Below are positions 1 to 42,409 of a DNA stretch of 42,409 bases, one piece after another; position 1 is the stretch's first letter, and each line of letters begins with the position of its first letter. This DNA comes from Candidatus Peribacteria bacterium (GTDB taxonomy: Bacteria; Patescibacteriota; Gracilibacteria; UBA1369; 2-02-FULL-48-14). The stretch spans positions 1 through 42,409 of the forward strand of contig CALRCE010000007.1 of the NCBI GenBank assembly GCA_943354505.1. Direction: 5' to 3'. The position numbers were made by a program, and so were the translations under genes. Under the pieces are notes generated by a model. That model saw nothing but the letters and a program-made list of their open reading frames with translations. It was not told where the DNA came from and searched no databases.

Positions 1-168
1 GCGGCAACTTTATCGGCAGCAGCTTTGTCGGCCGCAACGTTGTCAGCGGCAACTTTATCGGCAGCAGCTTTATCGGCAGCAGCTTTGTCGGCAGCAGCTT
101 TGTCGGCAGCAGCCTTGTCAGCAGCAACCTTGTCAGCAGCCACTTTATCAGCAGCAGCTTTATCGGGT
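1..168. repeat. 15-bp tandem repeat coding (DKAAA)n
   Basis: Eleven near-identical 15-bp units in frame with the minus-strand gene give D-K-A-A-A or D-K-V-A-A, with one D-N-V-A-A unit. The array continues beyond the left edge. Copy number could vary by slippage or recombination. Confidence 0.85.
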
Positions 169-737
169 GCAACAGGTTCTGGAGCTGGGACAACCGGTTC
201 AGAAGTGAGCTTTTCTTGGAACAGACTCCAAGGCAAAAATTCCAGATCGTCGAGCACTTTTCGACCAGCGCGTTCAACCGTCAAACGACCAGTTTTCATA
301 CTAACCACGTCACCTTCTTTAATGAAATTCACGGCACCATGACTCAGAGCAAATGTCCACTTGTAAGCCAACTGCACCAGGTCTGGATTTATAAATAGAG
401 TAGGAAGAGATCTTTTGATCAGAGCAAAAACTCCATTTCGGCCATTTTCTTTAGTGACTACAATTTTATCCAAATTAAAAGACTGAGGGTTTTTGCTAGG
501 CCCTTCCTGAACCAGTTTCTTTAATTTTTGAACCGATTTCTTATCCAGTTCAGACAAAGCTTCCTTTGTTTTGACCTTAAGATCTAGAATGTGCTTCAGA
601 TCGATGCCGAGCTTTGCAGGTTTTTCCTCGGCATAGCGTTTTGCAAAGTCCGTGGACTCCCCTTGAGAATTGACCCAAGCATTCCTATAGAGAGGTCCCA
701 AGCCGTCGTGTCGATAACAGTGAAAAGAAATACGCAT
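1..737 (-). CDS. Hypothetical protein with C-terminal DKAAA pentapeptide repeats (partial)
   Basis: This gene reads leftwards from an ATG at 737 and runs off the window edge, so its C-terminus is missing; 245 codons are visible. The N-terminal ~190 residues are a mixed basic/acidic domain that I do not recognise, including a segment near residues 145-175 (VKTGR/LTVERAGRKVLDDL-like, about DVVSMKTGRLTVERAG) that resembles a small beta-rich fold. A short Pro/Glu linker then leads into eleven consecutive 5-residue units of the form D-K-(A/V)-A-A, encoded by a 15-bp tandem repeat. Such Ala/Lys/Asp repeats usually form a helix or an extended wall-spanning stalk. No signal peptide is visible. The start is supported by a good promoter 22 bp upstream. 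Function unknown. Confidence 0.7.
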   Translation of the reverse strand, partial: MRISFHCYRHDGLGPLYRNAWVNSQGESTDFAKRYAEEKPAKLGIDLKHILDLKVKTKEALSELDKKSVQKLKKLVQEGPSKNPQSFNLDKIVVTKENGRNGVFALIKRSLPTLFINPDLVQLAYKWTFALSHGAVNFIKEGDVVSMKTGRLTVERAGRKVLDDLEFLPWSLFQEKLTSEPVVPAPEPVAPDKAAADKVAADKVAADKAAADKAAADKAAADKAAADKVAADNVAADKAAADKVA

Positions 738-759
738 CAATCAAATATTAAATCCGTTA

Positions 760-789
760 ATTATAGCACGAAAAGAAGGTTTTCATCAA
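760..789 (-). promoter_or_regulatory. Sigma-70-type promoter with extended -10
   Basis: On the minus strand a TTGATG (-35, 784-789) is separated by 18 bp from TATAAT (-10, 760-765), which is preceded by TGC to make an extended -10. It lies just upstream of the gene starting at 737. Confidence 0.6.
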
Positions 790-840
790 GGTACATAAAA
801 ATCAATTGGCATAGTTTTACAAATAGTTCAGTATTCAACC

Positions 841-1323
841 ATGAGCGACCTCTTCCAACTCCTCGCCGATCTCCACATTGCTTATGAACGCCACGAACAT
901 CCGGCGGTTTTCACGATTGAGGATTGCGAGATTCTAAAGGGAATGAATTTGCCAGGCATCGAAGCGAAAAGCCTTTTTTTGAGGAACGCCAAAGGCACGG
1001 AGCACTACCTGATCGTCGTGGATGGGCAGAAACGCCTCAACATCAAAGAGCTCGAAGCCAAACTCGGAGCCACGAAGCTTTCCTTCGCTTCTCCAGAGCG
1101 TCTTATGAAATACCTCGGCGTCACGCCGGGCTCGGTCAGCCCTTTTGCCCTCATCAACGACACCACAAAAGAAGTAAAAGTCTTTTTAGACACAGATGTG
1201 TTTGCCCACGAACAGGTCCAGTTTCATCCACTCATCAACACGGCTACTCTCGTTTTGTCCGCAAAAGACATGCTCAGGTTCATGGAAGCGACGGGACACT
1301 CTTGGCAGGAGATTTCGCTGTAG
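841..1323 (+). CDS. YbaK/ProX-type aminoacyl-tRNA editing protein
   Basis: A 160-residue free-standing editing domain of the YbaK/EbsC/ProX family, which hydrolyses misacylated tRNA (Ala-tRNA-Pro or Cys-tRNA-Pro in studied members). Family hallmarks are the central KSLFLRN strand, the GVTPGSVSPFAL loop around residues 93-104 and the HPLINTATLVLS stretch near residue 126. Length fits the single-domain family. No clear Shine-Dalgarno precedes the ATG, so the start is chosen by homology of the N-terminal helix. The prolyl-tRNA synthetase in this window appears to lack an internal editing domain, which makes a trans-editing role likely. A second family member lies at 21621-22142. Exact substrate is inferred. 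Confidence 0.87.
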   Translation: MSDLFQLLADLHIAYERHEHPAVFTIEDCEILKGMNLPGIEAKSLFLRNAKGTEHYLIVVDGQKRLNIKELEAKLGATKLSFASPERLMKYLGVTPGSVSPFALINDTTKEVKVFLDTDVFAHEQVQFHPLINTATLVLSAKDMLRFMEATGHSWQEISL

Positions 1324-1378
1324 TTTTGCACAAATTATTTCAGGGAAATGTCAGATGTTTTTTGTTAGAATTGTTGTT

Positions 1379-1831
1379 ATGGAACAATTTAAATTTAAAA
1401 ACTTCGACAGGTGGAACCAAGAGAAGAAGAAAATCGACCAAACCCTATATGGTAGATTTCATTTTCACGAAAGAGAAATTTGGTGGTGTTCACTTGGATT
1501 GAATATTGGGGATGAACAAGACGGAAAGAACGAGTGGTTTGAACGCCCTGTTTTGGTCGTTAAAAAATTCAACGAGAAAATCGCTTTGATTTTACCGATG
1601 ACGAGTAAGCCAAAAGTAGGAAACTACTACCATTCTATAAAATATGGAGACAAAACCACCACAGTAATATTGTCGCAACTTAGACTAGTGAGCGTGAAGC
1701 GTTTCAGACGATTCGTAAGGAAAATCTCAGAAGAGCAGTTCTGTAAAGTTACAGGGCGGTTAGAAAGTTTACTGAATTTTAAACGGAGCCTCCTTTCGGA
1801 AGCTCCTCGGGGGCCTAGTGGCCATTTGTAA
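1379..1831 (+). CDS. MazF/PemK-family protein, orphan
   Basis: About 150 residues with the PemK/MazF beta-barrel pattern: REIWWCSLGLNIGDEQ, then RPVLVVKKF, then LILPMTSKP, and SQLRLVSVKRFRRF. Studied relatives are sequence-specific RNA endonucleases of type II toxin-antitoxin modules. No antitoxin gene fits: only 55 bp separate it from the editing gene upstream and 54 bp from the convergent gene downstream. The reading frame is open further upstream, but that part overlaps the editing gene, so I chose the ATG at 1379 (1355 is an alternative). The basic C-terminal tail is not part of the core fold. The RG(D/E) motif is present as RE, so activity cannot be judged from sequence alone. Confidence 0.78.
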   Translation: MEQFKFKNFDRWNQEKKKIDQTLYGRFHFHEREIWWCSLGLNIGDEQDGKNEWFERPVLVVKKFNEKIALILPMTSKPKVGNYYHSIKYGDKTTTVILSQLRLVSVKRFRRFVRKISEEQFCKVTGRLESLLNFKRSLLSEAPRGPSGHL

Positions 1832-1885
1832 TCAAATTCTAACAAAAGGCTGCTGAGAATTCAAGCGCACTGCACACGAATCTCC

Positions 1886-2584
1886 CTACAACGCCGTGAA
1901 CTGTTCCCAGTGCAGGTCTTCTTTGGTCACGCCTTTTTCTTGCATAAAGTCTTTGACCCCCTTGACCATGTCGCCGTTTCCACAGATATAAACCTGAATA
2001 TTGCTGTAATCGAGTTCATTCAAATAGTCCGTGACGCGTCCTTTGAGTCTGGTCCAACTATCCGGAGGCTGAGACAAGGTGACGTGAGCCCTGAAGTTGG
2101 GGTGAGCCGCTTCAAAAGCACGAAGTTCGTCCACGTAAAACAAGTCTGCCTCGTGGCGCACTCCAAAGTAAAGGTCGATTTTGCCTTCAAAACCTTGTTC
2201 AAACAAAGTGGGCAGCATGCTCATGAAGGGAGCAAGTCCCGTTCCCGTCGCAATCATCGCCACGTCTTTTTTGGAATCGGTCATGAAAAAGTGTCCAAAC
2301 GGAGCCATGAATTTGGCGGAGTCGCCGGGTTTGAAGTTCGCCAAAAACTGGGAAGCGCGTCCATCCGGTAAAATTTTCACACACAGACTAAAAAACAACT
2401 TCTCAGAAGGCGCACTGGAGACCGAATACGCGCGACTTGCCTTGCCCTGAGCGTCTTCCAACTGAAGCATGAAGAATTGGCCAGCTTTGTACTCCACGCT
2501 TTGCCCTTCCAAAGAAAAGTCGAACTGAGTGACATCGTGGGTGAGAGGAATGGATCTCAATAGGGGAGCGGAAAAAGTGATCAT
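1886..2584 (-). CDS. Ferredoxin-NADP reductase-like flavoprotein
   Basis: A 232-residue FAD/NAD(P)-binding oxidoreductase of the FNR superfamily. The FAD-binding barrel shows RAYSVSSAP (residues ~50-60) and a GRASQFL phosphate-binding segment. The NAD(P) domain shows ATGTGLAPFMSML and the C-terminal CGNGDMVKGVKDFM. No 2Fe-2S domain is attached, so it probably works with a separate electron carrier. I chose the ATG at 2584; a GTG at 2611 would add nine unremarkable residues. It is divergently transcribed from the small gene at 2636. Partner and physiological role are not evident from the neighbourhood. Confidence 0.85.
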   Translation of the reverse strand: MITFSAPLLRSIPLTHDVTQFDFSLEGQSVEYKAGQFFMLQLEDAQGKASRAYSVSSAPSEKLFFSLCVKILPDGRASQFLANFKPGDSAKFMAPFGHFFMTDSKKDVAMIATGTGLAPFMSMLPTLFEQGFEGKIDLYFGVRHEADLFYVDELRAFEAAHPNFRAHVTLSQPPDSWTRLKGRVTDYLNELDYSNIQVYICGNGDMVKGVKDFMQEKGVTKEDLHWEQFTAL

Positions 2585-2635
2585 AGCGCTTGGATTGTTT
2601 GTGGTGAGCACGACTTTACACTAGGATGGAAACAC

Positions 2636-2947
2636 ATGGAATCCAAACGCACGATCCACCTTCAACCCGAGAGTTTTTTGCTCCTTGTGAAGCAGCTTCG
2701 CCATTTTGAAAAAGACGCCGAAATCTTTGAAATCGACCTGGATAAAATGCGCGTGAAAGGCGACCTCAAAGTCATCAAAAACACCTTTCCCAAAAAAGAG
2801 TTCATCGGCGTTTCTCAGTCTCTCGCTCTGCTCAAAGCCGCCGCCACGGCCGGCTGGGAATTTTTGCGCGTGCCCAAAGAACTCGCCCAAGACGCCGAAT
2901 TCACGAGTTTGGTGAAAAATAGGGGGACGAAGATGCTAAGCAATTGA
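2636..2947 (+). CDS. Small hypothetical protein
   Basis: A 103-residue soluble, charged protein that I do not recognise. It begins with a beta-like RTIHLQPESFLLL segment and ends in a helical region (LALLKAAATAGWEFLRVPKELAQ). An AGGA lies nine bases before the ATG. A possible promoter, TTGTTT (2595-2600), N16, TACACT (2617-2622), sits in the 51-bp divergent gap. It is followed after 49 bp by ychF on the same strand and may be co-transcribed with it. Confidence 0.7.
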   Translation: MESKRTIHLQPESFLLLVKQLRHFEKDAEIFEIDLDKMRVKGDLKVIKNTFPKKEFIGVSQSLALLKAAATAGWEFLRVPKELAQDAEFTSLVKNRGTKMLSN

Positions 2948-2996
2948 TCTTTTCCTCCCAACTCTTTAGAGTGGGCGCAATTTCACTCGAGAATTC

Positions 2997-4091
2997 ATGA
3001 ATCTTCAAATCGCCATCGTCGGACTGCCCAATGTGGGCAAGTCCACTCTGTTCAACGCCCTCACCAAGAGCCAAGCCGCTCAAGCAGCCAATTATCCCTT
3101 TTGCACCATCGACCCAAACGTCGGAGTGGTGGAAGTGCCCGATGACCGACTTCAAGCGCTCGCCAAAATCACGAATCCCAAAAAAATCATTCCCGCCATC
3201 GTCGAATTTGTGGACGTAGCCGGACTCGTCAAAGGCGCCAGCCAGGGTGAAGGGCTCGGAAATCAATTCCTTTCTCACATCCGCGAATGTCACGCCGTGG
3301 CTCAAGTGGTTCGTCATTTCAAAGAAAAGGACATCACGCACGTGCACGACAGCGTGGACCCCAAAAGAGACCGAGAAATCATCGAATCGGAACTGATTTT
3401 AGCCGACCTTCAAACTTTGGAAAAACGCATGATCAAATCCGCCGGAGACGCACGGAGTGGCGCCAAAGAAAAGGTGACTTATCATGCGCTTTTGGAACGC
3501 ATCAAGCCTTTGCTCGAAGCGGGAAAATGGATCAGCACTTTGGAATGGACCGAAGAAGAACGAGAAATGCTCCGCGATCTGCACCTCATCACGATGAAAC
3601 CGCTGATGTACATCGTGAATGTGAGTGAAAACGAAATTGCCACCATCAACGAAAACGAACTCCGCACACAATTGGAATTGCCTGCCGGAGCCACCGTGAT
3701 CCCTATTTCTGCCAAAGTGGAAGCGGATCTCATTGCCTTCAGCGACGAAGAAGCTCAGGATTATTTGAAGGAATTGGGACTCAAAGAAACCGGACTTCGC
3801 CACGTGATTCGTGAGGCCTACGATTTGCTCGGTCTTCAAACCTACTTCACCGCCGGAGAAATCGAAGTGCGCGCCTGGACCGTTCGCAAGGGAGCCAAAG
3901 CGCCCGAAGCGGCCGGAGTGATCCACACCGATTTTGAAAAAGGCTTCATCAAAGCCGAAGTGATTTCGTGCAAAGATTTTGTGGAGTGTGAAGGCGAAGC
4001 CAAGGCACGTGAAAAAGGCGTTCTGCGCATTGAAGGAAAGGAATACATTGTGAAAGACGGAGACGTAATGCATTTCCGTTTCGCAAATTAG
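2997..4091 (+). CDS. ychF: Ribosome-binding ATPase/GTPase YchF (Obg family)
   Basis: Full-length 364-residue YchF/OLA1 protein, a translation-associated P-loop NTPase that binds ribosomes and prefers ATP in studied members. G1 is GLPNVGKST at residues 9-17, followed by NYPFCTI (switch I region), DVAGLVKGAS (G3, residues ~69-78) and the NVSEN strand that replaces the usual NKxD guanine motif. The C-terminal TGS-like domain contains YFTAGEIEVRAWTVRKG and ends in the conserved GDVMHFRFAN. Length and motifs are normal. The next gene starts 22 bp downstream. Confidence 0.97.
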   Translation: MNLQIAIVGLPNVGKSTLFNALTKSQAAQAANYPFCTIDPNVGVVEVPDDRLQALAKITNPKKIIPAIVEFVDVAGLVKGASQGEGLGNQFLSHIRECHAVAQVVRHFKEKDITHVHDSVDPKRDREIIESELILADLQTLEKRMIKSAGDARSGAKEKVTYHALLERIKPLLEAGKWISTLEWTEEEREMLRDLHLITMKPLMYIVNVSENEIATINENELRTQLELPAGATVIPISAKVEADLIAFSDEEAQDYLKELGLKETGLRHVIREAYDLLGLQTYFTAGEIEVRAWTVRKGAKAPEAAGVIHTDFEKGFIKAEVISCKDFVECEGEAKAREKGVLRIEGKEYIVKDGDVMHFRFAN

Positions 4092-4113
4092 CAGACCGCT
4101 TAGCCCACGCCCC

Positions 4114-4782
4114 ATGCGAATCATTCCGAATTTATTTTTACAAAAAGGCCACGCGGTTTCTTTGTATAAAGGCACCGATAATCAGGAGAAAAAAGTCTAT
4201 CCTCGTGCGCCCAAAAATTACCTGCAGTGGTTTCAAAACCAAGGTGCGAAAACAGTTTTTGTCGTCGATTTGGACGGCGATCAACACGAACGTGCTGCCG
4301 AACTGCGTGCCGCCTTTGAAGGAGAGTTATGGTGGGCAGGGCACGTCCGCGACCTTGTGACCCTAGAGGCACTTTTTAACGCAGGCATCGATCGAGTAGT
4401 GCTGGGAGAAAAAGCTCAGCCCATTTTTAAAGAAGCCTTAGCAAAATTTGGCCCCACGAAACTTCTGGCGGGGATACAAGCCTTTCACGACGAAGAAGTG
4501 CCACCTCTCTGTGAAGAACGAAAAGCCATCGGTTTCACCGACCTCATTGTGAAAGACATGAATGCGGAAGGAACTTTATTCCATCCCAATTTTGACCTCA
4601 TGGAAAAGGCAAAATATTTTTCTGGGGCAAACATCTTTGCCTCGGGAGGAGTCGGAGAAACCAACGACATCCATCTGCTCGCTCAAGCCCACGTGGCCGG
4701 AGTCATCATTGGGCGCGCACTTTACGAGAACGTTTTGAACTTGGAGTCTTTGATTCAGGAGTTTGAAGCCGCACAATCTTAA
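4114..4782 (+). CDS. HisA/HisF-fold TIM-barrel protein with altered active site
   Basis: A 222-residue TIM barrel most like HisA (ProFAR isomerase). The match is clearest at the N-terminus (MRIIPNLFLQKG against the family IIPALDLxxG) and in the C-terminal half: KDMNAEGTLFHPN, ASGGVGETND and GVIIGRALYEN, the last two forming one phosphate-binding site. The catalytic aspartate of strand 1 is a phenylalanine, the strand-5 aspartate region reads LLAGIQAF, and the Thr before the second DGT motif is Lys. The first phosphate-site GGG reads AGH. No other histidine gene is present. It may bind a phosphorylated ligand without being a ProFAR isomerase. Its 3' end overlaps the convergent Rel gene by 77 bp. 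Confidence 0.72.
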   Translation: MRIIPNLFLQKGHAVSLYKGTDNQEKKVYPRAPKNYLQWFQNQGAKTVFVVDLDGDQHERAAELRAAFEGELWWAGHVRDLVTLEALFNAGIDRVVLGEKAQPIFKEALAKFGPTKLLAGIQAFHDEEVPPLCEERKAIGFTDLIVKDMNAEGTLFHPNFDLMEKAKYFSGANIFASGGVGETNDIHLLAQAHVAGVIIGRALYENVLNLESLIQEFEAAQS

Positions 4783-6669
4783 GCACGCCACTCACTTTTC
4801 TAAGTTCGCGAAGCATGGACTCAAATTGAGTCAGTGAGATGATTTCCAATACAAATAGAATCGACACGGTTTCTACATTTTTAGACTGCTCTGCAGTAAG
4901 GCCGCGAATATTGATATTCAACTTTGCCAAAACGTTGCTCAGATCCCTCAAAAGGCCGAGTCGATTTTGAGTGAAAACTTCCAAATGCACCAAATGCATA
5001 TCGTCTTTTGATTTTCCAATGAGCTCATCTTCGGTGAAAAGCACATGCAAAAGATCCTTCATATCCACAGAACCTCGTCCAAGCTCATTGAGCAGTTCTT
5101 CCCACGAAGATTTTGCGAAACGTTCAAAAGCCATGACTTTCTGCAAATCACTCAAAGCATTGAGCCCTGGAGTCCCCAAAACATGGAGCTCATAATCCAA
5201 AGCATCTTCCCCAGCTTGGATGCTGTCTGTGCGGTTTTTTTCTTTGAGGAATTCCCGAATACGAGTTTTAGCGAGAGAGGTGTGAGCAAGGTCCAGCCAT
5301 TCCACTTCAGGTCCTTCGGATTCTTCGGAGGTTTCAACGTGCACCGTGTCCCCGCTGCTCAATCGAGTGCTCAAAGGCACCGGTCTACCATTGACTTTAG
5401 CGCCGACGGCCAACATGCCCAAATCACTGTGAATATGATAAGCCAAATCGATGACGGTAGAGCCCACGGGTAAATCCACCACGTCTCCCTTTGGAGTGAA
5501 AACAAAGATGCGGTCTTCAAAAATATCGAGCTTCAAATCTTCCATGAACTTTTGATTGCTCGAAGTGCTGCGTTGCAAATCCAAAATACGTTGGACCCAC
5601 AAATATTTTTTATCCTTTTTGGGCGATTTCTTCTTTTTATCGCTATAAAAATAATGAGCCGCCACGCCATATTCATTTTCTAAATGCATATCGTAAGTAC
5701 GAATTTGAAACTCAGTCAGAACACCATCCAAACCAAACACGGTGGTGTGAATGCTTTGATAGCCATTGTGTTTTGGAATCGCGATGTAGTCTTTGAGTCT
5801 ACCGATTTTAGGACGAAAGGCTTGATGGATGACCCCTAAAGCTTGATAGCAGGTTCCCAAATCATTCACGATCACACGGATCCCAATCAAGTCATAAATG
5901 TCTCGAAAACTCTTTCCTGAACGCAGCATTTTTCTATAAATGCTATAATATTTTTCTCTCGTCCGCCAATTTCTACGAAGTCTACATGTTTTTCTTTGAG
6001 TATTTTTTGGACGGCCGTGATGGTCTTTTTAAGAATATTTTGGCGCTTATAGTCGGAAGCATTGACCATCTCTTTGATGTCATTGTATTCCACGGGGTGC
6101 AGGGCTTTGAAGCACCAGTCTTCCAATTGATTCTTGAGCTCCCAGACTCCGAACAGGTTGGCGATGGGAACGTAAATTTCGATGGTCTCTTTGGCGATGC
6201 GATGCCTCTTTTCAGGTTTATCAATGGCGTCCAAGGTCATCATGTTGTGCAAACGATCCGCGAGCTTGATCAAAATAATACGGGGGTCTTGAGCGCTGTG
6301 AATGAACAGTTTTTTCAAGGATTCCACCTGTCGAGCTTCCATGTCGTCTCGGTAGTGCACTTTAGACAGTTTGGTAATTCCGTCCACAAGGAACTGAACC
6401 TTGTCTCCAAAGTGTTCTCCGACATCTTCAATCGTATACTCGGTGTCTTCGGGCACGTCGTGAAGCAGACAGGCGATCAAAGTGTCTTCGTCCACATGAA
6501 GCTTGGTCAAAATGAGTGCGGCGCTCCAAGGATGGGTGATGTAAGGAGTGCCGTCTCGACGGGTTTGTTCTCCATGCGCCATTCGAGCAAACTCAAAAGC
6601 ATCTCGAAGCCTTTTTTCTTTGAGATCGGGCAAATAGGCTTTAGCGGCACTGATGAGTCTTTCAATCAT
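4706..6669 (-). pseudogene. relA: Rel/SpoT (p)ppGpp synthetase-hydrolase, frameshifted
   Basis: Two reading frames together encode one long RSH protein. Frame one (from ATG 6669) holds the HD hydrolase domain with HGEQTRRDGTPYITHP, LLHDVPEDT and LADRLHNM. Frame two (to stop at 4706) holds the synthetase domain (GIRVIV, RLKDYI, PKHNGYQSIHTT, EFQIRT, EYGVAAHY), a TGS domain (VFTPKGDVVDLP...), and a C-terminal ACT domain. The break is in an A5 run (minus strand, 5951-5955): adding one A restores REKKYYSIYRKM, matching the family GRPKHIYSIYRKM without gaps. All key residues are intact, so this is either a homopolymer sequencing error or a recent mutation. A restart at 5929 could yield the synthetase half alone. 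Confidence 0.9.
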
Positions 6670-6674
6670 GTGAA

Positions 6675-6703
6675 TTGACTAATCTTATCCCTAATCTTAT
6701 AGT
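6675..6703 (+). promoter_or_regulatory. mnmA promoter with direct repeats
   Basis: TTGACT (6675-6680), a 17-bp spacer and TATAGT (6698-6703) form a near-consensus promoter. A 10-bp direct repeat CTAATCTTAT occurs at 6679-6688 and 6691-6700, inside the spacer and -10. The divergent rel gene starts at 6669, so the repeats could serve both directions. Confidence 0.65.
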
Positions 6704-6737
6704 CGGAAGGTGCTTTGAAGCAATCTCAAATAAAACA

Positions 6738-7859
6738 ATGCAATCCAAAGGCAACGTCATCGCAGGTGGTAAAGTCTTAGTGGGAATGTCAGGAGGTGTG
6801 GACTCGTCTGTGGTCGCGGCTTTGTTGAAGGAGCAAGGTTACGATTGTGTGGGCGTTTACATGAACCTCTGGGCCGATCCCACGGTTTTTGACCTGGAAG
6901 ACAAGAAAAAATTCCCTCAAAACAAGTGCTGTTCCATCGGCTCTTTGATGGCGGCTCGCTCCATCTGCCAACGCCTCGGAATTCCATTTTATTCCATCAA
7001 CTTTGAAGATGTTTTCAAGAATAACGTCGTGGAGTTCTTTTTAGAAGGCTTCCGTGAAGGGGAAACGCCCAACCCCTGCGTGCGTTGCAACAAAACCGTG
7101 AAATTTGGAGTGCTATTCAAAAAAATGGAAGAACTGGGCTGTGATTTTCTAGCCACCGGACATTACGCAAAACTGATCACAAACAAAATGGGGGAAGTGC
7201 AGCTGCATCGAGGCAAAGACAAGGCCAAAGATCAGACCTACTTTCTCTACAATCTCTCCCAAGACCGACTGAAGAAAATCCTTTTCCCTTTGGGCGACTT
7301 CGATAAACCCGCGGTCAAAAAACTGGCCACACGATTTGGCTTGAAAGAACTCGAAAACAAACGCGAAAGCCAAGGCGTGTGTTTTTATCCCGAAAAAACC
7401 TATCTGGAATTTCTTAAACGCTACCTCAAAAAAGACGAGGACTTTAAAGAGGGAAGCATCGAAGATTCCAGTGGAAAAAAACTCGGCACTCACGAAGGCC
7501 TGCCTTTTTACACCGTGGGTCAACGCAAGGGAATTGGAGTAGGCGGTGGACCCGCTTTATATGTCCACAAAACAGACTCCATTCGCAACGTACTCATCGT
7601 GGGCAACGAAGACGAGTTGATGACTTCTTCGGTCAGAATCCGGGATGTGAACTTTTTGGCCGGAAAAGCTCCCAAAAAAGATGAAGTGTTGCACGCTAAA
7701 ATCCGCAGTCAAGGCAGCCTCAACCCCTGCACGGTTCAAAAAGACGGGGAAGATTATAAAGTCCACTTTCAGCAGCCCCAACGCGCCATCATGGCCGGCC
7801 AATCCCTGGTTTTATATCGAGACACCGAGTTGGTCGGGGGAGGCATCATGAGTTGGTAA
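6738..7859 (+). CDS. mnmA: tRNA-specific 2-thiouridylase MnmA
   Basis: 373 residues with all MnmA landmarks. The PP-loop reads VGMSGGVDSSVVAALL, followed by NPCVRCNKTVKFG with the first catalytic cysteine, ATGHYAK, KDQTYFLYNLSQDRL and SQGVCFYPE with the second catalytic cysteine. A C-terminal beta-barrel includes GLPFYTVGQRKGIGVG. The enzyme adds sulfur to U34 of Lys, Glu and Gln tRNAs. The frame is open upstream to 6675, but that stretch contains the promoter, so the ATG at 6738 is the real start. The sulfur donor relay (IscS, Tus) is not in this window. Confidence 0.96.
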   Translation: MQSKGNVIAGGKVLVGMSGGVDSSVVAALLKEQGYDCVGVYMNLWADPTVFDLEDKKKFPQNKCCSIGSLMAARSICQRLGIPFYSINFEDVFKNNVVEFFLEGFREGETPNPCVRCNKTVKFGVLFKKMEELGCDFLATGHYAKLITNKMGEVQLHRGKDKAKDQTYFLYNLSQDRLKKILFPLGDFDKPAVKKLATRFGLKELENKRESQGVCFYPEKTYLEFLKRYLKKDEDFKEGSIEDSSGKKLGTHEGLPFYTVGQRKGIGVGGGPALYVHKTDSIRNVLIVGNEDELMTSSVRIRDVNFLAGKAPKKDEVLHAKIRSQGSLNPCTVQKDGEDYKVHFQQPQRAIMAGQSLVLYRDTELVGGGIMSW

Positions 7860-7882
7860 AAAAGCTCTTTTTCTGGTATAAT
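7853..7882 (+). promoter_or_regulatory. Sortase gene promoter (extended -10)
   Basis: TTGGTA (7853-7858), 18 bp, then TATAAT (7877-7882) preceded by TGG, an extended -10. It overlaps the end of mnmA. An ATG overlaps this -10 box, which argues for the downstream ATG at 7902 as the sortase start. Confidence 0.6.
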
Positions 7883-7901
7883 GGAAGGATTATTTCACGC
7901 C

Positions 7902-8795
7902 ATGAATTCCTTCCAGTCCTTAACTCGGCAATTGGCTCTCCAAGCCGATCGAAAAATCCTTCAAACGGAGGAGGCTGCGTACTTGCGTCTGGATCTTTCC
8001 GCTCACGAAAAAGCCGCCTGGTCGGTTTTTGCACTGCCCAGCGGATTCGCCTTCACTCAAATCAAACGCTTTGCCTTCACCGCTTTGGCCTTTTACCTGA
8101 TTCTCTTCAGCATCACCAACGCCCAGGCCTACACGAAAATCGCAGTTTCCAGCATCCAAACCAGCGTCCAGAATTACGAAAGCAGTCGGCCTTCGATCAC
8201 GGCGACCAAACTCGATCTGGATCCTTGGACGGGAGAACGACATGTAGAAAATCTTCTGGATCCGCAGTCCACTGCTTTAGCCAGCACAACAAGCTCTGAA
8301 CCTGAAGACTTTATGCCGGCGCTCAGTATACCGGGCTCTTATGAAAACCGGATTCAAATTCCCAGCCTCTCCATCAACGCCCCCATTATAGAACCCAGTT
8401 TGGGCCTAGAAGCGGTGCAAAACGGAGATTGGGAAAGCTTAGAAGGGCAAATCCATGATGCTTTGACCTCAGGAGTGGTGCACTTCCCCGGCACCGCCGA
8501 ACCAGGTGAAAAAGGAAACGCCTTTTTGACAGGGCACAGCTCCAATGTGTTCTGGGAACAAAGCGCTTACAACACGGTTTTTGCGCTCTTGCCAAAGATC
8601 AACGTGGGAGACGAAATCCTCATCACTTACAATCAAACGGACTATCGATACACCGTCACCGAAAAGAAGGAAGTCAGCCCCAAAGACGTGAGCGTACTCA
8701 AACAAGGCAACGAAAAAACACTGACCTTAGTGACCTGCACACCAGTGGGAACAGCCCTGAGACGACTCATCGTCACGGCGTCGTTGGTGGAGTAG
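7902..8795 (+). CDS. Sortase-family transpeptidase, membrane-anchored
   Basis: 297 residues. A cytoplasmic N-terminus of ~60 residues precedes one membrane segment (FAFTALAFYLILFSITNAQA), then a low-complexity linker and a C-terminal sortase barrel from ~residue 145. Catalytic residues are visible: His212 in LTGHSS, Cys279 in LTLVTCTP, and Arg around 286 in ALRRLIV. Sortases cleave a sorting motif near the C-terminus of secreted proteins and join it to the envelope or another protein. The long N-terminal extension is unusual. No clear LPxTG-tailed substrate occurs in this window. AAGGA lies about a dozen bases upstream of the ATG. The 3' end overlaps the convergent gene by 23 bp. Confidence 0.9.
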   Translation: MNSFQSLTRQLALQADRKILQTEEAAYLRLDLSAHEKAAWSVFALPSGFAFTQIKRFAFTALAFYLILFSITNAQAYTKIAVSSIQTSVQNYESSRPSITATKLDLDPWTGERHVENLLDPQSTALASTTSSEPEDFMPALSIPGSYENRIQIPSLSINAPIIEPSLGLEAVQNGDWESLEGQIHDALTSGVVHFPGTAEPGEKGNAFLTGHSSNVFWEQSAYNTVFALLPKINVGDEILITYNQTDYRYTVTEKKEVSPKDVSVLKQGNEKTLTLVTCTPVGTALRRLIVTASLVE

Positions 8796-9252
8796 GAGGC
8801 GTAGGCTCATCCAGTTGCTTGAGCAAGTCTTCTTGCGCCTTAGCCTCAGTAGCTTCTTCTTGAGCTTCAGCCTTTTCTATCCCTTCGCGATCTTTTTTAC
8901 GTTGAAAGTCACTCCATTCATCCAAATGCTTCTGGTTGAGCTTGGAGAGTTCGGATTGATATTGATCGTCCAGCTTCGCAAGCTGAGCCGCTTCTTCAGA
9001 GAGGATGTTTTTGAGACGAGTGACTTGATCCTCGGTCATGATCGGCAAAATCTGGAACCAATATTCGCGTTCTTCGTCCGTCATCGATTCCGTCTTCTTG
9101 ATCATCTCCACAAGTTCCGGATACTTTTCTAAAACCGCCTGAGGAATGTTGAACTGAGTGGTAGAGGCACCGCTAGTGGCGGGAGGAGTTCCTGTACTGG
9201 CGGTTCCAGTAGCAGGAGGAACGGGAGGCGTTGGAGGCGTGGTGGGATCCAT
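8773..9252 (-). CDS. Pro/Thr-rich protein with charged helical domain
   Basis: 159 residues. The first ~35 are almost only Pro, Thr, Gly, Ala and Ser. Residues ~35-150 form a charged helical domain, and the tail is again Pro/Thr-rich. The helical domain aligns without gaps over 60 residues with the protein at 35042-35806, sharing S-(M/L)-T-x-E-E, Q-V-x-x-L, E-E-x-A, K-L-x-x-x-H and W-x-D. I do not recognise the family beyond this pair. It is the last gene of a three-gene minus-strand operon, 44 bp after the 620-residue protein. No signal peptide is visible. Confidence 0.75.
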   Translation of the reverse strand: MDPTTPPTPPVPPATGTASTGTPPATSGASTTQFNIPQAVLEKYPELVEMIKKTESMTDEEREYWFQILPIMTEDQVTRLKNILSEEAAQLAKLDDQYQSELSKLNQKHLDEWSDFQRKKDREGIEKAEAQEEATEAKAQEDLLKQLDEPTPPTPPTTP

Positions 9253-9296
9253 ATGGAGTCACTATACTAGCTAAAGATTAAATGTGAAATATTTTT

Positions 9297-11159
9297 TTAA
9301 GGCTTGGAGACAGGAGCAGGTTCAGGGGTTGGAGCAACTTGAGGAGCCGAGGCCTCTACAGGTTTGTTGTCGTTTTCAAAAGCAGGATTGAGTAGATGGG
9401 CGAAACCTTCGTAGGTACTTGCAGAATAAACACGATCCGCTACACCTTCTTTGTGCACGGTGAGTTGGAGATTGTTCTCTACTTTCTTTAGGTCAGCGGT
9501 TTCTCCGTCTTTGAGTTCAAGAAGAGTCCCGCCCTTTGGAGCCGTCAGGTATTTACTACCCACATCGACGCCCCACGATACAGCCAAAGCTTTGGCATCG
9601 GCATCAGGAGTGATGGGGTTTTTAGGAAGCGCCTCCACTAGAGCTTGTACAAAGGCTTCTTTGTTGGCTCCAGTGTAAGTTTGGTCGGGACCTTCCACAT
9701 GCTTGATCAACTTCAATCCCCCGTTTTCCACACTAATGTCCACGGTTTCACCAGGCTTGAGTTTAAGAAGGGTTTTATCTCCATCCAGTAAAGCTCCACT
9801 CGTTAAAGTCAGTCCCCAGTCTCCAGCCAGTTTCGTAGCTTCTTCGGTGCTCACTACGGCTTCTCGAGCGTGTCCGTCGACATCCAGAGTGGGAGTCGCT
9901 GATGCAGCAGGGGCGCCTTCCACAGGTTCAGCAATATTCTTCATTTGTTCACCATTCTCAGCGAGCCATTTGAGGACAGGCGTGTCCGCAGGGGCGTGAT
10001 CCGCCTCCATTTTCGCCTTCACGTCCAATACGAATCGTTGATAGTTTTTGTCGTCTTCTGATTCAGAATTGGGAACAATATTTTTCTCTAAATCCGCAAT
10101 GGTATCAGTGGTTTTCAAACTGTCGAACTTAAGGTACCAGTTGTCACCAAAATATTCCTTGAGCACCGTTTCAGCACCCGGAGCTACCCCCTCGTAACCT
10201 TCGGCAGCTTTGCCGAATTTGATGGTGGAAACATTCTTTTCTTCGTCATGGACAAAAGTGATTCCAGCGTCAGCAAGGGCTTGTTTCTTACCCTCAGGCA
10301 GGTTTTGATCCCAAGTGATTTCTTTTGGGCTCATGGCGTACATGAACTGAGCCCACATTTTATCCATCGTGAATTTCACGCTGCCCAAAGCATCTGTAGG
10401 ATCCTTAGGTTTGTCCGCCAAGGCCATGATCTTCTTCTCGGCATTGGAGCCCATGTTGCTGAACATGCCCTTGAATTCATTTTTCTTGGGAGTGGTGTCC
10501 GGCAGTTGTTTGAGCTCGGCATCCATAGTTTTCTCAGCTTGATCACGATCTTTCGCTTCTTCTTTCGCTCGAAACTCCCGGATTTCTTGAGCACGCTTCT
10601 CCTTTGCCGCTTGTCGATCAGCACCCTCCAAACGGTCGAGTTGTCGTTTTGCTTTTGCGAGTTCTTGAGCGGCCTCTTCACGTCGTGCATCCGTTGTAGT
10701 TGCATTTGTTGGATCAACCTCAGCTTCTAGTTTGCTCACTAAGGCGGCTACTTCTTCACGTTTTTTGTCGCCAAGATCATCATGAATATCGATTCCCTGT
10801 GCCCTAAGGTCCAAGTCATCCGCTTTTTTTTCAACTTTCTGAAGGACGTTCTCTCTTTTATCCTCAGCTTTTTCTTCAACTCGCTTTATTTTTACGCCCA
10901 GTTGGTCAATTTTAAGAGTCAGTTTTTCAATCGCCTTTCCTAGTTTGCCATATTCTTCCAAACTCTTAGCAGTGTTTGTTTTTAAAGCTTCTGCACGAGC
11001 TTTCTCCAGTTCCGTTTTTTCTTCCACCAAAGCTCTTTTGTCTTCTTTTAAATCAGCAAGTTTTTCAGAAGCATTGGTCTCAATCCTTGCCAATTTAGCT
11101 TCCGCCCGTGCCACAACGGGGTCTTTTTGATCCGGTTTTTCTTGATTTTCGACGCCCAT
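9297..11159 (-). CDS. Large coiled-coil protein with two C-terminal repeats
   Basis: 620 residues, no signal peptide. Residues ~10-240 are highly charged Lys/Glu/Ala sequence typical of coiled coil. The central region (~250-400) contains SVKFTMDKMWAQFMYAMSPKEITWD and looks globular. The C-terminal ~190 residues hold two tandem copies of an ~80-residue domain: copy one has DWGLTLTSGALL, LLKLKPGETVDIS and QTYTGANKEAF; copy two has SWGVDVGSKYLT, LLELKDGETADLK and RVYSASTYEGF. A short Pro-rich tail follows. I do not recognise the family. It lies 9 bp after the 130-residue gene and is probably co-transcribed with it. A structural or scaffolding role is a guess. Confidence 0.75.
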   Translation of the reverse strand: MGVENQEKPDQKDPVVARAEAKLARIETNASEKLADLKEDKRALVEEKTELEKARAEALKTNTAKSLEEYGKLGKAIEKLTLKIDQLGVKIKRVEEKAEDKRENVLQKVEKKADDLDLRAQGIDIHDDLGDKKREEVAALVSKLEAEVDPTNATTTDARREEAAQELAKAKRQLDRLEGADRQAAKEKRAQEIREFRAKEEAKDRDQAEKTMDAELKQLPDTTPKKNEFKGMFSNMGSNAEKKIMALADKPKDPTDALGSVKFTMDKMWAQFMYAMSPKEITWDQNLPEGKKQALADAGITFVHDEEKNVSTIKFGKAAEGYEGVAPGAETVLKEYFGDNWYLKFDSLKTTDTIADLEKNIVPNSESEDDKNYQRFVLDVKAKMEADHAPADTPVLKWLAENGEQMKNIAEPVEGAPAASATPTLDVDGHAREAVVSTEEATKLAGDWGLTLTSGALLDGDKTLLKLKPGETVDISVENGGLKLIKHVEGPDQTYTGANKEAFVQALVEALPKNPITPDADAKALAVSWGVDVGSKYLTAPKGGTLLELKDGETADLKKVENNLQLTVHKEGVADRVYSASTYEGFAHLLNPAFENDNKPVEASAPQVAPTPEPAPVSKP

Positions 11160-11168
11160 CTTGAGTCG

Positions 11169-11561
11169 TTAAATAACAAATAAATCTCCATGTTCTTCCA
11201 TGCGATTCTTGATCAGACGCAAAGAGTCCACCATGTTCACCAGTTGGTAACTGGGTTCTTTGCTGATTTGAGTCAAATTGTAGATTTCACGAATCCGAGT
11301 GAGCAAAACCACCGCGTTTTGGTCCGCTTTGCCCTTATCCATTTCAGGCAAGGCATCATAAACGGCATTGTTCAAAAGCGAACTGGGGGAGTACAGATTG
11401 ATGGTCTTATCTTCAATTTTGCCTAAAATCAGGTTCAAAAAAGCCTGATCCTCTCCACTCATCGACCCCCCAGAAAGGGGTTGATTGAGCATACTTTGAA
11501 CCTCAGGCGCAATGGTCGCATTGTCGGTCTTTGGATCGTAAAGCGGATTGAGATCTGCCAT
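11169..11561 (-). CDS. Small helical hypothetical protein
   Basis: 130 residues, no signal peptide or membrane segment. The sequence is mainly amphipathic helix (AFLNLILGKIEDKTINLY, VVLLTRIREIYNLTQI, LVNMVDSLRLIKNRMEEHG). I do not recognise it. It is the first gene of the operon that continues into the coiled-coil and Pro/Thr-rich proteins, which suggests that the three products act together. The ATG is supported by an extended -10 promoter 22 bp upstream. Confidence 0.72.
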   Translation of the reverse strand: MADLNPLYDPKTDNATIAPEVQSMLNQPLSGGSMSGEDQAFLNLILGKIEDKTINLYSPSSLLNNAVYDALPEMDKGKADQNAVVLLTRIREIYNLTQISKEPSYQLVNMVDSLRLIKNRMEEHGDLFVI

Positions 11562-11582
11562 GAGATTGAATTTAATCTACAA

Positions 11583-11591
11583 ATTATAGCA
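11583..11591 (-). promoter_or_regulatory. Extended -10 promoter for coiled-coil operon
   Basis: Minus-strand TGCTATAAT, identical to the extended -10 sequences near 760 and 35008. No good -35 is visible, as expected for extended -10 promoters. It sits in the 52-bp divergent gap shared with ligA. Confidence 0.55.
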
Positions 11592-11598
11592 GAAATAG

Positions 11599-15602
<4,004 letters not shown>

Positions 15603-15665
15603 ACGTTGCAGGTTTAATCAAACAATGTAATCATACATCTTATTTGAGTTAAGTCAATAGACGGG

Positions 15666-17441
15666 TTAAGCTCTATTGGAAGCGAAAATGTCTGGCAAGG
15701 TTGAAAAGACCAAAGCCCGAGCGTCTGTGCTGACACCTTCGACGCCATCCTGTTTTGGAAGTTTTTCCCAAGCCTGAGCCAAGGCAGGCATCACCGTCTC
15801 TGCAGTGAAGGCTCTCAAATATTCAGCATAACCGCCACGCCCTGGAGTGAGTTGCTTCAGCTCGTCGAAGTAGTATGAATGCAAGTCCAGGAGTGCTTGC
15901 CGTTGCTCTTCAGGCGTGCGCAGAGAGGTATTCGAAGTCAGTTCATCCAAGCGAATTGCAAAGTTTGTACACAGAGCTTGCACGCCAAATCGATTGGATC
16001 CGCGAGCCCAGCGCAGCAGCCCTTCTTGCACTTGTGCACCCAAAACGCGTTCTTTCAGTCGGCTCAGGTCTGCTTTGAAGTCCAAGTTCATACTCACGAG
16101 TGCTCGTTCTTCCACAGGGTCTGTTTGAGCCAAAGCAGTTTGTTTTTTAGAAAGAATCGTGTGAGCATCCGGTGCTTCATAAATAGAGCCCATTTGGACG
16201 GAATCTCGATTCAAAAGGTAATCTTTTGGAGCCTGAGGTGGATCTGTTTTAAGTGCGAGCTTCAGGGTTTCCGTTTGCCCTTGAGCTTTTGCGAGCCGTT
16301 CCTCAACAGTTCCTACATCTTTCACAACACGTGCATCATGGATGAGTGCACTGTCCTGAATGGCTTTTCGTTCGAGTGCTTGTGCGTTAGGGAACACGCC
16401 ATTGGACTCACCCAAAAAAGCAAAATATTCACTGGGGGTATCGATCACGGCCTGACCACTACGGTTTGCATTTTCTTCATCCACAATGAGCCAGGTCCTT
16501 TCCCATCCACCCCATCGCTCGTTCTTTTCACGGATAACACGAAGCGCCTCGGGAGTATTCCAAATACTACTCGCCAAAACCTGCAACTCTTGAGCAGGCG
16601 CAGCAGCCTCCACCACTTTTCGATTCAAAGCAGCAGTGTACAAAGGCCTCTGATCCACAGGAATACTGGTATCACTGACCACAAGGTCCACCACTTTAGC
16701 ATAGGTTCCATGGGGAGTGAAAACAGGCGTTGGAAGAGTGGATCCATCAGGAGTTTTTAAACGAACTCCTATCGCGCCGTCGGGTAAAGTGCCTGTTGTT
16801 CCATCACCATCCACGACTGCTACGTTTGGTACAGCATCGTTTATAGTCAAAGCTTTACTTGCATCAGCGGGCACTCCATCAGGAGGCGTGATTATCACCA
16901 TTGGAGTCGAGGAATCGGACTCGTCTAGTGAAGTCACCGCTTGATAACCCACAACTGCCAAACCATTGACAGCCAGAGTAGCTAGCATTGCCAGTCTGAA
17001 AAAACTTCTGGGGCCAGAAGGGCTGTCCGTAGGAGTGGCGCTATCAAAGGATCCGAACCTTCTTGCTCTGAATCGGCCACTCAATTCGTCAATGGAAGCA
17101 GGCTCCGGTTTAGGTTTTAATAGAGCCACTTCTTCAGTAGTATCATCACTTACTAAAAACTCCTCTGCTGGTTGAGATAACTCTTGAGGTTCCACAAAAA
17201 AAGTCTCAAGCTCATCGGCTGAAGCGCTATTAATCCATTCGACAGTCTTCCCTGCTGCTCGAAGACGGGCAAGAAATGCCCTCTGTTTAAGCACGGTACG
17301 GAAAACGCTTGGAGCGCCAGGCAACGAACCACGAAGCGCTCTAGCTCTCATAATTACTGCCTTAAAAAGTTCAGCTTCCTCTGCTGTAGCCTGATCCGTG
17401 GGAAGGCTAGGGCTGGCCTGATTGTTTGTTCGCTCGTTCAT
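15666..17441 (-). CDS. Single-pass membrane protein, paralogue 2
   Basis: 591 residues with the same plan as the next gene: a cytoplasmic N-terminus, one membrane segment at ~150-170 (FFRLAMLATLAVNGLAVVGY), then a Ser/Thr/Asp-rich linker, a DGSTLPTPVFTPHGTYAKVVDL block and a helical C-terminal domain ending QAWEKLPKQDGVEGVSTDARALVFSTLPDIFA. The matching blocks in the paralogue show tandem duplication followed by divergence. No catalytic motif is recognisable. It starts 30 bp after folC ends, on the same strand, and 63 bp separate it from paralogue 1. Confidence 0.75.
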   Translation of the reverse strand: MNERTNNQASPSLPTDQATAEEAELFKAVIMRARALRGSLPGAPSVFRTVLKQRAFLARLRAAGKTVEWINSASADELETFFVEPQELSQPAEEFLVSDDTTEEVALLKPKPEPASIDELSGRFRARRFGSFDSATPTDSPSGPRSFFRLAMLATLAVNGLAVVGYQAVTSLDESDSSTPMVIITPPDGVPADASKALTINDAVPNVAVVDGDGTTGTLPDGAIGVRLKTPDGSTLPTPVFTPHGTYAKVVDLVVSDTSIPVDQRPLYTAALNRKVVEAAAPAQELQVLASSIWNTPEALRVIREKNERWGGWERTWLIVDEENANRSGQAVIDTPSEYFAFLGESNGVFPNAQALERKAIQDSALIHDARVVKDVGTVEERLAKAQGQTETLKLALKTDPPQAPKDYLLNRDSVQMGSIYEAPDAHTILSKKQTALAQTDPVEERALVSMNLDFKADLSRLKERVLGAQVQEGLLRWARGSNRFGVQALCTNFAIRLDELTSNTSLRTPEEQRQALLDLHSYYFDELKQLTPGRGGYAEYLRAFTAETVMPALAQAWEKLPKQDGVEGVSTDARALVFSTLPDIFASNRA

Positions 17442-17471
17442 AAATGTAGTGAAGCGCCAACTTTAAAACAT

Positions 17472-18545
17472 TTAATCGCCGTTGTCTAGTGTTTCACAGA
17501 TTCGACACACTAACCTAAAGCTTCCCACAAAAGCCAAAAATTGAGGTTCTGTCTCCCGATTTAAAGCTTCAAATATCTCATGTGCAGCCATCTCCGTGAG
17601 CTCCTCCGGCTTCTTCCCAGCCCTCACTTCCTCCAAAGGCACCCACACCGTTCTGTTCCGAGGAAAGAGCTTCCACAGTTCTGGATCTTTATCACTCAAA
17701 AAATGAATGCCGAAGCGGGGTTCGGGGAGGTGATTTTTTTGGATGAATTCGGGCAAACGGCCCAGAACGTACTGGACACTGTCGTAGGTGTGAGCTCCAT
17801 CCAACAGAATCGTGTGAGGACCATAGTGCAAAATTTCAAAACGCCCAGGAAGAGTTAATCGGGCGAGGGCCTCTTCAATCACACTGTCCATGGGGTAACC
17901 CAAAAAATCTGCGGCTGCCACGGCCAGGCCCGCACTTTCGGGGTGGTGAAAAGCCAACTCAAAAGCCGGAGCCAACTGCACGTCATGACCTGACTCGCGA
18001 ATTTTTTCAAAAACTTCAGGACACTGAGTGGGTACGGTCATGAGTGGCACGCCAGGTCTGCAAATGCCTAACTTTTGGCACGCAATTTCACTCAAACTGT
18101 GACCCAACACTTCCTGGTGTTCGAGCTCCACATGAGTCAAAAGGGTGAGGGCCTTTTCGGTCGCCACATTCGTCGAATCGGTGAGGCCACCCATCCCACA
18201 CTCCACCACTAAAACGTCACAATTTTGCTCCTTAAAGTATTCATAAGCCGCTAAGGTTTGAACCTCAAAAGTGCTCAAGTTGGGTCCCACCGCGCGCACC
18301 CGGTCTTGCAGACGTTCAAAATCTTCGCGTGAAATCATGATGCCATTCACCGTCACCATTTCGATTTCTTCTTCAATAAAAGGGGAGGTGAAAAGGCCAA
18401 CGGTGTCGCCGTGCAATTGAATGATTTTGGCGAGCAGTGTGGCCGTGGTTCCTTTTCCTTTGGAGCCCGCAATATGGACGATGGGAATGGCCAAGCCCCC
18501 CAAGGCTTCGAAAACGGCACGGACAGGATCTAAGTTAAAAGCCAT
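17472..18545 (-). CDS. folC: Folylpolyglutamate/dihydrofolate synthase-like Mur ligase
   Basis: 357 residues of the FolC branch of ATP-dependent Mur-type ligases. The P-loop is AGSKGKGTTATLL (family GTNGKGS), then LFTSPFIEEEIEMVTVNG, the Mg/Walker-B-like VECGMGGLTDSTN, ALARLTLPGRFEI and the second-domain LLDGAHTYDSV. The family usually runs to 400-430 residues, so this is on the short side, with a compact C-terminal domain. It starts 2 bp after the dnaX stop, so the two are almost certainly co-transcribed. GSKGKG instead of GTNGKG is an acceptable variant. The substrate could be folate or another amino-acid acceptor. Confidence 0.85.
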   Translation of the reverse strand: MAFNLDPVRAVFEALGGLAIPIVHIAGSKGKGTTATLLAKIIQLHGDTVGLFTSPFIEEEIEMVTVNGIMISREDFERLQDRVRAVGPNLSTFEVQTLAAYEYFKEQNCDVLVVECGMGGLTDSTNVATEKALTLLTHVELEHQEVLGHSLSEIACQKLGICRPGVPLMTVPTQCPEVFEKIRESGHDVQLAPAFELAFHHPESAGLAVAAADFLGYPMDSVIEEALARLTLPGRFEILHYGPHTILLDGAHTYDSVQYVLGRLPEFIQKNHLPEPRFGIHFLSDKDPELWKLFPRNRTVWVPLEEVRAGKKPEELTEMAAHEIFEALNRETEPQFLAFVGSFRLVCRICETLDNGD

Positions 18546-18547
18546 AC

Positions 18548-20041
18548 CTAGGAGTTAGATAAAGGCTCTTCGACCGTTTCCCAACCCAGAGGATCGTCAG
18601 CAATTTTTTCAAGCTCCAAAAACAGCTTCACATCTTCCGCCAAAACTTTTTTAAACGCGTTTTCGATGGACACCAAAGCTTCGGGATCACGGGTTTTATT
18701 CAAATGAAATTCCGATGAAAAACAGAAGGTGAGTTTCTTGTCCTCCACGGATTTAAGGTGACCCGTCTGAAAAGAAACCCGCACCGCAGGGTTGCTCAGC
18801 GCCGCATACACTTTGGGCAATTGTTGAAGGATCGCCTCGCGGTGCATCACAACAAGGCCAGCAGGTTCCGGAATGGCTGTTGGAACCTCACGTGGAGCCA
18901 CTTCGGGTGTTCCAATCACCATGCGTGGGGAAGGGGCATGCACCGGACCCACGGAAGACGGAGCAGGAGGAGGATCGACAAGTTTCAAAGGGGCTTTATT
19001 CACCGCAGGCGCTGTCTCACTGGGGATCGTGTTGGTGGCTCGAATGATGGCGATTTCGAGTGGTAAAGTGGCGATGCTGGCACGTTTGAGCTTGATCCAC
19101 GCATCGTCAAATAAGTTGGTCCAATCGAGCAATTTAGGCAGCACCTGGACTTTTTTTTGTTCCACGGCTTCATGGAGTTTTTGGCGCAAAAGTCCTAAGA
19201 AAGCCACAGTGAATTGCTGCAAATCGGCCCCTTCTTTGTGCAGTCGTTCGATGAGCAGAAGGCCTTTTTGCGTATCACAACTGCCGAGCGCTCCATACAA
19301 ATCATCACAGTGTTGACTGCTGGCCAGCCCCAGACGTTCATGCACCAAATCCACCGTCACGGGTTCATTGGAAAGCTGTTCAAAAATGGACAGTGCATCG
19401 CGCATTCCCCCATCTGCCGTTTTGGCAATGAGTTCCAAAGCTGCACGATCCGCACTGCGGCCTTCTTTACTGGCCACGGCCTCGAGGTGCGCCACGATGT
19501 CACGGTCTGAAATGCGCTTAAAGTCGTAGCGCTGGCAACGGGACAAGATGGTTTCCGGAATTTTATGAATTTCCGTCGTCGCCAAAATGAAGAACACATG
19601 CGCAGGAGGTTCTTCTAAACTTTTGAGCAGCGCATTGAAGGCTTCTTTGGTGAGCATATGCACCTCGTCGATGATGTAGACTTTGGACTTGGCCCGAGTG
19701 GGAGCAAAACGAATCTTTTCACGCAGGTCGCGAATTTCATCAATTCCTCGATTGGAGGCCGCGTCCACTTCCACCAAATCCACGAGCTCATTGCTTGCAT
19801 TCAGCAAGCAAATCTCACAGGTTCCACACGGTTCACCGCTGGGCAGTCGTGCCTCACACTGAATGGCCTTGGCCACCAAACGGGCAGTGGAGGTTTTCCC
19901 TGTTCCTCGAGGTCCCGAGAACAAATACGCATGAGAAATGCGATCTTGCTTCAGTGCTTCCAAAAGAGTGACTCGAATGGGGGTTTGGCCCACAAGCTCT
20001 TCAAAGTTCTGCGGTCGGTATTTGCGGTAAAAGGCAGCCAT
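18548..20041 (-). CDS. dnaX: DNA polymerase III subunit gamma/tau
   Basis: 497 residues. MAAFYRKYRPQNFEELVGQ opens the clamp-loader ATPase: Walker A GPRGTGKTS, a zinc module with four cysteines (CEARLPSGEPCGTCEIC), Walker B YIIDEVHML, and the SRC motif TEIHKIPETILSRCQRY. The collar domain (~240-370) is followed by a Pro-rich linker and a tau-specific C-terminal domain with HREAILQQLPKVYAALSNPAVR. The frame is open 48 codons further upstream, but the conserved start is the ATG at 20041. An A8 run at codons 295-297 forms a perfect A-AAA-AAA slippery site; a -1 slip there meets TAA after five codons, which would give a 302-residue product. Confidence 0.96.
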   Translation of the reverse strand: MAAFYRKYRPQNFEELVGQTPIRVTLLEALKQDRISHAYLFSGPRGTGKTSTARLVAKAIQCEARLPSGEPCGTCEICLLNASNELVDLVEVDAASNRGIDEIRDLREKIRFAPTRAKSKVYIIDEVHMLTKEAFNALLKSLEEPPAHVFFILATTEIHKIPETILSRCQRYDFKRISDRDIVAHLEAVASKEGRSADRAALELIAKTADGGMRDALSIFEQLSNEPVTVDLVHERLGLASSQHCDDLYGALGSCDTQKGLLLIERLHKEGADLQQFTVAFLGLLRQKLHEAVEQKKVQVLPKLLDWTNLFDDAWIKLKRASIATLPLEIAIIRATNTIPSETAPAVNKAPLKLVDPPPAPSSVGPVHAPSPRMVIGTPEVAPREVPTAIPEPAGLVVMHREAILQQLPKVYAALSNPAVRVSFQTGHLKSVEDKKLTFCFSSEFHLNKTRDPEALVSIENAFKKVLAEDVKLFLELEKIADDPLGWETVEEPLSNS

Positions 20042-20062
20042 AATTCCAGTTTCTGGAAGCCA

Positions 20063-20090
20063 ATAATACCTGAACGTGTGGACAGGGCAA
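20063..20090 (-). promoter_or_regulatory. dnaX promoter
   Basis: Minus-strand TTGCCC (20085-20090), 16-bp spacer, TATTAT (20063-20068). A small inverted repeat TTCCAG-TTT-CTGGAA (20044-20058) lies between this promoter and the ATG and could fold in the leader. Confidence 0.5.
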
Positions 20091-20166
20091 GGGGATGGAA
20101 TTGCGCCAAAAATAAACTTTTGATAAAATGAGCAAGACGAGATTCCTGGGCGCGAACGTCGCGTAA

Positions 20167-20198
20167 AAGAAAGAACCCTTTGCAAAGGGTTCTTTCTT
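20167..20198. terminator. Perfect 16-bp inverted repeat, likely terminator
   Basis: Two 16-base arms meet with no spacer at GCAAAGGG/CCCTTTGC and are flanked by A and T tracts, so it could end transcription in either direction. It lies between the dnaX promoter and a degenerate tRNA-like stretch. Confidence 0.65.
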
Positions 20199-20210
20199 CG
20201 TCTGTCCGGG

Positions 20211-20280
20211 TGGTGGACCTCAGGGGAGTTGAGAAACTCTAATATGAGTGCTAAACTAAAAAAGACAGCCCAGAGTAAGT
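20211..20280 (-). other. Degenerate second copy of the tRNA-like element
   Basis: Two blocks match the tRNA-like RNA at 20334-20405. GACAGCCCAGAGTAAGT (20264-20280, plus strand) matches 20372-20388 with one mismatch, and TGGTGGAC (20211-20218) matches its 3' CCA end. The sequence between is unrelated and the acceptor 5' strand is gone. I read it as a decayed duplicate or a recombination scar. Confidence 0.4.
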
Positions 20281-20286
20281 TTGTTC

Positions 20287-20317
20287 AAAAAGCCCTTCCG
20301 TACGGAAAGGGCTTTTT
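20287..20317. terminator. Rho-independent terminator, bidirectional
   Basis: AAAAAGCCCTT ... AAAGGGCTTTTT around a CCGTACGG core, with one bulged base. It has A and T tracts on both sides and lies directly downstream of the tRNA-like RNA. Confidence 0.75.
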
Positions 20318-20333
20318 GCTGTCGCTTGTTCAG

Positions 20334-20405
20334 TGGTGGACTCACCGGGGATCGAACCCGGCTACTCAGGTGACAGCCCGGAGTAAGTCGACCACGACTG
20401 AGCCC
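20334..20405 (-). tRNA. Non-canonical tRNA-like RNA with encoded CCA
   Basis: The 3' half is unmistakably tRNA-like: T-arm CCGGG-TTCGATC-CCCGG, acceptor TGAGTCC, discriminator A, encoded CCA. The 5' strand GGGCTCA pairs with the acceptor (one G-U). The 37 bases between do not fold as a normal D-arm, anticodon arm and variable loop. They can form a 4-bp hairpin (GTCG-TGGT-CGAC) directly joined to a 9-position stem (TTACTCCGG/CCTGAGTAG, one mismatch, one wobble) with 7-base loop GCTGTCA, leaving no linker bases. That loop contains CTGTCA, as in tRNA-Asp(GTC) loops, but the normal Asp stem cannot form. It is either a decayed tRNA or an unusual tRNA-like RNA. A terminator follows. Covariance scoring would decide. 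Confidence 0.45.
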
Positions 20406-20535
20406 GACTGAACGAATAAATCTTAGACAGTCGACCTGACTAAAATCATGAAATAAATCTTAAATTTTCCTGAAATTTTTCTGACAAAACAAAAATCGGG
20501 CAATTTCTTTTGCACATTTGTTGAAAACTCACACC

Positions 20536-21633
20536 TTAAGCCGCTTCAATCGCCTCTCTCATAGCTTTTTTAAAAGCCTTTTCTGAAAATTGTTGCGCAT
20601 GTTTGGCAATGCGTTCGTGGTCGTAGGTTTTTTCGTGAATGAGTAGCTGAGTAAGCCCCGCTTCCATGCTTTCCACCGTGGGCTCATTGAAAAACTCGCC
20701 GGTCACTCCTTCGATCATCGTCTCTGTGAGGCCACCCTTTCGATATCCGAGCACCGGCTTTCCACAGGCCATGGCCTCCACGGGTGCTATACCAAAGTCA
20801 TCTTCACCCGGAAAAATAAAGGCGCGACAATTTTCAAAATACTCCTTCGTGACCTCATCTGATTTGTAGCCTAAAAAATCGATGTTATTCGCCGCCATGC
20901 GTTTGAGACGCCCCTCGTCCGGTCCTTGCCCAATGATCACGAGGCGCTTGCCGATGCGATTGAACAGTTCCACAGCCAGATCGATGCGCTTGTACTTGCT
21001 GAGCTGAGACACGATCAAAAAGTAGCCCTCATTTTTTTTGTGAGGCGTGAAACGTTCCGTGTCCACCGGAGGGTGAATCACCAGCGAATCTTCACGATAA
21101 TACTTGCGAATGCGATCCTGAACCGTCTTAGAATTCGCAAGCTTCACTTCCACACGTTTCGCCGCCAAGTAATCCCACATGCGCACATCGTGCAACATGC
21201 CCGTAACGATGCTTTCACCGATGAGTCCGAGTTGCTGATCTTTGAGGTACTGATGGGTGTAATCCCAGGCATAACGCATCGGGGAGTGATAGTAACAAAC
21301 GTGACGCGTTTCCAGGTTAGTGACGACACCATGCGCATAGGCATTGGAACTCGAAACCACCACATCAAAACCGGTGAAATCGAAGCGTTCCACGGCCCCT
21401 GGCATAAGAGGGAACATCAGCTTGTGCATGCCCGGCAAAAAGCGCGGGAATTTTTGTAGATAGCTCGTTCGCACGCGCTCCTTCGGAAAATCTTTGCCCA
21501 TGCGCTTTTCGTCGTACAGCAAAGTATAAACCGGCGCATCAGGGTATTCATCCATGAGCACTTTCAGCACGCGCTCCGCACCTCCCGGCCGGAGTAAGAA
21601 ATCGTGGACGAAGGCAATTTTTAAAGAGTTAAT
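20536..21633 (-). CDS. GT4-family glycosyltransferase
   Basis: A GT-B glycosyltransferase. The donor-site half shows VSQLSKYKRIDLAVELFNRIGKRLVIIGQGPDEGRL, FPGEDDFGIAPVEAMACGKPVLGYRKGG and GEFFNE, typical of GT4 mannosyl or glucosyl transferases. The nearest ordinary start is a GTG at 21570, but the family N-terminus KIAFVHDFLLRPGGAERVLK is encoded in frame upstream of it with no ATG, GTG or TTG before it. I extend to an ATT at 21633, overlapping the upstream gene's stop, which suggests translational coupling or a damaged start codon. A 344-residue protein from the GTG would lack the conserved first strand and the glycine loop. Sugar and acceptor are unknown. Confidence 0.82.
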   Translation of the reverse strand: MNSLKIAFVHDFLLRPGGAERVLKVLMDEYPDAPVYTLLYDEKRMGKDFPKERVRTSYLQKFPRFLPGMHKLMFPLMPGAVERFDFTGFDVVVSSSNAYAHGVVTNLETRHVCYYHSPMRYAWDYTHQYLKDQQLGLIGESIVTGMLHDVRMWDYLAAKRVEVKLANSKTVQDRIRKYYREDSLVIHPPVDTERFTPHKKNEGYFLIVSQLSKYKRIDLAVELFNRIGKRLVIIGQGPDEGRLKRMAANNIDFLGYKSDEVTKEYFENCRAFIFPGEDDFGIAPVEAMACGKPVLGYRKGGLTETMIEGVTGEFFNEPTVESMEAGLTQLLIHEKTYDHERIAKHAQQFSEKAFKKAMREAIEAA

Positions 21634-22142
21634 GCAGCTTGATTGAAATTTCTTACTTCTTCCACCTTGTTTTCTAAGTCCTCAAAAAGTTTTTTAAGAT
21701 CCGCTCCTTTGGCTTGCACAGTTTTAGTGGGAAGCACCGGACTGAACAACAGCCATTCCTCTTCAAAAATCTGAGGATCCACATAAATAGGGAAACGAGC
21801 ATCAAAGCCAAAAGGATAGGCACAGCCCGGCTTGGCTCCAAACTGTTCCGCAAGTTCTTCAGGCAAAGCTAAGCGCACTTTTTTAGCGCCCACTCGTTCT
21901 TTGATGGCTTCCATATTCACGCGGTTGCCTTGAAGAGTGACGTAAACAAAAAAATCCTCACCTTTGAGCACCATGCACTTCATTTCACGGCCAAAGAAAC
22001 CGCTCTCTTTTTGTACGCTCTCAATCTCCTCATAAGTCAGCGCTTCTTTATGCGAAAAAAGTTTATACTCCACCGAGTTTTGGTCGAGGAGAGCGAGGAC
22101 CTTTTCGTAAAGCGCTTGAGGATCTTGCATAAGTGGAACCAT
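21621..22142 (-). CDS. YbaK/EbsC-like aminoacyl-tRNA deacylase
   Basis: 173 residues. The pattern YKLFSHKEALTYEEI, GREMKCMVLKGEDFFVYVTLQGNRVNMEAIKERVGAKK and a late GCAYPFGFDARFPIYVD matches the YbaK/EbsC family of tRNA-editing domains. The central lysine (MKCMVLKG) and the GxxYPFGF loop correspond to the substrate pocket region in the family. It is more divergent than the protein at 841-1323 and lacks its HPLINTATL stretch, so its substrate may differ. It lies between two glycosyltransferases, 17 bp after one, and overlaps the start region of the next. GAGGGT lies upstream of the ATG at 22142; ATG 22130 is also possible. Confidence 0.78.
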   Translation of the reverse strand: MVPLMQDPQALYEKVLALLDQNSVEYKLFSHKEALTYEEIESVQKESGFFGREMKCMVLKGEDFFVYVTLQGNRVNMEAIKERVGAKKVRLALPEELAEQFGAKPGCAYPFGFDARFPIYVDPQIFEEEWLLFSPVLPTKTVQAKGADLKKLFEDLENKVEEVRNFNQAALTL

Positions 22143-22159
22143 TCAATCACATGCACCCT

Positions 22160-23224
22160 CTATTTTGAAGCGAAAGTGCTCGCAAGCGTCTTCGCCGCTT
22201 TTTCCCATGAAAAGTGCTCGAGGCGTTTCTTGCCCTTGAGACTCAGCACCGCGGCAGACTCGGGATCTTCAATCAGCTTAAACATTTGATTCGCAAAACT
22301 TTTCGCATCTTTCGGGTTAGCGTAAAGCACGGCATTCGCGCCCACTTCGTGCAGCACAGGTAAATCGGAGCAAACCACCGGACAACCGGCTTGAAAAGCC
22401 TGCAAAAGCGGGAAGCCAAAACCTTCTTCGAGCGAGGGAAAAACAAAGGCCGTGGAGCTTTGATAGAGTTCCGCCACCGCAGTTTCGGGCAAAAATCCAA
22501 CCACCTCCACGCCTTTCTGCTTGGAGGCTTTTTGTGCGAGCGAACTCCATCCATATCCTGCACTTCCTGCCAAAACCAAGCGCGCAGATGAATACTTTTT
22601 TTGTACAAGCTTGAATGCGTTCAGCAAAACACCTAAGTTTTTCTTTGCTTCCAGTCGGCCGAGATAAAAGAAAAGTGGATCTTTCAACTCTAAACTGGCT
22701 TTTTTAGGGAAGCTTAAAGGCAAAGGTCCGTGGGGAACCATCACCACACGTTCATCTGAAATCTTGTAAAAGTGTTTCAAATCTTCTTTCACAGCTTCAC
22801 TGGGAACAATGATTTTCAAGGCTTTTTTAACCGCGCGCGCCGTGCTCCAACGCAAATACTTGGCTTGCTGGGACGAATACGCTTCCGGGATCTTTTCAAA
22901 AGCCACGTCGTGAATCGTCACAAAACTGCGTTTAGGTGCAAAAAAAGGAAGCACATGAGCAGGCACAAACAAAACGTTAGGTTTGTGCAACAGCATTTCC
23001 AAGCTGAGCCTCACCACACTCCACAAGCGGGGAGCCCATAAGCGGCGTTGCAGTTTTTTCGGAAAGTCGGGAATCAAAGTAGGCGTATACAAACGCACTT
23101 CCTCTTTTGAAAACTCTTTTAAAAGTGCCCGAATGATTTCGGTGCTGTAACGTTCCACTCCCGTGGGTTTGGGGTGGACACTACGCGAGGCATCAATTCC
23201 GATCACGATGGGGGACTTGCTCAT
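22160..23224 (-). CDS. GT4-family glycosyltransferase
   Basis: 354 residues, complete. The acceptor-side domain opens with IVIGIDASRSVHPKPTGVERYSTEII, typical of GT4 enzymes that carry an ID(A/G)S...GVERY motif. The donor domain shows FFYLGRLEAKKNLGVLLNAF, RLVLAGSAGYGW, VVGFLPETAVAELYQSSTAFVFPSLEEGFGFPLLQAFQAGCPVVCSD, with the E-x7-E pair (EEGFGFPLLQ). It probably acts at the cytoplasmic membrane face in making surface polysaccharide. Its 5' end overlaps comFC by 32 bp. Confidence 0.93.
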   Translation of the reverse strand: MSKSPIVIGIDASRSVHPKPTGVERYSTEIIRALLKEFSKEEVRLYTPTLIPDFPKKLQRRLWAPRLWSVVRLSLEMLLHKPNVLFVPAHVLPFFAPKRSFVTIHDVAFEKIPEAYSSQQAKYLRWSTARAVKKALKIIVPSEAVKEDLKHFYKISDERVVMVPHGPLPLSFPKKASLELKDPLFFYLGRLEAKKNLGVLLNAFKLVQKKYSSARLVLAGSAGYGWSSLAQKASKQKGVEVVGFLPETAVAELYQSSTAFVFPSLEEGFGFPLLQAFQAGCPVVCSDLPVLHEVGANAVLYANPKDAKSFANQMFKLIEDPESAAVLSLKGKKRLEHFSWEKAAKTLASTFASK

Positions 23225-23879
23225 GGAGTAGAGGGCGATCCGCTAGGGTTAGCGCCGCAATGGATTTCGCACCGTTCGCCAGCAAGGCGTCTCGGCACGC
23301 CAGCAGCGTGGAGCCAGTCGTGACTATATCATCCACCAGAAGGATTTGGCTACTTTCGTGCAGCAGATTTTTGCAAGAATCTTTCACACGAAACACCTCC
23401 TTCATGTTTTCTTGTCGGTCTTCACGCTCCAACTGAGCTTGATGGCCCGTGTCCTTCACGCGTTCGAGTCCATCCAGAACAGGGCAGCCAAAATACCGCC
23501 CCACGGTTCGGGCCAAGAGTTCCGCCTGATTGTAGCCGCGTTCGAGCAGACGACTTTTGTGCAAAGGCACCGGCACAAGAAGCACAGTGCTCGGTTCGCA
23601 AAAAAGTTCCAGACTCCGCCGCAAAGTCGGAGCGAAATAACGGTACACATCCGCTTGGTGTTTGTACTTAAGGCCGTGCACCAACTGCGCCAAGGTCGAT
23701 TCGGGCTCGTAAAAACAGCCTGAAGCCACTTTGAGGCTCAGCCCCTCAGCGTCTTCAAGAATGCGCACATGCGGCTCAAAAGGCAAAACAGAGCGGCACT
23801 TCAAACACAGCGGCTCGTCCAGGTAGCCGCACACCAGGCACAAACTGGGGAAGAAAAGTTTGAGAAGACCATGAATCAT
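23193..23879 (-). CDS. comFC: ComFC-like phosphoribosyltransferase-fold protein
   Basis: 228 residues. An N-terminal zinc-ribbon-like segment (CLVCGYLDEPLCLKC) leads to a type I phosphoribosyltransferase domain with VPVPLHKSRLLERGYNQAELLA and the PRPP-binding loop ILLVDDIVTTGSTLLACRDAL. This is the ComFC/GntX family, needed for uptake of transforming DNA in competent bacteria. All the usual motifs are present, and length is normal. No other competence gene is in this window. It is the upstream partner of the overlapping glycosyltransferase gene, although functional linkage is not obvious. Confidence 0.92.
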   Translation of the reverse strand: MIHGLLKLFFPSLCLVCGYLDEPLCLKCRSVLPFEPHVRILEDAEGLSLKVASGCFYEPESTLAQLVHGLKYKHQADVYRYFAPTLRRSLELFCEPSTVLLVPVPLHKSRLLERGYNQAELLARTVGRYFGCPVLDGLERVKDTGHQAQLEREDRQENMKEVFRVKDSCKNLLHESSQILLVDDIVTTGSTLLACRDALLANGAKSIAALTLADRPLLHEQVPHRDRN

Positions 23880-23921
23880 TCCTTGAGGCTAGCACAAAAG
23901 ACCTGACAAAACTCTGAATTA

Positions 23922-25136
23922 TCAAAAAATATCCAATCCCACCAAACGCTCACGAATTTTCGTACGTGCTTTTGAAAACCTTGAATATACAGTTCCGGGA
24001 GGAACCCCAAGCTCCTTAGCAATTTCTACACCTGATATGCCATCTATGTAGTGTCTCTCAAAAGCATCCCTATAAATGCCTAAATCAACCTCTTTCAATA
24101 CACGCTGAAGAAGTGTTCTAATTTCTAGTGCTCCCACCAGTGCATCGGGTGTCTTGGCTTTTGGGAAGAGATCAGAGCGATTGTAAACAGCTTCTTCAGC
24201 CTCCTCAAACCCAACATGCTCTCGTTTTGTACCTCGAATTTCTGATATGGAAGAATGGAATAAAGCGGTAGAGAGATATGAAAAGGTCAATTTTTCACGG
24301 ATATTCCTAGGGTCACGCCTAGCCATAAGCAACATTCTGACACAAACACTCTGAACCAAATCTTCTGCTTTTTCACTGTCTTTTAAAACCTTTTTTGCAA
24401 CACCAATAAAGGCGTTCCATCGAGAATTAAAAAACTCAACTACTGCATGTTCTGCATCAATAATCTCTTTGCTCAATTCCCATTGAATAGGAAGTGAAGT
24501 CAGTTGATGCTCCTGAAGTCTCCCAACCCCTACACGGTCACCCACATCTCGAGTCCTATGTTCCAGGCCAAACAAAGGAAGTTTACCTCTTACTCTCTCA
24601 TTGAGAACATTGGCCAGATGCACGTGATCCACACGGAGCCGATCTTGGATGTGCCTCTTTGTTTTTGGGCCACGACTCAATTCTAAAAGTACGCGAGATG
24701 TTAGTGTATTTGAATGAATGCCTCCGAGTTGGCCCATCAAAAGGACTCTTTGTTCTGGGCTTTCGGCTACGAGTAAATCATCACTCACACCATAGGTTTT
24801 CAAGTGGGCAGGATTCCTAATCAAAAGACCGTTAGGATGAGGGTCTTGAACATAGTAAAGTGCATTTCCACCTTGAGGTTGTTCCAGTGTAGCAACAGCC
24901 AAAGGAGGATCAGCAGTCCGAAGAGCTTGTACCGCAGTTCTGACAGTTGGAACGCCACATCCGAAACGCTCAGCCAATTGATCAGTCCTAGCCATTCGAT
25001 TGTTCTCTAAATAGGCACCAATTCTTCGATAAAGACTCGCTGGATTCATCTTAAAACTCGTCTGATTTGGCCTTCTTCGACGAAGTTGAGATAAATCTTC
25101 CTCAAACGGGTTTGTGTATTCCGTCTCTAAAGGCAT
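23922..25136 (-). CDS. Winged-helix / ECF-type sigma factor fusion
   Basis: 404 residues. The C-terminal half is sigma-70-like: region 2 at ~226-300 (FFNSRWNAFIGVAKKVLKDSEKAEDLVQSV, then a core-binding and -10 recognition-like stretch RRDPRNIREKLTFSYLSTALF) and region 4 at ~345-398 (HYIDGISGVEIAKELGVPPGTVYSRFSKARTKI, a clear helix-turn-helix). The N-terminal half has one winged-helix-like unit at ~33-100 (TDQLAERFGCGVPTVRTAVQAL) and perhaps a second at ~143-185 (TSRVLLELSRGPKTKRHIQDRL). Ordinary ECF factors are ~180 residues, so the extra DNA-binding module is unusual. A TATAAT lies 22 bp upstream of the ATG on the minus strand (25159-25164). No anti-sigma gene is adjacent. Confidence 0.82.
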   Translation of the reverse strand: MPLETEYTNPFEEDLSQLRRRRPNQTSFKMNPASLYRRIGAYLENNRMARTDQLAERFGCGVPTVRTAVQALRTADPPLAVATLEQPQGGNALYYVQDPHPNGLLIRNPAHLKTYGVSDDLLVAESPEQRVLLMGQLGGIHSNTLTSRVLLELSRGPKTKRHIQDRLRVDHVHLANVLNERVRGKLPLFGLEHRTRDVGDRVGVGRLQEHQLTSLPIQWELSKEIIDAEHAVVEFFNSRWNAFIGVAKKVLKDSEKAEDLVQSVCVRMLLMARRDPRNIREKLTFSYLSTALFHSSISEIRGTKREHVGFEEAEEAVYNRSDLFPKAKTPDALVGALEIRTLLQRVLKEVDLGIYRDAFERHYIDGISGVEIAKELGVPPGTVYSRFSKARTKIRERLVGLDIF

Positions 25137-25251
25137 GCAGGAATTAAAAAAAGATCAAATTATACAATAAAGTAAGCTCAAAGAAAGGGTTAAATTCTCC
25201 TCGCACCCAAGGCCCTCTCCGTGCTACACTACGCTCAACTAAGACTAGAAC

Positions 25252-25746
25252 ATGGAGAATCAAAAACCCTCAAACCAGGGAGGGGGCGGCCATCAAAAAA
25301 GACCCCAGCGTGGACATCGTCGCAGTGTGCACGAAAAGTCCTGCGGCATCATCGTCTATCGTCGTGAAGCCGATGGGCTCAAATTTTTATTGCTGCATTA
25401 CCCCGGCGGACACTGGGATTTTCCAAAAGGTCATGTGGAAAAGATCGACGCCAGCGAAGAAGCCACGGCTCGTCGTGAACTTCAGGAAGAAACAGGAATC
25501 ACTCAAGTGGAATTCAATCGTGGCTACAAAGAATCGATGTATTACGAATTCAATCGTGGCTACAAAGATCGGGTCAAAAAAGTCGTGGTCTATTTCTTGG
25601 CTGAAACGCAAGAAGAAGCCGTCGCAATTTCTTTTGAACACCAAAACTTCATCTGGTTGCCTTATGAGGAAGCCTTGAGCCGTCTGACCTACGAAAATGC
25701 CAAAGAACTGATCCGTAAAGCTCAGCCCTATCTTCATGACCTTTGA
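25252..25746 (+). CDS. Nudix hydrolase, Ap4A-hydrolase-like
   Basis: 164 residues with a basic, Gly/Gln-rich N-terminus, then SCGIIVYRR and the Nudix box GHVEKIDASEEATARREL followed by QEETGI. The RE-L-Q-E-E-T-G-I metal-binding helix is intact; there is one extra residue between its Gly and RE compared with the usual spacing. FPKGHVE fits diadenosine-tetraphosphate hydrolases. Two copies of EFNRGYK lie 12 residues apart, from a 23-bp direct repeat at 25510 and 25546. A possible extended -10 (TGCTACACT, ending 25230) lies upstream. The TGA stop overlaps the helicase start by 11 bp, so the two are translated from one transcript. Confidence 0.9.
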   Translation: MENQKPSNQGGGGHQKRPQRGHRRSVHEKSCGIIVYRREADGLKFLLLHYPGGHWDFPKGHVEKIDASEEATARRELQEETGITQVEFNRGYKESMYYEFNRGYKDRVKKVVVYFLAETQEEAVAISFEHQNFIWLPYEEALSRLTYENAKELIRKAQPYLHDL

Positions 25747-28700
25747 TGAAGCTTATTCCAGCCTGAACCCCGAGCAGAAAGCCGCGGTGGACTCCATCGA
25801 AGGTCCCATGATGGTGCTCGCCGGTCCGGGAACTGGAAAAACGCAAATCCTCACGCTGCGCATCGCGCGGATTTTGAAGGAGACTCAAATGAGTCCGCAG
25901 AACATTTTGTGTCTCACGTTCACCGAATCTGGAGTCGCGGCCATGCGGAAGCGTCTTTTCGAATTCATTGGAACGCCCGCCTATTACGTGCGCATCCACA
26001 CTTTTCATTCCTTCTGCAACGAAATCATCAAAACCAATCCTGAAAAGTTTTTGTTCGCTCGTGAACTCGAAGCCCTTTCGGACGTGGAAGCCGTACAAAT
26101 TTTCCAAGCCATTTTGGATGGAACAACGATCGGAGGTCCCCTCAAACCCTTTGCGGATCCGTATTTTTATCAACGAGACATTTCTGGGCTCATCAAAAGT
26201 TTCAAGCGGGAAGACTTGAGCCAGGAGCAAATCACAGCCGTACTCGACGAAACCGAAGCCACCTTAAAAAAGCACGGAGCCGCACTCGAAGCCTTCATCG
26301 CCACGCGCTCCACGAGCCTCACCGAAGCGGATTTTATGCAACTGCAACTCGAGCTCAATGGAACATTCCTAGCCTCGGCCTTTTTAAATTTTGATCTCAC
26401 GGAAAAAACTCAGCGCACCGAAGCCAAAAAACAACTCAAAGCCGAATTTGAAGACGCTCAAAAAAATCTACCCAAACAGCGAAGCCTCGTGGAACTCTAC
26501 GCGGCCTACCAAGCCGAACTCAAAAAGCGCGGCCGCTACGACTACGAAGACATGATCCTCATGGTGGTGCGCAAAATCAAAGAAGACGCCGACTTGCTCG
26601 CAACTCTCCAGGAGCAATTTCAATACATCCTCGTGGACGAATACCAAGACACCAACGGAGCCCAAAACGAAGTCGTCGATTTGCTCGCCAGTTTCTACGA
26701 AGTCCCGAATGTGTTTGTGGTGGGGGACGACAAGCAATCCATCTACCGTTTTCAAGGAGCCTCGCTCGAAAACATGTTGGCGTTTTACCGTAGTTACAAA
26801 GAGCACATCGAACTGATTCCTTTGCAAAGCAATTACCGCAGCCAACAAAACATTTTAGACGCGGCCACGCGCCTCATCCATCACAACGAACAAGGGCTTG
26901 AAACCCTAATCCCGGAACTGGAGCAAAGCCTCAAGTCTGAGGCGCTGCACCCTGTGGTGCCGCTCGCTCGCCAAGAGCTCGCGAGCCCCGCCGAAGAACG
27001 CAGTTTCATCCTCGAATCCGTTGAGGCACTCATCAAAGCCGGCACCGAGCCGCGCGAAATCGCAGTGCTCTACCGCAACAACAGCGATGTGGAAGAACTC
27101 GAAGAACTCTTCCTCCGCGCCAAGATGCCTTTTCACGTTTACTCCGGCAAGGACATTCTCAAAGATAAAACCCTGCAAAGTCTCATTCGCCTCTTCACGT
27201 GGCTCGCCAATCCTACGGAAGACCACGAACTCTTCTTGCTGCTCAACGCCGATTTCTTGAATCTCCCCGCGCTGGAGCTCATCCAGCTCACACGCAAAGC
27301 TTCCGAGCAACGCCAAAAACTCTGGGACGCGCTCACTACGGCGCCGGAACCTTTTCAAAAACTGCATGAGAATTTAGCCGAGTGGCAAAAAGCCGCCACC
27401 AACAAAACGCTCGTGGAGTTTTTCGAGCTCGTCATCAATGAATCCGGCTACCTCACCTTTATTATGAGCAAGGAAAATCGCATCGAGCACCTCAATCGAT
27501 TGAATACATTTTTTGATCAAATTAAAGCCTGGAACCGTTCCAATTCAAAACTCAATTTAACAGGTTTAATTGAACTCCTTCAGCTCCATCAGGAAAACCG
27601 CATCGCCATTTTAGAAGCCGAACTCAGCACTCAAAAAAATGCAGTCGCCCTCATGACGGCGCACCGTTCCAAAGGCCTCGAATTCGAACATGTATTCTTG
27701 ATGAATTGCGTGGACAAACACTGGGGGAACAATCCCGATCGCAGCAAAATCAAAGCGCCCAAAGGATTACTGAAAAGCATTGAACTCTTGCCTAAAGAAA
27801 AGAACGAAGACGAGCGCCGACTCTTTTATGTGGCTATGACGCGCGCCAAAAAAACGCTTACTTTCACATTCGCAAACAACAACGAAAATGGCAAAGCCCA
27901 AACGCCGTCCCTCTTTTTGGAAGAAGTTGGGCTAGAAGGGGTGGAGCGTCATGAGAACTTTGAAGAAGGCCCCAGTGAAGAGCAACTCACGCAGCGTCTT
28001 TTGCTCAACTTCCAGCCCATCGTGCGCGAGGTGTCGAATGAAGAGCGCGACTTCGTCAAAAGTCTGCTGCAAAACTACACGCTCAGTGTCACGCACCTCA
28101 CGACTTATTTGCGCTGTCCACGCTTGTTCTACTACAACGTCATTCTGCGTGCCCCTCGGGCTAAAACCAAGGAAGCCGCTTTTGGAACCGCCGTGCACGA
28201 AGCGCTTAAGGATTTGCTGGTTACTTACAAACGCAGCAACCAAACCAGCAAAGCTGAACTGCTCGACTCTTTCGAGCGTCACCTCAAGCGCGAAATCCTC
28301 AAAGAAAAAGACTTCGAAAATGCACGAACCTTTGGACTCCAAACCCTCTCCGGTTACTACGATCACAACGAAGGCCGTTTTCCAAAAAATACATTTTTAG
28401 AATACGATTTTGCGCCGCATCATGTGCATGTGGAAGGCGTGCCCATCACTGGGAAGTTAGACAAAATCGAAGTGCTAAGCGAAGCCGATAAAACTGTGCA
28501 CGTCGTGGATTACAAAACCGGCAACCCCGACGGAAAAGCTCAAGAACTCCGTCCGGGCGGAGACTACCACCGGCAAATCGTGTTCTACCAACTACTCTGC
28601 GACCATTCTAAGGACTTTGCCTACACCATGAAGTCCGGTGAAATCGATTTCATCCAAAAAAGTAAAAAGGAAGACGGCTTCGTAAAAGAACTCATTCACG

Positions 28701-28840
28701 TCAGCGAAGACGACAAAGCAGCACTCCTCGAAACCATCAAAGACACTTACGAAGACATTATGAACCTAAAATTCCTTGAGCCCGACGAATTCGCGCTCTG
28801 CGGCGACTGCGAGTACTGCCAGTTGTTTGATAAAAACTAA
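25736..28840 (+). CDS. UvrD/Rep-family helicase fused to RecB-like nuclease
   Basis: 1034 residues. Superfamily 1A helicase motifs: Walker A LAGPGTGKT (residues ~28-36), motif II LVDEYQD, III GDDKQSIYRFQGA, IV NYRSQ, V MTAHRSKGLEFEHVF, VI RRLFYVAMTRAKK. The C-terminal ~250 residues form a PD-(D/E)xK nuclease: FGTAVHEALKD, then VHVVDYKTGN. It carries the four cysteines of an iron-sulfur staple, one in YLRCPRLFYY and three in CGDCEYC near the end, as in AddB-type nucleases. The plan resembles a one-chain AddA/PcrA-nuclease for double-strand break processing or repair. The last 92 bp are duplicated 991 bp downstream. Confidence 0.93.
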   Translation: MTFDEAYSSLNPEQKAAVDSIEGPMMVLAGPGTGKTQILTLRIARILKETQMSPQNILCLTFTESGVAAMRKRLFEFIGTPAYYVRIHTFHSFCNEIIKTNPEKFLFARELEALSDVEAVQIFQAILDGTTIGGPLKPFADPYFYQRDISGLIKSFKREDLSQEQITAVLDETEATLKKHGAALEAFIATRSTSLTEADFMQLQLELNGTFLASAFLNFDLTEKTQRTEAKKQLKAEFEDAQKNLPKQRSLVELYAAYQAELKKRGRYDYEDMILMVVRKIKEDADLLATLQEQFQYILVDEYQDTNGAQNEVVDLLASFYEVPNVFVVGDDKQSIYRFQGASLENMLAFYRSYKEHIELIPLQSNYRSQQNILDAATRLIHHNEQGLETLIPELEQSLKSEALHPVVPLARQELASPAEERSFILESVEALIKAGTEPREIAVLYRNNSDVEELEELFLRAKMPFHVYSGKDILKDKTLQSLIRLFTWLANPTEDHELFLLLNADFLNLPALELIQLTRKASEQRQKLWDALTTAPEPFQKLHENLAEWQKAATNKTLVEFFELVINESGYLTFIMSKENRIEHLNRLNTFFDQIKAWNRSNSKLNLTGLIELLQLHQENRIAILEAELSTQKNAVALMTAHRSKGLEFEHVFLMNCVDKHWGNNPDRSKIKAPKGLLKSIELLPKEKNEDERRLFYVAMTRAKKTLTFTFANNNENGKAQTPSLFLEEVGLEGVERHENFEEGPSEEQLTQRLLLNFQPIVREVSNEERDFVKSLLQNYTLSVTHLTTYLRCPRLFYYNVILRAPRAKTKEAAFGTAVHEALKDLLVTYKRSNQTSKAELLDSFERHLKREILKEKDFENARTFGLQTLSGYYDHNEGRFPKNTFLEYDFAPHHVHVEGVPITGKLDKIEVLSEADKTVHVVDYKTGNPDGKAQELRPGGDYHRQIVFYQLLCDHSKDFAYTMKSGEIDFIQKSKKEDGFVKELIHVSEDDKAALLETIKDTYEDIMNLKFLEPDEFALCGDCEYCQLFDKN
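28727..28818 (+). repeat. Direct repeat copy 1: helicase 3' end
   Basis: Matches 29718-29809 at 88 of 92 positions, in the same orientation. It encodes the C-terminal LETIKDTYEDIMNLKF and the Fe-S cysteines. Confidence 0.9.
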
Positions 28841-28850
28841 CACAGTATAC

Positions 28851-29663
28851 TTATTCATCTTCATCTTCCTTCACACTCACTGGGTAGTTCCCCCAGGCTC
28901 TAGTAGCAAGAATATCTGAAGCAATATCTGCGACGGATTCAGGACCTTTAGGAGTTTCTTCTGATTTTCCCCACTCTGTTGTGTCCACGGATTTCACGTC
29001 CACCTCTTCACGTCCACCACTCCTTGTAGCAGTTGCTGAACTTTTTGGTCCATAGTAGAGCTTAAGCACAAGACCGCGATCGCCATGGTCGTAAAAGCCT
29101 CGTCTGCCGTTGTAAAAGTCACCTTGTGATTTATCAGCATTGATTACAATGGGCCTTAAATCATTGAACGCCTTCAACACAATTTGATAATCCTGATCAG
29201 TTAGGTCCGCCAACTCAGGCTGTTGGAGGGTCTGATAGTTGTTGATCAACAAATTGGAAAGATAAAGGGTTTTACCTCCTTTGACCAAAGCATTGAATTT
29301 TTGAACGCCTTGTTCTGAGAAAGTAGCATTGTCTAATGCGTCCACAAGTCCCTCCAATCCATTGCTATTAAAGCTGCCTTCGTCCGTCAATTTGCACAGC
29401 TGCTCATAAGCTCCTTCCACATCCAGGTTCGGGTAAGTCTCCCCGATTTCAAAAAAAGAAGTTTCTACGATGTCCAACTTCGCTTCAATGCCTTTGACAA
29501 TCCGCTCTTCCCTATCTAAGAGCTGCGAATCAGGCGCGCGTGGACCCTCAACTTTAGAAGATTCATTGGACTGCTGTTCTTGATGGAATTCTGGCACAGG
29601 AACGTAGGCTACCCCGCCTCTCACGCTTGAGGGCTGAATGCGGGTCTTTATAAATCCAATCAT
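28851..29663 (-). CDS. Hypothetical protein lying between direct repeats
   Basis: 270 residues, acidic, without signal peptide or membrane segment. A disordered N-terminus (PEFHQEQQSNESSKVEGPRAPDS) and an acidic disordered C-terminus (ending VKEDEDE) flank a helical core at ~50-190 (FFEIGETYPNLDVEGAYEQLCKL, NLLINNYQTLQQPELADLTDQDYQIVLKAFNDLRP). A Gly/Tyr-rich stretch near 195-215 (DFYNGRRGFYDHGDRGLVLKLYYG) could be a small beta unit. I do not recognise it. It is transcribed against both neighbours and is bracketed by the duplicated helicase 3' end, so it is probably an insertion. A minus-strand TATAAT overlaps the ATG, so it is either leaderless or starts later. Confidence 0.65.
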   Translation of the reverse strand: MIGFIKTRIQPSSVRGGVAYVPVPEFHQEQQSNESSKVEGPRAPDSQLLDREERIVKGIEAKLDIVETSFFEIGETYPNLDVEGAYEQLCKLTDEGSFNSNGLEGLVDALDNATFSEQGVQKFNALVKGGKTLYLSNLLINNYQTLQQPELADLTDQDYQIVLKAFNDLRPIVINADKSQGDFYNGRRGFYDHGDRGLVLKLYYGPKSSATATRSGGREEVDVKSVDTTEWGKSEETPKGPESVADIASDILATRAWGNYPVSVKEDEDE

Positions 29664-29684
29664 TATACAATATAAAAAGACCTT

Positions 29685-29837
29685 ATGGAAGGTAAAGCTG
29701 CCAAAAAGGCAGCCTTACTCGAAACCATCAAAGACACTTACGAAGACATTATGAACCTAAAATTCCTTGAGCCCGACGAATTCGCACTCTGCGGGGAATG
29801 CGAGTATTGTTGCCTTTTTAATCACTCCCACTCATGA
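29685..29837 (+). pseudogene. Duplicated C-terminal fragment of the helicase-nuclease (50 codons)
   Basis: A short ORF starting ATG-GAA-GGT encodes ~10 unrelated basic residues and then the helicase C-terminus (LLETIKDTYEDIMNLKF..., with the CGECEYC cysteines), ending FNHSHS. Its TGA overlaps the lipoprotein ATG as ATGA, the typical coupling of adjacent genes, so this copy probably marks the ancestral helicase end. It could be a dead remnant or a translated mini-protein; an AT-rich TACAAT/TATAAA stretch upstream might act as a promoter. Confidence 0.6.
29718..29809 (+). repeat. Direct repeat copy 2: helicase 3' end
   Basis: Second copy of 28727-28818, 991 bp downstream, with four mismatches, all near the 3' end of the repeat. 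Confidence 0.9.
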
Positions 29838-30685
29838 ACAAAATCCTCACCCTCCTCGCAGCTTTCCTACTTTTGACAGCATGCAACTCCACAACGCAAA
29901 GCGCCGTGGGTGAGATAGATTATTTTGTGGGCGAAGCACCCAACGGCGTTCAGAACTCTGCCTTGGGACAACTTTGTTTTGTTCCATCCGAGAAAGAAAC
30001 CACCAATGCTGGTGAAATGTTTTGCTTCACAAACAAAGACGAAGCCTTGAGACTACTGGGTCTAGAAAATCCAGAAAACTGTGACTACTACTGGCATGGA
30101 GTGGCAACGGTCGAGTTCACAGATCTGAGCGTCACAGCAGCTTCTCACGCCAAAGGGGATGCTTGTTTTGAAGAAGGAACCTGCGACTTCAACACCGCCA
30201 CATTCATCAAAGCCACAACAGTCAGTTCAGGTATAAAATGTGAAAACAAACGCAGCGATGCCAGAACTTACACAGATCCCAGTGGTTTTTCTTTTGAATA
30301 CCCCACAGGATGGACTCTTGAGTCTGGAACCGAGGTTCCAACCCTTTTGAGCACAGAAGGAGATCGTATCAGTTTCACCAAAGTGAGCGGGGACAAAGTT
30401 CAAGACGTCGACAATAAATTCGGGGACGTGACTTATTTTTTTGACGAGATTTTGAATGAGTGGCAAGTGATTTGGAACACGGACAGTCAGCCAGCAGACC
30501 AGGGGGCAAAAACTGCAGTACCCAGTTTCTACACCGAGACTGGACTATCCGTCTTTGCAGGGATAGGACGATGGAAAACAGACATTGTCGCCCTCAGTCA
30601 TGATCAATTCCTACTCGTGAACATCACGGGTAGCGGCGAAACCGCTGACTTAGACCCTTTGGTAAAAACAATAATGACAAACTAA
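29834..30685 (+). CDS. Secreted lipoprotein
   Basis: 283 residues. The signal peptide MNKILTLLAAFLLLTACNST carries a lipobox (LLTAC), so the mature protein is probably lipid-anchored by Cys17. Two regions follow: residues ~20-130 with several Cys (CFVPSEKETTNAGEMFCF, ENCDYYWHGVATVEF, GDACFEEGTCDF) and residues ~145-283 with DPSGFSFEYPTGWTLESG, a motif seen in PsbP-like domains. I cannot assign a function. The ATG overlaps the stop of the helicase fragment by 4 bp. The TAA shares bases with the stop of the convergent small gene. Confidence 0.8.
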   Translation: MNKILTLLAAFLLLTACNSTTQSAVGEIDYFVGEAPNGVQNSALGQLCFVPSEKETTNAGEMFCFTNKDEALRLLGLENPENCDYYWHGVATVEFTDLSVTAASHAKGDACFEEGTCDFNTATFIKATTVSSGIKCENKRSDARTYTDPSGFSFEYPTGWTLESGTEVPTLLSTEGDRISFTKVSGDKVQDVDNKFGDVTYFFDEILNEWQVIWNTDSQPADQGAKTAVPSFYTETGLSVFAGIGRWKTDIVALSHDQFLLVNITGSGETADLDPLVKTIMTN

Positions 30686-30990
30686 GACGGAAGATTTTTT
30701 CGTATTACTTTCCCAACAATTCTTCTGGCGACCACAATCGGTGCCCCAACGACAGCGAGAGCCGTTCCACCAAATGCACAGCTTCCATAGCCAACCGCGA
30801 TGGCTCCGAGAACAGCAAGGCGCACTCCTAGACCTACTTGAGTAGGAGTTTGAGTGTAGCATGGAGGTCGTGGTGGATTTGGGGCAGATCCAATAGGTTG
30901 AACTGTTGGAAGGCGTAGATCCGGCGGAACATGAAAAACGACCACAGGTAAGACTTCACTCAATAGATCATAAGGATCATCTTCTTCCAT
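30682..30990 (-). CDS. Small membrane protein
   Basis: 102 residues. An acidic N-terminus (MEEDDPYDLLSEVLPVVVFHV), a Pro-rich middle (APNPPRPPCYTQTPTQ), then a hydrophobic hairpin (VRLAVLGAIAVGYGS and GTALAVVGAPIVVARRI) and a basic tail. I do not recognise it. I used the ATG at 30990; an in-frame TTG lies two codons upstream. It is the gene beyond the last tRNA-like core (31067-31099), and TTGACG, N18, GATAGT lies upstream on the minus strand, so it may be a third unit of the cassette array. Confidence 0.55.
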   Translation of the reverse strand: MEEDDPYDLLSEVLPVVVFHVPPDLRLPTVQPIGSAPNPPRPPCYTQTPTQVGLGVRLAVLGAIAVGYGSCAFGGTALAVVGAPIVVARRIVGKVIRKNLPS

Positions 30991-31066
30991 AGACAAATGG
31001 AAAAAAAGTCGAACAGAACACCTATCACTATCGTCCTACGGAGCCATCCGCGTCAATAGACATCTT

Positions 31067-31099
31067 TCTGGTGGACCACTGTGGAAGATTCTAGAACTT
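31067..31099 (-). repeat. Cassette junction 3 (left arm plus core)
   Basis: Left arm TTCTAGAATC plus core CCACCAGA, matching junction 2 at 29 of 33 positions. The stop codon TAG of the kinase-fold gene lies inside TTCTAG. The following arm differs from the other junctions apart from a later TTGACG. Confidence 0.75.
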
Positions 31100-31789
31100 A
31101 TTTTTTACTCCAACATTAAGAAAACATTCCCATATTCGGTCACGGATCAACTCTCTATATGCATTAGGATCCACATCAGTTGTTTGACCTCCCCAATCAA
31201 CGATCAGAGGGGATTCACTCCCTTTCGGTAAACGTACATTCCTTGGGCTTACATTGCTCAGTTGCCAACCACGTTTGAAAGACTGTTCTCCAATCGTCTC
31301 GTAAAGAGCGGCAGCTTTTTCTGTGATCATTAATTTCGAATCATCTGAAAGGTGAGAGGTGAAAACATCAATCAGATCAATCCCATCAATGAAATCCTCA
31401 ACAATAACTCGATAATCGCCATTCTGAAAAGCTTGATTTCTACCCGTCCTACTCACTTGAGAGTAGCTTCCTAAAAAAGCAGGAGCAAAAGGAATGAAAT
31501 CCTCTTCCACTCGCGGGCTGACCTCACGGTGAAATCGGTCAGGCACATTACGTTTGTGGAATTTTAAAATAAGAGTAACCTCCCGTGACCCGTCGGAAAG
31601 TTGGAGCTTGAAAATTTGTTTGAATCTCTTACCAGCGTTGTAGAGGTCTAACTTCCAGGTCCTAATAGTAGAGAGCCCATACAGTGCTTCGATTTTTCTT
31701 AAAAGTTCATCTTTCGCCAACAAAGACTCTACAGACTCCAGGCGTAAATCAGATGACTCTGTCGGGAAAGTTGTGAGATCAGGGCTCAT
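31091..31789 (-). CDS. Protein-kinase-fold (phosphotransferase-like) protein
   Basis: 232 residues with the layout of the aminoglycoside-phosphotransferase/kinase fold. A beta-3-like LILKFHKRN contains a candidate ATP-binding lysine, VIVEDFIDGIDLIDVF is a hinge, GWQLSNVSPRNVRLP stands where the catalytic loop (HxDxxxxN) should be, and LIVDWGGQ is the metal-binding D-W/F-G. The catalytic Asp of the loop appears as Asn or Ser, so it may be catalytically weak or a pseudokinase. It starts 7 bp after the cysteine-cluster gene, and the two form one cassette-like unit. Its last codon and stop lie within the junction repeat. Confidence 0.6.
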   Translation of the reverse strand: MSPDLTTFPTESSDLRLESVESLLAKDELLRKIEALYGLSTIRTWKLDLYNAGKRFKQIFKLQLSDGSREVTLILKFHKRNVPDRFHREVSPRVEEDFIPFAPAFLGSYSQVSRTGRNQAFQNGDYRVIVEDFIDGIDLIDVFTSHLSDDSKLMITEKAAALYETIGEQSFKRGWQLSNVSPRNVRLPKGSESPLIVDWGGQTTDVDPNAYRELIRDRIWECFLNVGVKNKF

Positions 31790-31796
31790 TCTCGTC

Positions 31797-32459
31797 CTAA
31801 TTAGTGGGGAAGTAATTGCGAATCAATTCTCGTTGCGCGGGCTTTATGTCACCTCTGTTTAAGCCCAATTGGCTTTTGAGGATGCGCAGTCTTTTAGGGG
31901 GAAATGTCTCTAAAATTCGTCTTAAATTCATCAAGGCCAGTAGTTCAAGAGGGAGTCTATCGAGGCGAATCAACTTTTTTAAAAAAGTTTCAAGTTGATC
32001 GGGCTCAATCTTTGAAGGAGGGCCCCAGTGGATGAACCCTTTTTCGATGAACTTGTTGGCCGTGTGTAAATCATTCGAATTGCACATCAAGAGCACCCAA
32101 GTCCAAAAATTATTAACAATCACGTCAAAGTGTGAAATGCCGGGAAAATCTTCTGGATTGAAGTCACCGGGCCCGTGCCAATCTCTGCAGTGTTGGAGAG
32201 CAGGATGATCTTTTATGTGATGAGCCTGACATAAAGAAGAGCCCTCTTCGGTAGTGGCTAAGTGTGGGCAGACGGTGAGAACAGCTTTTCTCGTTAGCGA
32301 GACGGGTTCATCGACTGTTTCTGGAATTCGGATAGGAAGGCGATCTTCAAAAGCAACGCAGCAAAGTCCACACTGGTTACACTCTCCTCGTGCGGCACAC
32401 TTCACCATTTCTTCTTTTGTGTGCTCTCGTGACTGATCAAGCCAATCCACTAATTTCAT
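31797..32459 (-). CDS. YkgJ-type cysteine-cluster (metal-chelating) protein
   Basis: 220 residues. Clustered cysteines CNQCGLCC near the N-terminus plus VCPHLATTEEGSSLCQAHHIKDHPALQHC match the putative zinc/iron-chelating YkgJ family, proposed to bind metal or an Fe-S cluster. The C-terminal half is helical and without known motifs. The frame is open upstream to 32516, but that segment is the junction repeat with its promoter, so I chose ATG 32459 (MKLVDWLDQ). It is followed at 7 bp by the kinase-fold gene. Confidence 0.75.
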   Translation of the reverse strand: MKLVDWLDQSREHTKEEMVKCAARGECNQCGLCCVAFEDRLPIRIPETVDEPVSLTRKAVLTVCPHLATTEEGSSLCQAHHIKDHPALQHCRDWHGPGDFNPEDFPGISHFDVIVNNFWTWVLLMCNSNDLHTANKFIEKGFIHWGPPSKIEPDQLETFLKKLIRLDRLPLELLALMNLRRILETFPPKRLRILKSQLGLNRGDIKPAQRELIRNYFPTN

Positions 32460-32482
32460 GCGAGTGAATGAAAATGAAATAG

Positions 32483-32549
32483 CGCATATTAAAACACAAA
32501 CTGACTTATAAGTCAATCTGGTGGAGCACAGTGAATGATTCTAGAACTT
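32483..32549 (-). repeat. Cassette junction 2 (left arm, core, right arm)
   Basis: A hybrid of the other two junctions. Bases 32517-32549 match junction 3 (29 of 33), and bases 32483-32524 match junction 1 (35 of 42); the shared core is CCACCAGA. It begins at the stop codon of the 291-residue gene and ends 24 bp before the ATG of the cysteine-cluster gene. A GACTTATAAGTC palindrome lies in the right arm. Confidence 0.8.
32488..32516 (-). promoter_or_regulatory. Promoter in right arm of junction 2
   Basis: Minus-strand TTGACT (32511-32516), 17-bp spacer, TTTAAT (32488-32493), reading into the cysteine-cluster gene. Confidence 0.6.
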
Positions 32550-33425
32550 CTAATACTGAAACTGACTGAAAACCTGGCTAGAGCCAAAACCAATGGTTGG
32601 TCGCACCGGTCTAAGAACAAAATCAGAGATTTCTATATCAGTAGTTCTACTCGCTATAGCATTGACGATGGGGACGTGTTGACCTTGTGAAGTGGCATAC
32701 AAGTAGTCCTTCCATAGTACACCACCCTTCGTAGTCATAGCATTGGCATCGGACAGAACCGTAACCTTCACGGCCTTATCTTCACCCTTTCTGTGGTACA
32801 TCTTCGCCAGAAAATGTTCGTTTACGCGAACCAAACCTTCACCTCTTCGTGCCGCCTCCATAAAATTTCTCTCCATGCCACCACATGCAAAACCAGGATC
32901 TTTTCTCGCCCCAATGAGCACTTCTCTTGTCTCCTTAGATTCCATTCGTTCAGAGACTCTGGCACGCAAATCGTCTCCTTCAAGTGCAGCTAGAAGTCGT
33001 GCTGCATTATTGAATTGAAAGATTTTGAACAAGTCATCATCCTGAAATGGATCTACTCCGATGGACATTTTTTGTCTAAAAAAATCATTTGGGAAGAGAG
33101 CCTCAATTCCCTCAGGACAGCGAGTATAAAAATCCCACGGATACTTCCTGTGAAGAGCGAGCAGGTGTTCACGCAGTTCCCCGTCAGGGAAAACATCTCT
33201 AAGTTTAGGCAAAAATCCCAAATAACTTTGGGGATGTTCATCATTTAATGCTGTTTTTACGCGTCCTCTAATTTTATCAATACCTAGATAGCGGAGCAGT
33301 CTTTCGTACTGGCTCAGCATATCAACAGCAGAAAGCGCCCTGGCTTCCAAAGCGGCAGTGATCCGTGGGGTGTCTCCTTCCTCTCGAGCGATCAAGGAAT
33401 TAAATTCTCTCGTTGTGAAAGCCAT
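32550..33425 (-). CDS. Hypothetical protein downstream of tRNA-Val
   Basis: 291 residues, soluble. Mainly helical in the first ~150 residues (FNSLIAREEGDTPRI, MLSQYERLLRYLGIDKIRGRV, LREHLLALHRKYPWDFYTRCPEGIEALF), then a more mixed C-terminal half (VLIGARKDPGFACGGMERNFMEAARRGEG, AVKVTVLSDANAMTTKGGVLWKDYLYA). I do not recognise the family. It sits alone between two junction repeats, with a promoter 20 bp upstream of the ATG, so it behaves as a single-gene cassette of ~0.95 kb. Confidence 0.72.
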   Translation of the reverse strand: MAFTTREFNSLIAREEGDTPRITAALEARALSAVDMLSQYERLLRYLGIDKIRGRVKTALNDEHPQSYLGFLPKLRDVFPDGELREHLLALHRKYPWDFYTRCPEGIEALFPNDFFRQKMSIGVDPFQDDDLFKIFQFNNAARLLAALEGDDLRARVSERMESKETREVLIGARKDPGFACGGMERNFMEAARRGEGLVRVNEHFLAKMYHRKGEDKAVKVTVLSDANAMTTKGGVLWKDYLYATSQGQHVPIVNAIASRTTDIEISDFVLRPVRPTIGFGSSQVFSQFQY

Positions 33426-33439
33426 TCAAGAAGTTTAAA

Positions 33440-33481
33440 GGCACATTTAAACATAAACCGACTAACAAGTCAATCTGGTGG
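33440..33481 (-). repeat. Cassette junction 1 (tRNA-Val 3' end plus right arm)
   Basis: The last bases of tRNA-Val (ending CCA) continue into an arm that matches junction 2 at 35 of 42 positions. The first 15 bases from CCACCAGA are identical. Confidence 0.8.
33445..33473 (-). promoter_or_regulatory. Promoter in right arm of junction 1
   Basis: Minus-strand TTGACT (33468-33473), 17-bp spacer, TTAAAT (33445-33450), immediately after the tRNA and 20 bp before the ATG of the 291-residue gene. Confidence 0.55.
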
Positions 33482-33552
33482 GCGATAGTGGACTCGAACC
33501 ACCGACCTCCACAATGTCAATGTGGCGCTCTAACCAGCTGAGCTAACCGCCC
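33476..33552 (-). tRNA. tRNA-Val(GAC)
   Basis: A complete cloverleaf on the minus strand: acceptor GGGCGGT/ATCGCCC, D-stem GCTC/GAGC, anticodon arm CCACA-TTGACAT-TGTGG with anticodon GAC, T-arm GGTGG-TTCGAGT-CCACT, discriminator A and encoded CCA. Its 3' end is the first junction of the downstream repeat array. Confidence 0.97.
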
Positions 33553-33596
33553 TCATGAGGTCCTTCGTGCATTCCTCAAGGGAAAGCTCGGCCATT

Positions 33597-34799
33597 CTAC
33601 TGAACGATCGGGGTTCCTGCAAGCTCGCCGTCCTGGATGCTTTCGGTGCTGCCCTCTTCGAGTGCACTCAACACCTCAGCAAAACTCAAATCTTCAGTGT
33701 TGGACATTAAAATTCGTGCCACCGCTGCACTCACAAAAGCTGTGGATTGAGAGGTTCCCGTCTTATAACCATACTTGTTGTCAGGGATGGAAGACTTCAC
33801 ACGATAGCCATATGCTGCCACGTCCACCCAACTGCCGTAGTTGGAGCTGGTCAGTTTGTGGCCACCCGCGTCCACGCTTCCCACGGCAATGGTTTGCGCA
33901 TAGCCAGCAGGGTAAAAAGCCGTGTCTTTTCCTGAGTTTCCAGCCGCTGCCACCACAATGATGCCTTGATCGTAGGCCTTCTCAACCAGCGTTTCTAAGG
34001 CATAAGAGGCCGTTCCAAGGCCAAAACTGGCGTTCACTACGTCCACATCATCTTCAATCGCCTTCGAGAAAGCTTCCAGCACATTCGAGAGCTTGCCTCC
34101 CTTACTGTCCACAATCTTATAAGGAGCAATGGTCACCCCAGGGGCATTGCTGGCAATGATGCCCGCGATGTGCGTTCCATGACCCACGTCATCCAAGATC
34201 GTGCTGTTTTCGGTGATGGTGTTCCAACCTGTTTCCAAAGGCACATCTTCAAAAATTTCGTGCCCCTCATCCATGCCACTGTCGATCACGGCCACCACCA
34301 CCTCATGCACAGATTCTGAACTGAGTTCCACAGGCTTATCTTCAGGGTAAGCAGGAGGGTAGAGCGTGAGATCGTAGGTGGGACCTTCTAAACTCACGTC
34401 TTGATCCAATTCCACATTCATAAATTCAGGCACGCCGCGCTCGTAAGCATCGGCAATTGTAGTCAACTCCTCGTCCGAAAGCGGGTCCTGGGGCTTCAAA
34501 AGCAGGAATTGATCCTCCAGACTCACCACCAAACCCTTATTGTCTTTGGTGTTTTGACTGGGAATAAGGGCATCTGCTTTATACAGCTCCGAAATCAAAG
34601 GGGACGAAGATTCATCATTCAAAATGTCCTCCACAGACATTTGATATTGGTAGTTGAGTGTCCTCAGCGCTTTAAGCGAATCCGTCTGAAAAAGCTCATT
34701 TTGGGGATGAATTTGGCTGTCCACTAAGGTCAAAACCAAGGCGAGTCCAACGGCCAAAGTGACCGGAAGATAAGATAAGATCTTAGAATATTTAAGCAT
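33597..34799 (-). CDS. Subtilisin-like serine protease (S8)
   Basis: 400 residues. A hydrophobic N-terminal segment (LSYLPVTLAVGLALVLTLV) exports or anchors it. Residues ~30-160 look like a propeptide region with unusual acidic content. The catalytic domain shows Asp173 in VVVAVIDSGMD, His207 in DDVGHGTHIAGIIAS, the oxyanion Asn288 in AAAGNSG and Ser350 in GTSQSTAF (family GTSMA). The family triad is complete. No sorting signal or C-terminal anchor is seen. It lies 44 bp upstream of tRNA-Val on the same strand. Confidence 0.94.
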   Translation of the reverse strand: MLKYSKILSYLPVTLAVGLALVLTLVDSQIHPQNELFQTDSLKALRTLNYQYQMSVEDILNDESSSPLISELYKADALIPSQNTKDNKGLVVSLEDQFLLLKPQDPLSDEELTTIADAYERGVPEFMNVELDQDVSLEGPTYDLTLYPPAYPEDKPVELSSESVHEVVVAVIDSGMDEGHEIFEDVPLETGWNTITENSTILDDVGHGTHIAGIIASNAPGVTIAPYKIVDSKGGKLSNVLEAFSKAIEDDVDVVNASFGLGTASYALETLVEKAYDQGIIVVAAAGNSGKDTAFYPAGYAQTIAVGSVDAGGHKLTSSNYGSWVDVAAYGYRVKSSIPDNKYGYKTGTSQSTAFVSAAVARILMSNTEDLSFAEVLSALEEGSTESIQDGELAGTPIVQ

Positions 34800-34848
34800 G
34801 GCGTGGGCTAAAATTGGCTCCAGCTTCGCACAATTGCATAAAAAAGAC

Positions 34849-34877
34849 TAGACAAGATTTTCTTTATTGTATATAAT
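34849..34877 (+). promoter_or_regulatory. Promoter of a short leader-like transcript
   Basis: TAGACA (34849-34854), 17-bp spacer, TATAAT (34872-34877), close to consensus. No gene follows before the terminator at 34929-34968. Confidence 0.65.
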
Positions 34878-34879
34878 GA

Positions 34880-34968
34880 ACACTTATTTGATGAATCGTC
34901 AAATAGGTAAAAAAATGACATACGGTTGAAGAGGGCTCTTCATGGCGTGGAGGGGGCCCTCTTTTTTT
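34880..34968 (+). ncRNA. Candidate short RNA or leader, ~90 nt
   Basis: Between the promoter at 34849 and a terminator there is a 7-bp hairpin TATTTGA-(7 nt)-TCAAATA (34885-34905), then AGGT and a four-codon ORF ATG-ACA-TAC-GGT-TGA (34915-34929). In the same frame a 17-codon ORF starts at the ATG at 34876. This is consistent with a small RNA or an attenuator with a leader peptide, but no family is recognised. Confidence 0.4.
34929..34968 (+). terminator. Rho-independent terminator
   Basis: 8-bp stem AAGAGGGC/GCCCTCTT with a 19-base loop, followed by a T tract. Confidence 0.75.
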
Positions 34969-34994
34969 ACAAAAAATTTGGGTATCGATTTCCC

Positions 34995-35013
34995 CACAAA
35001 TTTGTGCTATAAT
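34995..35013 (+). promoter_or_regulatory. Extended -10 promoter with adjoining palindrome
   Basis: TGCTATAAT (35005-35013) drives the gene at 35042. The perfect palindrome CACAAATTTGTG (34995-35006) overlaps the TG of the extended -10 and could be an operator. Confidence 0.5.
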
Positions 35014-35041
35014 TACAGAGCAATTTCTATAGAATTAAAAA

Positions 35042-35806
35042 ATGGCAGACGGAGGCTTCACTTTTGGATCAGGTTTCGTTGGGGCGCAAGACCCTCAAGG
35101 TCAAAATCAAACCCCTGCAGGACAAAATCCTCAAGGGCAGTTTGTTCAACCACAAACTCCTTCTCAGCCTGTTCAACCAGTTTATCAACAACCCATGCAA
35201 CAGCCTCAGGCTCCCATGGGCTACGCACCTCAGCCTCAGCCTGCTCAACCTGTCTATCAGCAACCGATGCAACAGCCTCAGGCTCCCATGGGCTATGCAC
35301 CTCAACCTCAAACTCCAATGGGTTACAACCCTGCCGGACAAATGCCAGCTGCCGGAGGGGCGGGCGCAGCACCTTTAGCCGGAATGGGAGACGCCGCTGG
35401 CGGAGCCGCACAACCTCCTTTTGATCCCAACTACAAATTTGGGGAAAAAATGAAGAACTTCACCACCACGGTGAAGCTGCCCGAACACACGATCAAAGTG
35501 GACGGGGCTTACTTCTTGAACCTACTCGCAGGTTCCATTTCACTGACTCGTGAAGAAAAGAAGAAAATCGTGGATTCCTTCGGCAAACTTCGCCAAGAGC
35601 AAGTGGATGAACTCATCCGCATTTTTGAAGAAGAACGAGCCAAATTCATCGAACTTTCTCCCAAACACGGCGCTCAACTTAAGAAACTAGAGGAAGAACA
35701 CGCCGCCGACTGGAAGGACATCGAAATCTCCTACACCGCCGCTGCCAAAAAAGAGGAAGAAGACGCCAAAGCGGAGGCGATTCGAAAACAATTGGGTTTG
35801 AACTAA
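35042..35806 (+). CDS. Pro/Gln-rich protein with charged helical domain
   Basis: 254 residues. The N-terminal ~130 residues are Gln/Pro/Gly/Met-rich, with a near-exact repeat of QPVYQQPMQQPQAPMGYAPQP and shorter copies. Residues ~130-254 form a helical domain (GAYFLNLLAGSISLTREEKKKIVDSFGKL, then EELIRIFEEERAKFIELSP-like and KKLEEEHAADWKD). That domain aligns without gaps over 60 residues with the protein at 8773-9252. No signal peptide. The start has no clear Shine-Dalgarno but lies 29 bp after an extended -10. Function unknown; the family may be lineage-specific. Confidence 0.8.
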   Translation: MADGGFTFGSGFVGAQDPQGQNQTPAGQNPQGQFVQPQTPSQPVQPVYQQPMQQPQAPMGYAPQPQPAQPVYQQPMQQPQAPMGYAPQPQTPMGYNPAGQMPAAGGAGAAPLAGMGDAAGGAAQPPFDPNYKFGEKMKNFTTTVKLPEHTIKVDGAYFLNLLAGSISLTREEKKKIVDSFGKLRQEQVDELIRIFEEERAKFIELSPKHGAQLKKLEEEHAADWKDIEISYTAAAKKEEEDAKAEAIRKQLGLN

Positions 35807-35836
35807 AGTACGTAGATCCCTTTCATGGCGAGGGCA

Positions 35837-35865
35837 TTGCCAAGTTGGCTTTATAGTGTTATAGT
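35837..35865 (+). promoter_or_regulatory. Promoter of the calcium-repeat gene
   Basis: TTGCCA (35837-35842), 17-bp spacer, TATAGT (35860-35865), 25 bp before the ATG at 35891. Confidence 0.6.
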
Positions 35866-35890
35866 AAATAGAATTCTTTACAAAAATAAA

Positions 35891-36631
35891 ATGAAAACCA
35901 AGAAAATAGTTATACTCAGTCTCTAAGCAGCGGTTGTTTTAGGTTTGGTCGTAAACCAGTTGAACCTCGTAGACATATCAGGGAAATTCAATGGGATATC
36001 GATTAAACCAACTCCCATCGGCATAAAGCTGAAAGACACCGATGGAGACGGTTTGACGGATAAGAAAGAAGTGAGCTTAGGCACAGATCCAAACGACAAA
36101 GATAGTGATGACGATGGACTAAACGACTATGAAGAGGTGATGACCTACAAAACAGACCCGAACGATTCTGATACGGATGGAGATGGGATGGACGGCGCAG
36201 AGAATTCGAACGACGGAGATGAAGTACACAATGGTACAGATCCATTGGTTGAAGATCTTGAGGCAACTTCCTCTACAGGAGCAGGTGTGACTGATACGGA
36301 CGGAGACGGCTTAACCGATGCAGCCGAAGAAGGGATTTACCTCACTGATCCCAACGACACAGACAGCGATAACGATGGTCTGAGCGATTATGATGAAGTA
36401 CAGTTGAGATTCAACTACTGCGATCGAGAAACAGAGGCTATGTATTGCCCTCAATATGGAACGGATCCCAACGATTCAGACACCGATGATGATGGAGTCA
36501 GCGACTACGATGAAGTCAATTCAGGTTCTGAACCCAACGATAACTACAGTAAAGACACAGACGGAGATGGAGAAACCGATTATATGGAAGGTCAAAAAGG
36601 AACAGACCCCAATGATCCCAGTTCTTTCTAG
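35891..36631 (+). pseudogene. Thrombospondin-type-3-like calcium-repeat protein, stop in signal peptide
   Basis: From ATG 35891 the frame reads MKTKKIVILSL, a TAA stop (35924-35926), then [13 protein letters not shown], together a normal signal peptide or anchor apart from the stop. The rest is intact: at least six aspartate-rich repeats of the D-x-D-x-D-G-(L/M/V)-x-D type with E-E and G-T-D-P-N-D (for example [21 protein letters not shown]), which bind calcium and stiffen extracellular stalks. A downstream TTG start at 35945 would leave only a stub of the hydrophobic segment. It is either a recent pseudogene, a readthrough gene or a sequencing error. It shares a CTAG with the proS stop. Confidence 0.75.
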
Positions 36632-38058
36632 TAGGCCCGCGCAAAGTACACAATCGTGTCAGTTTCTTTTCCTGTAAAGATGCACTTTCCAGGCTTGTCG
36701 AGCTTGATCTCTGAAACCACACGGATGGTGGCCTTGGTCTTGTCTTGAATCTTCTTTTCGTCCAGTTCCGTTCCAGCCCAAGGGGCTTTCACAAAACCAC
36801 CTTTCTCATCCAGAATTTTGATCATCTCGTCCAGGTCGGAGGCCTCAGAGATGTGTTCGGCCAAGTGTTTTTGTGCACGAGCCAACATTTCACTTTGAAT
36901 CGTCTCTAAGAGGGCAGGCACTTGAGCCGCCACTTCAGCCAAAGCCACGGGAGTCTTTTCACTGGTGTCGCGACGGGCGAGCACACAGGTTTCAGCCGCA
37001 AGGTCACGGGGACCCACTTCGAGACGAACGGGCACGCCTTTGACTTCCCACTCATTGAATTTGAAGCCGGGAGTCACCGTGTCGCGAGCATCCAAATGCA
37101 CACGCACATTTTTAACATCGAGTTCAGCCTTCACTTTTTCTAAAGCCTCCAAAACGGACGCGCGCTCATCAGGAGTTTTGTAGATAGGAATCATCACCAC
37201 TTGATGAGGCGCCACATTGGGTGGCAAAACGAGACCTTTTTCGTCGCCATGGCACACGATCAAGGTGCCAATGATGCGAGTGGAAAGTCCCCAAGAGGTT
37301 TGCCACACATACTGTTTTTCGCCTTTTTCATCTTGGAACTGAATGTCAAAGGTCTTGGCAAAGGTTTGTCCAAGCAAGTGAGAGGTTCCGGCTTGAATCA
37401 CTTTTCCATCTTTAGCCAAAGCTTCGGTCGTCCGCGTGTAATCGGCACCCGCAAACGTTTCTTTTGGGGATTTGGTTCCGGTCAAAACAGGCAAAGCCAA
37501 AAAGTCTCGGTCAAAGTCTTCGTACATTTTAAGAGCACGAGCCACCTCTGCCTCGGCTTCCGCCTTGGTCGCATGAGCCGTGTGACCTTCTTGCCACAAA
37601 AACTCCGTGGTTCGAAGGAAAGGACGAGTGCGCATTTCCCAACGCACCACATTGGCCCATTGGTTGATGAGGAGTGGCAAGTCACGGTGACTTTGCACCC
37701 AACCCGAAAACGCATCGTACATGATGGTCTCAGAAGTGGGACGCACGATCAGCGGTTCAGCCAAAAGCTGCCCTCCGCCATGAGTCACGACGGCGCATTC
37801 AGGAGCAAATCCCTCCAAATGGTCTTTTTCTTTGTTGAGTAAACTCTGAGGAATAAACATGGGGAAGTACATGTTCTGAACGCCCGCCGCTTTGATGCGA
37901 CGATCGAGTTCACGTTGAATGTTCTCCCAAATCGCGTACCCGTAAGGACGAATGATCATGCAGCCCTTCACGCGGCTGTGTTTCGCGAGGTCCGCCACGT
38001 CGACGACGTCGAGGTACCATTGAGGAAAGTCTGAAGCTTGTGATGCAATTTTTGCCAT
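36628..38058 (-). CDS. proS: Prolyl-tRNA synthetase, archaeal/eukaryote-like short type
   Basis: 476 residues. Class II motifs are visible: motif 1 around [17 protein letters not shown], motif 2 [24 protein letters not shown] and motif 3 ([32 protein letters not shown]). The chain is the short type without the ~180-residue INS editing domain that bacterial-type ProRS carries between motifs 2 and 3, and it ends in a C-terminal domain with the terminal Tyr (YFARAY) typical of archaeal-type enzymes. Two free-standing editing-domain proteins occur in the same window. The gene ends on a stop that overlaps the calcium-repeat gene. Confidence 0.95.
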
Positions 38059-38100
38059 GCCGAAATTCTAAACACTCTCTGGAAGGAAACAAAGGCAAAA

Positions 38101-38665
38101 GTGGATAAAAGATTGACGAAAAATGGAAAAGTATTAAAGTATAACACTGTATCTCTTTCTCTTTCAAAAGTGGGAGTCGAAACATTCACCCCAAGGGCAA
38201 AGCCGAGAATCTACGAGTTTCGAACGGATCGCGAACCTGTTCAGGCACGAAGTCTTGAGGATTTCGAGGGAGTCTTGAATCGGCTCGAAGAGCTCACGTG
38301 GCACTTAGGACTGACACTCAAAAGGGCTTACGAGGGCGAGTCGGTGCTACATGCCAGAAGCCAGACAGACCGGCCTCAAAAGGGTCCTCCCAAAGTGGGC
38401 ACTTCCCGCTCAAAGAGAGCAAGCGCCCAGAGAAGAAACACTCATGGTGGACCGCTGGGCACTTGGAACAGGTGAAGTGAGAGAGGCAGTGACGTTTGTT
38501 GTGAGAGGGCAGGATGAGGCTGCACAGATGCTGAGGTGTTTTTTCGCCGCACGTATCAGTGCAGAACGTTCCTTCAGCACAGCGTCTTTGCAAGATTGCA
38601 CCGCCTACAGCTTGATCATGCCTTCCTTAGAGGACCTTGAAATGGACGAGGGGACAATCCATTGA
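38101..38665 (+). pseudogene. Hypothetical gene split over two frames
   Basis: Two overlapping frames look like one protein. The first, from ~38101 (GTG; a later GTG at 38170 is possible), gives VETFTPRAKPRIYEFRTDREP and SLEDFEGVLNRLEELTWHLGLTLKRAYEGES, then becomes Arg/Pro-rich and ends at 38475. The second, from ATG 38351, gives RVLPKWALPAQREQAPREETLMVDRWALG and VREAVTFVVRGQDEAAQMLRCFF, then ends at 38665. The change occurs around 38340-38350. Either there is a frameshift or these are two overlapping genes. I do not recognise either part. The second stop lies 3 bp from the convergent gene end. Confidence 0.4.
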
Positions 38666-38668
38666 AGG

Positions 38669-40402
38669 CTACTCAATCTGCACACCTTCTGACAAGGATT
38701 TGATTTTAATATTGTCGGGCAAACTGGGAATGGTGGGGGACCACACGGGCCACACCTTGATTTCAACGGAGTTCACTTCGGGTAAGTTTTGGATGTAAGC
38801 CTCCGCTTCTTCAATCGTTTTCCCAGCGATGTGTTCTTTGATTTTTTTATTCAACTCCGCGCCTCCCTCCAAATCGGCATCGATTTCATACTCTTCCACT
38901 CCCTGAATTTGAGCCGTGATCTTGTACTGACCAGCAGGAACATTGGCCTCTAAAACACTGAGGCTGATGGAGTCCTTGTCCACAGAAATGATCTGTTTTC
39001 CGGGAGTCTGAACCGATAAAAGTTCGGTTTTTAAAAGTTCATACAAAGCATCGGAGTCGTAAGCCACACCTGAGAGTGTCAAAGTCCCCTTCACTTCAAA
39101 GGTGTCCACTTCTTGACCGAGCAACTCATAAGGCAGGTCCACTTCCACGGTGCCAAATTGTAAGGTGGCCGTGTCTTCCACCAGTTTAAGATTGAGTCCC
39201 TTGCTGTTGCCCAAACTGAGCACTTCTTTGCGCAGATTGGCCAGCACCGTTTCTTTGAGTTCTGCTTCCAATTGAGCTTGTGCCGCTACAAAGTCTTCCT
39301 CGGAAACGCGTGTGAGGATATCGGAGGTTCCGCCAGTCATAGGCGTGGTGCTCACACCATAAAGACTGTCTCGAGTGTCTTCCAGCAGGGCAGGCAAAAA
39401 GAAACGACTGGGTTCAATGTTTCCACGGTCTCCCACTGGAACACCGCTCGCATCTGTATCATCCGCCACCACGGTTACCTCTAGTTTACCGGGATTCTCA
39501 GGAGTCCCACCAGGAACCGTCACATCTTCTTGAATACGGAACACGATTCCATTTTCCGTTTGGAACCGAGTCTGCGCCACAAGAGGATGCGAAATCGACT
39601 CTTCGTTCACGATCGTCAGTGTTCCAGAAGCATTCGTCCCAATATTCTCAATTCCTGTGGCCGCATGAGTGAGGGTCTGGCTGACCTCCGTTTCCAGAGG
39701 GTAAGCGACCAAACTGTCTTCATCGTTTGGGGTGGCATCCAAATTCACATTCACCCCTTTGCTCACCACATCCGCCGTGGGTTCGATGATGAGAGTCGCT
39801 CCTGGCAAAGCCACGTAAATCACAATAAAAAAGACCACCGCGCTCACCAGCAAAAAAGCCGCGAGCCACTTCTTTTTACCTGGACTCAAATGGATGGGTT
39901 GACGCTCCAAGCGATTCTTCTTCATATCCGCCATGTAGGAACGCAACGAAAAACCTTTATCTTTGTGCTTGAGGTCTCGCACCACTTCAAAAATAGAAGA
40001 TTTTTTCTTGGGAAGCCTTGAGGGCAAATTTTCTTCCACATCATTTTGAGTCGCCGCGATGGGTTTCACCAAAGCAGAATTGGGGTCACGTTCTTCTTTT
40101 TCGGGCGTCAGTTCCGAGCCCAAATCCCATTGATCAAAAACCTTGAGTTCGGCTTGCAAGGCTAGCTTCATGCCATTCGGATCGTTGGTGATGATGGCGA
40201 TGTTTTTGTCGATTTCTTCGAGCTTCTGTTTGAGAATTTTAAGGTTCACCACACTTTGCAACAGCACCGCACGCTTGGGAACGACGAGGTAGATTTCTTT
40301 GTAAGGGAGTTTTTCAATCTTGGTGAAAACACTGGTGATCTCTTCGTCGATTTGAACGAAGAGGATCTTCTTTTTGGAAACTTTTTTGATGGAATCACTC
40401 AT
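38669..40402 (-). CDS. Baseplate-J-like membrane protein
   Basis: 577 residues. An N-terminal ~85-residue Rossmann-like unit (KILFVQIDEEITSVFTKIEKLPYKEIYLVVPKRAVLLQ) is followed by a basic linker, one membrane segment (WLAAFLLVSAVVFFIVIYVAL) and a large exported part. The latter has GTLTIVNEESISHPLVAQTRFQTENGIVFRIQEDVTVPGG and VVADDTDASGVPVGDRGNIEPSRFFLP, repeats seen in baseplate J/gp47-like proteins of CPR genomes. It is probably anchored with the C-terminal domain outside. It lies 29 bp after the FtsA-like gene on the same strand, suggesting a shared cell-envelope or pilus-like machine. I cannot assign a precise role. Confidence 0.75.
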   Translation of the reverse strand: MSDSIKKVSKKKILFVQIDEEITSVFTKIEKLPYKEIYLVVPKRAVLLQSVVNLKILKQKLEEIDKNIAIITNDPNGMKLALQAELKVFDQWDLGSELTPEKEERDPNSALVKPIAATQNDVEENLPSRLPKKKSSIFEVVRDLKHKDKGFSLRSYMADMKKNRLERQPIHLSPGKKKWLAAFLLVSAVVFFIVIYVALPGATLIIEPTADVVSKGVNVNLDATPNDEDSLVAYPLETEVSQTLTHAATGIENIGTNASGTLTIVNEESISHPLVAQTRFQTENGIVFRIQEDVTVPGGTPENPGKLEVTVVADDTDASGVPVGDRGNIEPSRFFLPALLEDTRDSLYGVSTTPMTGGTSDILTRVSEEDFVAAQAQLEAELKETVLANLRKEVLSLGNSKGLNLKLVEDTATLQFGTVEVDLPYELLGQEVDTFEVKGTLTLSGVAYDSDALYELLKTELLSVQTPGKQIISVDKDSISLSVLEANVPAGQYKITAQIQGVEEYEIDADLEGGAELNKKIKEHIAGKTIEEAEAYIQNLPEVNSVEIKVWPVWSPTIPSLPDNIKIKSLSEGVQIE

Positions 40403-40431
40403 GGCGTGAGAGAACGTTGGGTTGGAAGAAC

Positions 40432-41685
40432 TTAAACTTGCATCAGACGAACGACTTTTTGCAGCATCTTGGTCAGAATTTTTTCCTCAGTCATGATCTC
40501 CATGCCAATGCTTGCAAGAGCAATAGGGGCAATGTCTTGAGGGGATTCCAAAGTATGAGTTTGGTCCTTCACATGAGACACATGTTTGGGGAGCAGATAT
40601 TTGATCTGAGGTTTGCGAGGAAACTTGAGCTTCTTGTGCCAGTCTGAATTTTCGAGTCCATCCTTAAGCAAGGGCAGCAAAGAACCTCCACCACAAAGAT
40701 AAACGGTCGGAGGCAGGGAATCAATGTCCAAAAACTCCTGGAGGGAGAAATAAACACCCGACAACCAAACCTCCACGTCACTGGCCAAAGCTTTTTCAAC
40801 AATGGTGTGAGACTGGTGCTCGAGTTGACTGTTCGAAAAGGCCAATTTCACATCTTCCGCTTCGTCGTGAGATATGTTGAGGGCTTGAGCCAGTCGTTTC
40901 GTGAAAGATCGTCCGCCAATGTTGAACATCTTCGTACCGACCACGCTTCCATCTTGAACAATGGTGAGATCCGTAGTGGCTCCGCCCACATCCATAAAAA
41001 TCCCACTGTAGCCTTGCAGCTCCGTTCCGCCTAACAGTCGGCCCACGGCGTAGGGCTCCGCCATGATCGCGAGCAATTCCTTGTCCATTTCGGCACAAAT
41101 CGTTTGCAGCGCTCCAAAATGAATCAAAGGGGAGAAGGCGTTGAACACACTCATCATCACTTCTCGGCCTTGAAACCCGATGGGATTGGACACTTTGTAG
41201 CCGTCGATTCGAGTGTCCACAATCGCCGCGTGGACCAGTTTTACATCGATCTCATTGAAGCCCGTTTCGTAGGCTAAATCACTGCGCACTTTTTCAAACG
41301 CCTTCCATTGCACTTTGTGCACAATGTTTTTGAGCTCTTCTTGGTGAATTTTAGAACTCGGATCGCGTCTTTTGTACGTCACTGTGGAAGTCGCTCCCTT
41401 GATGAGTTCCCCAGCCACCCCAAAAATCATCTGAGTGGGGCTGGCTCCCGCTTGTCGTTCCGCCTCCCGCATCGCCACGTGGCAATTCTCAATCACTCCT
41501 GCAATGTCCGTGATCGTGCCGCTCTCCATTTCACGCGGATTCTGGCGTTTGATGCCTTTCCCAAGGATTTCCACCTCCTTGCCTTGCGCCATGCACACCA
41601 AAGCTTTGACGTTTTCCGTCCCGATGTCCAGGACGGTGAACAGACGTTCGCGTTTCGTGTTTAGTGGGTTTCTTAAGCCAAACAT
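40432..41685 (-). CDS. FtsA/PilM-type actin-like ATPase
   Basis: 417 residues with the actin-fold ATP-binding motifs: phosphate 1 FTVLDIGTENVKALV, phosphate 2 IFMDVGGATTDLTIVQDG and adenosine YLCGGGSLLPLL. Between them, a SHUTT-like region (QMIFGVAGELIKGATSTV) fits FtsA-type proteins. The C-terminus is long and ends IMTEEKILTKMLQKVVRLMQV, an amphipathic helix that could bind the membrane as in FtsA. The partner downstream is a membrane protein, as is usual for PilM with PilN, so either a division or a pilus-type assignment is possible. Confidence 0.85.
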   Translation of the reverse strand: MFGLRNPLNTKRERLFTVLDIGTENVKALVCMAQGKEVEILGKGIKRQNPREMESGTITDIAGVIENCHVAMREAERQAGASPTQMIFGVAGELIKGATSTVTYKRRDPSSKIHQEELKNIVHKVQWKAFEKVRSDLAYETGFNEIDVKLVHAAIVDTRIDGYKVSNPIGFQGREVMMSVFNAFSPLIHFGALQTICAEMDKELLAIMAEPYAVGRLLGGTELQGYSGIFMDVGGATTDLTIVQDGSVVGTKMFNIGGRSFTKRLAQALNISHDEAEDVKLAFSNSQLEHQSHTIVEKALASDVEVWLSGVYFSLQEFLDIDSLPPTVYLCGGGSLLPLLKDGLENSDWHKKLKFPRKPQIKYLLPKHVSHVKDQTHTLESPQDIAPIALASIGMEIMTEEKILTKMLQKVVRLMQV

Positions 41686-41797
41686 GGCGCTAGTGTAACG
41701 AAAAGCAGAGAGAAAGACAAAAGGACTTGTAGAAAAAAACGCAGGTTGAAAAAACTGGCCTTTTTTGTTAGTCTAGAACTCCACTCACACCCGCATC

Positions 41798-42409
41798 ATG
41801 AACCTCAACGAATTCACGCTCGCTCGGCCTCACTCCTCGACCTTCACGTCCAAAGTGCTGTCTCTGTTTGGAGTGTCGCTTTTGGTCTCCGGACTCGGAG
41901 TCTACGTGGGCATGACCTATGGTTTACAACTTTTTTATTCCAATCCAGCCACCATGTTGATCTGTTTTGGGGTGGAATTGGCCTTGATCCTCACGTCTAG
42001 AATGTGGTCCAGAATTGAGCCCCTCAATTATTTGCTCTTTGCCGCCTTCACCTTCATCAGCGGATTGACCGTGGTGCCTCTACTGCTTTCTTTCGCCGCA
42101 GAGTTCAAAGGGTTTGACCTCATTTACAGCTCCCTTTTTGCGGCCACTGCCACGTTTGGAGCGGCGGCTCTCTTCGGGTACACCACTCAGCGTTCCCTCG
42201 CAGGGCTTTCGGGCTTCCTCTTTATGAGTTTGATCGGACTGCTCGTGGTGGGGATCGGAGGCATTTTCTTTCCTTGGGGCAACACCATGGAAATGATCGT
42301 TTCAGGTTTTGGAGTCTTGATCTTTGCGGGTTACGCCGCCGTGGACATCAATCGTATGAAGGCTTACCCCGAAGACGAATACATCCAAGCCGCGATGCAG
42401 CTCTATTTG
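41798..42409 (+). CDS. Bax inhibitor-1/YccA family membrane protein (partial)
   Basis: The gene starts at ATG 41798 and runs past the window end; 204 codons are visible. Six to seven membrane helices follow (LFGVSLLVSGLGVYVGMTYG, ATMLICFGVELALIL, LNYLLFAAFTFISGLTVVPLLLSF, SLFAATATFGAAALFGY, LSGFLFMSLIGLLVVGIGGIFF, MIVSGFGVLIFAGYAAVDI). The family signature at the end (AAVDINRMKAYPEDEYIQAAMQLYL) is clear. BI-1 family members are pH-sensitive ion-leak channels in studied cases. Nearly the whole protein is present, only a few residues being cut off. A weak promoter, TTGAAA, N17, TAGTCT, lies upstream. Confidence 0.92.
   Translation, partial: MNLNEFTLARPHSSTFTSKVLSLFGVSLLVSGLGVYVGMTYGLQLFYSNPATMLICFGVELALILTSRMWSRIEPLNYLLFAAFTFISGLTVVPLLLSFAAEFKGFDLIYSSLFAATATFGAAALFGYTTQRSLAGLSGFLFMSLIGLLVVGIGGIFFPWGNTMEMIVSGFGVLIFAGYAAVDINRMKAYPEDEYIQAAMQLYL

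Follow-up and report, generated by a model that had tools for sequence, protein, structure and literature searches.

In Dehalococcoides, genomic islands stand in tandem behind a single RNA gene, ssrA, with a 20-bp repeat of the ssrA 3' end as boundary; they insert in the T-loop, and a conserved motif is located just upstream of the repeat (PMC3146451). Some members of these arrays carry a serine recombinase, while 15 of the ssrA islands are devoid of an integration module and were proposed to be CIMEs (PMC3146451). Elements that lack a recombinase and have kept their att sites are also stacked by accretion in Streptococcus salivarius, where cargo-bearing classical CIMEs (1.2-13 kb) and gene-less microCIMEs (130-220 bp) have been described, these elements forming tandems with ICEs or IMEs, mostly at protein genes (PMC7563491). 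The tDNA islands collected by Islander are recognised by ends that are marked by an intact tRNA gene and a displaced 3' fragment, with the T-loop/T-stem region as common crossover place; the search demands an integrase and drops candidates smaller than 2 kb (PMC4383910).

Here, we analysed a stretch of 42,409 nt (hereafter the window) from a Candidatus Peribacteria bacterium (GCA_943354505.1, contig CALRCE010000007.1; genome G000), which carries a compact gene array at the 3' end of its tRNA-Val gene. We consider it probable that this array consists of two small recombinase-less genomic islands that accreted at the tRNA-Val 3' end in the manner of CIMEs and microCIMEs, with a recombinase supplied in trans. 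On comparison of the architectures, the tandem ssrA islands of Dehalococcoides are the closest parallel; in contrast to these, no member of the present array has a recombinase, the units measure 1-1.7 kb and several different tRNAs are involved. The size classes resemble those of the CIMEs and microCIMEs of S. salivarius; differences are the promoter-like right arm of the units and the lack of a parent ICE or IME, none having come up at the loci that we examined. It is the unusual smallness and the spread over many tRNAs that set these mini-islands apart.

The landing site, tRNA-Val(gac), occupies positions 33476..33552 of the minus strand (ARAGORN; Rfam tRNA model), and all cores and arms of the array are located on the same strand. 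The octamer CCACCAGA, which comprises the CCA end of the tRNA followed by GA, was found in three minus-strand copies, namely at the tRNA-Val end itself (core 1, 33474..33481), at 32517..32524 (core 2) and at 31067..31074 (core 3, the outermost closed junction). From start to start, successive cores are 957 and 1450 nt apart. A further copy on the plus strand (23333) has no relation to the array, 1.16 copies being expected by chance. The right arm of unit 1 (33440..33473) begins with TTGACTTGTTAGTCGG and that of unit 2 (32483..32516) with TTGACTTATAAGTCAG; taken together with the adjoining cores, they are identical at 35 of 42 positions (core plus 34 nt), while the runner-up place on both strands of the whole window reached 23/42. 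Likewise, the left arms of unit 1 (AAGTTCTAGAATCATTCACTGTGCT, 32525..32549) and unit 2 (AAGTTCTAGAATCTTCCACAGTGGT, 31075..31099) share 29 of 33 positions, cores 2 and 3 included (25 nt plus core), with a runner-up of 21/33. A full-length match is absent between right arms 2 and 3 and between left arms 1 and 2. Hence, core 2 is a hybrid, in which the left half of junction 3 is joined to the right half of junction 1. The three cores, the similarity of the arms and the hybrid junction had been reported in the first-pass annotation of this DNA, and all of them stood up to our reanalysis.

Both units follow the same plan. The right arm starts 2 nt past CCA and contains TTGACT together with a fair -10 box according to promoter scoring (TTGACT, 16-17 nt, TTTAAA/TTAAAT in unit 1; TTGACT, 17 nt, TTTAAT in unit 2, which additionally contains the palindrome TGACTTATAAGTCA), and may thus act as a promoter for the one or two genes that follow in the direction of the tRNA. 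The left arm is located at the stop codon, 1 nt beyond it in unit 1 and overlapping it in unit 2, and consists of a box, GTTCTA, followed by a worn copy of the tRNA tail at its end. The last 18 nt of the unit 1 left arm, CCA included, match a tRNA-Val tail best, and among the tails of four genomes tRNA-Val tails ranked top or tied-top for both Val left arms (13/18); since in 26-30% of trials a shuffled left arm scored equally well against one tail or another, this preference taken alone is weak evidence. One might argue that the repeats are merely promoter and terminator sequences of neighbouring genes that were duplicated locally, with no site-specific insertion at all. The right arms do score as promoters, one of them forms a terminator-like hairpin, and in the genus 9 of 68 tRNAs have TTGAC directly after CCA. 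Such a duplication leaves unexplained why the copies contain the tRNA end, why cognate tails recur at many tRNAs and why empty sites exist in relatives, and we regard this disfavoured explanation as highly improbable.

The empty sites are found in two members of the same family, G002 and G003. In both, the uvrD match runs to 5 nt from the tRNA-Val end (match end L050:8838 and tRNA start 8844 in G002; match end L038:736 and tRNA start 742 in G003), and from the junctions that we read the uvrD stop codon appears to lie inside the tRNA gene. The tRNA-Val loci of G003 and G002 are empty sites of the kind for which the first-pass annotation had proposed to search. A subtilase gene is kept behind the tRNA in four family members. 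The gap between uvrD and tRNA-Val amounts to 4.6 kb in the window, to 4.9 kb with different genes in the sister species G001 and to approximately 0.8 kb in G005. The expectation that gene content would differ between related tRNA-Val loci was thus borne out in G001 as far as the genes are concerned, but not with respect to the boundaries, as its insert has no tail copy; for the same reason, the inserts of G001 and G005 at tRNA-Val were rejected as cassettes.

Within the window, the two closed units occupy the tRNA-proximal part of the insert. Unit 1 encodes a 291-aa protein that could not be assigned to a family (P291, 32550..33425, minus strand), and unit 2 a 220-aa cysteine-rich protein (31797..32459, minus strand) and a 232-aa protein (31091..31789, minus strand), for which a kinase-like nature derives solely from a suggestion in the first-pass annotation. 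Core 3 adjoins further inserted genes instead of the native uvrD flank, so that the array lacks a clean outer end: a gene for a 102-aa protein (30682..30990, minus strand) with a promoter-like site ahead of it (TTGACG, 18 nt, GATAGT; 31056-31027) is followed by a lipoprotein-like gene in opposite direction (29834..30685, plus strand; weak LPAM_1 match below the cut-off) and by a gene for a 270-aa protein (28851..29663, minus strand). The 102-aa gene had been put forward as the content of a third unit. It might represent an open-ended one, but neither a further core nor a left arm closes it, and it meets the lipoprotein gene tail to tail at 30682-30685; a closed third unit is thus not maintained here. 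The 270-aa gene is a separate insertion of approximately 0.9 kb and has a copy of the uvrD 3' end on either side: the uvrD-like helicase gene itself, the conserved neighbour of tRNA-Val, spans 25736..28840 on the plus strand, and a displaced second copy of its 3' end at 29718..29809 (plus strand) is identical to 28727-28818 at 88 of 92 aligned positions.

The cargo at tRNA-Val yielded a single weak PHROG match in the family libraries and was otherwise without matches; for P291 there were none in Pfam, NCBIfam and PHROG, no relatives in viral contigs and one relative of 37% identity among 288 genomes of the class. For the kinase-like 232-aa protein, matches in the PDB had E values of 0.43 or worse. 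Structure models of mean pLDDT 59 and 52 were set aside, that of the 232-aa protein being too weak for a decision on its nature. The relative of P291 in G020 and that of the kinase-like protein in G041 have no tRNA nearby. Thus, the cargo genes of the array are not tied to cassettes, which counts against our reading. With G+C contents of 0.44 (unit 1) and 0.43 (unit 2), both units are below the 0.48 of the window.

That units devoid of a recombinase were inserted one by one at the end of the tRNA, as originally suggested, is well supported: by the hybrid core, by the empty sites, by other genes at this place in the sister species and by the same architecture at other tRNAs. Mechanistically, a trans-acting site-specific recombinase would probably join the tail site of an incoming element, possibly a circular intermediate, to the tail of the tRNA. 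Every insertion would renew the tRNA end and displace the older unit outward, and core 2 would be a hybrid because of exactly this renewal and displacement. Both units retain arms and cores at both ends and contain no genes for recombination or transfer, which is the state described for CIMEs and microCIMEs.

Cassettes of integrons contain one or two genes in one direction, are compact, have their recombination site right past the stop codon and form arrays by successive insertion. This layout is common to them and to the units described here, and the likeness is limited to it. Integron arrays adjoin an intI integrase gene and an attI site, whereas no integrase gene is present in the region of the window examined; and unlike attC sites with their strong single-strand fold, the region around core 2 is not folded more stably than shuffled versions of it (z = 0.05). 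In further contrast to integrons, each unit possesses a promoter-like arm of its own, and tRNAs serve as landing sites instead of a single platform. The integron-like wording chosen in the first-pass annotation was therefore abandoned. The tail copies and the boundaries at the T-loop agree better with tDNA islands and accretion of the CIME type, and owing to the promoter-like right arm, the small size and the spread over many tRNAs we regard the units as a variant and not as an integron. A lineage-wide capture system, in which promoter-bearing cassettes of one or two genes use the tails of many different tRNA genes as interchangeable landing sites and a host or visiting recombinase acts in trans, would amount to a distributed integron; we consider such a system rather unlikely.

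The spread over tRNAs was assessed downstream of 35 tRNAs in G000 and 32 in G001, counting copies of a tRNA's own tail of at least 9 nt that lie no more than 200 nt away or in the gaps that follow downstream genes, with an expected value derived from non-cognate tails. Own 3' tail copies (9-18 nt) occurred at 9 of these 67 tRNAs, compared to 0.28 expected. In four outgroup genomes (G002, G005, G018 and G053), of which two share the family and two the order, 2 of 115 tRNAs had tail copies. An individual 9-nt copy is weak evidence, and several matches of 8-9 nt were rejected as chance, being located inside genes. An intact tRNA with a displaced copy of its 3' end, the hallmark of tDNA islands, is thus found genus-wide, the copies at Val being worn (12-13/18), and empty sites in relatives (G002, G003) complete the picture, while an integrase of their own is missing. 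Five inserts that are closed by tail copies contain no genes and measure 37-157 nt (at Arg-tct, Glu-ttc and Pro-cgg in G000, at Arg-gcg and Pro-cgg in G001). At Arg-tct, Glu-ttc and Arg-gcg, the copies are 18 nt long and start at the T-loop. tRNA-primed reverse transcription was considered as their origin and rejected; their start adjoins position 58, and nothing further supports it. Two of the gene-less inserts have 45 nt in common, a sequence found nowhere else in 59 genomes. In G000, tRNA-Ala-ggc and tRNA-Val are followed by the same 15 nt, CCACCAGATTGACTT.

As the first-pass annotation had stated, the units contain no recombinase: none of their proteins matched a recombinase family. The dedicated tyrosine recombinase that it had envisaged elsewhere was not found in G000 either, whose PF00589 matches are confined to one Xer-like gene on another contig (C35); two such genes each are present in G001, G002 and G005, one in G003 and six in G004. 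A helper recombinase could have been missed, as the genome of G000 is 97.7% complete and the search was limited to the tyrosine class. The Xer-like gene, the sole tyrosine recombinase found in G000, raises the question whether Xer of the host could move the units, the left arm of approximately 30 bp plus tail serving as a dif-like site, given that dif has about this length. We deem this very unlikely: the arms have no demonstrated dif-like sequence, and Xer-like genes occur also in relatives that have no tail copies.

Outside the genus, the arms were not found in searches of relatives, GTDB r220 and viral contigs. The 66-nt junction, used as DNA query against 99 relatives, retrieved, apart from the window itself, a single 20-nt match in G039 that was rejected as it lies within a gene; the right-arm pattern gave three matches in GTDB r220, where three to four were estimated by chance, and viral contigs contained neither the right-arm nor the left-arm pattern. 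A left-arm pattern made from the two Val arms and one Ala arm retrieved in 59 genomes those three source arms and one chance-like match in G000 (C19), rejected because of its position inside a coding region. In the papers searched on related small-genome bacteria, we found no matching elements. The units of the window would be missing from Islander lists, since an integrase is demanded and candidates below 2 kb are dropped, and such units may have escaped notice in other genomes for the same two reasons (PMC4383910). Accretion at tRNA ends would offer small genomes a possible route to gain single genes without keeping an integrase.

According to our favoured reading, in which islands accrete by means of a recombinase acting in trans, repeated events at other tRNAs of the genus would leave gene-bearing units as well as short gene-less scars. 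The same inventory may be viewed as fixed remnants, i.e. integrase-bearing elements that decayed to a gene or two, so that the units were never mobile at this size. Decay of this kind has been described as the origin of CIMEs (PMC7563491); the tail copies at Val are worn, the gene-less inserts of 37-157 nt resemble scars, and judging from the PF00589 results the genus is without a dedicated integrase. Random deletion, though, need not leave two adjacent units that both kept their arms and in which genes fill the span from promoter to stop, and similar compact units are present at Asn, Ala, Trp and Ser; we hence consider the remnant explanation unlikely. In the tRNA neighbourhoods that we read, we saw no ICE or IME related to the units.

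Some of the tail copies close units of one or two genes right past the stop codon. At tRNA-Asn of G001, a 329-aa gene, whose arm contains a strong promoter-like site (TTGACT, 17 nt, TATAAT), is closed by a tail copy of 10 nt, and the 159-aa gene that comes next by another tail copy, this one with GTTCTA; these parts form a second two-unit array. At tRNA-Ala-ggc of the same species, two genes precede a left arm of the Val type. In G000, a nucleotidyltransferase/HepT-like pair at tRNA-Ser is followed by GTTCTA and an 8-nt copy, and tRNA-Pro-ggg by a Bro-N gene in opposite direction and a 12-nt copy. The GTTCTA box of the Val left arms recurs at Ser, at the second Asn unit and at Ala-ggc, where it precedes the end of the tail copy by 28-32 nt; as it ties with three other 6-mers in an unbiased count, its support rests on the prior prediction from the Val arms. 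Tandem arrays at different tRNAs of two species that share a left-arm box make the acting recombinase directly testable. At tRNA-Trp of G001, the unit comprises a 333-aa propeller-like lipoprotein gene (weak glycosidase/BNR matches) with a tail copy directly after the stop codon. The gene next after this unit is also present at tRNA-Trp of G005, where a YafQ-like toxin-antitoxin pair replaces the lipoprotein unit.

The 3' end of uvrD, the conserved neighbour of tRNA-Val, is present twice in the window (28727-28818 and 29718-29809; 88 of 92 positions identical), and the two copies flank a gene encoding 270 aa. It marks a distinct insertion, roughly 0.9 kb long, at the end of this neighbour gene. 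Judging from the junctions of two relatives with empty tRNA-Val sites (L038:600-830 in G003; L050:8700-8930 in G002), the uvrD reading frame appears to run into the tRNA-Val 3' end and to stop there.

TTGAC was found to begin at most 12 nt from the CCA in 5 of 35 tRNAs of the window's genome and 4 of 33 of its sister species, compared with 0 of 53 in two relatives of the same family (G002 and G005 combined). Directly after tRNA-Ala(ggc) of the window's genome stand the 15 nt CCACCAGATTGACTT (L102:366-380), which follow tRNA-Val in identical form; at the tRNA-Ala(ggc) site, mscL lies immediately downstream of them.

Two inserts devoid of genes, 105 and 113 nt long, which follow different tRNAs (L095:350-472, and L103 behind tRNA-Glu(ttc)), have 45 nt in common; immediately after this shared stretch, each insert ends in 18 nt that repeat the tail of the tRNA it follows. 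Behind tRNA-Ser(tga) of the window's genome (L106:468-1190), a nucleotidyltransferase/HepT-like pair, probably a toxin-antitoxin system, is closed by GTTCTA, the left-arm box of the tRNA-Val units, and an 8-nt tail copy. In G005, tRNA-Trp is separated from its conserved neighbour by a YafQ-like toxin with a small partner (L141:413-924); in the window's sister species this site holds another unit.
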